Shown piece after piece: positions 1 through 36,718 of a stretch of DNA of 36,718 bases (within the stretch, counting starts at the first letter, position 1; each line of letters opens with the position of its first letter). Both the position numbers and the translations under genes were made by a program. Source of the stretch: an uncultured Geobacteraceae bacterium (GTDB taxonomy: Bacteria > Desulfobacterota > Desulfuromonadia > Geobacterales > Pseudopelobacteraceae); NCBI GenBank assembly GCA_903845365.1, contig CAIMXI010000097.1:1-36718 (forward strand), written 5' to 3'. Under the pieces are notes generated by a model that saw only the letters and a list, made by a program, of their open reading frames with translations, was not told the origin of the DNA and did not search any database.

Positions 1-126
1 AATATTTTGGTGCCATTCCGGTGACTGCAACTGATCAGAGTGGCGGCAGAGATTATCCCACAAATCTTCCATCGTTCGCATTTTGTCCTGAATAGTCATC
101 TGTTCCAGAGGAAGCACGTTATACAT
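1..126 (-). CDS. Addiction-module antitoxin, N-terminal part (cut by window edge)
   Basis: A reading frame starts at an ATG at 126 and runs off the left edge. It is preceded by a good ribosome binding site (GAGGTG, about 130-137). The 42 visible residues include LEQMTIQDKMRTMEDLWDNL and then SPEWHQ. This is the typical start of the small 'addiction module component' antitoxins (TIGR02574-like), which pair with RelE/ParE-type toxins. The family's usual length is about 70-80 residues, so roughly half is visible. A toxin gene would be expected immediately downstream, beyond the left edge, and cannot be confirmed. The next genes to the right are another toxin-antitoxin-type pair on the same strand. 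Family recognition is by eye. Confidence 0.7.
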   Translation of the reverse strand, partial: MYNVLPLEQMTIQDKMRTMEDLWDNLCRHSDQLQSPEWHQNI

Positions 127-227
127 AAATCACCTCATTTTAATATTTCCACTCCGCAACCAAATCATTACAGATATTTTTGGCCACTTTTTGAAGCTGT
201 ATTCTTCAATATCAGCATCTTAGCTCC

Positions 228-247
228 AATTCCGCACGTGCGGAATT
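228..247. repeat. Perfect 20-bp palindrome
   Basis: AATTCCGCACGTGCGGAATT is exactly self-complementary. It lies about 100 bp upstream of the antitoxin start, in the gene-free stretch 127-439. It could be a regulator binding site or a remnant of a small palindromic element. It has no T-tract, so it does not look like an intrinsic terminator. Confidence 0.7.
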
Positions 248-337
248 GCCTGATATTTATCCTCGTTCCTACTCGCTGCGCCACATATCGTCGGGGTGAT
301 TCCTGCTCTTGCTCACTCTCAAAGACACTCATACTTC

Positions 338-430
338 GTAGGTTGCGTTACGCTTTTCAACGCGAAGTTTCGATGTCTGGAGCATCAAACCAGCTGTGTT
401 TCACGATGAGACTGTTCAACAGCAACCTAC
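338..430. repeat. Possible MITE-like element bounded by a 9-bp inverted repeat
   Basis: GTAGGTTGC at 338-346 is matched by its reverse complement GCAACCTAC at 422-430, enclosing about 75 bp with no convincing gene. The left end continues into GCGTTACGC. This resembles the 'GTAGGTTG(C/G)GTTA' ends of short dispersed palindromic elements found in many Proteobacteria, a recollection rather than a search result. Apart from this element and the palindrome at 228-247, I see nothing in 127-439. Confidence 0.35.
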
Positions 431-439
431 AAAATTAAC

Positions 440-826
440 TCACTTCATCAAACCCATCACATCATCGCGTACCTGCGTGGCAATATCAAGACACTGCTTA
501 CAGATAGCATGGTCAGGCATGAAATATGGCAACACACTAAAAGCGGGATATTTTGTAGGCAAATAAATGGAGTCAAGTAGATCAATTTCATCATCAGTTA
601 TGGTGAGTGTAACATTGCACTCTTCAAGTAAAACAGTCAGCTCCCTAATACTGTGGGTTTTGAGCAACCCCGCAGCCTTTTCAATAAGCAGAGCCTTTAG
701 ATACTTTTCCACCGCTTGCTGAGCATTTTGAAGGCACGGATTGTAGAGTTCGCTATCTAAAAGTACCTTGGTCGATTTCAGGTTGTCATCGGCATAACTT
801 AGCCATATTTCAGTGTCTTTTCTCAT
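440..826 (-). CDS. HEPN-domain protein (putative toxin of HEPN/MNT pair)
   Basis: This 128-residue protein has the HEPN fold signature: an N-terminal W..YA..NL helix, a central LQNAQQAVEKYLKALL segment, and KTHSIREL near residues 56-63. In HEPN/MNT modules the HEPN partner is usually the RNase-like toxin and the MNT partner neutralises it, often by AMPylation. Its start overlaps the end of the upstream MNT gene by 17 nt, as usual for such pairs, with a GGGAGAAG ribosome binding site. I do not see the canonical R-x4-6-H motif. The region that often reads TRYP here is TKYP (in YLPTKYPAF), so RNase activity is uncertain. Family assignment is good; toxin activity is inference. Confidence 0.8.
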   Translation of the reverse strand: MRKDTEIWLSYADDNLKSTKVLLDSELYNPCLQNAQQAVEKYLKALLIEKAAGLLKTHSIRELTVLLEECNVTLTITDDEIDLLDSIYLPTKYPAFSVLPYFMPDHAICKQCLDIATQVRDDVMGLMK

Positions 827-1121
827 AGACCACTTCTCCCTTGTTTATTTCCTGAAGAAACAGTGCTGCGGAGTCGTATGGAATGGAAATTGGTAGCAGG
901 TCAATTGGAATAATTCGGGATAAACCACGCAGCTTTTTTCTTAATGCAAGCGCCAGAGTCAGATAATCATCTTTTGAGTCACAAAATACCGCCACATCCA
1001 AATCATTGGGGCTTGATGATTCGTTAAAAGAACCGAAAATAACGATTTTTTCAACCTGTTCATCCGTTTTTAAGGCGGTTACCAAATCTTGTTTCAATAC
1101 ATATTTATCAATTATTGCCAT
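810..1121 (-). CDS. MNT-type nucleotidyltransferase (putative antitoxin of HEPN/MNT pair)
   Basis: This 103-residue protein is a minimal nucleotidyltransferase (MNT/MntA, DNA polymerase beta fold). The catalytic GS motif (IFGSF) is followed by NDLDVAVF, giving the two metal-binding aspartates. A third acidic residue sits in IPIDLLP, so the active site looks intact. In characterised HEPN/MNT systems such proteins transfer AMP to the HEPN toxin. The start is supported by AAGGAAAG five bases upstream of the ATG. It is the first gene of the pair and overlaps the HEPN gene. The enzymatic role is inferred from the family. Confidence 0.82.
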   Translation of the reverse strand: MAIIDKYVLKQDLVTALKTDEQVEKIVIFGSFNESSSPNDLDVAVFCDSKDDYLTLALALRKKLRGLSRIIPIDLLPISIPYDSAALFLQEINKGEVVYEKRH

Positions 1122-1261
1122 CGCACTTTCCTTTTATTTTATTCACTATAGTAACTAACGCCTGAAATTCGTGTTGAAGTGGCAAGAAAAATTATTACAC
1201 ATCCACGCAAAAGCTCGTACATAAAGGGCTTGAAGGCAGCTGAAATAATTTTTCAACTGGA

Positions 1262-1388
1262 TAATTTATCTTTGAGTTTAAAAGGTTTCATCCGCCTTTA
1301 TCTCTCTTTATCCCTGTTAAAAAGTCTTTGAAGTTAAAAGCAAAACCTTTTATTTACAGGGATAAAAGGGATAAAGGCGGATAAAGGC
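1262..1388. repeat. Large imperfect hairpin; dispersed repeat, copy A
   Basis: The left arm at 1290-1317 (ATCCGCCTTTATC... to ...TATCCCTGT) is nearly the reverse complement of the right arm at 1356-1382 (ACAGGGATAAAAGGGATAA... to ...GGCGGAT), with about four differences. AAAAGGTTT at 1280-1288 is also paired with AAACCTTTT at 1343-1351. A half-unit of the same sequence recurs at 7147-7199. It lies upstream of the MNT gene with no coding potential. I see nothing else in the rest of 1122-1421. Confidence 0.7.
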
Positions 1389-1421
1389 AATAGCAAAAAG
1401 CTTTTTTTGTTTAAAACCATA

Positions 1422-1690
1422 TTATTTATCTTCATCTTGGTTCCGGCTCGTCCGGGTTGGGGCACTCTGTTTCAAAAGGCGAAGATACAGAATGCCGTAA
1501 CATGGCTGTTGGTTGTTTATCGTCAGGGTTCCGAAATCGGCATCATGCGTCACCACGAATCGTTGCTCCTTGTGAGAGCCAAATCCAGAAGAATATGATC
1601 GGAAGTGCCGTTCAAAGCGGATTCCTTGACATCATGAACATCAAAGCTTTTTTCCTGTAGGAACGAGTGAGGTTCGGTAAAGCATAGCCG
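1422..1690 (-). pseudogene. Frameshifted remnant of a DUF5615 PIN-like protein gene
   Basis: Read on the minus strand, one frame gives FLQEKSFDVHDVKESALNG followed by TSDHILLDLAL and then hits a stop. A neighbouring frame continues with QRFVVTHDADFGTL and then CYGILYLRL. Together these match the order of DUF5615 (PIN-like, Mut7-C-related) proteins: DV.DV.E..L.G..D..I...A, then RV..T.D.DFG.L, then G.....R. The frame change falls at about 1570-1580. The first part has no start codon and begins directly after the VapC stop codon, so the N-terminus is also missing. It is probably a dead toxin-type gene. A sequencing error could explain the frameshift but not the missing start. Confidence 0.65.
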
Positions 1691-2089
1691 TCATATCCAC
1701 AGAATATTCACCAGATGTTCCGCTTGCCGAAACTCCTGATCTCCAGTCACTAGCGTCGCTTTGTGCTCTATTGAGGAGGCGACAGCGAAGGCACCGGCAT
1801 AAGACATGGCGAAACGCGCCTTTAACTCGGCGGCGCGAAAGACAAGATCATTGGGCACTGGAAGGACCACAATACCAAGCCGGGAAATATTCATAACCAC
1901 ATCAAGCTTGAATTGCAGACCAAACCTCCTCTGGACGGTATAAATAATCTCTCCCATATTAATGATATTCAGCATGGCGCATGCCTTGCCTGATCTGGCA
2001 TCATCAAGAATTGTCTTCACCGGCTCATTGCCCGGCTCTTTCTGGATGAATCGGAGCAGAGCAAAACTATCAAGGACAAAGTTATTCAC
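1691..2089 (-). CDS. VapC-type PIN-domain toxin, with one catalytic Asp replaced
   Basis: The chosen start is the GTG at 2089, which gives VNNFVLDSFALL and a 132-residue protein, the normal VapC length. It overlaps the vapB stop by 8 nt. PIN-domain ribonucleases carry four acidic residues. D7 (VLDSFALL), E47 (INMGEI) and D117 (LVTGDQEF) are present. The usual SYADAF segment reads SYAGAF, with Gly99 encoded by GGT at 1793-1795, so the third acid is missing. The C-terminus ending ILWI is complete. The family assignment is firm. Loss or reduction of RNase activity is inference from the missing residue. Confidence 0.85.
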   Translation of the reverse strand: MNNFVLDSFALLRFIQKEPGNEPVKTILDDARSGKACAMLNIINMGEIIYTVQRRFGLQFKLDVVMNISRLGIVVLPVPNDLVFRAAELKARFAMSYAGAFAVASSIEHKATLVTGDQEFRQAEHLVNILWI

Positions 2090-2318
2090 GCGCTCGGTCT
2101 CTTTTCCGTTCTTCAAGCAACTCTTCAGCGAGTGACGGCCATGGAGGCAACATTCCCCATGCTGCAGTAACAGGATCAGCCACAACAGGCACAATGCAAA
2201 CGACATTGCCATACTCTACAAAACGCACCTCGCTGCCTGGGTCAATATGATGCCGTTTCCTGATGTCACCCGGAATGAGAACCTGACCTTTGACCGTCAC
2301 TTTTGAAGCTTTTTCCAT
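2082..2318 (-). CDS. VapB-type antitoxin, SpoVT/AbrB DNA-binding domain
   Basis: This 78-residue protein begins with a swapped-hairpin AbrB domain: SKVTVKGQVLIPGDIRKRHHIDPGSEVRFVE with the usual KGQ..IP core, split here only by family-typical positions. It ends in an acidic/basic tail (AEELLEERKRDRARE) of the kind that wraps around the PIN toxin. It precedes the PIN toxin gene and overlaps it by 8 nt, so the two are co-translated. Such antitoxins normally bind their own promoter and neutralise VapC. The ribosome binding site (GGGGGCG) is G-rich and not ideal. I see no clear operator upstream in 2319-2414. Confidence 0.82.
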   Translation of the reverse strand: MEKASKVTVKGQVLIPGDIRKRHHIDPGSEVRFVEYGNVVCIVPVVADPVTAAWGMLPPWPSLAEELLEERKRDRARE

Positions 2319-2414
2319 AGCGCCCCCATGTATTACTTTTATGACTTATTGTAATACCTGCTGCAAAAACCTTCAAGGCAAAAAACAGGTTGTCCCACAA
2401 TATGGTTTCTCCTA

Positions 2415-3419
2415 TCACCCCAGCATGTTGACTACAACACGCCCTCTGATGGCACCCTTTAAAATCGCCTGAATCATCGGTTCTACATCTTGGAGGTCAC
2501 AATCGGTCACAACCTCGGTCAGGCTGGCCGGTTTCCATTCAGAAGCCAGGCGTTTCCAGACTTGCGTACGAACCTCGCGAGGCGAGAGCACCGAATCGAT
2601 CCCGATCAGGCTTACCCCGCGCAGAATAAACGGATAGACATTAAGCGGCAGTTCCGGCGAGCCGACCAGCCCGCAGCAGGTAACCGTGCCGCCGTGCTTG
2701 GTACTTTTTATGGCCGCTACCAGCGTCGCACCGCCAACCACGTCAACAACCCCGCCCCAGCGTTCGGCAAGAACCGGCTTCTCAGCTCCGGCTGCTGCCG
2801 CCTCGCGGCTGATAACCTCTGCAGCGCCAAGCCCTTTGAGGTACTCCTCATCAGCATCTTTACCTGTTGATGCCACAACCCGGTATCCAGCCGCAGCAAG
2901 TATTGAAACAGCGATACTCCCCACACCACCGGTTGCTCCGGTAACGAGGATATCTCCCTGATCAGGGCGCACCCCAGCCTCTACCAGCTTCAACACCGAT
3001 AACCCCGCCGTCAAACCGGCTGTTCCGAGCGCCATACTATCCCGCAGAGAAAGCCCTTCCGGGAGCCTGAGCGCCCATTCGGACGGAATCCGGATCAGTT
3101 GTCCCCAGCCGCCATCAGTTTCCATGCCGAGGTCGTAGCCGGTTACAATGACCTTCTCCCCCGGAACAAAACAGCCGCCCAAGCAGGAGATTACTTCCCC
3201 CGCTGCATCAATACCGGGGGTATGAGGAAACTGCCGGGTAACGCCTGGGTGGCCGGTGGCCGACAGTGCATCTTTGTAGTTCAGGGAGGAGTAGTGCACC
3301 CGTACCACCAGGTCGCCCTGCGGCAGATCGTCAAGCTTCCGTTCACTGATTTTCCGCACGAACTGTTTGTCTGTTGTCTTTTCTACGACTAGCGCCTTAA
3401 AATTTGTGTCTTTTTCCAT
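2415..3419 (-). CDS. YhdH/AcuI-family NADPH-dependent quinone/acrylyl-CoA-type oxidoreductase
   Basis: This 334-residue zinc-independent medium-chain dehydrogenase/reductase has an N-terminal GroES-like part (residues 5-110, with SSLNYKDALSATG and PGIDAAGEV). A Rossmann part follows with TGATGGVGSIAV at about 160 for NADPH. SLNYKDA and the TGATGGVG loop mark the YhdH/YhfP branch. In other bacteria this branch includes AcuI, which reduces acryloyl-CoA to propionyl-CoA. The start ATG has AGGGGG four bases upstream. It is transcribed alone and divergently from lon. The substrate here cannot be told from sequence, so no gene symbol is given. Confidence 0.85.
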   Translation of the reverse strand: MEKDTNFKALVVEKTTDKQFVRKISERKLDDLPQGDLVVRVHYSSLNYKDALSATGHPGVTRQFPHTPGIDAAGEVISCLGGCFVPGEKVIVTGYDLGMETDGGWGQLIRIPSEWALRLPEGLSLRDSMALGTAGLTAGLSVLKLVEAGVRPDQGDILVTGATGGVGSIAVSILAAAGYRVVASTGKDADEEYLKGLGAAEVISREAAAAGAEKPVLAERWGGVVDVVGGATLVAAIKSTKHGGTVTCCGLVGSPELPLNVYPFILRGVSLIGIDSVLSPREVRTQVWKRLASEWKPASLTEVVTDCDLQDVEPMIQAILKGAIRGRVVVNMLG

Positions 3420-3497
3420 AGAACCCCCTGCCTGGCTTCAAAAATTATGTCGTACGAGCGGCAGGCTATCCCGAAAAGCGTTTTATTGTCAATCGTT

Positions 3498-3519
3498 TGA
3501 TAATAATGGAGCATTATCA
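3498..3519. promoter_or_regulatory. 7-bp inverted repeat upstream of lon
   Basis: TGATAAT (3498-3504) and ATTATCA (3513-3519) are perfect inverted copies separated by 8 bp. They lie between the divergent oxidoreductase gene and lon, so the pair could be an operator. Being short and AT-rich, it may also be chance. Confidence 0.25.
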
Positions 3520-3538
3520 GGCTACAGTATCTGATGCT

Positions 3539-3566
3539 TTGCTTGTGGCTTTAAGTATGCTAGTAT
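3539..3566 (+). promoter_or_regulatory. Candidate sigma-70 promoter for lon
   Basis: TTGCTT (-35, 3539-3544), a 16-bp spacer and TAGTAT (-10, 3561-3566) lie 70 bp upstream of the chosen lon start. Both hexamers are only partial matches to consensus. I saw no CIRCE element in this gap. Confidence 0.35.
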
Positions 3567-3636
3567 CCAGCCACGATAAATGAGTAGCACGGGACGTAAA
3601 TTCAAAGTAATAACCAGAACAGAGGTCAGAGTGAAG

Positions 3637-5952
3637 ATGCCGCACGCCATTATCGAAATACCTGCCAAATTACCGCTTTTCACCCAGAAAGAAACCGTTG
3701 TTTTTCCGTATATGCTCCTCCCTTTATACGTTGGCGAGAAAGATATCGCTACTTTCCGCGTGGCCGAGAGGTGTGAAAATTATGTAGTCCTTTCTTTTGA
3801 ACGCCCCGAAGATCCAAAAAGTGACTATCCAAGCGGTAGGAGCGAAATTGGCACACTCTGCAAGGTCAATCAGATCAAAAGGCTCGATGACGGCCGTTAC
3901 AAAGTTTCATTGGAAGGGGTTACCAGGCTGAGGATTATTGATACCGAGCCTGTCGGTGGTTTGACTTGGGCTCATTGCGAAATTGTACGGGAGTTTGTTG
4001 AAAAAAATCTTGTCTCGGACGCGCTAGTTCAAAGCCTGAATGCTCTTTTGAAAATTGCTCTATCGCACGGGAAACCGCTGCCTGAAGATATTCTGAAGAT
4101 GATTGACTACATCGATAACCCTGCCCGCCTCTCCGATCTCGTGGCGCTGTACGTGAATCTGCCGGCGACCGATCTGCAGGAGCTGCTGGAGACGACTGAT
4201 CCGCTGGATCGCCTGAAAAAGGTCTATGTGCATCTGACTAACGAAGTACAACGGATGCAGATAAAGAACGAGGTGGCTGGTGAAGTTACCAAGCGGGTGG
4301 GTAAGAACCAGAAAGAATATATTCTCCGCGAGCAGATGAAGCATATTCAGGAAGAGTTGGGGGAAGAAGACCCACGCTCGGCCGATATGAACGAGCTGCG
4401 CAAAAAGATCGAAGAGGCGGGCCTTCCGGAAGATATTAAAAAAATTGCCGACAAGGAGTTGAAACGCCTGGAGCGGATCAATCAGGCTTCGCCCGAATAC
4501 ACAGTTGCGCGGACATATCTCGATTATCTCGCCGGTATGCCCTGGAACATCAGTACGCCCGACTCTCTTGACATGGTACGGGCTGAGGAGATTCTCAACG
4601 AAGAACATTACAATCTGAAAAAAGTCAAGGAGCGCATCCTTGAGTTTTTGGCCGTACGTTCACTCAAAGAGAATATGAAGGGGCCGGTGCTCTGTTTTGT
4701 CGGCCCTCCAGGAGTTGGCAAGACGTCGCTCGGCAAGTCCATAGCCCGTTCGATGGGGCGTAAATTTGTGCGCATTTCATTGGGTGGCGTCAGGGATGAA
4801 GCCGAAATTCGTGGCCACCGCCGTACCTATATCGGGGCTCTGCCGGGGCGCATAATCAAAGAGCTGTACCGCTGCGGCGCCAACAACCCGATCTTCATGC
4901 TCGATGAAATCGACAAGCTCGGCAATGACTTCCGTGGCGATCCGGCCAGCGCGCTCTTGGAGGTGCTTGATCCTGAGCAGAATTTCAGCTTCAACGACCA
5001 TTACCTCGACGTTGCCTTTGACCTGTCAAAAGTTATGTTCATTACCACCGCCAACCAGCTTGATACCATCCCCGGCCCGCTTAAGGATCGCATGGAAGTC
5101 ATTCGTCTGGCCGGCTACAGCAGTCAGGAAAAACTGCAGATTGCCAAAGATTTTATTGTACGGCGCGAGTTGGAGGAGAACGGCCTGACAGACCGGGGAC
5201 TCACTTTTTCTGACGAAGCTCTGGAGAAAGTGATCGTCGACTACACCCGCGAGGCTGGCGTACGTGGTATGCAGCGCACGGTTGCTTCGATCTGCCGCAA
5301 GGTGGCCAAGGAGATCACCCAGCATAAATCTCCGAGGGGCTGCATTACCGCAGAAGCGGTGGCGGAACTGCTCGGACCAAAAAAATTCCATAACGAAGTT
5401 GCAGCCGAGCATGACCGCATCGGTGTAGCAACCGGACTTGCCTGGACTGAGTCCGGCGGTGATATCCTCTTCATCGAGGTAACCTCAATGCCGGGAAAAG
5501 CAGAGCTGATCCTGACCGGCTCGTTGGGCGACGTCATGAAGGAATCTGCCAGGGCTGCACTCTCCTACATCGAGGCGCACGCCGATGAATTCGGTATCAA
5601 GCCGGAGGCCTTTGAAAACCGCACCATTCACATTCACGTCCCATCCGGCGCCATTCCCAAAGATGGCCCTTCAGCAGGCATTACCATGGTTACGGCGCTG
5701 GTTTCGCTCCTGACAGGAAAACCGGCGCGGCGTAATGTCGCCATGACCGGTGAGATTACCTTGACCGGTCGGGTTATGGCGATTGGCGGCTTGAAAGAAA
5801 AAGTACTGGCGGCGCATCGTGCGGGAGTCAGCACGGTAGTAGCGCCGGAGCGCAATCGTGACGATCTGGAAGATATTCCGGAGAATGTCCGCAATGATCT
5901 GCAGTTCATCTTTGTCACTGAGGCGGAAGAAGCGCTGGCTGTGGCTTTGTAA
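3637..5952 (+). CDS. lon: ATP-dependent protease Lon
   Basis: This is a 771-residue cytoplasmic AAA+ protease that degrades misfolded and regulatory proteins. An N-terminal substrate-recognition domain (residues about 10-205) and a coiled-coil linker precede the AAA+ module, with Walker A GPPGVGKTS from residue 356 and Walker B IFMLDEIDK. The C-terminal protease domain has the Ser-Lys dyad: S679 in PKDGPSAG and K722 in GGLKEK. I start at the ATG at 3637, behind an AGAGG site. An in-frame ATG 57 nt upstream lacks a ribosome binding site. With the 3637 start the catalytic residues take the same numbers as in E. coli Lon. mlaE follows after 6 nt. Confidence 0.95.
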   Translation: MPHAIIEIPAKLPLFTQKETVVFPYMLLPLYVGEKDIATFRVAERCENYVVLSFERPEDPKSDYPSGRSEIGTLCKVNQIKRLDDGRYKVSLEGVTRLRIIDTEPVGGLTWAHCEIVREFVEKNLVSDALVQSLNALLKIALSHGKPLPEDILKMIDYIDNPARLSDLVALYVNLPATDLQELLETTDPLDRLKKVYVHLTNEVQRMQIKNEVAGEVTKRVGKNQKEYILREQMKHIQEELGEEDPRSADMNELRKKIEEAGLPEDIKKIADKELKRLERINQASPEYTVARTYLDYLAGMPWNISTPDSLDMVRAEEILNEEHYNLKKVKERILEFLAVRSLKENMKGPVLCFVGPPGVGKTSLGKSIARSMGRKFVRISLGGVRDEAEIRGHRRTYIGALPGRIIKELYRCGANNPIFMLDEIDKLGNDFRGDPASALLEVLDPEQNFSFNDHYLDVAFDLSKVMFITTANQLDTIPGPLKDRMEVIRLAGYSSQEKLQIAKDFIVRRELEENGLTDRGLTFSDEALEKVIVDYTREAGVRGMQRTVASICRKVAKEITQHKSPRGCITAEAVAELLGPKKFHNEVAAEHDRIGVATGLAWTESGGDILFIEVTSMPGKAELILTGSLGDVMKESARAALSYIEAHADEFGIKPEAFENRTIHIHVPSGAIPKDGPSAGITMVTALVSLLTGKPARRNVAMTGEITLTGRVMAIGGLKEKVLAAHRAGVSTVVAPERNRDDLEDIPENVRNDLQFIFVTEAEEALAVAL

Positions 5953-5958
5953 TCCGGA

Positions 5959-6732
5959 ATGAATGTTGCGGCTATAGATAAAATTCTGCTGATTTTCTTC
6001 CACGAGCTGCAGAGCTATTTCACCCTGGCGGGGCGCACTTTTGTGCGAATTTTCCGTCGTCCCTTCTATTATCGAGAATGTGCCATCCAATTTGACACCC
6101 TGGGATTTTCCTCACTCTTCATCTGCACACTGACCGGACTCTTCTCCGGCATGGTCATGGCGCTGCAGTCACTGATTCAACTGAAACCGTTTGCGGCAAC
6201 CAGTTATGTCGGCGGCATGGTGGCGGTAACCATGATCAAGGAGCTGGGGCCGGTGTTGGCTGCTCTGATGGTCGCGGGACGGGTCGGTTCCGCCATTACA
6301 GCCGAACTCGGAACAATGGTGGTAACCGAGCAGGTTGATGCCATGCGGGTTGAAGGTACCGATATTCTCAAACGTCTGGTTGTTCCCAGGCTTTTGGCGA
6401 TGCTTGTTGCCCTGCCGCTCCTGACAATCGTGACGGATATGGTCTCAGTCTTTGGCGGCTATATAATGGCATCCGGCTATAGCATCAGCCCGCTCTTGTA
6501 CATCAGCGGACTCCCCCAGTTCATGTTGTTTCAGGATCTGATCGAAGGAGTGGTTAAGCCGGCTTTTTTTGGGGTGATTATCGCCATAACCGCCTGCTAC
6601 GTGGGGCTTAACACGAAAGGTGGCGCAGCCGGGGTGGGGGCTGCCGCCAAGCAGGCGGTGGTGCTCTCTTCAGTACTTATTCTGGTGAGTGATTTTTTTA
6701 TGGCCAAAATTTTTCTCGTGTTCAGAGGGTAA
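5959..6732 (+). CDS. MlaE/YrbE-family ABC transporter permease
   Basis: This 257-residue inner-membrane protein has about five hydrophobic segments and the MlaE family core: GLFSGMVMALQS, IKELGPVLAALMVAGRVGSA and ITAELGTMVVTEQVDAM. MlaE permeases work with the MlaF ATPase and the MlaD substrate-binding protein to move phospholipids or other lipids between the membranes. The gene starts 6 nt after lon, probably as one transcript. The expected mlaF and mlaD genes are not here: only a weak ORF follows, then hisF. The partners must be elsewhere, or this copy is orphaned. Family assignment is strong; substrate is unknown. Confidence 0.9.
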   Translation: MNVAAIDKILLIFFHELQSYFTLAGRTFVRIFRRPFYYRECAIQFDTLGFSSLFICTLTGLFSGMVMALQSLIQLKPFAATSYVGGMVAVTMIKELGPVLAALMVAGRVGSAITAELGTMVVTEQVDAMRVEGTDILKRLVVPRLLAMLVALPLLTIVTDMVSVFGGYIMASGYSISPLLYISGLPQFMLFQDLIEGVVKPAFFGVIIAITACYVGLNTKGGAAGVGAAAKQAVVLSSVLILVSDFFMAKIFLVFRG

Positions 6733-6780
6733 CGGGTTGAGTCTCAAGCAAGCTGCTCGGTAAAATCGTGGAGGTTGTGT

Positions 6781-7092
6781 ATGCAGGCACACATGAAAAA
6801 GCACCTTACTGAAGAACTTGTCCCGCTTCACCTGATGGTGCATCCGGCAAACGTCAGCACTATAACGCGCTATGTTGACACACTTGAGAAGTCCGATTCT
6901 ATCCAGTGGCGTGATGTTGCCGGTAAGCGCGGCAGCGTCTCTGCATCGATCTTGCGTGGCTGTAGGTCAAGAAGTTTACGGCGATGGAGTAGCGATTTAC
7001 GACACCCCTTCAGGTCAGGAGATATAAAAGGGGTTACACTTGACGAACACCATTCAATTTCCCTCTTCATTACCAAGTGTCAAGACAATTAG
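6781..7092 (+). CDS. Unrecognised small ORF, possibly decayed
   Basis: An ATG at 6781 has a strong GGAGG six bases upstream, and the frame encodes 103 residues. I do not recognise the product. The first 55 residues (for example MVHPANVSTITRYVDTLEKS) look protein-like. From about 6930 the frame turns arginine/serine-rich, while the +1 frame gives VAVGQEVYGDGVAIYDTPS and stops at 7025. That pattern suggests a frameshift near 6930-6960 in an older gene. It is no obvious partner for mlaE or hisF. Whether it is translated is uncertain. Confidence 0.35.
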   Translation: MQAHMKKHLTEELVPLHLMVHPANVSTITRYVDTLEKSDSIQWRDVAGKRGSVSASILRGCRSRSLRRWSSDLRHPFRSGDIKGVTLDEHHSISLFITKCQDN

Positions 7093-7146
7093 AGCTTGAC
7101 AGATGTAAATATTCGGTTATTCCTAACCCTGACAAGCCGGGACCAA

Positions 7147-7199
7147 ACAGGGATTAAGAAAGATAAGGGCGGATAAAACCTTTTGAGATCAAAGACAAT
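7147..7199. repeat. Dispersed repeat, half-unit copy B
   Basis: ACAGGGATTAAGAAAGATAA and the following GGGCGGATAAAACCTTTT match the reverse complement of 1262-1317, at about 85 % over 50 nt by eye. They also match the right arm of copy A in direct orientation. The copy ends about 30 bp before hisF. Together with the weak ORF at 6781 it accounts for most of 6733-7229; I see nothing else there except a loose TTGACA at 7096 without a good -10. Confidence 0.65.
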
Positions 7200-7229
7200 C
7201 CGGAAGATAGCGAGTATGGGAAAATATAT

Positions 7230-7991
7230 ATGCTGACCAAACGAATTATTCCCTGTCTGGATGTAAAAGGGGGGCGCGTTGTAAAGGGCGTGCAGTTTGT
7301 TGAGCTGCGTGATGCCGGTGACCCTGTTGAAATTGCCGAGATGTACGACAGACAGGGTGCAGACGAACTTACCTTTTTGGATATTACCGCATCGAGTGAT
7401 GACAGAGATATCATCATTGACATAGTGCAGCGGACTGCCGACCGCGTATTTATGCCGCTGACCGTTGGTGGGGGAATACGCACTGTTGGGGATATCCGTC
7501 GTCTGCTCAACGCTGGTGCAGATAAGACTTCCATCAACACTGCTGCCGTTGATCGGCCGGATTTTGTGCGAGAGGCGGCAGAACGATTCGGTTCTCAGTG
7601 TACGGTGGTTGCAATAGACGCACGCCGAATGCCAGGCGAGAAGAGATGGGAAGTGTTTACGCACGGAGGCCGCAAACCGACAGGACTTGATGTTGTTGAG
7701 TGGGCAGTTTTGATGGAATCATATGGCTCCGGAGAGATTCTTCTGACCAGCATGGATTGTGACGGCACAAAGGACGGGTATGATCTTGAGTTGACACGGG
7801 CAGTAGTTGACGCTGTATCAATTCCGGTGATAGCCTCTGGTGGCGTTGGCAATCTGGAGCACCTTTACGCCGGCTTTACCACGGCTGGCGCCGCTGCCTG
7901 TCTGGCCGCCTCAATCTTCCATTATCGCGAATACAGTATCGGTGAGGCGAAAGAATATCTCCGTGACAAAGGGGTAGAGGTACGGTTATGA
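7230..7991 (+). CDS. hisF: Imidazole glycerol phosphate synthase, cyclase subunit HisF
   Basis: With HisH, this 253-residue (beta-alpha)8-barrel enzyme converts PRFAR and glutamine-derived ammonia into imidazole glycerol phosphate and AICAR in histidine synthesis. The N-terminal [16 protein letters not shown] carries catalytic Asp11. VVAIDARR carries the second catalytic Asp at about 130. The phosphate-binding glycines are in VGGGIRT and IASGGVGN. The length is normal. Its stop overlaps the hisE start by 4 nt (ATGA), so the two are translationally coupled. The other his genes are not upstream in this window, so the histidine operon is split or ends here. The ribosome binding site before the ATG is weak. 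Confidence 0.96.
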
Positions 7992-8326
7992 CGAACAGTA
8001 ATGATATCATCGGAGCCGTCTATCAGATCATCCTCGATCGTAAAATCAATCCGACAGACAACTCCTATACCGCTTCTCTGATGCGTGGCGGGATCGACAA
8101 AATTCTGAAGAAAATCGGCGAAGAGGCGACCGAGGTTGTCATTGCCGGCAAAGGGGGTGTGCGCGACGAAATTGTCTACGAAGCTGCCGACCTTGTCTTT
8201 CATCTGCTTGTTCTGCTCGGCCACCAGAATATCCCTCCCACCGCTGTCTACGATGAACTCCGCCGACGACTCGGAATCTCAGGCCTGGAAGAAAAAGCAT
8301 CACGCCATGAACCGGTTCAGCCTTAA
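7988..8326 (+). CDS. hisE: Phosphoribosyl-ATP pyrophosphatase HisE
   Basis: This 112-residue MazG-like enzyme removes pyrophosphate from phosphoribosyl-ATP, the second step of histidine synthesis. The family signature is clear: [20 protein letters not shown], then [11 protein letters not shown] and [18 protein letters not shown], with the metal-binding E..E and E..D helices. It is a stand-alone HisE, not fused to HisI. It overlaps hisF by 4 nt. A membrane HD-GYP gene follows 15 nt downstream, so histidine and signalling genes may share a transcript. Confidence 0.95.
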
Positions 8327-8341
8327 AGAGGGGGGTAAATA

Positions 8342-9601
8342 ATGATAGACAATATCCATAAATGGCTACTTCTCAGACTCGCACTGCTCTGGCTCGTTCT
8401 CTCAATTGTAATTGGTGGGATGGTTAATTATCTGGGCCACCTCCGTATGGATAATCATATTGTGGAGATGGCTAAAACCGAGACCGCAAGCTATATAACT
8501 GCCATTGACTCATATCTTAAATCTCCCTCAGAACAGGCACTTTCAGAGCTTAACAGCAAGATTGGTGATCAGATAATCCGGGACAACCTTATTGCCGTAG
8601 AATTCTACGATGCCGACTCTAATATGATCACTGATGCGGTAAAGCTGCATGCAAAGGAGATAGAAGCAAAACTCCCCGAGCATGGCAGCGAGTTTGTAGA
8701 TAAAGACGGCATAGTCTGCAATAAACTGATGATCGAGAACGACACATACATGAGGGTGTTTGTGCCGCTGCTTAATAGTGCCGGAACCAAGATAGGCTAT
8801 CTGGAGGGGATCTATCATGCGCCGGGTGATATCGTCAAAGAGATCAAGCGCCAGACTCTCTGGGCGCTTATCCTTGTTGTGCTGTTGATTTTAGCCACAA
8901 GTATGGCGCTCTACCCGCTTATCATCCGACTTAACCGGAAGCTCGTCAATTACACGAAAAGTCTTGCGCTTACCAACATCGGCATGCTGAAGGTACTGGG
9001 AAGCGCCATCTCCAAACGTGACAGTGATACCAATATCCATAACTATCGGGTTACGCTCTATTCGGTTAATATCGGCGAAAGCCTGGGACTCTCACAGAGT
9101 GCGATGCAGGGGCTGATCAAAGGAGCTTTTCTGCATGATCTGGGGAAGATTGCTACCCCCGATGCTATTTTGCACAAACGGGGAAAACTGTCTGAGGAAG
9201 AGTTCAAGATTATGAAAACCCATGTCCAGCATGGCGTGGACATCGTCAGTGGCTATGACTGGCTTAAAGATGCGCAGGTCGTGGTTGCCTGCCACCATGA
9301 AAAGTTCGACGGCAGCGGCTATCCTCTTGGCCTGCGTGGGGAAGGTATTCCGATCAACGCCCGCATATTCGCGGTAGCAGACGTGTTTGACGCACTGACC
9401 TCTAAACGTCCATACAAGGAACCGTTCAGTTTTGAGGTTTCGGTGGGGATTCTGCGTGAATCGATAGGTAGCCACTTTGATCCGGATATCACACGACTTT
9501 TTCTGGAACACGCTGTCGCCCTGCATGCGGAGATATGCAACGATGACGAGCCGCTGCTTCACGTAAAACTGGAAATGAGTATCGGGAAGTATTTTCAATA
9601 G
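8342..9601 (+). CDS. Membrane-anchored HD-GYP cyclic-di-GMP phosphodiesterase
   Basis: This 419-residue protein has a first membrane segment (about residues 8-30), an extracytoplasmic sensor region of roughly 140 residues and a second membrane segment (about 178-198). A cytoplasmic HD-GYP domain follows: H265-D266 in AFLHDLGKIA, the paired histidines of HHEKFDGSGYP, GYP at 326-328 and LRGEGIP. The metal ligands look intact, so c-di-GMP hydrolysis is likely. The sensed signal is unknown. AGAGGGGGG precedes the ATG. The hybrid kinase gene starts 16 nt downstream, which suggests the three signalling genes work as a unit. Confidence 0.9.
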   Translation: MIDNIHKWLLLRLALLWLVLSIVIGGMVNYLGHLRMDNHIVEMAKTETASYITAIDSYLKSPSEQALSELNSKIGDQIIRDNLIAVEFYDADSNMITDAVKLHAKEIEAKLPEHGSEFVDKDGIVCNKLMIENDTYMRVFVPLLNSAGTKIGYLEGIYHAPGDIVKEIKRQTLWALILVVLLILATSMALYPLIIRLNRKLVNYTKSLALTNIGMLKVLGSAISKRDSDTNIHNYRVTLYSVNIGESLGLSQSAMQGLIKGAFLHDLGKIATPDAILHKRGKLSEEEFKIMKTHVQHGVDIVSGYDWLKDAQVVVACHHEKFDGSGYPLGLRGEGIPINARIFAVADVFDALTSKRPYKEPFSFEVSVGILRESIGSHFDPDITRLFLEHAVALHAEICNDDEPLLHVKLEMSIGKYFQ

Positions 9602-9617
9602 AAATAACAGGAAGTTC

Positions 9618-12600
9618 ATGATGTTAGCAGACATGAAAACCAACGCCCGCATTATTACGATCTACGCAATTATGGCGTTCTCAATACCCATCGTATGCGG
9701 CGCTGGCTATATCGGTATGATAACGTTGGATTCGTACATCACTTCTTCACTTGAGGAATCAAAGCAGCTTGAATATGCTCAGTATGTGCGAGCCGACATC
9801 AATACCATCTGTCGCTATGAAAAGGACCTTTTTATTAACATCGGTGATGCAGTCAAAGTTGAAGAGTACAAAAAAAAGTGGGATGGTGCGCTGGTCAATT
9901 TTCGGTCAGGGATAACGTCCATTCTGAAGTTGGAAAAGCATGCAAAGCATAAGGAAGTGGTTCAAGAGATCAACAGACTCGCTGATGATTATATGTTCGG
10001 GTTCTACAAAGTTTATGAACAGATACAAACCGGAAAAATCACTACGACACAGGATGCCGACAGGGCAATAAAACAGTACAAGGAAGCAATCCGTCAGTCG
10101 GAATCTCTGGCGAACGAGTACGCCAGGGAAAGCGACAGCCAGATGGAGGCTGAAGTAAGAGCTACTGCAGGAGCCAGCGCCAAAATCAGGACAGCGTTTA
10201 TTGCTCTGGGAGGATTTACCTTCGTAGGTGGCAGTATCATCTCGTTTATATACTGGCGCCGTGAAAAAAATGACCTGTCCAAGATAGACCAACTCTACAA
10301 AGAAAATCTGGCGTATCAGGAGTCATTGGAAAAACAGGTAAATGCCAGAACAGCGGAACTGAGGGAGAGTGAAAAAAAATACCGCATACTGTTTATGGAT
10401 TCACCGGATGCATATCTGATTATTGTCGATGGTGTCTTTGTCGATTGTAATCGGGCAGCCGAGGTCATGTTGCGCGGTGAACGGAGTCAAATTGTTGGAC
10501 GGCCTCCGGACATAGTATCATCCGAATTTCAGTCTGATGGGAGAAAATCATCTGAATCGGCCAGGGAAAAAATAAGGGTGGCTCTGCGCAAAGGCAGTAA
10601 CAGATTTGAGTGGAGACATCGCCGCTTTGACGGGTCAGAGTTTTTTGTAGAGGTATCCATAGTGGTTATCCCGATGGGGGGTGAATCGGCTTTGCTTGTC
10701 ACATGGCGCGATATCACTCTACGTAAAGAGGCAGAAGAGATCATAAAAAATCATAATCAGGAGCTTGAGCAACTGGTAATACAAAGAACCATGCACTTGG
10801 AAGAGGCAAACAAAGGGCTTATTGAAGTAAACAATGAGCTTGAACGAAGACGCCTCGAAGCTGAGATAATCAATGGGAAACTGCAACAACTCTCAAGTGC
10901 TGTTGTGAACAGCCCTACAAGCATTGTTATCACCGATCAGAGTGGAATAATCGAATATGTCAATCCGAAGTTCACCGAGATGACCGGTTATCTGCCGGAA
11001 GAGGCGATTGGCCGGAACCCAAGGATCGTTAAAGCTGATGGATTGCCCAAAGAAGTGTACGAAAAGCTATGGGGTACCATCCTGGCCGGTCAGGAATGGC
11101 GCGGCGATCTCTGTAATAAGAGAAAAAATGGTGAGATATTCTGGGAACATGCCTCTATTTCTCCGATCAAGGATGAACAGGGGGTGATCACCCATTTTGT
11201 CTCCATTCAGGAAGATGTTACCGAGGAGCGACGGATTGCAGAGGAGCTTCTGACTGCACAGCAGGCAGCTCAGGCAAGTAGCATTGCCAAATCTGAGTTT
11301 CTGGCCAACATGAGTCATGAAATAAGAACCCCGCTTAATGCCATCATCGGGTTTTCCGAGCTGGCACTGAAGAGCAGTCTGCCCCCCCGTCAACATGATT
11401 ATATCCATAAAATCCATAAGGCCGGAGAGTTGCTGCTTAACATTATCAACGATATCCTCGATTTTTCAAAGATTGAAGCCAGGCAACTCAAAATGGAATC
11501 GATCAAATTCAGGCTGAACGAAACTTTTGCCAACGTGTGCAGCATTCTGCAGCAAAAGGCACTGGACAAGGGGTTGCGTCTGCTGGTAAATACTGCACCG
11601 GAGATTACTCCCTGTCTGGTCGGAGACCCGCACCGGCTTAGTCAGGTAATTACCAACCTGTTGAGTAATGCCGTCAAATTCACCGAACAGGGTGAGGTGG
11701 TGCTTGAAGCCACGCTGCTGACACAGGAAAGTGACCGGCTGCAGCTCAAATTTACCGTGCGCGACACCGGCATAGGCATCTCGTCAGAACAGATCGATAA
11801 ACTCTTTCATGCATTTTCCCAGGCTGACGGCTCTACTACCCGCAAATTTGGTGGTACCGGCTTGGGGTTGTCTATCTCAAAGCAGTTGGTAGAGCTGATG
11901 GGGGGTGAAATGTGGTGCGAGAGCAGTCCGGGAGAGGGGAGCAGTTTTTACTTCACTGCCTGGTTCGGCCTCTGTCGGGAAAATGCCTCAGAACACTGCA
12001 AGCATGTCTGTGAAAGAAACAGGGAATATAATAAAGATACCCCCTTCAATTTTTTGGGTTCCATCGTTCTTCTTGTAGATGATAACGAAATCAACCGGCA
12101 TCTTGTGATGGAAATTCTCAAGGATACCGGTGCCGAAGTGCATTCGGCTGTAAATGGCAAGGAAGCCGTGGCGATGATTACCGTTGCCGATAAGCCGTAC
12201 GATATGGTGCTGATGGATATTGAAATGCCTGTCATGGGAGGCTATGAGGCCACCAGGCTTATCAGGTCGGACAGCCGTGTTGCCACTCTTCCGATCATCG
12301 CCATGACGGCTCATGCCATGGATGAGGAGCGGCAGAAGATCCTGGATGCCGGCATGGACGCCCACATCACCAAGCCGATAAACGCTCAAGCCATGCTGCA
12401 GGTTATGAAATTATTCCTTAAAGAGCAGGAATCAACTGTTCAACTTCGGGAAAAATTTGAGAAGTCGGGAACTAACACAGTTGTCATCCCTGAAATCTTC
12501 GGGATTGATACAGTCGCCGCCTTGAGTCGTCTTGACGGCGACCGGAATCTGTATCTCTGGCTGCTTCGGCAATTTATCGAGAATCATGCGAATGCAGCTC

Positions 12601-13109
12601 AGCTTATTGAAGTGAATCTGGATGCTGGAGATATTAAGCTGGCGGCTCGCCACGCCCATACCACCAAAGGTATTGCCGGCAGCATAGGAGCTCTGCAACT
12701 GGAAGAGTTGGCTAGTGTGCTTGAAGAAGCAATTGGTGGAGAGTCAGCCGCTGATACCAATGCAGCTCTTGCGCATTTTGCCACCGAACTGGGGCGCTTG
12801 ATGGTGGAGCTGAAAATCGAGTTGCCCTCTGCTTCATCCGGCGAAGAATCCCAGTCGGGTACACTTGATGCTCCACTGGTCACGCCGATCCTGGATACTC
12901 TGCTGGATTATATCAAAAGCAGGGATGGCAGGGCGGAACGGTATCTGGACGATTATCAGAGAGAACTGTCAGGATTACCGTACGTGGATGTTATCCAGAT
13001 TAAAAAACTTCTACAGAATTTTAATTACCAGGACGCCGGGGAAGCAGTTCTGGCACTTGCGGCGAAGAGCGGGATTCAAATTTCTCATAAGGGGGGTCAG
13101 AAGCCATGA
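9618..13109 (+). CDS. Hybrid histidine kinase: sensor-PAS-PAS-HisKA-HATPase-REC-HPt
   Basis: This is a 1163-residue membrane sensor kinase. Two membrane segments (about 12-34 and 193-212) flank a helical extracytoplasmic sensor. Two PAS domains follow (about 255-370 and 430-545), with coiled coil between them. HisKA carries H567 in ANMSHEIRTPLNAI. The ATPase domain has the N-box ITNLLSNAVKF, DTGIGIS and GGTGLGLSI. A receiver domain has D867 in VLMDIEMPVMGG, and an HPt domain has H1014 in HAHTTKGIAGS. It thus holds a complete internal phosphorelay (His-Asp-His) whose last histidine can phosphorylate a separate receiver. The next gene, overlapping by 4 nt, encodes just such a receiver fused to HD-GYP. 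The last 90 residues match nothing I know. Confidence 0.93.
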   Translation: MMLADMKTNARIITIYAIMAFSIPIVCGAGYIGMITLDSYITSSLEESKQLEYAQYVRADINTICRYEKDLFINIGDAVKVEEYKKKWDGALVNFRSGITSILKLEKHAKHKEVVQEINRLADDYMFGFYKVYEQIQTGKITTTQDADRAIKQYKEAIRQSESLANEYARESDSQMEAEVRATAGASAKIRTAFIALGGFTFVGGSIISFIYWRREKNDLSKIDQLYKENLAYQESLEKQVNARTAELRESEKKYRILFMDSPDAYLIIVDGVFVDCNRAAEVMLRGERSQIVGRPPDIVSSEFQSDGRKSSESAREKIRVALRKGSNRFEWRHRRFDGSEFFVEVSIVVIPMGGESALLVTWRDITLRKEAEEIIKNHNQELEQLVIQRTMHLEEANKGLIEVNNELERRRLEAEIINGKLQQLSSAVVNSPTSIVITDQSGIIEYVNPKFTEMTGYLPEEAIGRNPRIVKADGLPKEVYEKLWGTILAGQEWRGDLCNKRKNGEIFWEHASISPIKDEQGVITHFVSIQEDVTEERRIAEELLTAQQAAQASSIAKSEFLANMSHEIRTPLNAIIGFSELALKSSLPPRQHDYIHKIHKAGELLLNIINDILDFSKIEARQLKMESIKFRLNETFANVCSILQQKALDKGLRLLVNTAPEITPCLVGDPHRLSQVITNLLSNAVKFTEQGEVVLEATLLTQESDRLQLKFTVRDTGIGISSEQIDKLFHAFSQADGSTTRKFGGTGLGLSISKQLVELMGGEMWCESSPGEGSSFYFTAWFGLCRENASEHCKHVCERNREYNKDTPFNFLGSIVLLVDDNEINRHLVMEILKDTGAEVHSAVNGKEAVAMITVADKPYDMVLMDIEMPVMGGYEATRLIRSDSRVATLPIIAMTAHAMDEERQKILDAGMDAHITKPINAQAMLQVMKLFLKEQESTVQLREKFEKSGTNTVVIPEIFGIDTVAALSRLDGDRNLYLWLLRQFIENHANAAQLIEVNLDAGDIKLAARHAHTTKGIAGSIGALQLEELASVLEEAIGGESAADTNAALAHFATELGRLMVELKIELPSASSGEESQSGTLDAPLVTPILDTLLDYIKSRDGRAERYLDDYQRELSGLPYVDVIQIKKLLQNFNYQDAGEAVLALAAKSGIQISHKGGQKP

Positions 13110-14140
13110 AGACAACTATTTCACCGGCAACGGTACTGATTGTGGACGATACGCCGCACAACATCAGCCTGCTCAGTGCGGCATTAATTGACGAATACAC
13201 CATCAAGGTTGCTACCAGCGGAGCAGAAGCCATTGATATCTGCCGTTCCATGGCTATCGACATAATACTGCTTGATGTCATGATGCCGCTTATGGATGGT
13301 TTTGAAACCTGCAGACGGCTCAAGGAATACCCCTTGACCCGGAGTATTCCGGTAATTTTCGTTACTGCCAGAGGAGAAGTCGAAGACGAATCCACCGGTT
13401 TTGACTGCGGAGCAGTAGATTATATCACCAAGCCGATTAGTGCTGCCATAGTCAGGGCCAGGGTCAGAACCCACCTTGCAGTATACAATCAGAACCGCGC
13501 TCTGGAGAGCCTGGTTAGGGAGCGCACCGCCGAGCTTGAAGAGAGCCGGCTCGAAGTTCTGCACCTGCTTGGCAGTGCCGGTGAATACCGTGATAACGAG
13601 ACCGGTCTGCATGTCGTCAGGGTATCCAGCTATGCCCGAATAATCGGCCAGGCCCTTGACATCACGGAGCGTGAAGCGGAATTGCTTTACAGCGCTACTG
13701 CCCTGCATGACATCGGAAAGATCGGCATACCCGACGGCATCCTCTTCAAGCCTGGAAAGCTTGATAATGATGAGTGGAAGACCATGCGTACACACAGTGA
13801 AATCGGCTGCAACATAATTGGGAAGAATCATAAGAATAGTTTTCTGAAAGCAGCGGCATCAATCGCATTGTCACACCACGAAAGATGGGACGGACATGGC
13901 TATCCAAATAGACTTGCGGGGGAAGATATCCCATTATTTGGGAGAATTGCAGCAATTGCGGATGTTTTTGACGCTCTTACCACTGAACGGCCATACAAAA
14001 AAGCCTGGCCGCTGCCAGATGTGGTCAAGGAGATAGAGTCCAGCAGCGGGGGGCACTTTGATCCGAAAATAGTCGAAGTTTTTTTGCATAAACTCCCCGA
14101 GATGACGGTTGTGATGCAGGAATGTGCCGATAAGGATTGA
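13106..14140 (+). CDS. Response regulator: REC domain fused to HD-GYP phosphodiesterase
   Basis: This 344-residue cytoplasmic protein has an N-terminal receiver with phospho-acceptor D57 in IILLDVMMPLMDG and lysine in YITKPI. A short helical linker (RERTAELEESRLEV) leads to an HD-GYP domain with H201-D202 in ALHDIGKIG, HHERWDGHGYP and AGEDIP. It is an RpfG-type c-di-GMP phosphodiesterase switched by phosphorylation. Its ATG overlaps the kinase stop, so it is very probably the kinase's direct output. Two HD-GYP enzymes therefore flank one kinase. No obvious terminator follows before the rpsU promoter. Confidence 0.93.
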   Translation: MKTTISPATVLIVDDTPHNISLLSAALIDEYTIKVATSGAEAIDICRSMAIDIILLDVMMPLMDGFETCRRLKEYPLTRSIPVIFVTARGEVEDESTGFDCGAVDYITKPISAAIVRARVRTHLAVYNQNRALESLVRERTAELEESRLEVLHLLGSAGEYRDNETGLHVVRVSSYARIIGQALDITEREAELLYSATALHDIGKIGIPDGILFKPGKLDNDEWKTMRTHSEIGCNIIGKNHKNSFLKAAASIALSHHERWDGHGYPNRLAGEDIPLFGRIAAIADVFDALTTERPYKKAWPLPDVVKEIESSSGGHFDPKIVEVFLHKLPEMTVVMQECADKD

Positions 14141-14197
14141 AAAAAGACGTTCTCGTAACGGAGTTTGTAAAATGTCAAGTTTTTGGTCATTTGCTTG

Positions 14198-14225
14198 TTG
14201 ACAAAGGTGCATGGTGTGCTATCTT
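14198..14225 (+). promoter_or_regulatory. Predicted sigma-70 promoter for rpsU
   Basis: A perfect TTGACA (14198-14203), a 16-bp spacer and TATCTT (14220-14225) lie about 70 bp upstream of rpsU, leaving a leader of about 65 nt. It would drive the rpsU-yqeY part of the macromolecular-synthesis run. Nothing else is seen in 14141-14296. Confidence 0.55.
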
Positions 14226-14296
14226 GTTCAACCAAATTTTTATGTAGCGTGCTGCATATATTTTATAATTCAGGAATGGACTGGGGGTGATTTTAC

Positions 14297-14494
14297 ATGC
14301 CGGGAGTAAAAATTAAAGACAGCGAACCGTTTGAAATGGCACTTAAAAAGTTTAAAAAACAGTGCGAAAAAGCGGGAATCCTCTCTGAAGTCCGTAAACG
14401 GGAACATTTTGAAAAACCAAGCATCAAGCGTAAGAAGAAGGCAATCGCCGCTCGTAAACGTGCCCTCAAAAAGCAGCGTAAAATGATCGACTAG
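14297..14494 (+). CDS. rpsU: 30S ribosomal protein S21
   Basis: This 65-residue very basic protein reads [20 protein letters not shown] at the start, then [15 protein letters not shown] and a lysine/arginine-rich tail. That is the S21 family pattern at normal length. It binds the 30S platform near the anti-Shine-Dalgarno region and helps initiation. A GGGGGTG site lies upstream of the ATG. It heads the classical rpsU-dnaG-rpoD gene order, here with yqeY and cvpA inserted, an arrangement known from related bacteria. Confidence 0.96.
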
Positions 14495-14497
14495 TTT

Positions 14498-14510
14498 CCC
14501 GCCCTGCGGG
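14498..14510 (+). terminator. Short intercistronic hairpin after rpsU
   Basis: CCCGC-CCT-GCGGG forms a 5-bp GC stem 3 nt after the rpsU stop and ahead of yqeY. There is no T-tract, so it is at most an attenuator or mRNA-stabilising hairpin, as is common after rpsU. Evidence is by eye only. Confidence 0.3.
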
Positions 14511-14526
14511 TTCAGGAACAGACTGC

Positions 14527-14970
14527 ATGACTTTGAAAGAACAACTTGAAAATGCGATGAAAGCTGCCTTGAAGGCGCGGGATAACCTGCGCCTTTCGGC
14601 TGTACGCATGGTGCGTGCCGCAATTAAAAATCGTGAAATTGACTCACGGAGTGAACTTGATAACCAGGCGGTTATCGATGTCATATCCACGCTGGTTAAA
14701 CAGCGGCGCGACTCTATTAGGATGTATCGCGAAGGGAATCGTCCGGAGCTTGCTGAAAAGGAAGAGTTAGAGATGGCGGTTCTCCTTGAGTTTATGCCTG
14801 CACAGCTAAGCCAGGAAGAAATTGAATCGCTGGTCAGGGAGACAATTCTGGATTTGGAAGCAACTGGGCCGAAAGATATGGGGAGGGTAATGAAGGCTGT
14901 TTCCCTCATTACTGTCGGCAAAGCCGATGGTAAAACAGTAAGTGATGTCGTCCGAAGGCTGCTTGCTTGA
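14527..14970 (+). CDS. yqeY: GatB/YqeY domain protein
   Basis: This 147-residue helical protein has the YqeY pattern: LKEQLENAMKAALKARDNLR, then LSAVRMVRAAIKNREI, YREGNRPELAEKEELEMAVL, and EFMPAQLSQEEIE with a C-terminal GKADGKTVSDVVRRLL. The C-terminal helical domain resembles the tRNA-binding tail of GatB. The role of free-standing YqeY is not settled; a tRNA-related function is presumed. It sits 32 nt after rpsU, a conserved pairing in many bacteria, with AGGA upstream of its ATG. Confidence 0.93.
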   Translation: MTLKEQLENAMKAALKARDNLRLSAVRMVRAAIKNREIDSRSELDNQAVIDVISTLVKQRRDSIRMYREGNRPELAEKEELEMAVLLEFMPAQLSQEEIESLVRETILDLEATGPKDMGRVMKAVSLITVGKADGKTVSDVVRRLLA

Positions 14971-15059
14971 CGCATAGCCCTGGTCTGGAATCTGGATTAC
15001 ATCTGCAAGGGGCTTTCATTTAGATGGCCCTTTCTTTGTAAAAGGGTCAAATCGCCTCA

Positions 15060-15551
15060 ATGAATCTATTCGACATCATTATTTTTTCTATACTCTGCTT
15101 TTTTGCCGTCAAAGGGCTGGTGCGCGGACTTGTGAATGAGGCGTCTTCGCTGGCAGGTCTGCTTATAGGTGGGTGGTTGGCGTATCGCTTTTACCCACTA
15201 CTTGCGATACCGTTAAAAAACGCGCTCCAGCTGCCTGCGCATATATGTTCGTTTCTTGCTTTTATCATAATTCTTTTAATCATCGGAATATCTGCCCATA
15301 TTATTGGGAATGTAGTGACGGCTGCACTGAAACTCGTGATGCTAGGTACTCTTAACAGACTTGGCGGTCTGCTCATTGGAGTTGCCGAAGGCGCATTGTT
15401 GCTCTGCCTGCTTTTCAGCATTGCGACATCGGGATTCATGCCTGAACAGATCAGGAATAAAATCAGGGCGTCTGAATCAGCCAACCTGCTGGCGCAAACC
15501 GGTGATTATTTTCTTAAAGAGTTGCGTGATGCCAAAGGTCAGAAGAGATGA
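15060..15551 (+). CDS. CvpA-family membrane protein
   Basis: This 163-residue protein has four hydrophobic segments and the CvpA start (NLFDIIIFSILCFFAVKG, RGLVNEASSLAGLLIGGWLAY). CvpA family members are inner-membrane proteins linked to colicin V export and bile or envelope stress in enterics. Their molecular role is unclear. Its stop overlaps the dnaG start by 4 nt, so dnaG is translationally coupled to it. The 89-nt gap before it holds only two weak overlapping hairpins around AAGGGGC and CCCTTT/AAAGGG (about 15007-15047). Confidence 0.85.
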   Translation: MNLFDIIIFSILCFFAVKGLVRGLVNEASSLAGLLIGGWLAYRFYPLLAIPLKNALQLPAHICSFLAFIIILLIIGISAHIIGNVVTAALKLVMLGTLNRLGGLLIGVAEGALLLCLLFSIATSGFMPEQIRNKIRASESANLLAQTGDYFLKELRDAKGQKR

Positions 15552-17299
15552 TCCCTGAGGAGAAAGTTCGCGAGGTTGCTGATAAGCTGTCAATTGTTGA
15601 GGTTGTGTCGGAATATCTGCCGCTGCGTCGGGCGGGTGGTAATTTTCTTGGTCTTTGCCCATTTCATGCCGAGAAGACGCCTTCTTTCAATGTAAATCCT
15701 GCTCGTGAAATTTTTCACTGTTTTGGCTGCGGCGCTGGTGGTAACGCGTTTTCTTTTGTCATGAAAATTGAAGGGGTTAGTTTTCCCGAAGCGGTTAAAC
15801 TTCTTGCAAAGAAGAGTGGCATCGAGATCGAGGAGCGTCAGCTTACCACTGCGGAAAAAAAGTCTCAGGATGAGCATGTTCAGTTCCGAAGAATTAATGA
15901 TCTGACAACAGCCTACTACCGCTCTGTTCTACTGAATGGCAAAGAGGGTGAACCGGCTCAGCAGTACCTTGCAGATCGTGGAGTTCACGCCAGTATTTCG
16001 GACGCGTATCGGCTTGGATTTGCGCCAGACCGTCGTGATGGACTGGCAAAACATCTGAGAAACAACGGCGTCGATATGGAGAGTGCGCTCAAACTTGGCA
16101 TTATCCGCAAATCAGATTCCGGCTGGTACGACCTTTTCCGTAATCGCCTGATTTTTCCGATCAGGGATCTGCGTGGTCAGGTGATCGCTTTTGCCGGCAG
16201 AGTTCTTGATGCATCGCTCCCGAAATATATCAACTCTCCGGAATCACCGCTCTATCACAAGAGCTCGGTGCTTTTCGGGATTGATATGGCGTTGCCCTCG
16301 ATAAGAACAGGGAATGCCGTAATTATTGTAGAGGGGTACTTTGATCATCTAGCTCTTTATCGTGCGGGTGTTCAGAATGTTGTTGCAACATGCGGGACGG
16401 CTCTTACCGGTACCCATGCCGGGATGATCAAGCGTCATGCCGAACGCGTCTACATGTTGTTCGACAGCGATAATGCCGGCAAAAAAGCGACCATTCGTTC
16501 TATGGAGCTTTTTCTTGAACAACGCCTACCGGCATATGTAATTTCATTGCCTGCCGGTGATGATCCCGACAGTTTTCTGTCTGCACATCCGACAGAAGCT
16601 TTTAACGCTCTTCGTGATAAGGCCAGGCCCGCTTTCGAGTATTTTGTCCGCTCGCTGTTATTGGAAACCCCGCCTGACAGTGTTGACAATAAAGTGCGGG
16701 TTATCGATGATATCATGCCCCGTTTCCGCAAAATTGCCGACTCGGTGGAGCGTGATCTGTACGAGAAGGAAATCTGCCGACTGTTGGGGATAACTGTCCA
16801 TGCATTTCGCAAGCGGATGGGGGGCTGTAAACTGTTGCAGCAGGAAACTTCACCTGCTGCGTCAAGACCCATTCAGGCAGTTGACTCCATTCAGGACACT
16901 CTGCTTGCACTTTTTTTAAATTACCCTGATGCTCGGGCCGAAATAATCAGGTTTGGCCTTGAAACTGTCTTCACTGATGACTACCTTGAACTGGCCGGTT
17001 TTTTATCTGCGGCTCCAGTCGATTCTGACGGCAGTATAAAATTTGATCAACAGGCTGATTCGATTGAAAAACCTGAGCAGAAGATGCTTTTTTCAAGGAT
17101 ATTGGTATCAGATGCCTATATTGCCGGCATAGAATGGCGCGCAGTTCTCGGACAATGTATCCGCAGCAATGAAAAAAAACAGGTCTCATCAATAAAGGAC
17201 ATTGCGGCCCGACTTGCTGTGGCAGACCCCGGCAGTGATGAATATTCACTGCTATTACAGCAGGCAGACAGTTTGCGCAGACGAAAATCCAAACTCTGA
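15548..17299 (+). CDS. dnaG: DNA primase
   Basis: This 583-residue primase makes RNA primers for the replication fork. The CHC2 zinc finger at residues 37-61 has ligands C37, H40, C58 and C61. The RNA polymerase core contains the TOPRIM motifs VIIVEGYFDHLALY and MLFDSDNAGKKA. The C-terminal DnaB-binding region after about 430 is present but divergent, as usual. It overlaps cvpA by 4 nt and precedes rpoD by 29 nt, matching the macromolecular-synthesis operon order. The start is fixed by the overlap and by VREVADKLSIVEVVSEYL, the normal N-terminus. Confidence 0.96.
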   Translation: MIPEEKVREVADKLSIVEVVSEYLPLRRAGGNFLGLCPFHAEKTPSFNVNPAREIFHCFGCGAGGNAFSFVMKIEGVSFPEAVKLLAKKSGIEIEERQLTTAEKKSQDEHVQFRRINDLTTAYYRSVLLNGKEGEPAQQYLADRGVHASISDAYRLGFAPDRRDGLAKHLRNNGVDMESALKLGIIRKSDSGWYDLFRNRLIFPIRDLRGQVIAFAGRVLDASLPKYINSPESPLYHKSSVLFGIDMALPSIRTGNAVIIVEGYFDHLALYRAGVQNVVATCGTALTGTHAGMIKRHAERVYMLFDSDNAGKKATIRSMELFLEQRLPAYVISLPAGDDPDSFLSAHPTEAFNALRDKARPAFEYFVRSLLLETPPDSVDNKVRVIDDIMPRFRKIADSVERDLYEKEICRLLGITVHAFRKRMGGCKLLQQETSPAASRPIQAVDSIQDTLLALFLNYPDARAEIIRFGLETVFTDDYLELAGFLSAAPVDSDGSIKFDQQADSIEKPEQKMLFSRILVSDAYIAGIEWRAVLGQCIRSNEKKQVSSIKDIAARLAVADPGSDEYSLLLQQADSLRRRKSKL

Positions 17300-17328
17300 T
17301 ATACGGTACTCCCTGAGGTGAATGCATA

Positions 17329-19077
17329 ATGGCAAAGAAAAATATGGACAACGTTAAACAGTTGATCGATATCGGCAAAGAGAAGGGGTTCTTAACCTAT
17401 GATGAGGTTAATGACATTCTCCCACCTGACATTGCGACCGATCAGATCGAAGACGTCATGGGTATATTCGGGGATCTGGACATTGAAATAGTTGATTCCG
17501 CTCAGAAGATCAAGATCCCGAAGATGAAAAGCGATCTTGATGATGATGATGAGGCGGAAGGTGAATCGGAAGAAGTTGAATTTGAACCCGGTTCAATTGG
17601 TCGCACAAGCGATCCTGTCCGTATGTATCTTCGCGAAATGGGCTCTGTCTCTCTACTTACCCGCGAGGGTGAGGTTGAAATTGCCAGACGGATTGAAGAT
17701 GGTGAGCGTGATGTCGCCGGCGTGATACTCAATACGCCAATCACCGTTAAGGAGGTCATTTCCATCGGTGAGCGCCTGCGGAAGTTCCTGATGACCCCTT
17801 CTGAAGTTAGTAAAGAGGTTGAGGAAGAAGTTCTGGAAGATGATGAGGAAGATGTCCAAAAGAGTAGAATACTTGATATTATAGATGCGATTGTTGCGCA
17901 AGATCTTGTGATTGTTGAAATTTATGGAGCGCTAACGGCGGCTAAATCTCCGGCAAAGAAAAAAGATCTTGAAAAAAAGTTACGCGAGGGGAAAGACAAG
18001 CAGGCGGAACTTCTCAAATCACTGAGACTGAAAGATCGCCATACCAACAAAGTTGCCGAACGTCTGAAAGAACTCTCCGGCAGAGTTGATACGTTACAGG
18101 CTGAATTATCGGATCTCGAAAAGATTATTTCTGTTGAAAAATTGAAAACTCTGCTTGATAAAATGCAGAATGAAGATAACAAATGCGCTGTGGAACTTGG
18201 CAAGCTCAAATTAGACGAAGAAGAGACGATACGGTTGGAGAGGCGCCTTCGTAATGCGGCGCGCAAGATCCAGAAAGTGGAGCAGGAATCCGGTTTTAAG
18301 GCTCGTGATCTTGCGGCAGCGCTTAAAGCAATCGAAGAGGGTGAGTGCAAAGCCAGAATTGCAAAAAGTGAACTTATTGAGGCCAATTTGCGGCTCGTTG
18401 TTTCTATTGCCAAAAAATACACAAATCGTGGGCTGCAATTCCTTGATCTCATACAGGAAGGGAATATAGGGTTAATGAAAGCCGTTGATAAGTTTGAATA
18501 CCAGCGCGGCTATAAATTTTCAACCTACGCAACTTGGTGGATCCGTCAGGCGATTACCCGTGCTATAGCGGATCAGGCGCGTACAATACGTATTCCGGTA
18601 CATATGATTGAGACCATCAACAAATTGATACGAACCAGCCGACAGTTGGTTCAGGAAAATGGCAGGGAGCCATCACCGGAAGAGATAGCAGAACGTATGC
18701 AGCTTCCACTCGACAAAGTCCGCAAGGTTCTGAAAATTGCCAAAGAGCCGATCTCTCTTGAAACGCCAATTGGTGAAGAGGAGGATTCTCATCTTGGTGA
18801 TTTTATTGAAGATAAGGGGGTCATATCTCCTATTGAGGCGGTCATAAAGAATAACCTTTCGGAGAGTACGGCCAAAGTTCTTGCTACATTAACACCTAGA
18901 GAAGAAAAAGTTCTCCGCATGAGATTTGGCATCGGAGAAAAAAGTGACCATACCCTTGAGGAGGTTGGCCATGATTTTGAGGTAACGCGTGAACGTATAA
19001 GGCAGATTGAGGCAAAAGCCCTGCGCAAACTGCGTCATCCGAGCCGCAGCAAAAAACTAAAGAGTTTCGTGGACTAG
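17329..19077 (+). CDS. rpoD: Primary sigma factor RpoD (sigma-70)
   Basis: This 582-residue housekeeping sigma factor has region 1.1 (about residues 6-75), region 1.2 ([11 protein letters not shown], about 95) and a long acidic/charged non-conserved insert (about 130-340). Region 2 follows with [34 protein letters not shown] and [13 protein letters not shown]. Region 3 and region 4 come next, with [13 protein letters not shown] and the helix-turn-helix [24 protein letters not shown] nine bases upstream supports this ATG; a second ATG five codons on is possible. It completes the rpsU-dnaG-rpoD order. Confidence 0.97.
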
Positions 19078-19081
19078 GTAT

Positions 19082-20380
19082 ATGAATTCATTGATAAAAT
19101 CCGTTATCCTGGTTGTTATGGCACTGTTCATGGTTTTCACCTCTGTTCTTTCCGGGCAGTCAGCCGAAATTGATGACTCAACCGTTTTTGTTGAGGCATT
19201 TAATGCGTATCAGCAGAAAGATTACCTGCTGACAATAGAAAAATGTGATCAATTAATCCAGGTTTTCCCTGAGTCACCCTTAAGGGATGTAACATTACTT
19301 CTTATTGCCAGAGCAAGCCTCAAATCTGGCGATAATCTGCGTGCTGCAGAGTCCGTAACCCTGTTTACCAACGAATTTCCCGAGAACAGGCTTAAGGCAT
19401 CTGTTGAAAATGAGTTAAAAGTCCTCGTAAATCGCCATCAAAAAGGTGAAGTACTGGCGGCTGATAAATCGTTGCAGGCGGCAGCAAAAAAAGTGTCCAG
19501 TGATAGAATTGCCCGTGAGCGTGCCGCTGCAGAGAAACTGGAGATGGAGCGAATTGCGAAAGTTAAAGCTGAGCAAGAGCGTCTTGCCAAAATCAAGCTT
19601 GAAGAAGAGCGTCTGGAAAGAGAGCGTCTGCTCGCCGAGAAGCTTGCCAAGGCAAATATAAAGATAGCCATCTCTCTAAGTAACGAAGCGGGGCCATATC
19701 CGGTCGGCATCAGTAGCACAGTGCCTATCGAAATCACAAATAAAGGCAACAGCAGTGAGGAGCTGCTGCTAACCATAAATGCAGCCAAAGAGTATGGTGC
19801 CGTACTTACAAGGAGCGGCAGGCCGGACGAAAGCGTGACTCGCTTGCAACTGGCCGCCGGCGAGACTTTCAAAGGGGTTGTTCAGATAAAAATGCCGACA
19901 GAGATGGTTGATGGACATCGCTCTTTACTGTCGGTACATGCTGTTTCAGCAAAATTCAGTGATGTCGCTTTCCGGAATGAAACCGTCGTTATATGCTCTG
20001 CTCCGCTAGTTCGTGCCGTTGCAAAACTGGCCAAGCCAAAAGTCGCTCCGGGTGAGCAGCTCAGTTATCGTGTTGCGGTTCTTAACGTAGGGTCACAATC
20101 GGCCGAGAGTTTAACCGTTAGAGTACAGCTTCCATCAGAGATAGATTTTCAGGGAACTTCGGATACTCCATTTAAGCGCGAGTCAAATGGAGCGCTCCTC
20201 TTCAAGGTTGATAAAGTCGATGTCGGACAGCTTGTACATATAAATCTTGATGTGAAAGTGCGGGAAAATACCGCTGCTGGTCAGGTACTGCGTGGAGAGG
20301 TTGAGGTTGAGAATGGCGGACTGCAGAAGAAAGAGCGCTTTACCGCAACTGCATCAGTAGTTGTTATACCGGCTAAATAA
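19082..20380 (+). CDS. Exported TPR/coiled-coil protein with C-terminal Ig-like repeats
   Basis: I do not recognise a named family for this whole 432-residue protein. It starts with a Sec signal peptide (hydrophobic to about residue 24, likely cut before AEIDD) without a lipobox cysteine. An outer-membrane-lipoprotein/YbgF-like TPR section follows (about 30-120, with [18 protein letters not shown] and FPESPLRD). Next comes a charged coiled coil (about 140-195, [18 protein letters not shown]). Two beta-rich repeats of the kind found in DUF11/CARDB domains end it (about 200-430). It begins 4 nt after rpoD with only a weak ribosome binding site. Its last 8 nt overlap the convergent proB end. A periplasmic scaffolding role is a guess. 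Confidence 0.75.
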
Positions 20381-21494
20381 GAACCATGTTGTCCCGATGA
20401 ACAATCACATCTCCGTAGTAATAGCCAAGGATCCCTTCAATTTCCAAGCTTTTGCAGCCGGCCAGGCGTTCTACTTCACCGCTTGAGTAATCTGTCAGGC
20501 CGCGGGCAAATTCCACTCCATCCAGACCACACACTCTGATGCAGGCTCCCCGTTCAAACCGCCCTTCCGCCCTGACAACTCCTGACGGCAGGAGGCTTTT
20601 TCCCATCTTCAGCAGGGCGGTACGGGCGCCATCATCGACTATTATCTTGCCTGACGGTTTCAGGGTATAGGCAATCCAATGTTTTCGGCGATTAATTCCG
20701 GTATCGGAAGGAAGAAACAGCGTCCCTACTTCGACGCCATCTAAAGCAGCAACAATAACACCGGGACGTTTTCCGGATACAATAATTGTTGCAACGCCAT
20801 TTTTTCCTGCTTTTTTTGCGGCTGCAACTTTTGTTGCCATGCCTCCGGTACCTACAGCAGAACCGGAACCTCCGGCGGCCCGCTCAACTTCACGAGTCAC
20901 GCCCGTAATCAGAGGTATCAGAACCGCCTCGGGATCGGTATTCGGATCTGCACTGTAGAACCCTTCAATATCGGTCAGGATCAGGAGCAGATCTGCTTCA
21001 GCCACGTTGGTAACGAGTGCAGAGAGATTATCATTATCACCGAATTTTATCTCGTCCACGACAACGGTATCATTTTCGTTAATTATCGGGATGATCCCGA
21101 AACCGAGCAGTGCATCAATGGTTGCCCGGGCGTTCAAAAAGCGTTGTCGACTGCCAAGATCTTCGCTGGTTAAGAGTACCTGGGCCGTTTTTAGTTTATG
21201 CGGCGCCAATGATATCTCATATGCCTGCATTAAACGTGTCTGGCCAACAGCAGCGGCAGCCTGTTTATGGGGAATTGTACGTGGTTTTTCTGTCAGCCCG
21301 AGCTCGCTCCGCCCCGCTGCGATTGCACCTGATGAAACAACAATAATTTGCAGACCCTGACGGCGCAATAGAGCAATTTCGCCGCAGAGCCTGCCAATAA
21401 CTTCCATATCCAGAGAACCACCAGCGTCGGTAAGTACTCTGCTGCCAATTTTAATTACAACCCGCTTTACTGTTTTGAGAACGTCCTTCCGCAT
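20373..21494 (-). CDS. proB: Glutamate 5-kinase
   Basis: This 373-residue enzyme phosphorylates glutamate in the first step of proline synthesis. The amino-acid kinase domain shows [44 protein letters not shown] and [15 protein letters not shown]-terminal PUA domain begins around residue 275. I start at the ATG at 21494, which follows AGAGGAG and forms a TAATG overlap with the obgE stop. An earlier start inside obgE is unlikely. proA is not adjacent. The proline-degrading enzyme is encoded at 29361-32372 under separate control. Confidence 0.96.
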
Positions 21495-22510
21495 TACCAC
21501 TCCTCTTTCTGCTGACCCCACAAGCGGCGGGCGATCTCGTCCAGTAACAGTTCAATCCCTTCACCGGTGGCGGAAGATATAGGGAAAACTGCAACCCCCT
21601 TTCTTTCGAACCATGATTTAATTGCAGGTAATTCTTTTTTTGTCCGGGGAAGATCGGTCTTGGTAATAACGACTATCTGCCCTTTCAGCGAGAGCTCGGG
21701 GCTGAAAAGAGTGAGTTCGTTATTTATAGATTCATATTCAGCTCTCGGATCTCTATCCGGTATCCAGGAAATATCGACCAGATGCAGCAGGATACCGGAG
21801 CGTTCCAGATGCTTGAGAAAGCGATGCCCTAGTCCTGCCCCTTCATTGGCCCCTTCGATAATACCTGGAATATCAGCCATTACAAAAGAGCGATAATTTT
21901 TATAAGGTACGACTCCGAGTGAGGGAACCGTTGTCGTAAACGGATAATCGGCGATCTTGGGGCGAGCTGCAGATACCTTGCTGATAAGCGATGATTTTCC
22001 CGCATTTGGCAAGCCAAGAAGCCCGACATCGGCCATTAGTTTCAATTCGAGCCGGAGTTTGCGCTCTTCGTTCTCTTCACCAGGCTGGGCGAATTTTGGG
22101 GCTTTGTTAGTCGCTGAAGCAAAGCGGGCATTCCCCTGACCACCCCTGCCACCTTTGAGTAAAATAACAGTCTGGCCGTTCTCCGTAAGATCTGCCAGGA
22201 TGTCATCCGTCTCAACATCTTTGACAACTGTACCGACCGGTACTTTTATCAGCAAGTCCTTGCCACCGGCGCCATGCCGGTTTTTACCCATACCGTTATG
22301 GCCGTTTTCCGCCTTTTGATGCGGTCTGTGGCGCAACTCCAGTAATGTAGAGAGCCCCGAAGTCGCTTCAAAGATGACATCACCACCTTTACCGCCATCT
22401 CCCCCGCTTGGCCCGCCGAACTCAATAAATTTTTCGTGCCGGAAAGCTACGCATCCGGCGCCGCCATGCCCTGAAGTTGCGTGCAGAGTTACTTCATCAA
22501 TAAATTTCAT
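21494..22510 (-). CDS. obgE: Obg-family GTPase (ObgE/CgtA)
   Basis: This 338-residue essential GTPase is linked to 50S ribosome maturation and the stringent response. The glycine-rich Obg fold occupies residues 1-157 ([29 protein letters not shown]). The G domain has G1 [12 protein letters not shown], the switch-I TTTVPSLG region, G3 [10 protein letters not shown]4 ITKTDL and G5 SSATGEG. The C-terminal extension is essentially missing, a common variant. The chosen ATG at 22510 has GGGGAG upstream and gives the normal MKFIDEV start. The usual upstream rplU-rpmA genes are replaced by an rdgC-like gene. Confidence 0.96.
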
Positions 22511-22514
22511 CAAA

Positions 22515-23684
22515 CTACTCCCCGGCCAGCCATGCTTGAATTGCCAGTAAGCGGCCATTCCATGCCCCAGAGAGACGCTCCTTTAAAAAAAGTGTATAGA
22601 GGCTGTCAAACATCTGTATCCCCTGATCCATCAGGAACATTCGCTCATAAAAAACCGCTTCCCGCTCATTCATCTGATCAACGGTAGAATCTTTTTCAAC
22701 ACGCACCTGAGGACATTTGAAGGAGGCAAAGCCAAACGTATCACCCTTAAGAGTCAGCTTCCAGGGGTTTTCATCTTTCTCAATACAGATTGTCGCACTG
22801 GTTATCCGTTTGCCGCCCTTAAGAGCAGAAATCGCCTCCAGATAACTATCCTGGGAGCCTGAAACCGTGACTTTCTGGATGCCCCCCTCTTCGCCACCAC
22901 CTTGGAGCTGGATCCGGTCATCTATCCAGGCTGAAAAACGTTCACCATTCGCTATCTGTCCGGGGCAAGAAATCGCATACTCTCCTTCTCCGTTTACGCC
23001 GCGCTGGAGAAGCCAGAGCATGAATTCGCAGCCAAGCCACTGGTTATCCCTAATCAGGGCAGCCACTGCATCTGAGCCGGCCTGATTGGCCGCATCCAAA
23101 GCGTCAAGTAACTGCCCATCCAATAATTTTCTGGCACGTGCAAATGGATGGATAATTACAGGGCCAAATCCTTCAAAGGTTTTTCTGAAGATATCTTCAA
23201 AGCGGTCAATAACTTTAGTTCCTAGGCTGAAAAAGGTCAGTACACCGCTCTTCATATCCCAAACCACATCAACGGTTGAGGGGACAGGAAGGCATCTGGC
23301 CATCAGGCGGAGCTGAATCTGCTCCTTAATCTCATCTCGTTTATGCTTGGGGGGTCGGCGCAAGTTGGGATTCTGAACCAGAAAAAGGGCTTCCTCCCTG
23401 CCTGCATGAGATTTGAGAACTGCAGCAGGAATTTTTCGCTGATCTCTGCGGAGAGAAAAAACTACGAAATTATCACGCCAGAACTCGGAAGGGATTTCAA
23501 ATGAAGCGTCATCAGGTTTATCAACCTGCGCCCACCCCTCAGAAGACTCTTCCGTAGAATTTTCAATGGATTGGAAACTACGATCCGACAGTTTTCTGGA
23601 AAACCACTCAAATAGTTCAGTTTTTGGTAACTCACCGGTTACGGTAAACTGGGTAATACTTACGGTGTTGGCATATACGCCCAT
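22515..23684 (-). CDS. RdgC-like recombination-associated protein
   Basis: This 389-residue protein fits the RdgC pattern. It has a short N-terminal beta region ([11 protein letters not shown]), GW near residue 50, then [35 protein letters not shown] follows, and then [13 protein letters not shown] and HPFARA. RdgC binds DNA as a ring and limits RecA loading in enterobacteria. Typical RdgC is about 300 residues, so the C-terminal part here is longer and includes a separate region around residues 265-330. AAGGA precedes the ATG. It lies 19 nt after the polyferredoxin gene and 4 nt before obgE. Similarity was judged by eye, so the exact function is uncertain. Confidence 0.6.
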
Positions 23685-23703
23685 AATTTTAATCCTTATC
23701 AGT

Positions 23704-24681
23704 TCAGTTATTTTTCAACAGTCGAACATATTCTTCCATGCCAATAGAGCTGTGCCAATGCCCGCTTAATGCGCCAATGACTGTTCCGCCATAAAAAAGC
23801 GCCACTACCAGAATGGCAAAAATAAAACCGGGCAGGGCGAAGCGCTGAAAGGCGCTCATTGATAGTGCAGTATTAAAACGGCAATGACTGGCACATCGCC
23901 AACAGGCGATACATTCCGGTGAGGCTACGCTCGTTTTACGCATTACATCGATGTATGTCGGGCAGACCTTACTACAGACACCGCATGAAATACAGCTTTC
24001 AGGGTTTCTTGTTATTCTGAGTGGCGAGAACATCGCAATCAGGCCCAATAGTGCGCCGTACGGGCAGAGGTAGCGACAGAGCGGGTTGCGTAGCACGAAT
24101 GAACTTAAAACTATGATAAAAATAACACCGAATGCTAAAGGTGAAAGGTGCAGAAAAAAGTTCATCAGCCGTACATCAGCAATCTTGTGATAGTCCGAAT
24201 GGATAAAGTTCAGCAGAGAGTCTCTGTTCATGGCAATTGCAACACCATAAATGAAAAAGGCCATGAGGGTGTATTTCAGACTTCGCAGCACCACATCCAT
24301 ATTTACCGGAAGTCGCCAGTTACGTCGTAACAGCTTGTAGCCAGTTTTCCAGGCGCATTCAGAAAGTGCGGCGACCGGGCATATCCAGGAACAGAAGGAG
24401 CGTCTCAGCAGGAGAGAAACGACAATAACAGTAATAAAAACTATAACTGCCGCCGGGTGGATAGTATTAATTCCGTCACCCCTTAGCCACGAGACGCTTC
24501 CCAATAAGCCTGAAATAGGGAGAAAGCCATCAATTCCGTCCGGACGTTCAATAATACTCCTTGCTATTGGAGAGTTGACGGAGTGAACAAAGTTGTAAAA
24601 GCAGAGCAGAAGCCAGACCATAAATCCCAAAAAAGTGAATTGCGTTAGAATACGTAGTGGCTGCATGTATCGGGCAGACAT
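23704..24681 (-). CDS. NapH/NosR-like membrane polyferredoxin, two 4Fe-4S clusters
   Basis: This 325-residue protein has about five or six membrane segments and two membrane-embedded CxxxCP motifs (CSWICPVAAL and CRYLCPYGA). Two ferredoxin-type cluster motifs follow: CISCGVCSKVCP and CIACWRCASHC. This is the layout of NapH, NosR C-terminal and CcoG-like electron-transfer proteins, which pass electrons from quinols to periplasmic or membrane reductases. No reductase gene is adjacent, so its partner is unknown. GGAG five bases before the ATG supports the start. It follows a response-regulator gene and a GC-rich hairpin, which suggests regulated expression. Confidence 0.85.
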   Translation of the reverse strand: MSARYMQPLRILTQFTFLGFMVWLLLCFYNFVHSVNSPIARSIIERPDGIDGFLPISGLLGSVSWLRGDGINTIHPAAVIVFITVIVVSLLLRRSFCSWICPVAALSECAWKTGYKLLRRNWRLPVNMDVVLRSLKYTLMAFFIYGVAIAMNRDSLLNFIHSDYHKIADVRLMNFFLHLSPLAFGVIFIIVLSSFVLRNPLCRYLCPYGALLGLIAMFSPLRITRNPESCISCGVCSKVCPTYIDVMRKTSVASPECIACWRCASHCRFNTALSMSAFQRFALPGFIFAILVVALFYGGTVIGALSGHWHSSIGMEEYVRLLKNN

Positions 24682-24696
24682 GGTAACTCCAATAAC

Positions 24697-24731
24697 AGGG
24701 GCGGGGTCGCTTAAGACACGACACCGCCCCT
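24697..24731. repeat. 13-bp GC-rich hairpin between regulator and polyferredoxin genes
   Basis: AGGGGCGGGGTCG (24697-24709) and CGACACCGCCCCT (24719-24731) pair over 13 bp with one mismatch around a 9-nt loop. On the transcribed strand it ends just upstream of the polyferredoxin ribosome binding site. There is no T-tract, so it looks more like an intercistronic expression-tuning or mRNA-stability hairpin than a full terminator. Confidence 0.6.
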
Positions 24732-24780
24732 GACCGTTCCGGTATGTGATCTAACCAGGTAATCCGAAAACCAGACTGCA

Positions 24781-25452
24781 CTACCCTTCTTGCAGAATAT
24801 AACCCTTTCCGCGAACGGTATGGATAAGTTTAGTGGTAAAGTCGCCGTCGACTTTTTTACGCAGATAGTTGATGTATACATCGATAATATTTGTAAACGT
24901 TTCGAAAGGGTACTCCCAGCAGTTATCGGCAATATTGGCACGAGACAGAACATTTCCGGCGTTCCGAACCATATACGCAAGGAGACTGTACTCTTTTGCG
25001 GTAAGGATGATCTCGATTTGACCTCTCCAGACCTTATGATTGACTGGATCAAGGCGCAGGTCGGCAAAACGGATCTCCGCGCCACGATCCTGTCCGGAAC
25101 GTCTGAGAAGAGCCCGTACTCGCGCCTGAAGCTCGGCAAATGCAAATGGTTTTGTAAGAAGGTCATCCGCACCAGCGTCAAGGCCTGCCACAATATCATC
25201 TGTTTCATTTTTAGCCGTCAGCATAAGGATAGGTAACAGACAGCCGGCTCCCCGCAACTCCTTCAGCACAGTTAAGCCATCTTTTTTCGGCAGCATGCAA
25301 TCAAGAACGATAAGATCATACTCACCGCTGCCGGCACGTCTAACGCCATCAGCGCCATCATGACTGACGGTTACATCGTATTTTTCAGCTTCAAGTCCAC
25401 GCTTAATAAAACTGGCTACCTTCTTTTCATCTTCAACAATCAGAATTTTCAT
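24781..25452 (-). CDS. OmpR/PhoB-family response regulator without adjacent kinase
   Basis: This 223-residue two-domain transcription factor has a receiver with the acidic pair in IVEDEKKV, phospho-acceptor Asp in LIVLDCMLPKKDG (about residue 51) and Lys in LLTKPFAFAEL. A winged-helix DNA-binding domain follows, with LTAKEYSLLAYMVRNAG and IDVYINYLRKKVDGDF, close to the CusR/CopR type. AGAGGGGG precedes the ATG. No sensor kinase gene lies on either side: the 99 nt downstream hold only a hairpin, then the polyferredoxin gene. It is either an orphan regulator or has lost its kinase. The metal or redox signal suggested by CusR similarity is speculation. Confidence 0.9.
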   Translation of the reverse strand: MKILIVEDEKKVASFIKRGLEAEKYDVTVSHDGADGVRRAGSGEYDLIVLDCMLPKKDGLTVLKELRGAGCLLPILMLTAKNETDDIVAGLDAGADDLLTKPFAFAELQARVRALLRRSGQDRGAEIRFADLRLDPVNHKVWRGQIEIILTAKEYSLLAYMVRNAGNVLSRANIADNCWEYPFETFTNIIDVYINYLRKKVDGDFTTKLIHTVRGKGYILQEG

Positions 25453-25489
25453 CTTTACCCCCTCTTTAGTTATGTTGGTGTGCTAATTA

Positions 25490-26305
25490 TTAAAATTCAG
25501 CTCCACTATTCATTTCCATATGTCTCATAATTTCGGATGCAGCTTCCTCAACAGATTTATTAGTAATATTGACAATATACCACTGCGAATTTTTACGGTA
25601 AATCTGCCTACATGCTGATATCTCATCTTCGACATGCTGGAAGTCATTATAACTGCCACGTGGACTTTGTCGCATATTTATCAATCGTGAGGTACGAATC
25701 TCGACAAGACGCTTCGGATCAACCAAGAGGCCGACAATTTTTTCCTGATCTATTTCGAATAACTCATCAGGCAGTGCTATGCCAAAAACAATCGGCACGT
25801 TAGCTACTTTATAGCCTTTATGGGCAAGATACATGGCAAGTGGTGTTTTGGAAGAACGTGACACACCAACAAGGACGAGATCCGCCTTATGCAGATATCT
25901 TGTTTCCTGGCCGTCATCGTGCTTTACCGTAAAATTAACCGCTTCAACCCGCCGAAAGTACTCAGTATCAATCCTGTGAAGTAAACCCGGTTTTTCCCTC
26001 GAAGGAGCCCCGAGATATCGAGATAAGCTATATATAAGAGGACTCAGCAGGTCTACGGTAATAAGTCCGTTTTCTTCGGCAACACGCTCAACTACTTCGG
26101 CTAAATGGGGGTCAACGAGAGTATAAACAACAAGACCAGGGGTTGAAACAGAAATGGCTAAAGCATTTTGAATATCTAATTGCGAAGTCACCTTAAAAAG
26201 CCGATGTACTCGCACATCACCATCGTAAAACTGCGAGAGAGCGGCACGAATAACACGCTCAGCAGTTTCTCCAGTTGAATCAGATAAAATATATATAGTT
26301 TTCAT
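25490..26305 (-). CDS. ppsR: PEP synthase/PPDK regulatory kinase-phosphorylase (DUF299)
   Basis: This 271-residue bifunctional regulator uses ADP to inactivate, and phosphate to reactivate, PEP synthetase or pyruvate phosphate dikinase. Family marks are IYILSDSTGETAERVIRAAL at the start and the P-loop-like GVSRSSKTPLAMYLA (about 150). NVPIVFGIALPDELFEI also matches. I start at the ATG at 26305; the longer frame upstream has no ribosome binding site and runs into the promoter. The target (PpsA or PPDK) is not in the window. It heads a minus-strand run of six genes through proB. Confidence 0.92.
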   Translation of the reverse strand: MKTIYILSDSTGETAERVIRAALSQFYDGDVRVHRLFKVTSQLDIQNALAISVSTPGLVVYTLVDPHLAEVVERVAEENGLITVDLLSPLIYSLSRYLGAPSREKPGLLHRIDTEYFRRVEAVNFTVKHDDGQETRYLHKADLVLVGVSRSSKTPLAMYLAHKGYKVANVPIVFGIALPDELFEIDQEKIVGLLVDPKRLVEIRTSRLINMRQSPRGSYNDFQHVEDEISACRQIYRKNSQWYIVNITNKSVEEAASEIMRHMEMNSGAEF

Positions 26306-26359
26306 CGATATTTCTTTTGCTTGCGACTTAATGAGAAGAAAGCCTGTTCTTCTAATTAA

Positions 26360-26388
26360 AAAATAGCTTCTTCGCGCTGCGGTGTCAA
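26360..26388 (-). promoter_or_regulatory. Strong sigma-70 promoter upstream of ppsR
   Basis: On the minus strand, TTGACA (26383-26388), a 17-bp spacer and TATTTT (26360-26365) lie 55 bp before the ppsR ATG. It is the best promoter match in the window and probably serves the ppsR run. It lies outside the chosen CDS, which also argues against the longer upstream start. I see nothing else in the 143-nt gap. Confidence 0.6.
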
Positions 26389-26448
26389 GCATATTTTCGT
26401 ATTTACTAATTTATCATTTGCTTGTGGATGCTCCCTGCCTTAATGACT

Positions 26449-26772
26449 TCACTTCATCAATCCCAATCCCCAGTAACTTAACATGCCGATTATCACCGTC
26501 CCGGCCAGAGAACGGGTCTTTAAAGCGCAGAGCAGGGTAGGAATTGCCGCCAGCAGTTCCACTTTGCTAAGAGTAAAGAGTCTCGGGTCTGAATGCGCAA
26601 AAAGAGTCGGAGTGATCAGGGCGCTCAGGATGGCGACCGGGATCAGCTCCAGCCACTCAGCGAACCAGGCTGGCAGGGCACGGCGGGACAGGACTACCAG
26701 CGGCAGCATGCGTGGGAGGTAGGTTACCGCTCCCATTGCCAGCATCAACAGCAGGAAGTCACGATTACTCAC
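26449..26772 (-). CDS. azlD: AzlD-family branched-chain amino acid transport subunit
   Basis: This 107-residue protein has about four hydrophobic segments and the family start LLLMLAMGAVTYLPRMLPLVVL, then FAEWLELIPVAILSALI. AzlD is the small partner of AzlC; together they export branched-chain amino acids (YgaZH-type system). It begins with GTG and overlaps the azlC stop by 8 nt, so the two are made together. The length is normal. Confidence 0.9.
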   Translation of the reverse strand: MSNRDFLLLMLAMGAVTYLPRMLPLVVLSRRALPAWFAEWLELIPVAILSALITPTLFAHSDPRLFTLSKVELLAAIPTLLCALKTRSLAGTVIIGMLSYWGLGLMK

Positions 26773-27460
26773 AAGCTGTACCCCGTTTCCGCAGAAGCCG
26801 TTTCAAAATCAGTCCGGCTGTGGCAGCGATGACGGATGCGACGATTACATAGGCATTTCCCGGCAGCCAGAGATAGGCCAGCAGCGAGCAGGCCGCCGCT
26901 ATCAATGCGGTAGTTACAACAATGGCGCTGCGCAGTTGGAACACCAGCAGGCAGATGAACATGCCGGTGAGTGCATAGTCAACTCCGGCAGCGCCGGGTG
27001 GCACCAGTTGGCCCAGATAGACACCGGCGACGGTACTGACGATCCAAGTCGTGTTGGCGGCATGATTAAGTGTCAGGGCACTATAGCGGTTCCACTCCCC
27101 CTGATTGAAGCGGGTCATATTGACGGCAAAGCTTTCATCGGTGAGGCCATAAGCGAAGAGTGACAGAAAACGGCGGGAGACGCCGGGGAAATGTACTGAC
27201 AATGCGGAACTCATCAGCAGGTGCCGCAGGTTGACCATAAAGGTGGTGGAGACAATTGCCAGCGGGGAGGCTCCGGCGCCAATCATGGCAACGGCTATGA
27301 ACTGGGAGCCGCCGGCAAAAACCAGAATCGACATTGCAGCCATCTGCCACGGCGCAAGCCCCCCCTTTTGCGCCAAGACTCCCAGCGAAAGCCCGATGGG
27401 GAAATAGCCGAGGCAGATCGGCCAGGCGGCCGACAAGCCACGGCGAAAATTATTTGCCAT
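26765..27460 (-). CDS. azlC: AzlC-family branched-chain amino acid exporter subunit
   Basis: This 231-residue inner-membrane protein shows the AzlC pattern: PICLGYFPIGLSLGVLAQKG, SILVFAGGSQFIAVAMI, STTFMVNLRHLLMSSAL and FAYGLTDESFAV. I start at the ATG at 27460, with GGAG/AGG just upstream. This places it 5 nt after the stop of the MocR-type regulator gene. The operon order regulator-azlC-azlD suggests that the regulator controls amino-acid export. Confidence 0.93.
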   Translation of the reverse strand: MANNFRRGLSAAWPICLGYFPIGLSLGVLAQKGGLAPWQMAAMSILVFAGGSQFIAVAMIGAGASPLAIVSTTFMVNLRHLLMSSALSVHFPGVSRRFLSLFAYGLTDESFAVNMTRFNQGEWNRYSALTLNHAANTTWIVSTVAGVYLGQLVPPGAAGVDYALTGMFICLLVFQLRSAIVVTTALIAAACSLLAYLWLPGNAYVIVASVIAATAGLILKRLLRKRGTACE

Positions 27461-27465
27461 AATCC

Positions 27466-28914
27466 TCACTCCGGCAGCAGTTCATGAGCCAATTTCCCCA
27501 GCGTTTTGATCCCCTGCTCCACCCGATCATCCCAGAGCGCCGCAGAGAGGCGGATGTGGTTGCCATATTTGTTGCCAAGGGAGAAGAGCGGTCCCGGCAC
27601 AATGCTGATGCCCTGCTCAAAGGCGCGGTGATACAACTGTATGGCGTTGATGCCGACCGGCATCTCCACCCAGAGAATAAAGCCGCCGGAGGGGTGAGTC
27701 ATGCAGGTGCCCTCGGGGAAGTAGCGGGCTACGGCATCGGCCATTTGCGACATGTTGCGAGCATGAATCCGTCGGATAGTGCGCAGGTGGTGGTCGTAAC
27801 CCCCGTTTGCGAGAAATTCCGCAAGAGCCAACTGCGACGGTGATGAGGACGCTATGTTCATCATCATTTTCAGGCGCTCCATTTCTGCCTGATAGCGTCC
27901 GCCTATTGCCCAGCCGATGCGGTAGCCGGGGGCAATGGTCTTAGAGAACGATGAACAGTAAATAACGGAATCCGAACGGTCGAATGACTTGGCTGCTACC
28001 GGACGATCGTTTTCAAATGTCAAATCGCCGTAGATATCATCCTCTATCAGCGGTATTTTGTGCGTGGCCAGCAGTTCAACCAGCTCACGCTTGCGCTCAT
28101 CCGGCATCAGACAGCCGAGCGGATTACTGAAGTTGGTTATGACAAGGCATGCGCTGATGCTGCTCTGCTCAATGGCATAGCGGAGCGCTTCAATGCTGAT
28201 GCCGTCTCGGGGTGTTGATGGTATTTCCAGAGCTTTCAGGCCGAGTTCGGCGATCATCTGCATGAAGTTGAAATAGAAAGGGGACTCGACTGCGATGGTA
28301 TTTCCGGTATGGCAGGTTGCCTGTAGCGCGAGCCTAACCGCCTCAACACAGCCCGACGTGACCAGAATGTCGTCAGGGCCGCTGCTGATGCCGGCAGCGA
28401 GCCCTCTGCGGGCGATTTGCACCCGCAGGCGTTCATAGCCGGGCGGCATCTGATACAGCACTGCCTGTTCGCCGTAGCGGCGCAGTTCACTCGCCATAAT
28501 CCGGTTCAGCTTGTCCACCGGCAGATTGCGTGCGTTCGGTATGGCGCTCCCGAGCGGCAGCAGATCACGGTTCATCATGTTACGCATAACCTGATGACAG
28601 AGTTCACTGGTGGTGACGGTGGTCGGTGCGTTAAACGTCCGTGACGGAAGGTCTGGCTCCCTGATCTCCGGCACCCTGCTGCGCACGTAATAGCCGGACT
28701 GGGGGCGCGCCTGAATCAGGCGGGTATCCTCCAACAGGGTATATGCCTGCATGACGGTATTGATACTCACGTCAAAGCGGCTGCTGAGTTGCCGAATGGA
28801 CGGCAGACGATCGCCGGCCCGAAAGGTACCCTGAGCAATCAGGGAGGTGATTTCACCGGCAACCTTTTCATAGAGCAACGATCCGCCGATGTTTATTTTC
28901 TGTACACTTTTCAT
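27466..28914 (-). CDS. MocR-family transcriptional regulator (GntR winged helix + aminotransferase fold)
   Basis: This 482-residue protein has an N-terminal GntR winged helix (residues 8-75: LYEKVAGEITSLIAQG, DRLPSIRQLSSRFDVSINTV). The C-terminal domain has the fold-type I aminotransferase fold, with LVTSGCVEAVRLAL, NFSNPLGCLMP, IEDDIYGDL and the PLP-lysine segment CSSFSKTIAPGYRIGW. MocR proteins sense PLP or PLP-amino acid adducts. The ATG at 28914 is preferred over an upstream GTG because GAGG sits 12 bases before it. It leads the azlCD operon and faces the DUF2917 gene across a region with three repeat boxes. Regulation of azlCD is inferred. Confidence 0.92.
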   Translation of the reverse strand: MKSVQKINIGGSLLYEKVAGEITSLIAQGTFRAGDRLPSIRQLSSRFDVSINTVMQAYTLLEDTRLIQARPQSGYYVRSRVPEIREPDLPSRTFNAPTTVTTSELCHQVMRNMMNRDLLPLGSAIPNARNLPVDKLNRIMASELRRYGEQAVLYQMPPGYERLRVQIARRGLAAGISSGPDDILVTSGCVEAVRLALQATCHTGNTIAVESPFYFNFMQMIAELGLKALEIPSTPRDGISIEALRYAIEQSSISACLVITNFSNPLGCLMPDERKRELVELLATHKIPLIEDDIYGDLTFENDRPVAAKSFDRSDSVIYCSSFSKTIAPGYRIGWAIGGRYQAEMERLKMMMNIASSSPSQLALAEFLANGGYDHHLRTIRRIHARNMSQMADAVARYFPEGTCMTHPSGGFILWVEMPVGINAIQLYHRAFEQGISIVPGPLFSLGNKYGNHIRLSAALWDDRVEQGIKTLGKLAHELLPE

Positions 28915-28949
28915 GATCGTATCATACCTCACTCTGTTGGACGTTGTCA

Positions 28950-29004
28950 GGTACAGTTTCGGTAACTTTCTATGGGTACAATTTATGTAACATAAAACTG
29001 TAAC
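28950..29004. promoter_or_regulatory. Three-box operator cluster for the MocR regulator (predicted)
   Basis: Three 10-bp boxes lie between the divergent regulator and DUF2917 genes. They are GGTACAGTTT at 28950-28959, GGTACAATTT at 28975-28984, and the inverted GTTACAGTTT at 28995-29004 (minus strand). The two direct boxes are 25 bp apart and each is followed by GTAAC. Direct repeats plus an inverted copy are typical of MocR-family operators. Binding here is predicted, not shown. Confidence 0.55.
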
Positions 29005-29089
29005 GGTTACAAAAGATGTTTTCTGTATCTGTTTTTTTTATTTTAGGCGGAGTAGAGTGTCATCATCAAGCACGGAGGAGGAATTGATC

Positions 29090-29353
29090 ATGGAATGTTA
29101 TCTGACGCAAGGTGAACTGATTCGGGTGGATGGTGGGAAAGAGGGAGTAACTCTGCGTTGTTCGAGTGGAACCGTCTGGTTGACCTGCGGAAACGGGGTT
29201 GATTATCTGCTGCGTACAGGGAAAAGTTTTGTTGTTGCCGCTAATCAGGTTGCGGTGGCTGAAGCGCTCCAGGCTGCCGAATGCACCCTGGTGAAGCCGC
29301 TGTCAGAGCGCAGTGCCGTGTTGAGACCGGCCATCAGACTTGCGGCGTGCTAA
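29090..29353 (+). CDS. DUF2917-family small protein
   Basis: This 87-residue protein matches the DUF2917 pattern of a small beta-sandwich (cupin-like) domain: LTQGELIRVDGG, VTLRCSSGTVWLTCGNGVDYLL and TGKSFVVAANQVAVAEAL. The function is unknown. I start at the ATG at 29090, nine bases after GGAGGAG; a GTG 33 nt upstream is possible but unneeded. It diverges from the MocR regulator and may share its control region. Its end lies 7 nt from the convergent putA stop, with no clear terminator between. Confidence 0.75.
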   Translation: MECYLTQGELIRVDGGKEGVTLRCSSGTVWLTCGNGVDYLLRTGKSFVVAANQVAVAEALQAAECTLVKPLSERSAVLRPAIRLAAC

Positions 29354-29360
29354 TCAATAA

Positions 29361-32300
29361 TTATTCCACCCAGTCGTCATCCTCTTCAAGTGGCGCAAAT
29401 CCTCGTCGCATCGTATTCTCAGTAACTACTCTCGGATCCATGAAATGCAGCAGATAATCTGGACCGCCGGCTTTGGTGCCGACGCCGGACATGCGTGACC
29501 CGCCAAACGGTTGGCGATCGACCAGCGCACCGGTGTTGTTGCGGTTGATATAGAGATTGCCGACACGGAATTCCCGCCGTGCTTTGGCCAGATGTTCCGG
29601 GCTGCGGCTGAATACCCCGCCGGTGAGGGCGAACTGAGTCGAATTGGCCCATTCAATCGCCTGGTCAAAATCCTTGGCCCGCATAACCGCCAGTACCGGT
29701 CCGAAAATTTCCTCCTGAGCGATACGGTGCTGCGGCGTAATGCCTCCGATAATAGTCAGCGGTACCCAGTACCCTTCAGTTGCCGGGACCGGGCTGGAGT
29801 AGAGCAGTTTCCCCTCTTTTTTACCCACCTCTACATACTCCAGAATGTTTTTCATCGCAGCGCTGTCAGAGACGGCTCCCATGCTGTAGGTCGGATCTTC
29901 TGATGGTCCCACTTTATACACCTGGGCGGCTTTGACAAGGCGGTCAACGAATTTGTCATACACAGCGTCAAGAACGATTACCCGCGAGCAGGCGGAGCAT
30001 TTCTGCCCCTGGAACGCGAAGGCGGAGTAGAGCACGTGTGGCACCGCCTCATCGAGGTCGGCATCATCATCGATGATGATGGCGTTCTTGCCACCCATTT
30101 CGGAGATGATTTTCTTGACGTTGATCTGGCCGGGGTGGACTTTGGCGGCGCGGTCGATGATGCGTAGACCGGTTTCGACGGAACCGGTGAAGGCGATCAA
30201 TGAAATATCGGGATGGTCAACCACGTAGTCACCGATTACGGAGCCTTTGCCGGGGAGGAAGTTGAATACACCGGCGGGTAGACCAGCTTCTCGGAAGATT
30301 TCCACCAGGTTCCACCCGATGATGCCGGTGATATTTGAAGGTTTGAATACCACCGTGTTGCCGGTGACGATTGCGGCGGAAGCCATACCGAGGCTGATCG
30401 CAAGTGGGAAATTCCAGGGGGCAATGATAGCCGCAACCCCTTTCGGCTCATAGAAGTACTGATTGACCTCGCCCGGCGCGTTGCCGATGCGCTGCGGTTC
30501 ACCGAGACGGATCATTTCGCGGGCATAGTATTCGAGAAAGTCGATTGCTTCTGTGACATCAGCGTACGCCTGATCCCACTGTTTGCCGATCTCCAATACC
30601 TGCCAGGCGGAAAGTTCAAAGAGGCGCTTCCGGGCGATCTCTGCCGCTTTCAGCAGATAGTTGGCCCGGTCGCGTGGAGACGTATCGCGCCAGGCAGGGA
30701 ACGCTTTTTTTGCCGCACTGACCGCCTGCGATGTTTCATCTATTCCTGCCTGAGCGATCTTGCCGAGCAGTTCTGAAGGTTTGTTAGGATTGACGGTGTC
30801 GCATGTTGCTTGTGTGACAACTTCCTTGCCGTTGATATAGAGCGGATAGTTTTTTCCCGCTTGCGCACGGACGGCGGCAATGGCCTTGGGGAAGGCGACA
30901 CGGTGATCAGAGCGGGTGAAATCAACCATCGCTTCATTGGCAAAACGGGTCAGTCCGCCGGGACCGGGGAGGGTTTTACGCGGTTTGTTGTTCCGTTCGG
31001 TTCTTTCCCGCAGGGCAGTGACGGCCGGATCTTCAAGGAGTCGCTCGATCTGGGCGTCCTCGGCAAAGCTCTGCCTGAGGAATGATTCGTTGGCGGTATT
31101 TTCCAGCAGGCGCCGCACGAGGTAGCCCATGCCGGGCACCATGTTGCCATACGGTGCGTAGAGGCGGATCCGCCCGACGACTTTGAGGATGCCTTTGCGG
31201 ACCGGTTCGGCCATGCCGTACAGCACCTGAAATTCGTAGCGCGAATCGGGAACATTCAGTTCTCTGGCCATCTCCATGACTGCGGAGATAGAACGGATAT
31301 TGTGGGAAGCGCAGGCATAGTGGCAGATCTGATGGTTCTCGAGAATCATCCGTGATTGTCGCTCAAAGGCAGCGTCGCTTTCTGCTTTGACCGTCCAGAC
31401 CGGGATCGCCCAGCCGTTCTGTTTCGCCTTGACCGTTTCGTAATCCCAGTATGCGCCCTTCACCAGACGCACGGAAATCTGCGTGTTCTGCTGTTTGGCC
31501 CATGCCAGCAGATCGGCCAGATCCTGATCGTTGTCTTTCAGATACGCCTGTAGAACGATACCGATATGCGGGTAGTCGAGGTATTCCAGTTTGAGGCGTT
31601 TGTATAATTCTATGATGATGCCTTTGTGCTTGTACGACTCCATGTCGATACAGAGAAAACCACCTAGTTCAACCACCTGTGCGGCAATGCGGCGCACCTG
31701 CTTCAACATCGCCTGTACCGATCCTTCAAAATCCTGTGGGTTGGCGAGGGCAAAGAGCGCGGTTGGTTTGACCGCAACGTTGACCTTGGGGGCGTGACCC
31801 CAATCGAGATTCGGATCACCGCCTTTGCCCGGCAGCCCTTTCCAGCCGGACGGTTCCTTTTTCAGACTTTCAAGCACTTCGATATAAGTTGTGACATACT
31901 CTTCAGCTTCCTGTTCGGTCAGGGTCGCCTCGCCGAGGACATCGACAACGGCGGCAAAGCCGTCCTTGCGCAGTCGTTCAATGTTCTTGACCGCTTCTTT
32001 GGTGTTTTCACCGACGATGAACTGGCGAGCCATCTCCTGAATGTTGGCGGAGATAACCTTGTTCAGCATCGCTCCGCCGAGCGAGCCGAGCATACCTGCC
32101 ATTTTCGCCCCGGTCTGGAGTACCGGCGGCATATCTTTTTCTTCGCCGAAATATTCGCGGATATGGTCGGTCAGCAGCTTTGATGTCGTCAGAGAGGGGA
32201 AGGCGTCAACGAAACGGAACATCTGGATTTTGAACTGCTCGTTCTGCATGCTCCAGTCCATGACCTTGCCCATCCAGGCCCCTTTGTTGAAGAGCGACGG

Positions 32301-32372
32301 TTTTTCTCCGGAGATGGAGGAGAAAAATTCCTTGCCGCGATTGATGATCCTGCTGTTGAGTGCTTCTTCCAT
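29361..32372 (-). CDS. putA: Bifunctional proline dehydrogenase / 1-pyrroline-5-carboxylate dehydrogenase
   Basis: This 1003-residue enzyme oxidises proline to glutamate. The N-terminal half is the FAD-dependent PRODH barrel (GFLCIDMESYKHKG, SVRLVKGAYWDYE, ASHNIRSI, YEFQVLYGMAEPVR). The C-terminal half is an NAD-dependent aldehyde dehydrogenase with APWNFPLAI, the glutamate in SEMGGKNAI, the catalytic Cys in GQKCSACSRV and EEIFGPVL. It lacks the N-terminal ribbon-helix-helix of E. coli PutA, so it cannot be its own repressor. A divergent FadR-family regulator gene fits that role. AAAGGA precedes the ATG. Because proB is elsewhere, synthesis and breakdown are separately controlled. Confidence 0.95.
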   Translation of the reverse strand: MEEALNSRIINRGKEFFSSISGEKPSLFNKGAWMGKVMDWSMQNEQFKIQMFRFVDAFPSLTTSKLLTDHIREYFGEEKDMPPVLQTGAKMAGMLGSLGGAMLNKVISANIQEMARQFIVGENTKEAVKNIERLRKDGFAAVVDVLGEATLTEQEAEEYVTTYIEVLESLKKEPSGWKGLPGKGGDPNLDWGHAPKVNVAVKPTALFALANPQDFEGSVQAMLKQVRRIAAQVVELGGFLCIDMESYKHKGIIIELYKRLKLEYLDYPHIGIVLQAYLKDNDQDLADLLAWAKQQNTQISVRLVKGAYWDYETVKAKQNGWAIPVWTVKAESDAAFERQSRMILENHQICHYACASHNIRSISAVMEMARELNVPDSRYEFQVLYGMAEPVRKGILKVVGRIRLYAPYGNMVPGMGYLVRRLLENTANESFLRQSFAEDAQIERLLEDPAVTALRERTERNNKPRKTLPGPGGLTRFANEAMVDFTRSDHRVAFPKAIAAVRAQAGKNYPLYINGKEVVTQATCDTVNPNKPSELLGKIAQAGIDETSQAVSAAKKAFPAWRDTSPRDRANYLLKAAEIARKRLFELSAWQVLEIGKQWDQAYADVTEAIDFLEYYAREMIRLGEPQRIGNAPGEVNQYFYEPKGVAAIIAPWNFPLAISLGMASAAIVTGNTVVFKPSNITGIIGWNLVEIFREAGLPAGVFNFLPGKGSVIGDYVVDHPDISLIAFTGSVETGLRIIDRAAKVHPGQINVKKIISEMGGKNAIIIDDDADLDEAVPHVLYSAFAFQGQKCSACSRVIVLDAVYDKFVDRLVKAAQVYKVGPSEDPTYSMGAVSDSAAMKNILEYVEVGKKEGKLLYSSPVPATEGYWVPLTIIGGITPQHRIAQEEIFGPVLAVMRAKDFDQAIEWANSTQFALTGGVFSRSPEHLAKARREFRVGNLYINRNNTGALVDRQPFGGSRMSGVGTKAGGPDYLLHFMDPRVVTENTMRRGFAPLEEDDDWVE

Positions 32373-32419
32373 GGTGATTCCTTTCGCTCTGAGAAATTCA
32401 ATAAGAAGACTTATTGCGC

Positions 32420-32436
32420 TAATGGTTAAACCATTA
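32420..32436. promoter_or_regulatory. Perfect FadR/PdhR-type operator palindrome
   Basis: TAATGGTT-A-AACCATTA is a perfect 17-bp palindrome containing TGGT-TAA-ACCA. This matches the TGGTnnnACCA core bound by several FadR-subfamily GntR regulators such as PdhR and LldR. It sits between the divergent putA and gntR genes and overlaps the predicted putA -10, so binding should repress putA. The assignment is a prediction from pattern and position. Confidence 0.7.
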
Positions 32437-32459
32437 AATCAAAAAACTCTATTTGTCAA
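32431..32459 (-). promoter_or_regulatory. Predicted putA promoter overlapping the operator
   Basis: On the minus strand a perfect TTGACA (32454-32459) is followed by a 17-bp spacer and TAATGG (32431-32436). The weak -10 lies inside the palindrome, so the repressor and RNA polymerase would compete. Confidence 0.45.
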
Positions 32460-32476
32460 TAATTTCCTGCAGGCTC

Positions 32477-32505
32477 TTGTATGACGGTAACGGCAGTGGT
32501 ATAAA
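32477..32505 (+). promoter_or_regulatory. Candidate promoter for the FadR-family regulator gene
   Basis: TTGTAT (32477-32482), a 17-bp spacer and TATAAA (32500-32505) lie 28 bp before the regulator ATG. The -10 is good and the -35 poor. The operator palindrome is about 40 bp upstream of this -35, so autoregulation would be weaker than control of putA. Confidence 0.4.
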
Positions 32506-32533
32506 GGTGCAACCATTGGAAAAGGGGTTTGCC

Positions 32534-33250
32534 ATGTTCAAGCAGGTAAAACAGAGTAAGGCATATCAGGATGTTGTTGACCAGATCCAGGAAGCGATCA
32601 TAGCCGGAACCTTGAAAGCCGGCAATCTGCTTCCGGCGGAGCGCGAACTGAAGGAGCGGTTCGGGGTCAGTCGCGGTACGCTGCGTGAGGCGTTGCGGGT
32701 GCTGGAACAGAAGGGGTTGATTGAAATCAGGACCGGCGTAACCGGCGGTTCGATGGTGCGCGAGGTCAATAGCGATACGCTCAGTGATAATCTGGGGCTG
32801 TTGATCAGGAATTGCGCCGTTTCCCTGAAAGATCTCGCCGAGTTTCGTGAAGAGATGGAGGGTGGTGTGGCTGCTCTGGCGGCACAGCGGGCCGGAGAGA
32901 GTGATATGGCTTTGTTGAATGATCTTCTCGCCGAAGCCGAAGCGAACCTGAAAAAGGGGCGCACGGGATGGGACGCTTTTATCCGCACCGACGAACAGGT
33001 GCATCTTGCCTTGGCACGGATGAGCGGTAATCTGCTCTTTCTGACGGTTCTGCAGAGTCTGTACGTCAATATTCATACGTACTATGAAAAATTTCTACCG
33101 CGCGACAAGGCGCTGTTGCAGGAGAATCTTTCCGATCTGTGCTCTATAGTGGCGGCGATAACCGCACGCGATTCGGCAAAGGCGCGGGATGCCGCGCAGT
33201 CTCATGTCAGGCGTTTCAACGGTTATATGGAGCAGAAAGGGGCGGAGTAG
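32534..33250 (+). CDS. FadR-subfamily GntR regulator, likely proline-catabolism repressor
   Basis: This 238-residue regulator has an N-terminal winged helix (residues 10-75: YQDVVDQIQEAIIAGTLKAG, LLPAERELKERFGVSRGTLR, EALRVLEQKGLIEIRTG). A C-terminal FCD ligand-binding helical domain follows (LAEFREEMEGGVAALAAQRA; the ligand histidines could include those of DEQVHLALARMSGN and the late AAQSHVRRF). I start at the ATG at 32534 after GGGG; an upstream in-frame start would run through the promoter. Its position and the palindrome strongly suggest that it controls putA. The inducer, perhaps proline or a derivative, is a guess. Confidence 0.88.
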   Translation: MFKQVKQSKAYQDVVDQIQEAIIAGTLKAGNLLPAERELKERFGVSRGTLREALRVLEQKGLIEIRTGVTGGSMVREVNSDTLSDNLGLLIRNCAVSLKDLAEFREEMEGGVAALAAQRAGESDMALLNDLLAEAEANLKKGRTGWDAFIRTDEQVHLALARMSGNLLFLTVLQSLYVNIHTYYEKFLPRDKALLQENLSDLCSIVAAITARDSAKARDAAQSHVRRFNGYMEQKGAE

Positions 33251-33271
33251 GTGTTACTGTACTGCTGACTG

Positions 33272-34618
33272 TCACGACTTGGTCCCCTCAATCCAGTCCA
33301 TCAGCTTCTGCCGCAACAACTCTTTTGATGGAAGATACAGTGAGTATTCGCGTGCATGGATATTGGCCTCCGGCGGTAGAGTAAGCTCGACGATGGCATC
33401 TTTTTTCCGTTTGCAAAGCAGTATGCCAATGGTGGCGTTTTCATCGGGAGTCTTTACGAAGCGGTCAAAGTAGTTCACATACATCTGCATCTGCCCGAGA
33501 TCCTGATGTTTGAGTTTGTCGAGTTTGATGTCAATCAGCACGTAACAGCGCAGCAAACGGTTGTAAAAGACGAGATCAACGAAAAAATGGTCTTCATCGA
33601 AGGTGAAGCGTTTCTGCCTTGCCTCAAACAGAAAGCCCTTCCCAAGTTCGAGCAGGAACTGTTCAAGTTGATCAATGATAGCTGTTTCCATATCGGATTC
33701 GGAGTAGCCGGTTTTTTCGTCAAGTCCGAGGAATTCAAGAACGTACGGCTCTTTCAGGATGTCTGCCGGTTTGACGATGATTTGTCCTTCGTTGGCAAAT
33801 TGTCGGATTTCATCCTTGTCTTTGCTGAGTGCGAGGCGTTCATAGAGGCATGAGGAAACCTGCCGCTTCAGTTCGCGGAAAGACCAATCTGACTGACATG
33901 ACTCAATTTCATAGAAACTGCGTTCATCCGGATTTTTGATAGTGAGGAGCAAAACGTAGTGAGACCAACTGAGCGTAAACGACTGTTTTCCGGATTGCCC
34001 AGAGACTGTCTGGACAGTCGCTAAATTATCAGACAGTGTCTGTGAAATTTCCCCCAAAGGTAATTTTTCAGACACTGTCTGAAAAATCTGGCAAGAGAAT
34101 CTGTCTTTCCATAGAAGAAAAAATTTACGCATAAGTGATAAATTTACGGGAGAAAATCCGGTTCCAAACTCCTCCGTCAACCTCGCGGAAAGCTCTTTTA
34201 GCAACTCTTTCCCATATTCCGCCCGTTTTTCACCTTTCTGCTGATGTTCAATAATGCGCCGTCCAATCTCGTAGTTGGTCGTCACCTGAAGGATGTTGAC
34301 CGTAGTGGCGACAGAGTAACGCGCAGAGTGGATGAGGCTACGAAGTTCAGTGATGAGCGGTGCAAGATTACCACTATCAGAGTTGGCTGAGGCTTTGACA
34401 ACGTTTCGTGTTGTTTTTATCTTTGTCATGTCCGTTTTCCCAACTCCACCATCAGCCCCGAACGCCACCCCTTGAACTTTCCGTCCCGTATCCTTGCCGA
34501 TCTCCACACTCTGTGAACTTCCGGGAAACAGCTTACTGCGCCACTGCACCGGTATCTGCTCACCATTCTGAAGGAGGCGGATCAGTTCGCTACGTTCTTG
34601 TTCGTTTAGTGTTTGCAT
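33272..34618 (-). CDS. YhcG/DUF1016-family PDDEXK nuclease with unusual N-terminus and repeat insert
   Basis: This 448-residue protein has a DUF1016 N-terminal domain (about residues 85-260: NYEIGRRIIEHQQKGEKRAE, FGTGFSPVNLSLMRKF, SWSHYVLLLTIKNPDERSFY). The C-terminal PDDEXK nuclease domain has FLLELGKGFLFEARQKRF, then DDHFFVDLVFYNR-like and YVLIDIKLDKL segments with the D...(I)D-x-K core. AGGA four bases before the ATG at 34618 supports the long form. The first 45 residues (LIRLLQNGEQIPVQWRSKLF) resemble the N-terminus of some restriction-system methyltransferases rather than YhcG, and an internal ATG at 34429 would give the usual length. A three-unit QTVS/QTLS repeat sits near residues 180-210. 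No restriction genes are adjacent. Confidence 0.88.
   Translation of the reverse strand: MQTLNEQERSELIRLLQNGEQIPVQWRSKLFPGSSQSVEIGKDTGRKVQGVAFGADGGVGKTDMTKIKTTRNVVKASANSDSGNLAPLITELRSLIHSARYSVATTVNILQVTTNYEIGRRIIEHQQKGEKRAEYGKELLKELSARLTEEFGTGFSPVNLSLMRKFFLLWKDRFSCQIFQTVSEKLPLGEISQTLSDNLATVQTVSGQSGKQSFTLSWSHYVLLLTIKNPDERSFYEIESCQSDWSFRELKRQVSSCLYERLALSKDKDEIRQFANEGQIIVKPADILKEPYVLEFLGLDEKTGYSESDMETAIIDQLEQFLLELGKGFLFEARQKRFTFDEDHFFVDLVFYNRLLRCYVLIDIKLDKLKHQDLGQMQMYVNYFDRFVKTPDENATIGILLCKRKKDAIVELTLPPEANIHAREYSLYLPSKELLRQKLMDWIEGTKS
34000..34081. repeat. Cluster of three 13-bp palindromic repeats inside yhcG
   Basis: CAGAGACTGTCTG (34000-34012), CAGACAGTGTCTG (34030-34042) and CAGACACTGTCTG (34069-34081) recur at 30- and 39-bp intervals. 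The second and third are exact reverse complements of each other, and each is itself palindromic around its central base. GACTGTC/GACAGTC (34004-34010 and 34013-34019) adds a further inverted pair. The intervals are multiples of three, so the reading frame is kept and each copy encodes QTVS or QTLS. Confidence 0.8.
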
Positions 34619-34692
34619 GGTGTCCTGTATTTAAAGCATGGATCAAGTGGAGCTGTCTTACCATATATGGTCTGCTTAATCCACCGGTAACG

Positions 34693-35622
34693 CTAAAGCA
34701 GGTTAGCGGCATTCTGCCGGACAGCCCGGACTCTCCGCACGGCATCAAACGAATAGCAGCAGAGTCCGGCCCAGATAAGGAGAAAACAGATAAGGTGCGC
34801 CTGTGTGAACGGTTCCCTGTAGAGCAGGACGGCAAGGAGGAAGTGCATTGTGGGGGTAATATACTGGAGAAAACCGATAGTAGCGAGGCGCAGGCGTCGG
34901 GCAGCCGAGGCAAAGAGCAGCAGCGGTACTGAGGTTGCAACTCCGGCAAACACGAGAAATACATTTATTTGCAGGGCCTGCCCGGGGAAGCTGCCGGTAC
35001 CGTTCAGAGTAACATACACAAGATATCCAAGTGCAAAAGGCGAGAGGAGCAACGTCTCCACGGTCAGCCCGGTGATGGAGTCAACTGTGACGACCTTGCG
35101 AAACAGCCCGTAGGAACCAAACGTAAATGCGAGTATCAGTGAAACCCAGGGAAAACGACCGTAATTAACGGTCAGCAGCACAACCCCGGCTGCTGCCAGA
35201 ATAAGACTGATACTCTGAAGACGACTAAGACGTTCCTTTAAAAAAATAACACCGAGCAGGACGCTGACAAATGGCGTGATGAAATAGCCAAGACTTGACT
35301 GGATGACCTGGGAATGGGCAATCGCAATTATGAAAACCAGCCAGTTCGTCGCAATCAGAAGCGCAGATGAGATGAGAAGCACGACAACACGCCTGTCACG
35401 AAATGCCCCAGCTACAACACTCCATTTACCGCGCCATCCAAGTATCAGAGAGAGAAACAGCACCGACCAGACAATACGGTGACTGACAACCTGCAAGGCC
35501 GGGACAGATGTCAGTGCTTTAAAATAGACCGGAAAAAAGCCCCAGATCAGATATGCCGTTATGCCATAGCCAAGTCCTGTTGCAGCATCTTTGTGCGTAT
35601 TCTTCGTTTCTTGTTCGATCAT
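34693..35622 (-). CDS. rarD: RarD-type EamA/DMT family transporter
   Basis: This 309-residue inner-membrane protein has about ten membrane segments. The RarD start is clear (GLGYGITAYLIWGFFPVYFK, ALTSVPALQVVSHRIVWS), with NWLVFIIAIAHSQVIQSSLGYFI and FLQYITPTMHFLLAVLLYREPF further on. RarD proteins are drug/metabolite superfamily exporters of uncertain substrate. The ATG overlaps the upstream transporter stop by 4 nt, so the two are co-translated. The 70 nt after it before yhcG contain CCATATATGG at 34661-34670 and nothing else clear. Confidence 0.9.
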   Translation of the reverse strand: MIEQETKNTHKDAATGLGYGITAYLIWGFFPVYFKALTSVPALQVVSHRIVWSVLFLSLILGWRGKWSVVAGAFRDRRVVVLLISSALLIATNWLVFIIAIAHSQVIQSSLGYFITPFVSVLLGVIFLKERLSRLQSISLILAAAGVVLLTVNYGRFPWVSLILAFTFGSYGLFRKVVTVDSITGLTVETLLLSPFALGYLVYVTLNGTGSFPGQALQINVFLVFAGVATSVPLLLFASAARRLRLATIGFLQYITPTMHFLLAVLLYREPFTQAHLICFLLIWAGLCCYSFDAVRRVRAVRQNAANLL

Positions 35623-36497
35623 CTGCGTGTCGAATAGCGGGTAAAGATAAATAGCCCGGTAAAAATAATACTGCCGCCTAGCGCCTGCCGGACTGTCGGA
35701 TATTCACGTAAAAAGATTGATGCCCAGAGAATGGCTCCTAACGGCTCTCCCAGAATGCTTACCGAGACTACCGAAGCCTGAACATGACGCAGTACCCAGT
35801 TGAAGACGGTGTGACCGAAGATCGTACAGACAACCGCCAGAGCCAGAAACAGCAGCCAGTCGCTGGCAGGGTAGGGGGCAAACGGCGTGCTGGTGACTAG
35901 GCTGGTGAGCAACAGTGCCACCGTGCTGCTGCCGTAGGTGTAGAAGGTGTACACCGGCAGGGAGAGGCCCCCGCGCAGCCGGCGACCGATCAGAAGATAT
36001 CCGGAAACAAGAATCGCCGCAGCCAGAGCGAGCAGATCTCCCCAGAACGCTTCCCGACCGATCTGAAAATCAGCCGCCCCGATGACTACACTGCCGCAAA
36101 GAGCGACCGCGCCACCGATCATGGCAATGCGACTGATTCGTTCGCGAAAAAAGATCCAGGAGCCTATTACCACGAATATCGGCTGTGTCGTCACGAGCAC
36201 CACCGAACTTGCAACACTGGTGTAATGGAGCGAGATGAACCATGTGACAAGATGAAGCGCAAGGCAGATGCCGCTGGCAGCAGCGAGCCCGCGCTGTTTC
36301 CATGAAATGCTGGCAAGCTCGGCACGATAGCGGAACAGGGCGTACGGGGCGAGGAGCAGAAAGGTAAACAGCAGGCGATAGGTGGCAATCATCAGGGCGG
36401 GTGCGGTGGCAAGCCTGACAAACAGCGCGGAGAATGAAACGGCAAAAACCCCTACCAGTACCGCCAGGTAGGGGTTTACGATCGGTTTATTGTTCAC
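35619..36497 (-). CDS. EamA-family DMT transporter
   Basis: This 292-residue protein has about ten membrane segments in two EamA repeats (for example AVSFSALFVRLATAPALMIA, SVASSVVLVTTQPIFVVIGS and VVSVSILGEPLGAILWASIF). Such proteins export amino acids or metabolites; the substrate is unknown. I choose the GTG at 36497, which lies nine bases after AAAAGGA, over a TTG 24 nt upstream that has no ribosome binding site. It is translationally coupled to the rarD-type gene. Confidence 0.87.
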   Translation of the reverse strand: MNNKPIVNPYLAVLVGVFAVSFSALFVRLATAPALMIATYRLLFTFLLLAPYALFRYRAELASISWKQRGLAAASGICLALHLVTWFISLHYTSVASSVVLVTTQPIFVVIGSWIFFRERISRIAMIGGAVALCGSVVIGAADFQIGREAFWGDLLALAAAILVSGYLLIGRRLRGGLSLPVYTFYTYGSSTVALLLTSLVTSTPFAPYPASDWLLFLALAVVCTIFGHTVFNWVLRHVQASVVSVSILGEPLGAILWASIFLREYPTVRQALGGSIIFTGLFIFTRYSTRR

Positions 36498-36571
36498 GGA
36501 GAAAGATCCTTTTCGATACAAAACGGCGGCACTATATTCAAAACAGAAATCCCGGGAACCTTTATTTTTAT

Positions 36572-36718
36572 TCAGTGCAACAGCTTTAGTACCGCTGCAA
36601 TGTTTCGAGACGCTATCCGCAAATTCTGTGGAGCTGATTTGAGGGCATCATCTATCGTGCCGACCTGACTGAGGACACTGAATACTGCATCAAAACCGTG
36701 GTCATAAACTACCCCGAC
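36572..36718 (-). CDS. C-terminal end of a possible glycerate kinase (cut by window edge)
   Basis: A minus-strand frame enters from the right edge and stops at a TGA at 36572-36574, giving 48 residues. DHGFDAVFSVLSQVGTIDDA and then a helical tail ending AAVLKLL recall the C-terminus of glycerate 2-kinases (F.AVF.L......LEEAL..A). Too little is visible for certainty. It lies 74 bp upstream of the EamA gene on the same strand; between them CCCGGG at 36551-36556 forms only a weak palindrome. Confidence 0.45.
   Translation of the reverse strand, partial: VGVVYDHGFDAVFSVLSQVGTIDDALKSAPQNLRIASRNIAAVLKLLH

Follow-up and report, generated by a model that had tools for sequence, protein, structure and literature searches.

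The window analysed here, a stretch of 36,718 bp from an uncultured Geobacteraceae bacterium, contains a gene of the DUF1016/YhcG family. Its product is matched by Pfam PF17761 (132 bits) and then PF06250 (171.6 bits), with cut-offs of 32.8 and 32.5, and its other Pfam match is a sub-threshold HSDR_N_2 alone. NCBIfam gives no match for this protein. PADLOC takes the gene as the phage-defence candidate PDC-S02, with one further match to a generic PD-DExK model, and the PHROG match is to a family of unknown function. In the nuclease domain, E307, E324, D348 and K365 are invariant in a 41-sequence alignment, and they are probably catalytic, judging from the E-D-E(I/L/V)K motif in the accessible part of PMC1189080. 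Incidentally, two short adjacent open reading frames on the minus strand at 440-1121 resemble a HEPN/nucleotidyltransferase pair, as recognised by eye.

Three near-identical 13-bp palindromes at intervals divisible by three had been reported in this gene by an earlier note, and we confirm them. The copy at 34000-34012, CAGAGACTGTCTG, has one mismatch to the pattern CAGACANTGTCTG. Those at 34030-34042, CAGACAGTGTCTG, and 34069-34081, CAGACACTGTCTG, are exact and, as the note had said, reverse complements of each other. The palindromes are 30 and 39 bp apart and encode QTVS, QTLS and QTVS. The exact 13-mer occurs at two sites in the 5.5-Mb assembly, both in this gene, and the pattern read backwards occurs once. 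When up to 3 mismatches are allowed, the whole window has 15 matches, against 14.2 expected by chance, so that exactness, symmetry and clustering are what stand out.

The symmetry extends beyond the 13-mer. Nowhere else in the window does an odd palindrome reach 10 of 11 pairs (d2-d12), as the one at 34063-34087 does; it has no second copy at up to 3 mismatches, and none occurs in 100 shuffles. Units 2 and 3 have decayed outside the core. The element exceeds the 13-mer, CAGAC is just one of its many cores, and it is carried by the gene family as a whole. Even this genome has three DUF1016 genes (L003, L004 and L005) with three different cores, which argues against a single shared host factor reading the sequence.

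Table 1 Features of the DUF1016/YhcG gene, in window coordinates.
Feature	Position	Strand	Description and basis
DUF1016/YhcG gene	33272..34618	-	448 codons; ORF list, Pfam, PADLOC (best E 7.1e-136)
DUF1016_N domain, modestly ParB-HTH-like as a family, split by palindrome-coded loop	33836..34345	-	residues 92-261; Pfam
YhcG_C PD-(D/E)XK nuclease domain	33302..33763	-	residues 286-439; Pfam and fold match
DNA of low-confidence, probably disordered loop	33989..34084	-	residues 179-210; AlphaFold2 pLDDT
Unit 1, IFQTVSEK	34063..34087	.	perfect 25-bp palindrome ATTTTTCAGACACTGTCTGAAAAAT
Unit 2, ISQTLSDN	34024..34048	.	exact 13-bp core 34030-34042; arms partly decayed, 8/11 pairs
Unit 3, VQTVSGQ	33994..34018	.	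core 34000-34012, one mismatch; 8/11 pairs

Across the family, the linker between the helix ending '..RxFY' and the 'LSWSHY' helix, cut out with profile HMMs at these bounds, contains in most genes at least one in-frame palindrome of about 25-29 bp. The layout is AATT-nnn-core5-NNN-core5'-nnn'-AATT, eight codons whose commonest peptide is I-X-Q-T-V/L-S-Y-Z. Cores and arms vary by gene, as units encode, for example, IRKSVISE, ILSQPVIE, IVPQVVAQ, IVRSVTEQ, KLYALRRE, ISYAARSQ and ILQQAVAK. Genes with short linkers have units such as IRETLSLE, IVVTLSRQ, ILHTLCAK and FVQQAAAQ, and the palindrome centre is five codons ahead of the 'SW' of LSWSHY in 42 of their 45 counted units. IRDALRHE is a further encoded peptide; the peptides can be wholly unlike between genes and the DNA is still palindromic. 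In our sample, a gene has roughly 1-6 units, most commonly spaced by 36, 39 or 48 bp without helical phasing, where counts and spacings include some symmetry axes lying between units. Among the 140 genes with units, CAGAC is the commonest core in 73, and 65 have no unit with CAGAC as left core. Thus, the earlier suggestion of a family-wide QTVS/QTLS element holds for the element but not for the peptide, QTVS/QTLS with CAGACAnTGTCTG being merely the commonest type. In one stretch (L115), an open frame from 1392 on the plus strand contains at about codon 87 a second palindrome, ATTGTCGTGACGCTGTCGCGACAAT, near-identical to the gene's own unit.

The frequency of the element was measured with genes collected blind to palindromes, by Pfam PF17761 searches and by protein searches of viral contigs and of the genus. 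Among the 104 distinct blind genes, at least 8 of 11 pairs were found in 101, at least 9 in 86, at least 10 in 63 and all 11 in 38. The corresponding numbers for 1302 control windows of equal size from the same genes were 164, 30, 9 and 3. The centre was at codon position 1 in 85 of the 86 genes with at least 9 pairs, whereas 18 of the 104 fell below 9. Nine pairs were reached by 38 of 52 short-linker blind genes and by 22 of 26 genes in the genus set, the window gene included. When 27 long linkers were randomly recoded with synonymous codons at their own codon usage, the mean best score was 6.98, compared with 9.96 observed. Recoding gave p<0.05 (at a resolution of 1/200) for 26 of the 27, and codon permutation did so for 25.

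Covariation was examined in 76 ungapped units, picked at 8 or more of 11 pairs and freed of duplicates. Pairing across d2-d9 (eight pairs) holds in 94.2% of cells, compared with 48.0% after shuffling. Cells changed on both sides number 267, against 83.5 in shuffles, and those changed on one side number 3. The covariation score is 1.058, against 0.200 ± 0.020 shuffled, and it is reduced to 0.07-0.22 when the partner is slid along. Two of the five measures, pairs with two-sided change (8) and further pair types (27), are not above shuffles. With one unit taken per gene, 70 genes have 64 distinct arms and 91% complementarity, compared with 39% in 2000 shuffles, whose maximum is 47%. That arm letters vary freely and the two halves change together suggests that DNA, not just protein, is kept at this site. 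The recoding null, the blind set and covariation all place the conservation beyond codon constraint, upholding the earlier view of a coding-compatible family element at the DNA level. A fixed unit number with freely varying synonymous codons, which the same note had named as the contrary outcome, was looked for and is not the pattern found.

The palindrome consists of two layers. Core identity (d2-d6) tracks protein identity, being 0.96 at 90-100% (a bin of 9 pairs) and 0.35 at 20-30%. Identity of the outer arms (d7-d9) is down to 0.38 already at 70-80% protein identity, with complementarity of about 90%; related sequences in these comparisons are not fully independent. Units within one gene have a core identity of 0.83 versus 0.57 between genes, and an outer-arm identity of 0.43 versus 0.31. 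In some units, amino-acid pairs shift jointly, QTVS occurring beside QAVP, QAMP or QALP. When genes of 70% identity or more are compared, pair positions differ in 479 cases; compensation accounts for 197 of them, and in the other 282 at least one gene has a broken pair.

Pairs of exact CAGACANTGTCTG copies separated by 8-38 bases were sought, blind to genes, in one genome from each of 84,980 species, and 107 stretches were returned. DUF1016 sequence was detected somewhere in the fetched DNA of 99 (HMM or tblastn, E<=1e-3), among which the matches are weak in L091 (18 residues), L070 (32) and L041 (37), and kilobases away from the palindromes in L059 and L083. The other eight (L030, L039, L046, L049, L066, L067, L075 and L096) have no such sequence in the fetched DNA, and some of them look like gene remains. 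Pair spacing is divisible by three in 101 of the 107, the exceptions being L039, L046, L059, L066, L067 and L083, and in 93 no stop interrupts the QT.S frame for 20 codons to either side. The taxa include Proteobacteria, Bacteroidetes, Acidobacteria, Opitutus, Planctomycetaceae, Omnitrophota, Patescibacteria, Nitrospiraceae, Latescibacteria, Cloacimonadota and the archaeon Methanoregula. The Methanoregula stretch is L030, one of the eight, and another contig of that genome (L158) has a DUF1016 gene with two units. PF17761 itself was found in 32 of 99, 39 of 99 and 30 of 150 genomes of three phyla.

Two side observations concern palindrome clusters. In Acidobacteria, L059:84-410 and L083:1650-1870 contain 5-7 diverse CAGAC-like palindromes apart from the DUF1016 match; most of the spacings are divisible by three, and a multi-unit linker may have decayed there. 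A viral contig (L006), the one viral stretch, has a two-palindrome DUF1016-like remnant at 4711-4758 and 6033-6080, 1.3 kb apart, the second place being 94% identical over 175 bp; tblastn gave no match to DUF1016 in this stretch, and a plasmid DNA search with the remnant gave no match.

Each of 32 genomes, selected because they contain a pair, has 2-4 exact copies, most of them within DUF1016 sequence or close to it. Of 99 genomes from the phylum, 16 have an exact copy (18 copies) and 8 the backwards pattern (8 copies), so single copies in this sample are close to chance. On these counts, a dispersed mobile repeat was rejected. In 823,918 bp outside linkers, 52 generic palindromes with at least 10 of 11 pairs were found. 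Six of these share 4 nt with the gene's core on one side or both; five are within 270 bp of the open frame and one is inside a frame. Flanking copies like those of E. coli described below are therefore not general.

In Escherichia, yhcG was matched in 4417 of 5426 genomes, and its region was compared in 26 E. coli records and one E. albertii contig (L068). The allele has three units in K-12 (1128 bp), two in ETEC1732 (1089 bp) and one in O157:H7 RM8376 (1050 bp). Unit number therefore varies, as had been proposed, and here it does so in 39-bp steps. Alleles in L260 and L262 have a common frame around unit 2, with arms CTC/GAG or CGC/GCG. A non-coding palindrome 3' of yhcG has nearly constant flanks in 13 aligned strains, and its arms are CTC/GAG in L275 and CTG/CAG in the other strains.

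Truncations and lone palindromes were also observed. The yhcG match stops at query base 406, just past unit 3, in 10 of the 60 matches listed, and L259 and L266 confirm truncation just after unit 3. In L310 and E. albertii L068, an internal unit is fused to the 3' flank. Strains without yhcG have one lone perfect palindrome, AATTCGCCAGACAGTGTCTGGCGAATT, between gltD and nanQ (L264:2021 and L269:1515), and at L270:1390 the same palindrome adjoins an IS30-type insertion. Deletions ending at palindromes can arise by ordinary recombination between repeats. In two further E. coli records (L265:2501 and L268:1737), a yhcG remnant beside IS1 begins within the left arm of the third unit.

The N-terminal domain, predicted alone with a mean pLDDT of 83, was compared with known folds. 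In a structure search, the 12 best hits are all ParB/Noc DNA-binding domains with Z of 6.4-8.1, the next being 4.5, where a Z of about 8 can reflect a common helical arrangement. Foldseek against ParB/Noc is not significant alone (E 0.9-5). Pfam HTH_ParB (PF17762) matches 12 of 42 DUF1016_N segments at a permissive limit of 10 (best E 2.8e-5), and does not match the window's own segment at this limit. A ParB profile reaches at least 8 bits (whole-sequence score) in 12 of 42 members and in none of 252 shuffled or reversed controls. With hhalign, the ParB stretch LSxGHARALL..LSVRxxE is aligned to LSWSHYxxLL..WSVRELxRQ over 40 columns (E 6e-4, probability 29%). Among solved structures, a profile of the N-domain found nothing significant (best E 0.15), and phmmer found no relative of the window protein. 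DUF1016_N modestly resembles the ParB DNA-binding domain, and the above alignment places the palindrome-coded loop just ahead of the helix corresponding to 'GHARALL' in ParB.

In the AlphaFold2 model, pLDDT is below 50 at residues 179-187 and 190-210, within a loop between helices 157-174 and 218-225. A variable surface of the nuclease, suggested earlier as something the repeat could alter, is probably not the main point: the prediction for this loop is disorder, and what is conserved is the symmetry of the DNA rather than the peptide. The C-terminal part has fold matches to the Pyrococcus abyssi repair endonuclease 2vld (E 1.1e-4), which we take to be NucS, and to EndoMS 5gke (E 1.1e-3).

Palindromes in DUF1016 genes are thus secure as a DNA feature. 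For their meaning, we give a probability of about 0.5 to the following explanation from sequences and models: DUF1016 genes encode, in frame and at a fixed position, a parS-like palindromic site of their own product, most likely used for self-control. ParB proteins bind palindromic parS sites. The N-terminal domain would be a ParB/Noc-type helix-turn-helix that as a dimer reads the palindrome core, about 5 nt on either side of a 3-nt centre, and the C-terminal PD-(D/E)XK domain would be an EndoMS-like nuclease. Because the putative site lies within coding sequence, it would move with the gene in every transfer, sitting in a loop whose peptide may hardly matter. A dangerous single-gene nuclease could thereby control itself, the bound protein limiting its own transcription or holding the enzyme there. 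Extra units would be tandem gains and losses, with the palindromes doubling as deletion and recombination junctions.

We infer binding by the own protein from the near confinement of palindromes to the gene family, its close flanks or apparent remains, from core conservation tracking the protein, from different cores within one genome and from the ParB-like domain. The step with least support is that this binding serves self-control. A binding or recombination site, already suggested in the earlier note, would still be the best reading of the sequences. On the other hand, a plain dimer site leaves the free d7-d9 variation, present even within one gene at about 90% complementarity, unexplained. 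The 282 uncompensated positions out of 479, the 18 blind genes below 9/11 and the spacings without helical phase also argue against an own site, as does the modest ParB likeness (Foldseek E 0.9, hhalign 29%, no HTH_ParB match for the window domain). Moreover, operators are usually at promoters rather than in the middle of a gene.

Alternatively, the palindrome may be kept as a hairpin or cruciform substrate, a DNA stem-loop with a 3-nt loop. Its cutting or resolution by the structure-specific nuclease would drive gain and loss of units, allele conversion or gene spread; we consider this tenable but rather unlikely. Outer arms that are complementary without sequence conservation speak for it, and the mean DNA hairpin energy is -9.6 kcal/mol, against -1.5 in shuffles. 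In 247 unique units, pairing reaches 89-98% over d2-d8. At d1, which has no pair in a 3-nt loop, the figure is 79%, yet this exceeds the 65% expected from shuffling (in blind units, 64% versus 48%). The accessible part of PMC1189080 relates the YhcG nuclease domain to YraN-like Holliday-junction resolvases, in line with the EndoMS match. Escherichia adds compensated changes that are clustered and deletions that end at palindromes, although slippage or recombination between 25-27-bp repeats also predicts such deletions. Against it, core sequence is conserved relative to protein, and self-cutting should be costly. A mutational by-product, in which the core is kept and template switching in replication copies arm onto arm without selection, is a still more doubtful cause. 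In its favour, the L275 3' palindrome differs from the common form at three positions within 27 bp, of which two compensate each other, with flanks as in L262. Among 3671 matching genomes of 5426 searched, identity to the L275 stretch is at least 99% in 256, 95-99% in 3264 and lower in 151. Template switching would, however, not account for the persistence of the core throughout the family in a single site and phase, and complementarity drops to background beyond d13 instead of fading. Both layers would be accommodated if the own gene product reads the core and the outer arms have a structural or mutational origin.

The other explanations have little probability. A selfish mobile palindromic element (RPE- or REP-like) repeatedly inserting into DUF1016 genes would produce in-frame palindromic DNA in a tolerant loop, accompanied by occasional copies in flanking DNA and in what look like remains, but it is very unlikely with 2-4 exact copies in the genomes chosen for a pair, two in the window's own genome, a single phase and position, and core types that follow the protein family. 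Stable stems in coding DNA could also act as mRNA hairpins for translation or RNA decay. This is highly improbable, as mismatched cells among the 100 best units are G.T in 11 and A.C in 20, so that G.T is not favoured, and one-sided cells are nearly absent. A search of 33200-34700 with Rfam 15 gave three weak miRNA-family matches, all far under the gathering score, and the RNA hairpin was set aside. Plain protein conservation or chance has next to no credit: QT(V/L)S is indeed the commonest peptide, as CAGAC is the commonest core, but the DNA is palindromic where peptides are wholly different, and 26 of 27 long linkers beat the synonymous-recoding null.

A bolder version of the own-site explanation, possible but improbable in our estimate, is a self-addressed gene. 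The nuclease target would be written into a dispensable loop beside the DNA-reading helices, and the freely varying, mirrored arms would be the trace of repeated cutting or copying. This would make a new class of self-targeting gene, possibly defensive and possibly selfish, in bacteria and archaea; if true, enzyme specificity and target would evolve together in one reading frame. A DNA site maintained in coding sequence across wide divergence is a direct pointer to the possible role of the N-terminal domain. Protein-coding DNA would here offer a clear example of compensatory change preserving a palindrome that is otherwise hypervariable. DUF1016/YhcG is common, yet known to PADLOC merely as a phage-defence candidate.

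No description of palindromes in DUF1016/YhcG was found in titles and abstract starts of the papers listed by searches of open-licence PMC literature. The window gene belongs to the YhcG-family PD-(D/E)XK nucleases of PMC1189080, whose accessible part gives the family an N-terminal domain of about 200 residues without known structure and does not mention palindromes. Palindromic amphipathic repeat coding elements (PARCEL), as far as the accessible text of PMC2996958 goes, also have palindromic DNA in coding repeats that is variable and spread by transfer. They are 25-residue DUF285-type repeats with varying palindrome length and phase, whereas the DUF1016 palindrome has one phase, one position and one nuclease family; its units are eight codons plus spacer, and Pfam finds no DUF285-type amphipathic tandem repeats in the window protein. 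Rickettsia palindromic elements are likewise palindromic, coding-compatible inserts, but by the partial text of PMC4316617 they are about 100-150 nt long and occur in intergenic regions, RNAs and many genes, unlike the DUF1016 palindrome of about 25-29 bp in one gene family, for which no dispersal in many unrelated genes and intergenic regions was seen. REP elements, some with a dedicated RAYT transposase, are 20-40-bp palindromes that the available portion of PMC3733652 describes as tagged with GTAG/CGTC, of high copy and mostly extragenic; the DUF1016 palindrome has its few exact copies per genome, and the 76-unit consensus ends in AATT with no GTAG/CGTC tag. ParB/Noc with parS/NBS offers a modest likeness, in a helix-turn-helix that DUF1016_N resembles to some degree in predicted fold and partly in sequence, and in a short palindromic site. 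The likeness extends to a site inside the gene of the presumed binder, as the Bacillus subtilis spo0J gene contains a parS. Pfam matches of the window protein include no ParB CTPase domain, and DUF1016 differs from ParB/Noc in being fused to a nuclease and in having a site that is hypervariable, covarying and present in most members of the family.
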